A stretch of DNA of 12,102 bases from Candidatus Latescibacterota bacterium. GTDB lineage: Bacteria; Latescibacterota; UBA2968; UBA8231. Position numbers and translations under genes: made by a program. Where the stretch lies: positions 1 to 12,102 of the forward strand of contig JAJDTN010000421.1 in NCBI GenBank assembly GCA_022827165.1, in the 5' to 3' direction. The notes beneath the pieces are model-generated. The model did no database searches. It saw only the letters and a list, made by a program, of their open reading frames with translations, and was not told where the DNA came from. This document shows, piece after piece, positions 1-12,102 of this stretch (its first letter is position 1; every line of letters starts with the position of its first letter).

Positions 1-1
1 T

Positions 2-406
2 CCCTACATGCTCGTCGTGGCCCCGGTCCGGGAGGAGCACCGGCTGCCCTCCGGTTCGACTCCCGGGGGGCTGGAGCGGCGCAACGAGAGGCGCTCCACG
101 GTCCCGGCCATCACCCACGTCGACTACTCGGCCCGCGTGCAGACCGTCGACGCCGGCCACCACCCCCGGTTCCGCGGGATCGTCGAGCGCTTCAAGGAGC
201 GGACGGGGATACCGGTCCTGATCAACACCAGCTTCAACGTCCGCGGCGAGCCGATGGTGAACACCCCCGCCGACGCCTACCGCTGCTTCATGGCCACCGG
301 CATGGACGCCCTGGTCCTGGAGAGCTGCCTCCTTCTGAAGGAGGACCAGCCCGAGGCCCGGGCCTTCGACGCCTCGGCGTACCTCGCCGAGTTCGCCCTG
401 GACTGA
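2..406 (+). CDS. Carbamoyltransferase, C-terminal end (partial, cut by window start)
   Basis: This reading frame is open from base 2 and ends at TGA 404-406, so only about 134 C-terminal residues of a protein that is usually near 600 are present. Visible family motifs are PYMLVVAPV at the very edge, THVDYSARVQTVD, and IPVLINTSFNVRGEPMVNTP followed by a D-A-(F/Y)-x-C-F motif and the MDALVL strand. These are hallmarks of the C-terminal domain of the NodU/CmcH/HypF-like carbamoyltransferases, which move a carbamoyl group from carbamoyl phosphate onto a hydroxyl of a sugar, antibiotic or toxin precursor. The N-terminal catalytic (TsaD-like) domain lies outside the window, so its completeness cannot be judged. 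The SxtJ-type gene starts 17 bases downstream, which supports an operon. The acceptor substrate cannot be inferred; a surface glycan or small metabolite are both possible. The family assignment is firm. Confidence 0.93.
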   Translation, partial: PYMLVVAPVREEHRLPSGSTPGGLERRNERRSTVPAITHVDYSARVQTVDAGHHPRFRGIVERFKERTGIPVLINTSFNVRGEPMVNTPADAYRCFMATGMDALVLESCLLLKEDQPEARAFDASAYLAEFALD

Positions 407-423
407 GGGAGACCACCTGTCCC

Positions 424-861
424 ATGCTCCGGATCGACCTCCGGCCCGACCGACGCAAGCTGCGGCACTTCGGCTTCATCGCCCTCGCCGGCTTCGGCGC
501 CCTGGCGGTCATGGCCTGGTTCGAGCGGCTGGTCTTCGCCTTCGGCCTCGGCGACGCCCGTCCCATCGCCGCCGGGGTCCTGGCGGGGCTGGGACTCCTG
601 TCGGCCCTTCTCTCCCTCGTCCACCCCAGGGCCAACCGTCCCTTGTACGTCGGCCTCACCCTGCTCGCCCTGCCGGTCGGCTACCTGGTCTCCTACCTGG
701 CGATGGGCGCCTTGTTCTACCTCCTCATCACGCCCCTGGGCCTGTTCTTCCGGATCGTCGGGCGCGACCCCCTGCACCGGCGGTTCCGACGGGAGGCCCG
801 GTCCTACTGGATCCCCCTGGGGCCGCGCCCCCCCCGGGAGCGCTACTTCCGGCAGTTCTGA
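424..861 (+). CDS. SxtJ-type membrane protein
   Basis: This 145-residue integral membrane protein has hydrophobic segments at about residues 16-33 and 47-67, and a long stretch at 74-110 that probably forms two helices. A charged cytosolic-looking tail follows, with RDPLHRRF near 114-121 and SYWI near 127-130. Size, topology and the DPL...R...SYW tail match the SxtJ family, named after a small membrane protein of the saxitoxin cluster whose biochemical role is unknown to me. It starts at ATG 424. An AGGGAG motif at 406-411 is the only ribosome-binding candidate, with a long spacer. It lies between a carbamoyltransferase and a DUF5989-type gene, an order I recognise from many bacterial clusters, so it may work with the carbamoyltransferase at the membrane. 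That functional link is inference. Confidence 0.85.
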   Translation: MLRIDLRPDRRKLRHFGFIALAGFGALAVMAWFERLVFAFGLGDARPIAAGVLAGLGLLSALLSLVHPRANRPLYVGLTLLALPVGYLVSYLAMGALFYLLITPLGLFFRIVGRDPLHRRFRREARSYWIPLGPRPPRERYFRQF

Positions 862-881
862 CCCCGGAGACGGAGACCGAC

Positions 882-1082
882 GTGACAGACGATCCGAAGA
901 GCGACGATCTCGCCGCCCAGGCCCGGCAGAAGCGCAGCGGGCTGGCCTCCGAGTTTCTCGCCTTCCTGAGGGACAACAAGAAGTGGTGGCTGGCGCCGAT
1001 CCTGCTCACCGTCGCCGGCCTCGGGCTGGTGGTCATGCTCAGCGGCACCGCCGCGGCGCCCTTCATCTACACCCTGTTCTGA
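882..1082 (+). CDS. DUF5989-type small membrane protein
   Basis: This 66-residue protein starts at GTG 882; GGAG at 872-875 lies six bases upstream and supports that start. The N-terminal 20 residues are polar. The core is EFLAFLRDNKKWW (residues 24-36), followed by a single hydrophobic helix at about 38-55 and the C-terminal end APFIYTLF. A (F)L(R)-x-NKKWW box followed by one helix and a PFIYTLF end is typical of the DUF5989 family, which commonly sits next to SxtJ-type and carbamoyltransferase genes. The function is unknown. The gene begins 20 bases after the SxtJ-type stop, so the three plus-strand genes are probably co-transcribed. It ends 68 bases before the convergent minus-strand gene. 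No strong terminator is visible in that gap. Confidence 0.85.
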   Translation: MTDDPKSDDLAAQARQKRSGLASEFLAFLRDNKKWWLAPILLTVAGLGLVVMLSGTAAAPFIYTLF

Positions 1083-1150
1083 TCCCTTCGGCGGCGGCGC
1101 ACCGCTGGCGGGAGAGCGGCCTGCCCCGGCTGGAAGCCCCGGGAAGGCGA

Positions 1151-2014
1151 CTACTGCTCGGTGGGGGCGCTGCCGTCGGCGGCGGCGGTGGAGTCGGGTG
1201 CCGACGCCTGGTCGTGAAGCACGAGGAGGCGCACGTCCTTGAGGCCGATGGCGAACCGGGAGGAGCCGGCGTACCCGGTGAAGGCGGAGTCGACGCGGCT
1301 GTGGTACTGGTAGTCGCGCTCGCCGGCGAGGCGCACGGGGCTGGCCTCGACGGTGGCCGTGATCGTCTTCCCCGATCTCAGGGAGATGACGATCGGCCGG
1401 ACCTCGATCCCGGCCTCCCTGAACTCGATCTTCTCGATCTTGCCCATGTCGAGGCTGCGCCGCCTCCGGCCCTGCTCGAAGGCGAACTCCCGCTGGCCGC
1501 GGAAGAGAAGGTTCTGAACCTGGAACATGCGGCCCTTCTCGTTGACCACCGTCGCCCGCAGGGGCGGCTTCGGCTTGATCGGCACGCCGGAGTCCGGATG
1601 GTGCATGACGACCTCGGCCACGTCGCGCAGCAGGATCGTGAAGGGGCCGAGCCGGGTCGAGCCCGTAGCGCTCTCCGGCGCGATGCCGCCGCCGAGGGCC
1701 TCCACGTTGGCCGTGGTGGAGGCGATGACGTAGGTCCCGCGCTCCTCCTTGCCGGTGCGCATTCGAACCACGAGGTCCTGCTGCTCCTCGCGGGGACCGC
1801 TGGCGAAGCGGAAACGGTCGATCTCGCGCAAGGGGACGTCCCGGCGGACGCTCCCCAGGTAGTACGACAGGGAGGTCTTGCCCCGGATCTTGAACTTCGT
1901 CAACTCGAAGCGGTTTCCCTGCCGGTCGATGAGGGTGGCCGCCAGGTCGGCCGCCGACGGCGCCGCCCCGAGGGCGAGGAGGCAGGAGGCGAGGGTGAGG
2001 ATGCGAGCCGCCAT
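1151..2014 (-). CDS. Secreted protein with two-fold internal repeat, function unknown
   Basis: This is a 287-residue protein. Residues 1-21 look like a Sec signal peptide (MAARI, hydrophobic core, then AAPSA before ADLA). I do not recognise a named domain. The mature part consists of two similar halves. Residues 26-70 (IDRQGNRFELTKFKIRG... ending EIDRFRF) resemble 153-198 (VNEKGRMFQVQNLLFRG... ending KIEKIEF). Residues 81-138 (VVRMRTGKE... ending LLRDVAEVVMHH) resemble 208-267 (VISLRSGKT... ending GLKDVRLLVLHD). Each half is predicted to be mostly beta strand. The start ATG at 2014-2012 shares one base with the stop of the upstream lipoprotein gene (TGATG), so the two are likely translationally coupled and may act together in the periplasm. 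The C-terminal tail (about 268-287) is low-complexity and rich in Ala, Ser and Asp. Confidence 0.82.
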   Translation of the reverse strand: MAARILTLASCLLALGAAPSAADLAATLIDRQGNRFELTKFKIRGKTSLSYYLGSVRRDVPLREIDRFRFASGPREEQQDLVVRMRTGKEERGTYVIASTTANVEALGGGIAPESATGSTRLGPFTILLRDVAEVVMHHPDSGVPIKPKPPLRATVVNEKGRMFQVQNLLFRGQREFAFEQGRRRRSLDMGKIEKIEFREAGIEVRPIVISLRSGKTITATVEASPVRLAGERDYQYHSRVDSAFTGYAGSSRFAIGLKDVRLLVLHDQASAPDSTAAADGSAPTEQ

Positions 2015-2706
2015 CAGCGCTGCGGCTCCTGCTGCTGCGTCTCCGGCCCCTCCTGCGTCTCGGTGCCCAGATCGATGATCACCGGCGTGGGCCGGCCGAA
2101 GGCGACCTCGAAGGACCGGATCTCGTCGAGCCCCGAGGGGCTGTTCTCGAGGCGCAGCTTGTAGGTGCCCACGGGCAGGATGAAGTAGCGCAACTCGCCG
2201 GTGGTCATGCCCCGGCCGAGGACGGTGCGCATGGTGTAGTCCAGGAAGAGGAACGGGATCTGGGTGAACCCCTGCCCGCCGGTGATCAGGACCTGCACCC
2301 TGCCGAGCTGGAGGACGACGTGGGCCTCCTGCCCCATCTGGATCTTCACGCCGCGCTCGACGATGCTGTCCTTGATGTCGGTGTTGACGGTGACGTCGTA
2401 GGTGCCCGGGTCGAGGTCGACGACGAGTCGGTTCTCGGACCACGAACGCTCGAAGGCGGAGGGCGAGAAGGCGGAGGCCCTCGGCATGTCCTCGTAGACG
2501 ATCTCTCCGCTCTCGGCGTCCTCGACGAAGAAGTTCAGCTCCTGGATGCCGCCGGCCTCGAGGAAGAGCCGGCCCTTGCCCTCGGGGATCGGGGGAGGTC
2601 CGTAGTCGGACCCGCCGCCGCTCTGGGTGCTGGCGCAGGAGAGCAGGAAACAGGACGCCAGAGGCGCGGCGAACCGCCGCCATGTCGATCGAATTCGGGA
2701 GGTCAC
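2014..2706 (-). CDS. Lipoprotein with two beta-sandwich-like modules
   Basis: This 230-residue protein starts at GTG 2706-2704, with AGGAGG five bases upstream (plus-strand 2712-2717). The N-terminus is a lipoprotein signal: basic residues 4-11, hydrophobic 12-22, and lipobox LLSC with the predicted lipidated Cys24. A Gly/Pro-rich spacer follows. The mature part has two similar units. Unit one contains VVDLDPGTYDVTVN (about 95-108) followed by a strand ending in VVLQLG. Unit two contains FILPVGTYKLRLEN (about 175-188) followed by VIIDLG. The 'PGTY + beta strands' pattern is typical of PEGA/carboxypeptidase-regulatory-like sandwiches, but I cannot name the family. The last 17 residues are Gln/Glu/Pro-rich. 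It lies 40 bases after the glycosyltransferase and overlaps the next gene by one base, so it is probably part of the same envelope operon. Confidence 0.84.
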   Translation of the reverse strand: MTSRIRSTWRRFAAPLASCFLLSCASTQSGGGSDYGPPPIPEGKGRLFLEAGGIQELNFFVEDAESGEIVYEDMPRASAFSPSAFERSWSENRLVVDLDPGTYDVTVNTDIKDSIVERGVKIQMGQEAHVVLQLGRVQVLITGGQGFTQIPFLFLDYTMRTVLGRGMTTGELRYFILPVGTYKLRLENSPSGLDEIRSFEVAFGRPTPVIIDLGTETQEGPETQQQEPQR

Positions 2707-2710
2707 AGGA

Positions 2711-2719
2711 TCCTCCTTT
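2711..2719 (-). promoter_or_regulatory. Shine-Dalgarno site deciding the GTG start at 2706
   Basis: Read on the minus strand this is AAAGGAGGA, followed closely by the GTG at 2706. No ATG gives a plausible lipoprotein signal in this frame, so the motif fixes the start. Confidence 0.7.
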
Positions 2720-2746
2720 CAGAGGAAGAACGCGTCTGTTGGGTAC

Positions 2747-4435
2747 CTAGTTCCCCGCCGGGGAATTGTCAACCAGGCGGACGACGAGGATGTTCCTCTC
2801 CGGCCCCTCCACGGAACGCGCCTGGCGCCGGAAGGAACGTTCGTCCGTACGGAAATCGGGATAGGCGGCGGCCGTGGTCACGCCGCGGGCCAGCAGCTGG
2901 CTCCACAGCGGCTCCGCGCGCTTCACGAACCCCGCCGCCACCACGAAGTAGTCGGCGCCTTCCGCCGCCAGCGAGTCGAGGCGGGAGGCCTCGAAGAGAT
3001 CCGGCGTGATCTGCCAGCCCTTGCGGTGGCAGTAGTAGAGCAGGGTCGGGCTCCGGGTGCGGAACGGGCCGCCGCGGTCCTCGTCGATGTCGCCGGTCAC
3101 CAGCCGCGCATCGGCCGGCATCCGCGCGTCGAGGACGCGTCCGGCGAGCTCGCAGCTGCGATAGTAGTTGTAGATGTTGTTCCCCGGGCGGTAGTAGTCG
3201 CCCACCTTCCAGAGACTGCCGGCGGCCACGGCCGCCAGGGCCAGACCCACCACCGCCCGGGCTCCGGGCGAGCCGGGACGGAGCCGCCGCAGCTGCCGCC
3301 CCGCCACCCCGGACAGGCGCGCGCCCCCCGGCTCCCACAGGGCGGCCAGGGGCGCAGCGGCCAAGACCGCCGCCGGCAGCGTGAAGGGCAGCTGGTAGTA
3401 GTGCAGCCGGCGGTTGCCCTCGGGGATCATGAAGAGGTAGAGCAGCAGGCCGCCGAACCAGGCGTAGAGGGGCCACACCTCGCGCCCTTGCCGGGGGCCG
3501 CCGGCACCGCGGGGCCACAGCCCGACGAGTCCGACCGCCGCCAGAAGGACGCCCATCGGCGTCAGCACGGCTTCGACGAACCGCCCCGCCATGAGGTGGT
3601 AGAAGCCGCCCTGCAGGAGCAGGTCGTGGCTCCACTTGTCGTAACCCCGGCGGCCCCAGATGCCGAAGGTGAGCCCCGTCTGCTCGAAGAGGCCGGCGGC
3701 GTGCACGTGCCAGGCCGCCGCCGGCGCCACCGCCGCCAGCAGGTAGAGCCACAGCGACCCGCGGCGCACGAAGGCAGGCCCCCAGCGGCCGAGGGCCATG
3801 GCCACGAGCGGGAATCCGAGGTACAGGGTCGGGATCTTCAGCGCGAAGCAGAGGCCGGCGATCCCGGCCGCGGCCAGCAGCCAGGCCGTCCCCTCCCGGC
3901 AGGCGCGGCCGAAGGCGCTCAGGGCGGCGGCGCTCAGCAGCAGCATGAGCGCCTCGGGCATGAAGGCGCGGCCGAAGAACAGGCTCAGGGGCAGCATCAG
4001 GTAGATCGCCGCCGCCAGGCGCGCGCCCGCGGCGCTCCCGAGCCAGGCGCGGGCCAGGCAGTACAGGGGGACGGCCGCGGCGGTGGAGAAGAGGGCCGCG
4101 AGCAACCGCCCTATCCACTCGTGGGCGCCGCCGGCCAGGGAGTAGAGGCAGGCCGCGAGGAAGGGGAAGAGGGGCAGGTTCATCTCCACGTATCCCGGCG
4201 TGTTGCCGCGCCAGTCCACGCGGGGATGGAAGAGGGTGAGACCCTCCTCGTGGAAGTTGCGGGCGATGGCCGCCGTGTCGGCCTGGCGCCACGCCTGGTG
4301 GTCGATGAGGGGCGCCGTCACCTCCACGAGGCGGAGGCCGAGGCCGGCCGCCAGGAGCAGGAGGAGCCAGCGGTCGGAGAGCAGGCGGCCGGGTCGCGAG
4401 TCGGCCGCCGGAGTGCTCTTCAGAAGGCCCGCCAA
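2747..4435 (-). CDS. GT-C membrane glycosyltransferase, PMT/ArnT-like (GT39-type)
   Basis: This protein of about 562 residues has a long polytopic membrane region (first helix about 23-37, then many up to about 410) and a C-terminal soluble part (about 415-562). The first loop carries the family signature IDHQAWRQADTAAIARNF (44-61); its Asp45 is the expected catalytic acidic residue of the ArnT/PMT_2 group. A later PEA at 160-162 and HYYQLPF at 345-351 are also typical. Such enzymes use polyprenyl-phosphate sugars and transfer them, on the periplasmic side, to lipids, glycans or proteins; the acceptor here is unknown. The start is uncertain. No ATG or GTG precedes the first helix in frame, so I chose TTG 4435-4433, which overlaps the upstream propeller gene by 16 bases. 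CTG at 4423 is an alternative. The ribosome-binding site is weak. The frame stays open far upstream, antisense or out of frame to the propeller gene, and that part is not real coding. Confidence 0.88.
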   Translation of the reverse strand: MAGLLKSTPAADSRPGRLLSDRWLLLLLAAGLGLRLVEVTAPLIDHQAWRQADTAAIARNFHEEGLTLFHPRVDWRGNTPGYVEMNLPLFPFLAACLYSLAGGAHEWIGRLLAALFSTAAAVPLYCLARAWLGSAAGARLAAAIYLMLPLSLFFGRAFMPEALMLLLSAAALSAFGRACREGTAWLLAAAGIAGLCFALKIPTLYLGFPLVAMALGRWGPAFVRRGSLWLYLLAAVAPAAAWHVHAAGLFEQTGLTFGIWGRRGYDKWSHDLLLQGGFYHLMAGRFVEAVLTPMGVLLAAVGLVGLWPRGAGGPRQGREVWPLYAWFGGLLLYLFMIPEGNRRLHYYQLPFTLPAAVLAAAPLAALWEPGGARLSGVAGRQLRRLRPGSPGARAVVGLALAAVAAGSLWKVGDYYRPGNNIYNYYRSCELAGRVLDARMPADARLVTGDIDEDRGGPFRTRSPTLLYYCHRKGWQITPDLFEASRLDSLAAEGADYFVVAAGFVKRAEPLWSQLLARGVTTAAAYPDFRTDERSFRRQARSVEGPERNILVVRLVDNSPAGN

Positions 4436-5619
4436 CTGGGCGAACGCTCGTCCCGGTCGTCGGTTCGGGTGAGATTGACGGGCATCACCGGTCTCTCGGT
4501 GGTGTCGTCCCAGTCGAAGCCGGCGGCGGGCAGCAGGTAGATGTCGAAGGTGCCGAGTGACCGGCCCCTCTCGTCGGTGACGAACTCGCCGTCCTCGCCG
4601 ACCTTCATCTTCCCCGAGTAGGCCAGGCCGCGGCCATCGGGCGACCACGCCGGGTTGAGCTCGAAGGTGTTCTCCGCCACGGTGACCCGCACTTGCTCGG
4701 TGAGGTCGCCCCCGGCCACGAGCAGCTCCTGGCCGCCGAAGCGTTCGGAGGCCATCACCAGCCGCAGGCCGTCGGGCGACCACGCCGGCTGCTGGTCGAT
4801 CTTCTTGTGCTCGGTGAGGCGGCGCATGCCGCTCCCGTCGACGTCGATCAGGTAGATCTCGTCGTTGCCCTCGGCGCTGGATGTGAAGGCGATCCGGCGG
4901 CCGTCGGGGCTCCAGGCGGGCTCCCGGCCCTCGACGAGCCTGCGCTTGTTGCCGCCGTCGGCATCCATCAGGTAGATGGCCACGTCCCCCTCCCGCTGGC
5001 TGACGAAGGCGATGCGCCCGCCGTCGGGAGACCAGGCGGCCCCCTGGTCGCGCTCGGCGTGCTCGGTGAGCCGGCGCCGGTCGCTGCCGTCGGCGTTCAT
5101 CACCCAGACGTCGATGTTCGACATCACCGTGCCCTGGGTGAACAGGATCTGCCCGCCGTCGGGGGACCACTTCGGCTGCTTCTCCGCTTCGTAGGTGTCG
5201 GTGAGCCGCGAGACCTCGCCCGAGGCCACGTCGACGGTGAAGAGGTCCCAGTTGCGGACGCGGGTCGGCGTCGACGCGTAGAGGATGGTGCCGGTGCGCT
5301 CGAAGGGGGCGTTGGCGCCGGAGGGAATGGAGAACTTCACCTGCTGCCGGGCGACGCCGCTCACCGGGGGCGAGTCGAGGGTCAGACGCCGGGTCTCCAT
5401 GTACTCGCCGGCGACGACGGATACCCGGTAGTCCCCGCTCTTGAGATCCGAGTAGGTGGAGGTGCCGGCCTTGCCGAGCCGGTTGTGGTGCATCTGCAGG
5501 TCCTGCGCGTCGAGCCGCAGCAACTGCCCGTCGCCGCCCTCGATCTCGACGACGACCTCGTTGCTGCCGCATGCGGCCAGGGCCATGCAGGCGGCGGTCA
5601 GGGTAGCTGCGTACCTCAC
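4420..5619 (-). CDS. TolB-type beta-propeller lipoprotein
   Basis: This 399-residue protein starts at GTG 5619-5617, with GGAGG four bases upstream. The signal is short: MRYAA, a hydrophobic stretch, then lipobox LAAC with predicted lipidated Cys17. Residues about 22-100 form a beta-rich N-terminal module. From about 110 to the end there are PD40/WD40-like propeller blades with WSPDG at 151-155, 196-200, 236-240, 280-284 and 325-329, alternating with DVWVMNADGSDRRRLT-type strands. This resembles the propeller of TolB, but it lacks the TolB N-terminal domain and carries a lipid anchor, so it is not the Tol-Pal component itself. It is likely a periplasmic or surface-facing binding scaffold. It is the first gene after a gap of about 106 bases and overlaps the glycosyltransferase start, which suggests coupled expression. 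The ligand cannot be inferred. Confidence 0.9.
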   Translation of the reverse strand: MRYAATLTAACMALAACGSNEVVVEIEGGDGQLLRLDAQDLQMHHNRLGKAGTSTYSDLKSGDYRVSVVAGEYMETRRLTLDSPPVSGVARQQVKFSIPSGANAPFERTGTILYASTPTRVRNWDLFTVDVASGEVSRLTDTYEAEKQPKWSPDGGQILFTQGTVMSNIDVWVMNADGSDRRRLTEHAERDQGAAWSPDGGRIAFVSQREGDVAIYLMDADGGNKRRLVEGREPAWSPDGRRIAFTSSAEGNDEIYLIDVDGSGMRRLTEHKKIDQQPAWSPDGLRLVMASERFGGQELLVAGGDLTEQVRVTVAENTFELNPAWSPDGRGLAYSGKMKVGEDGEFVTDERGRSLGTFDIYLLPAAGFDWDDTTERPVMPVNLTRTDDRDERSPSWRAF

Positions 5620-5725
5620 GTTTCCTCCGTGCGGGCTTCGGTTCGTCGAACGGGTTGGAGGGCGGTCCGCCGGCCGGTGACGGCGCGTGGGCCGCGGCGA
5701 AGCCGTCCCGAGGAGCGGTGCCGCC

Positions 5726-6223
5726 CTACTGGAACAGGTCCTTGACCTTGCCCCAGGTGCTGATGCTGACGTCGGTCGAAGCTCCCGGGGCGATGTCCGG
5801 CCACCCGGCCCCGGCGATCACCTGCCGGGCTTCGGCCCCGGGGCCGCTGGACACCACGGACCCCTCGTGCTCGATCAGGAGATGGTCGGAGCCGCCGGCG
5901 GCGCGCTCGCGCAGCCAGCCGGCGACCGGCCCCGGCCTGGAGGACTCGGAGAGCTCCTGCAGAGCCACTGTCGTCAACCCCGGGACCCGTGCGGGCGAGG
6001 GCGTGACGGCGGTCCACTCGACCTCCGGCAGGCCGCGGATCAGGCGGTGGGTGGTCCGGGCGCGTTCGACCTGGCCTGCCAGGGCGGGATCGAAATAGAA
6101 ATAGCAGTGGTGGCCGGCCGCCTCGGGGCCGGAGGCCCTCGACCCGGGCGGCCCCAGGAGGAGCAGGGCCAGCGCCAGGGCCGGCCCCGGGAGGATGCGC
6201 AGGGTGTCGTGGCTGGAGGTCAT
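5726..6223 (-). CDS. Small secreted protein, function unknown
   Basis: This 165-residue protein has an N-terminal signal peptide (about 1-31: polar start, LALALLLLG core, then SRASG). I do not recognise a named family. The mature part contains one Cys (Cys40, in HHCYFYFD) and an alternation of strands and helices. It includes WTAVTPSPARVPGLTTVALQEL in the middle and SDHLLIEHEGSVVSSGPGAEA near 112-131. The latter looks like the late 'value-plus-Gly turn' strands of a thioredoxin-like fold, but no CxxC is present, so any such fold would be redox-inactive; this is a weak guess. Its ATG shares four bases (ATGA) with the stop of the LarA/lipoprotein gene, implying translational coupling and perhaps a partnership with the lipoprotein half. 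A gap of about 106 bases follows before the propeller gene. Confidence 0.75.
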   Translation of the reverse strand: MTSSHDTLRILPGPALALALLLLGPPGSRASGPEAAGHHCYFYFDPALAGQVERARTTHRLIRGLPEVEWTAVTPSPARVPGLTTVALQELSESSRPGPVAGWLRERAAGGSDHLLIEHEGSVVSSGPGAEARQVIAGAGWPDIAPGASTDVSISTWGKVKDLFQ

Positions 6224-7323
6224 TCCGCGCGCAGCGCGTCGTTGAGACGGATGCTGTCGACGCCTTCCAGGACCCGGCTCTTCGACAGGTGTTCGCTCAG
6301 GATCTGCTCGACCTGGATGGTGCCGACGCGGCTCGGCAGAGTCTTGCCCAGCACCTCGCCGGTCTCGGGGTCCGTCAGCTCCTGGCCCTGGTCCCAGACG
6401 GCGAACTTGTCGCCGTTCCGGATGCCGTCGGCCAAGCCGAGGTTAATGTACGCGACGGCGCCGTCCACTACCATGATCCTCCCGGCGACCTCGAGGGAGG
6501 GAGGGGGCCGGATCTGCTCGGCGATGGCGGCGGCGGCGTTCTTGGCCCAGGCCGCCAGGGCCTTGCCCACCAGGGACTCGCGGAAGGTGTCCGAATTCCA
6601 GGCGAGATCGTCGAGGAAGAAGTACTGCTTGTCGAGAGGGACGAAGGCGGCCGGGTTGGTGATCCCCGTGCGCTTGCTGTCCATCACCCCCTCGGTGGAC
6701 AGCTCCCCTCCCCGGCGCCCGTCGATGGCGTTGACCAGGGTGAGGTCGGCCATGACGATGCCCTCGTAGCTGCGGTATCCGCCGAGGGGCACGGTGGCCT
6801 GGAACCGCTTCATCGTCAGCTCCTCGATGTTGCCGAGGATCACCCAGTCGGCGCCGAGAAAGGCGCCGATGCCGGCCGCGCGAGCGTGTCCGATCTCGCC
6901 GGTGAGCTCCGGCGGTTCCAGGTAGGCCAGGGCCGAGTCGACGGGGACGATGTGGTAGAAGCTGTTGTGGGCGAGGCTGTCGCCCAGGGTCCTCGCCAGG
7001 CCGCGGTGGATGTCCCAGGCCCCCTTGTACTTGGAGCTGTCGAGGAACGGCAGCAGCAGGATCTTCTGTCCCAGGAAGTCCGTGCCGTCTTGGGGGATCA
7101 AGGGCGGCGGCAGCGGCGCCTCGGCGGCCGGCTCGGCGGCGGGTTCCTCCGCCTCCTCCTCCTCCATCATCACCACCGACTCGAGGCCCGGCATGGTGGC
7201 GCAGGCCCCCAGGAGCAGGCCGCTCATGGCGAGAGCGGCGGCCAGGGGCGCCCGGCCCTTGACCGCCGGCCGCGGCCTGCGGCTGCGCGCCAGGACGTAC
7301 GGCCCCCGGGGGACGACCGCCAC
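6220..7323 (-). other. Possible separately translated lipoprotein (C-terminal part of the fused frame)
   Basis: Within the fused frame, GTG at 7323-7321 (residue 412) has GAGG five bases upstream (7329-7332). Starting there gives a protein of about 367 residues. Its N-terminus, with an arginine-rich segment, a hydrophobic core and the LGAC lipobox, is a normal if long lipoprotein signal (Cys at 41). This would let the secreted part be made without the cytoplasmic enzyme. The start is inferred; the lipobox and the domain order are visible in the sequence. Confidence 0.4.
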
Positions 7324-8556
7324 CGGCGCCTCTTCCCCGTGACCGATCCTGGCGGCCTGGATGCCCGCTTCGACGGAGGGGACCGGCTCCACAAGGCCTC
7401 GCAGGTGGGGGCCGCCGGCGTCGACGCCCTCGCTGTAGAGCAGCACCCGGGCCCGGCGCAGGACCTTGCACAGCTCCTGGAGCTGCCACTGGTCGATGCG
7501 GAAGAACCCGGGGTCCCCGAGCCGCTCCTCGAAGGCCTCGACGCTCTCCGTCTCCTCGAGGAGCTGGACGAACTCGGGGCTGCCCAGGCCCTCGGCGCAG
7601 CGCGCCGCCAGCACGATCGTGCCCCCGTCGGCGACCGCGGGCAGCACCGCGGTCAGTCCCTTGACCGCCTGGTAGAAGGTCAGGTCCAGGGGATAGCCGG
7701 CGCTGGTGGTGACCACGATCGGCACCGGCTCCTCGACCCATGCGGAGGCCCCGGCCTCGACGAAGGCCACCCCCGCCGCGTGGGCCTCCTCGAGATCGCC
7801 GGCGAAGATCCCCGTCACCTCCCTGCGGTGGTTCATGGCCACGTTGAGGGTGAAGTCCACGCCGACCCGCAGGGCGACTTCGAGAGCCTGGCGGTGGAAC
7901 GGATTGCCGTCGATGACGCCCTCCGCCGACCGGGGGTGACTCATCAGCTCGGGCCCGTGGAGCACCCGCATCGTGTCGACGCCCACGATCCCGGGGCAGA
8001 CCGCCTTGCGGCCCCCGGAGTATCCGGCCATCAGGTGCGGCTCGATCAGGGAGGTGGCGATCTTGAGGTCGGCCTCGACGTAGAGCCGGTCGATCCAGAT
8101 CGGCGCACCGCCGGAACTCCGGCCGAGATGGACGAGGCTCTCGCGGTCGCGGGCCCTGTGGTTCTCGATCCGGTAGTCGGCGGCCACCCGCGGCCCCACG
8201 AGCCGGACCAGTTCCTCTCCCTCGTTGGGCCGGTGCAAGCCGGTCCCCACCAGGATGGTGATGTCCCGGCGCTCGATCCCGGCCTCTTCGAGGGTGCGCA
8301 ACAACGGCGGCAGGATGACGGGGTTGGGCACGGGCCGGGTGATGTCGGAGATGACGACGCAGGCGCTGCGGCGGCCCCGGGCCAGCCGCGCCAGGGCGGG
8401 GGCCCCGATCGGCTGCCGAAAGGCCTCCTCCAGCCGGGCGTCGACATCGTCCAGGGCGGGCACGTCGGCCATGTCCAGGATCCGGGCCGCGGCCGGGATC
8501 TCTGCCTCGAGGCCGTGCTCTCCGTAGTCCAGGCGCAGGCGGCGGGTGGATGGCAT
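6220..8556 (-). CDS. LarA-type lactate racemase joined in frame to a CsgG/FlgT-like lipoprotein
   Basis: This is one open frame of 778 residues, starting at ATG 8556 with GGAGG four bases upstream. Residues 1-423 are a complete LarA-like (DUF2088) nickel-pincer enzyme. SDITRP is at 70-75, His108 in GTGLHRP, EPHLMAGYSGGRK at 172-184 with His174 and Lys184, and His200 in RVLHGPE. In Lactobacillus plantarum LarA the equivalent residues are catalytic histidines, the cofactor-bound lysine and a nickel ligand. LarA normally ends after the GPYVL-like motif seen at 418-422. Here a basic stretch, a hydrophobic stretch and lipobox LGAC (Cys452) follow, then an acidic Ala/Pro linker (463-487). A CsgG/TolB-N-like domain (about 495-682, KILLLPF) and a FlgT-C-like domain (about 690-770, YINLGLADGIRNGDKF) complete the frame. 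No larB, larC or larE is in the window. A true fusion, a lost stop codon or separate internal initiation are all possible. Confidence 0.88.
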   Translation of the reverse strand: MPSTRRLRLDYGEHGLEAEIPAAARILDMADVPALDDVDARLEEAFRQPIGAPALARLARGRRSACVVISDITRPVPNPVILPPLLRTLEEAGIERRDITILVGTGLHRPNEGEELVRLVGPRVAADYRIENHRARDRESLVHLGRSSGGAPIWIDRLYVEADLKIATSLIEPHLMAGYSGGRKAVCPGIVGVDTMRVLHGPELMSHPRSAEGVIDGNPFHRQALEVALRVGVDFTLNVAMNHRREVTGIFAGDLEEAHAAGVAFVEAGASAWVEEPVPIVVTTSAGYPLDLTFYQAVKGLTAVLPAVADGGTIVLAARCAEGLGSPEFVQLLEETESVEAFEERLGDPGFFRIDQWQLQELCKVLRRARVLLYSEGVDAGGPHLRGLVEPVPSVEAGIQAARIGHGEEAPVAVVPRGPYVLARSRRPRPAVKGRAPLAAALAMSGLLLGACATMPGLESVVMMEEEEAEEPAAEPAAEAPLPPPLIPQDGTDFLGQKILLLPFLDSSKYKGAWDIHRGLARTLGDSLAHNSFYHIVPVDSALAYLEPPELTGEIGHARAAGIGAFLGADWVILGNIEELTMKRFQATVPLGGYRSYEGIVMADLTLVNAIDGRRGGELSTEGVMDSKRTGITNPAAFVPLDKQYFFLDDLAWNSDTFRESLVGKALAAWAKNAAAAIAEQIRPPPSLEVAGRIMVVDGAVAYINLGLADGIRNGDKFAVWDQGQELTDPETGEVLGKTLPSRVGTIQVEQILSEHLSKSRVLEGVDSIRLNDALRAE
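7201..7287 (-). other. Internal lipoprotein signal segment at the LarA/lipoprotein junction
   Basis: This segment encodes residues 424-452 of the fused frame. It holds a basic n-region (RSRRPRPAVKGR), a hydrophobic core of about 15 residues (from APLAAALAM to LLLGA) and the lipobox cysteine Cys452. Such a segment normally stands at a protein N-terminus. There is no ATG or GTG between the LarA end and the hydrophobic core. The other two minus-strand frames also give no start here that would yield a good signal peptide. Confidence 0.75.
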
Positions 8557-8560
8557 CCGT

Positions 8561-8567
8561 CCTCCTT
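8561..8567 (-). promoter_or_regulatory. Shine-Dalgarno site for the LarA-type gene
   Basis: Read on the minus strand this is AAGGAGG, four bases before ATG 8556. It lies in the 13-base gap after the GalU-type stop, so the gene has its own strong ribosome-binding site although it is probably co-transcribed with galU. Confidence 0.65.
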
Positions 8568-8569
8568 CC

Positions 8570-9442
8570 TCAGAGGCGGGAGCGCAGGTAGTCGGCGAAG
8601 GCCGGGCCGTTCTCGGGGTCGGCGAGAGCGAAGTCGGCGAAGGCCCGGTAGTAGGTCAGTGGGGTTCCGATGTCGTAGCGCCGTTCACCCGGGGCCAGCT
8701 GCACGCAGCGGACGCCGTCCCCCCATTCGAGGAGGCGGCGGACCGCGTCCGTGAGCCAGATCTCCCCGTTCATCCCCGGGTCGGTTGCGGCGATCGCCTC
8801 GAAGATGCGCGGGGTGAAGACATAGCGGGCGGCCACGGCCAGGCGGCTCGGGGCCTCCGAGGCGGCCGGCTTCTCGACGATGCCGTCGATGGCGAAGGCC
8901 CCCCCGGCCCGGTCCTCGGCCGGCCTCACCACGCCGTACCTGGAGGTCTCTTCCAGCGGAACCTCCCAGACGGCGATCGTGGCGCTGGCGCCGGAGCGCT
9001 CGTGCTCGTCCACCAGGCGGCGGACGACGCCCGGTTGGCCCTGGGAGGCGAGGATCGTGTCGCCGAAGCCGACGACGAAGGACTCGCCGCCGACGAACTC
9101 GGCCGCCAGCCGCACGGCATCGGCATTGCCCAGGGGACGCCGCTGCCGGACGTAGAAGAACTCGACACTCTCGCGGTCGTAGTCGACCTCCCCGATCCGG
9201 TCCTTGGCGCCGACGCGCGACTCGAGCTCCGGGTCGTCGTCGAAGTGGTCCTCGATGGACCGCTTCTTGCGGCCCGTGACGAAGAGGAACTTGCCGACCC
9301 CCTGCTCGATCATCTCCTCCACCACGTACTGGACCACCGGCTTGTAGCCTACGGGCAGCATCTCCTTGGGCTGGGACTTGGTCGCCGGCAACAGGCGAGT
9401 CCCCAGGCCGGCCACGGGCAGCACGGCTTTGTCGATCGCCAT
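8570..9442 (-). CDS. galU: UTP-glucose-1-phosphate uridylyltransferase (GalU type)
   Basis: This 290-residue protein is the normal GalU length. It makes UDP-glucose (or a close sugar nucleotide) from UTP and glucose 1-phosphate in the cytoplasm, a precursor for envelope glycans. The nucleotide-binding start LPVAGLGTRLLPATKSQPKEML is at residues 8-29. VTGRKKRSIEDHFD is at 55-68, EKP at 190-192, RYVFTPRIFEAI at 206-217, NGEIWLTDA at 225-233 and RYDIGTPLTYY at 255-265. Two places differ from standard GalU: PLGNADAV (103-110) replaces the usual PLGLGHAV, and VGFGDTIL (124-131) replaces the usual LLPD-type strand, though Asp128 is kept. A shifted sugar specificity is therefore possible. ATG 9442 is preferred because it opens directly on the conserved core; a start further upstream adds only shadow sequence. 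It is the first gene of the minus-strand block. Confidence 0.92.
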   Translation of the reverse strand: MAIDKAVLPVAGLGTRLLPATKSQPKEMLPVGYKPVVQYVVEEMIEQGVGKFLFVTGRKKRSIEDHFDDDPELESRVGAKDRIGEVDYDRESVEFFYVRQRRPLGNADAVRLAAEFVGGESFVVGFGDTILASQGQPGVVRRLVDEHERSGASATIAVWEVPLEETSRYGVVRPAEDRAGGAFAIDGIVEKPAASEAPSRLAVAARYVFTPRIFEAIAATDPGMNGEIWLTDAVRRLLEWGDGVRCVQLAPGERRYDIGTPLTYYRAFADFALADPENGPAFADYLRSRL

Positions 9443-9465
9443 CGGAGACCTTTCGGATCGGGCTG

Positions 9466-9478
9466 GATTGCAGCAATC
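9466..9478. promoter_or_regulatory. Perfect inverted repeat, possible operator
   Basis: GATTGC-A-GCAATC is a perfect 6-base inverted repeat with a one-base centre. It sits in the galU/kinase divergent region and overlaps the candidate -10 box of galU. This is AT-richer than the surroundings. A regulator binding here could control galU and possibly the kinase. It could also be a chance palindrome. Confidence 0.35.
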
Positions 9479-9502
9479 TAGGGGTGGTTTCGATTTCAGC
9501 AA
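9475..9502 (-). promoter_or_regulatory. Candidate sigma-70-type promoter for the galU operon
   Basis: Read on the minus strand, TTGCTG (9502-9497), a 16-base spacer and TAGATT (9480-9475) resemble -35 and -10 boxes. They lie 33 bases or more upstream of ATG 9442 in the only divergent intergenic region of the window. The match is partial and the host sigma factor preferences are unknown. Confidence 0.35.
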
Positions 9503-9566
9503 GGCGCGGGGAGGCCGCGAGGCCGCCGCCTGTGCGGCCCCTCGGAAGGGCCGGGATCGCCTCGAT

Positions 9567-10724
9567 ATGGCTGTGACTGCTCCAGGCCCGTCCGGTTCCT
9601 TGGCGCCGGCCGCCGGACCCCTTCGCAGGGTCCCGCGGCGCGGCGCCGGACTGGGCACCGCCCTCTCCCGCGGCCGGCTGGAGGAACTGCTGGTACGCCT
9701 GCGCGGCCTGAGGATCGCCGTGGTGGGCGACTTCTTCCTCGACGCCTACTACGACTGCGACCCCGGTCTCGACGAGGCCTCCCTGGAGACGGGCAACACC
9801 TGCTACCAAGTCGTGCGCACCCGCCGCCAGCCGGGAGCCGCCGGCGCCGTCGCCGCCGACCTCGCCGCCCTCGGCGCCGGCAGCGTCCACGCCATCGGCT
9901 TCTGCGGGGAGGACGGGGAAGGTTGGGAGCTGCGGCGCGCCCTGGAGGGCCTCGGCGTCGAGATGGCCGGCTTCCTCACCGCGCCGGAGCGGCGCACGCC
10001 GACGTACGGCAAGATCTGCCAGGTGGGAAGGGACGGCGGCCGGCTCGTCCTCCGCCGGGAGCTGGAACGCCTGGACATCCGCAACCGGCGGCGGACGCCG
10101 CCGTGGGTGCAGGAAGGGCTGACCGGATACCTGCGCGCCGGGCGATGGGACGCCGTGGCCGTCGTCGATCAGGTCCCGGACGCCGGCTGCGGCGTGGTCA
10201 CGGCGGCCATGCGGTCCTGCCTGGAGGATCTGGCCGCGGGCCACCCGGAACGGTTGATCCTCGTCGATTCGCGGCAGCGCCTCCGCCGCTTCCCCCGGCT
10301 GCCGGTCAAGCCGAACCGCCGCGAGGCGGCCGCCGCCCTCGGACAGCCTCCGGCCCGCTCGGTCCGCGCCGCGGCGATGCAGGCCCGGCAGCTGGCGGCG
10401 GGAAGGCGGCCGGTCTTTCTCACCTTGGCGGAGAGAGGCCTGGTGGCGGCCGACCCCGGGGGGCCGTTGCACCACGTGGCCGGATTCCCGCCGCCATCCG
10501 GAGTGCCCGTCGACCCGGTGGGCGCCGGTGACTGCATCACCGCGGCCCTGACCTGCTGCCTGGCCGCCGGCGCCTCCCCGGTGGAGGCGGCGCTGGTGGC
10601 CAACCTGGCGGGCTCGGTCACGGTGCGGCAGATCGGCACCACCGGCACCGCGTCGCCGGCCCAGGTCCGCCGACGGTGGCGTGAAGTGGACGCCGATGAT
10701 GGCGGTCCCGGCCACGGCCGGTGA
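9567..10724 (+). CDS. PfkB-family sugar kinase, heptose-kinase (RfaE/HldE N-domain) type
   Basis: This 385-residue protein is a cytoplasmic ATP-dependent carbohydrate kinase. The first strand AVVGDFFLDAYYD is at 51-63, the substrate-side box PGAAGAVAADLAALG at 89-103, PTYGK at 145-149 and KPNRREA at 248-254. The PfkB signature DPVGAGDCITAA is at 316-327, with the expected catalytic Asp322. The C-terminal QIGTTGTASPAQV (355-367) is typical of the heptose-7-phosphate kinase branch. There is no C-terminal nucleotidyltransferase domain, so it is not a bifunctional HldE. It could phosphorylate heptose 7-phosphate or another sugar; the usual 'ISPEAPVPV' box is replaced by EASLETGNTCYQV (70-82), so the substrate may differ. 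The first 47 residues are a Pro/Gly/Arg-rich extension, and no clear ribosome-binding site marks ATG 9567, so the true start may be further in. It is divergent from galU. Confidence 0.87.
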   Translation: MAVTAPGPSGSLAPAAGPLRRVPRRGAGLGTALSRGRLEELLVRLRGLRIAVVGDFFLDAYYDCDPGLDEASLETGNTCYQVVRTRRQPGAAGAVAADLAALGAGSVHAIGFCGEDGEGWELRRALEGLGVEMAGFLTAPERRTPTYGKICQVGRDGGRLVLRRELERLDIRNRRRTPPWVQEGLTGYLRAGRWDAVAVVDQVPDAGCGVVTAAMRSCLEDLAAGHPERLILVDSRQRLRRFPRLPVKPNRREAAAALGQPPARSVRAAAMQARQLAAGRRPVFLTLAERGLVAADPGGPLHHVAGFPPPSGVPVDPVGAGDCITAALTCCLAAGASPVEAALVANLAGSVTVRQIGTTGTASPAQVRRRWREVDADDGGPGHGR

Positions 10725-10874
10725 GCCGCGCCCGGCGGCGGCGGCCTCCGGAGCAGCGGACCGGGTGGACGCCTCCCGGAGTCCCTGCAAGGGAGTGCTT
10801 GCCGCCCTTGCCCGGGACCACCTTCGTCCTGACGTTAGCAGGCGGATTCACCCTGTCGGCCGGTTGTCCCGGCC

Positions 10875-10879
10875 AGGAG
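10875..10879 (+). promoter_or_regulatory. Shine-Dalgarno site deciding the TTG start at 10887
   Basis: AGGAG is followed by a seven-base spacer and TTG 10887. The frame opened here gives a proper lipoprotein signal. The nearby ATG at 10922 is in a different, arginine-rich shadow frame. Confidence 0.65.
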
Positions 10880-10886
10880 CGTCTCC

Positions 10887-12102
10887 TTGACCGATCGAAG
10901 CACTCCATCACGGGCGGATCGATGGCGTACCGGCAGGCGGCGTCGCGGGGCCGCCCGGCTGCGGCTCTTCGCCGCCCTGCCGCCGGCGTTGTTCCTGCTC
11001 GCCTGCGGCCCGGACATCGAGGGGGCCATCGACGGCCTCGGCGACCCTTCCCACCACGACGACGCCCGCCAGCAGCTGATGCTGGCCAAGGAGCTCGCCG
11101 TCGATGCTCTCCTCGGCGCCCTCGAGGACCCCTCGAGGTCCCCCGTCCGCGCCGACCTCGTCGACGTGCTGGCCAGCATGAACCTGCGCGTCGAAGACCC
11201 GCGCATCGAGGCGGCCCTCAAGGACCATCTCGTGAACGACCCCGACCCGCGGGTGCGGGCGCGCATCGCCTGGTCGGCGCGCCTGCACGGGCGGGAGGCG
11301 TTTCTCGAGCCGCTGCTCGAGAGCGGGCTGACCGACCCCGACGGGGACGTGGTTCACCAGTCCATGGTCGCCATCGACGCCCTCGGTGGCGGTATGAGCC
11401 CGGAGCAGTCGGACGGGCGCTTCAGGAAGACCTTGGAGCTCATCTCCCATCCCCATCCGGAGGTGGCCCGGGAGGCCCGCATCTTCCTGGCCGACCACGC
11501 CGGCGCCCTCGTCGACGAGGGACGGGCCCTGGAGATCCAGGCCCGGACGGCCGAGGCCGAGTCCCTGTACGCGCGCGCCCTCGAGATCGTGCCCGGCGGC
11601 CGCTACGCCACCTACCGCCTGGCCCGCATGCACTTCGACGCCGGACGCCGCGACCAGGGCCTGGCCATGCTGCGCACCAACGGCATGCTCCTCGACGTGC
11701 CCCGCGTATCCGGCACCGTCGTCGCCGACGGCCGCCTCGACGAGCCCCTCTGGGCCGAGGCCGCCTCGGCCAGCGACTTCTGGGTCTTCGTCTTCGCCCA
11801 CAAGGCGGCCTTCCCCTCTCCGGTGGCCTCCGAGATCCGCCTCGCCCGCAGCGACGACGCCCAGGGCCTCGAGGCCATCACGGCCCTCGCCCGAGAGCAC
11901 GCCGTCGAGGCCATCGTCGTCGGCCTTCCCGTCTCCCTCGACGGCCGGTTGCACGCCCAGGGGCAGGAGGTCGCCGCCTTCATCGAGCGCCTCCGCGACG
12001 TCAGCCCCGTTCCCGTCGCCGAGTGGAGCGAGCAGTTCTCCACCGCCGAGGCTGAACGTCTCCTGCGGCAGGCAGGCCGCAAGCCCTCGCGGGACCGGGG
12101 CC
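10887..12102 (+). CDS. HEAT/TPR-repeat lipoprotein running into a RuvX/YqgF-like domain (partial, cut by window end)
   Basis: The frame from TTG 10887 stays open to the window edge (405 codons, no stop). Residues 1-39 are a long basic lipoprotein signal (RWRTGRRRRGAARLRL, then a hydrophobic core), with lipobox LLAC and predicted lipidated Cys40. Residues about 52-210 form HEAT-like helical pairs, for example RADLVDVLASMNLRVEDPRI and DPDPRVRARIAWSA. Residues about 212-262 look like TPR helices (AEAESLYARALEIVPGGRYA). At 274-325 the start of a CBM9-like sandwich is visible (VADGRLDEPLW, then SEIRLARSDD). From 326 the sequence becomes RuvX-like: EAIVVGLPVSLDG (341-353) and EQFSTAEAERLL (382-393). 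The RuvX first half, with its GxD nuclease residue, is missing. The frame is continuous, so this reads as one protein, but a chimeric join is equally possible. The gene lies 162 bases after the kinase. Confidence 0.8.
   Translation, partial: MTDRSTPSRADRWRTGRRRRGAARLRLFAALPPALFLLACGPDIEGAIDGLGDPSHHDDARQQLMLAKELAVDALLGALEDPSRSPVRADLVDVLASMNLRVEDPRIEAALKDHLVNDPDPRVRARIAWSARLHGREAFLEPLLESGLTDPDGDVVHQSMVAIDALGGGMSPEQSDGRFRKTLELISHPHPEVAREARIFLADHAGALVDEGRALEIQARTAEAESLYARALEIVPGGRYATYRLARMHFDAGRRDQGLAMLRTNGMLLDVPRVSGTVVADGRLDEPLWAEAASASDFWVFVFAHKAAFPSPVASEIRLARSDDAQGLEAITALAREHAVEAIVVGLPVSLDGRLHAQGQEVAAFIERLRDVSPVPVAEWSEQFSTAEAERLLRQAGRKPSRDRG
11853..12102 (+). other. RuvX/YqgF C-terminal segment within the lipoprotein frame
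   Basis: This stretch encodes the second half of the RuvX (YqgF) RNase H-like fold, a putative Holliday-junction resolvase or rRNA-processing nuclease. VVGLPVSLDG is the standard second motif. The third motif, normally (D)ER-x-(S/T)T-x-EAERLL, reads S-E-Q-F-S-T-A-E-A-E-R-L-L: the Glu is kept, but the preceding Asp and the following Arg are replaced. The last motif (D-x-x-A) would lie beyond the window. Such a cytoplasmic nuclease domain is not expected behind a lipoprotein signal. Confidence 0.75.

Follow-up and report, generated by a model that had tools for sequence, protein, structure and literature searches.

An in-frame fusion of a LarA-type racemase gene and an envelope-protein gene through an internal signal-like stretch

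In the Bradyrhizobium japonicum FbcH cytochrome b/c1 precursor, neighbouring genes are fused into one frame and an internal signal peptide is cut post-translationally to give two proteins. Bitopic regulators of the ToxR/CadC type consist of an N-terminal cytoplasmic domain, a single hydrophobic segment and a C-terminal periplasmic domain. LarA depends on a cytoplasmic cofactor pathway, its cofactor being made by LarB, LarC and LarE. Signal predictors are built on N-termini and would miss an internal signal of the kind considered here.

In the current work, a 12,102-nucleotide stretch of DNA from a Candidatus Latescibacterota bacterium (the whole of which is called the window) was analysed, in which a LarA-type domain runs on into an envelope domain. 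The locus resembles FbcH in that neighbours are fused with an internal signal, the two products known there being only proposed here, and differs from it in that FbcH has a membrane protein before a signal thought to be cut by signal peptidase I, whereas in the fused LarA it is a soluble enzyme that comes first and the site, being lipobox-like, would be one for signal peptidase II. With the ToxR/CadC regulators it shares the inside-segment-outside order of domains; those regulators, however, have no Cys or lipobox at the outer end of the segment and carry a DNA-binding domain in place of the enzyme. None of the literature titles listed for LarA fusions, for internal signals and lipoboxes, or for FbcH concerned a LarA-lipoprotein fusion, and among those listed no bacterial example was found in which a folded domain of 420 residues stands before a lipobox; in the accessible part of PMC11770544, "fused/fusion" concerns tags and silica, and "membrane" and "signal peptide" have 0 occurrences. 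An overlapping gene pair has here become one gene across a compartment boundary and has persisted.

The reading frame and its two halves

The fused gene is a real minus-strand open reading frame (ORF) of 778 codons (6220-8556), with an ATG start and no internal stop. Its start at 8556 shows strong anti-SD pairing (-11.7 kcal/mol) and lies 13 bases downstream of a galU-like gene. Judged by sequence, residues 1-422 (7291..8556, minus strand) are a complete LarA-type (nickel-pincer nucleotide) 2-hydroxyacid racemase domain with its predicted catalytic residues, an assignment made from Pfam (Lar_N at 11-212 and LarA_C at 277-419, both far over cut-off), NCBIfam, the solved sequence 9eid/9eia and a full-length structure model, which is confident to about residue 425 and poor beyond residue 430, where few alignment rows reach. 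The final LarA motif, GPYVL, occupies residues 418-422. Since the NCBIfam LarA equivalog scored 384 bits, under its cut-off of 460, the domain is termed a LarA homologue and not a lactate racemase.

The nearest solved sequence, 9eid/9eia, carries the name "broad-substrate spectrum lactate racemase A" and matches residues 6-422 with 444 bits; going by this name, we equate it with the LarA from Isosphaera pallida described in PMC11851776. With residue roles (cofactor, nickel, substrate) following the accessible part of that paper, the cofactor lysine K184, the nickel-ligand histidine H200, the catalytic H108 and H174 and the substrate residues R74, Q296 and K299 are invariant across the 12 aligned fused proteins (the window ORF and its relatives described below), in agreement with an earlier reading made from the letters of the window (the sequence-only reading), which had recognized a full-length LarA-like region with His108, His174, Lys184 and His200. 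Likewise invariant in 12/12 are the counterparts of 9eid/9eia Arg73, His107, His173, Leu174, Met175, Lys183, His199, Tyr294, Gln295 and Lys298. What sets the fused protein apart from the LarA superfamily, besides its score below the equivalog cut-off, is the added C-terminal signal-like stretch and envelope domain. In G001, the only genome of the public set to carry the fusion, profile searches placed LarB, LarC and LarE all over cut-off.

Behind the signal-like stretch and Cys452, residues 453-492 (7081..7200, minus strand) comprise a conserved MPG.ESVVMM and then a variable acidic/Pro linker, followed by a predicted periplasmic domain (residues 493-778 plus stop, 6220..7080, minus strand) with a FlgT/PelC/TolB-N/CsgG-like fold and a FlgT-C-like part. 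A model of the C-terminal 353 residues, built from 28 alignment rows, has a mean pLDDT of 77.9: nearly all of its first 65 residues fall below 50, while from about ORF residue 496 values are mostly 88-97, dipping to approximately 56-60 near residues 586-595 and 626-645. Both Foldseek and VIA-align ranked FlgT (8z5n, 3w1e) first, 8z5n aligning over the first subdomain only and 3w1e over both parts with an rmsd of 12.7; Chlamydia CT253, PelC, the TolB N-terminal domain and CsgG were among the next structural matches. Identity to FlgT/PelC/TolB-N/CsgG-like proteins is only 15-16%, with Foldseek TM-scores of 0.39, and the model suggests a FlgT/TolB-N-like periplasmic protein by resemblance of fold. 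The FlgT-C-like domain of the sequence-only reading was recovered as Pfam FlgT_C at 702-755, just over cut-off (27.7 vs 27 bits). Its "CsgG-like" label holds by fold only, since no CsgG Pfam match is found in the ORF, and FlgT ranks closer. A search with the envelope half returned 27 shorter proteins (241-376 residues), 24 of which have a signal-like N-terminus by eye; P0121 and P0146 are two short entries without a signal.

A fused group, its split relatives and the origin of the fusion

At least 11 other database proteins share the LarA-signal-envelope layout (84-99% identical, 741-778 residues), which excludes chance; the sequence-only reading was right to consider a genuine fusion of LarA and lipoprotein through an internal signal-like stretch. 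They were found among the 120 matches listed, of 2688, in the full-ORF search, so that weaker fused forms may lie beyond; the remaining 109 of the 120 are LarA-sized (427-453 residues). Some fused proteins sit on long contigs, the longest measuring 4.8, 6.0 and 3.0 Mb for P0002, P0003 and P0007, and the record of the second fused locus for which DNA was read, L001 of genome G001, states 28x coverage. G001 holds no other close copy of either half, the next matches being 37% and 29%. The 99% identical P0001 may derive from the same population as the window, and the fused group belongs to bacteria known mainly from environmental DNA.

Fused rows form one group with support 100/100 in midpoint-rooted trees of both halves. 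The LarA tree has 40 rows (10 of the 109 listed LarA-only proteins, 19 loci and 11 fused proteins, P0011 being omitted as its first approximately 48 residues differ), and the envelope tree has 48 (17 of the 27 shorter proteins, 19 loci and 12 fused proteins, leaving out P0121, P0133, P0134 and P0141-P0147); L101 and L014 are in neither. As the rows nearest to the fused group are unfused, the simplest account is of a derived fusion that happened once and has been kept since; by these sequence comparisons it appears to mark one small group. Between the window and L001 both halves are under purifying selection (dN/dS 0.23 for LarA and 0.29 for the envelope core); the ratio is 0.14 over codons 423-452 and 0.42 over the linker, and when only codons 438-452 are counted, three changes give 0.98.

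A close larA is present in 21 of the 25 genomes of the family, L001/G001 being the sole fused genome in the public set; G013, G014, G022 and G024 have no close larA match and are uninformative on the fusion. In all 20 readable family relatives larA and the envelope gene are separate, adjacent and overlapping (11 by NTGA, nine by TGATG or TAATG), with the second gene in the same shifted frame throughout. Conserved co-location of stop and start is, in the accessible part of PMC3711429, the usual mark of translational coupling, and the ancestral pair was probably coupled in this way.

On the fused protein, the ancestral overlap falls at about residue 430. When 16 positions at the overlap were tried by script, a one-base insertion or two-base deletion merged the frames in 20/20 split loci, and a substitution or one-base deletion did so in 0/20. 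As the split genes overlap in different frames, no substitution at these positions fuses them, and stop loss by substitution was rejected as the origin. The sequence-only reading was right that in the other two forward frames over codons 405-455 the only stop is a TGA overlapping ATG 7227 (L001 has none there), but its view that no simple frameshift explains the fusion does not hold as to origin.

The internal signal-like stretch and the fate of the chain

Residues 423-451 (7204..7290, minus strand) form the internal signal-like stretch, in which six basic residues and an Ala/Leu core are followed by Cys452 (LLGA|C, 7201..7203, minus strand), the predicted site of lipidation and LspA cleavage; the read-through into a basic n-region, hydrophobic core and Cys452 is as the sequence-only reading described it. 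Five to seven Arg/Lys, the hydrophobic core and Cys452 are kept in 12/12 fused proteins, with a spacing from Leu422 to Cys452 of 26 or 29 residues. Mean pairwise identity among the 12 is 0.73-0.75 over the signal and 0.59 over residues 465-492. Because the signal lies near residue 423 and not at the translated N-terminus (unless a nested start is used), the envelope half is called lipoprotein-like only.

By motif, the lipobox of the fused group is less canonical than in split relatives. The textbook form L-[AS]-[GA]-C, as given in the accessible part of PMC9360617, is met by 1/12 fused proteins (P0011) against 12/35 split signals tried. A looser pattern fits 6/12 against 28/35, the 35 including near-copies (L082/P0135, L083/P0127), and Trp stands at -3 in five of the 12 (P0006-P0010). 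A lipobox-like Cys was seen by eye in 11 of the 20 split relatives; of the other nine, eight have no Cys in the signal and in L096 the Cys stands in VAVC, so that lipidation is no general feature of the family. A Tat signal was rejected by comparison with the motif in the same accessible text: residues of the FLK type do not come after SRR, and 2/12 fused proteins read SRG. Also rejected was a start at ATG 7227 (codon 444, as the sequence-only reading had placed it): it would give too short a signal, as that reading had likewise held, the codon is CTG in L001, and Met occurs there in only 4/12 fused proteins (window, P0001, P0004 and P0005).

We give about even chances to the chain being a two-product precursor, with LarA in the cytoplasm, the buried signal inserted Nin-Cout, and Lgt and LspA acting at Cys452; the steps of insertion, lipidation and cleavage, and what becomes of the tail, are inferences. 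A frame-changing indel in the overlap would have fused larA and the lipoprotein gene in the ancestor of the small group. The LarA part would fold and load its cofactor in the cytoplasm, the Sec pathway would take up the signal at 423-451 with LarA inside and the remainder outside, Lgt would lipidate Cys452 and LspA would cut before it. One product would be a lipoprotein like that of the relatives, the other a LarA whose basic-hydrophobic tail, 29 residues long, would lie in the inner membrane. The two products have computed masses of 48 and 35 kDa, and the uncut chain about 83 kDa. The signals of split relatives place the FlgT-like part outside; Nin-Cout insertion, which the basic inner flank fits, satisfies the needs of both halves and puts Cys452 where Lgt and LspA act, so that two-product cleavage is the simplest outcome. 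A more specific proposal, to which we give slightly less than even chances, is that of a natural bacterial polyprotein. In it the lipoprotein would carry a soluble cytoplasmic metalloenzyme as its N-terminal extension, and a signal peptidase II cut at an internal lipobox would free both, with the enzyme left anchored by its tail at the inner membrane, next to where the lipoprotein exits. Were the internal signal cut, lipoprotein processing would have to tolerate a folded enzyme of 420 residues before a signal.

The precursor reading draws on the fusion, its grouping and conservation, the intact active site, the basic-hydrophobic-Cys layout, and the presence in G001 of cofactor genes and of Lgt and LspA. 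Counted against it are the weaker lipobox, the 9/20 split relatives without a lipobox Cys, the ratio of 0.98 over codons 438-452 on three changes, the lack of a bacterial precedent among the titles listed, and fused DNA from two members only. A rival is an uncut bitopic protein of ToxR-like topology, in which the internal segment stays as a membrane anchor between cytoplasmic LarA and the periplasmic FlgT-like domain: the same Nin-Cout topology with a very basic inner flank, the fused state kept in all 12 known members and the weak lipobox would all suit it. We regard this as possible but rather unlikely, given a core of about 15 residues, like that of the split relatives' signals, an invariant Cys452 (12/12), and Lgt and LspA in G001. 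Loss of export, leaving a purely cytoplasmic or decaying fusion, would account for the partial erosion of the lipobox, export of the envelope half being itself a prediction from the letters, but is improbable in view of the constraint on both halves (0.29 for the envelope core, 0.23 for LarA) and the layout retained in 12/12.

A lipoprotein could also be had without cutting the fusion, which counts against the precursor, if it started inside larA at GTG 7323 (codon 412 as earlier assigned, 7321..7323, minus strand) with a 40-residue signal peptide, the full-length chain being a by-product or second product. This GTG is present in both fused DNAs, and in the window no other ATG, GTG or TTG lies between codons 395 and 443; Met is absent from residues 413-443 in 12/12 fused proteins. 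At residue 412 all 11 database fused proteins have V, M or L and none has I, whereas the 109 listed LarA-only proteins have I in 69, V in 18, L in 6, M in 3, F in 2 and T in 1, with 10 lacking the motif. V or M is, however, found at 412 also in the nearest LarA-only proteins (P0012, P0013, L082 and L083), so ancestry can explain the residue. Anti-SD pairing upstream is ordinary (-5.8 and -6.5 kcal/mol vs -11.7 at the true start), the value of -5.8 is equalled or bettered by 23% of the gene's codons, and the same site gives -1.7 to -6.5 kcal/mol in the 20 split relatives, which are unable to start the lipoprotein there; we consider the nested start rather unlikely, a shade more so than the bitopic protein. 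Sequencing or assembly error, or a strain-level loss of the stop, is very unlikely and was rejected as the main reading. It is true that relatives are split and that a protein database shows open frames only, so that broken copies would not appear as fused and the frequency of frame breaks cannot be read from the fused set. Yet 12 fused proteins form one group, both halves are under purifying selection between window and L001, the frame is open in these two DNAs, whose junctions differ by 9 bases, and no LarA-only protein above 77% identity occurs among the 120 matches listed, of 5515, in a LarA-alone search, added because LarAs shorter than about 427 residues were beyond the reach of the full-ORF search. 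The sequence-only reading would have taken the fusion for an error or a strain-level mutation on finding split relatives together with a stop at this place in the reads: relatives are indeed split (20/20), and the assembled fused DNA holds no stop at the junction.

The surrounding cluster

Of a further 65 loci in the first scan, 64 lack an envelope-half match (E <= 1e-4), four of them having less than 1.5 kb after larA; the one locus with a match is L079. The fusion offers a handle on the coupling of a nickel racemase gene to an envelope-protein gene, fused or overlapping in 21/25 family genomes. Pfam matches of the 12 window ORFs scanned include no flagellar family except FlgT_C itself, and, unlike FlgT/PelC/TolB-N/CsgG-like proteins, the fused envelope half sits in a galU-larA-TolB-like cluster. 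Its order is galU, larA, envelope protein, small protein, TolB-like lipoprotein, glycosyltransferase-like membrane protein and lipoprotein, and the galU-larA-envelope cluster is largely conserved in split relatives, some being without certain members. The upstream galU-like nucleotidyltransferase (8570..9442, minus strand, start taken at MAIDKAV) scored 259 bits in NCBIfam, the galU cut-off being 326.8. Downstream, by synteny and ORF reading, a 165-aa protein with a hydrophobic N-terminal stretch is encoded at 5726..6223 (minus strand), its ATG overlapping the stop of the fused gene (ATGA).

Overlapping starts and stops at the fused gene and in split relatives

At window positions 6220-6223 an ATGA combines the stop codon of the fused gene (6220-8556, minus strand) with the start codon of the gene that follows, which encodes a protein of 165 amino acids, and the ATGA overlap between the same two genes is likewise present at L001, the locus of the one fused public genome. 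This downstream overlap is of the same kind as that lost at the fusion point. Among the 20 split relatives, in which larA and the envelope-protein gene are separate, the signal of the envelope protein is without a lipobox-like Cys in nine (L091-L093 and L095-L100; YWGADG being an example), and it is exactly these nine loci that carry a TGATG/TAATG overlap rather than NTGA.

Linkage of galU and larA

A galU-like match, defined by similarity only (E <= 1e-4), was present in 42 of the 80 first-scan loci, L017-L019, L022 and L024 among them. Because 28 of these fall outside the family loci L001-L015, with titles mostly naming Poribacteria, the galU-larA link may predate that with the envelope gene.

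Database entries close to the fused group

In the alignment, the first ~48 residues of the fused protein P0011 are unlike those of other fused proteins, for which a wrong start, a frame slip or a local error are candidate causes. Two envelope-half entries, P0121 and P0146 (72% and 83% closeness to the fused group, respectively), both begin past the signal region, and the end of P0146 is also out of register; a start-calling error, a broken copy or an unfused member are candidate readings.

Further frames and genes in the window

Antisense to the fused gene runs an open frame of 821 codons (6289-8754, plus strand), which is probably a by-product of high G+C and no gene. Family matches identified a carbamoyltransferase C-terminus (8-406, plus strand), a PMT_2-type glycosyltransferase-like protein (2747-4420, minus strand) and a PfkB-type kinase (9366-10724, plus strand), while a weak match to SxtJ (424-861, plus strand) fell just under the cut-off.
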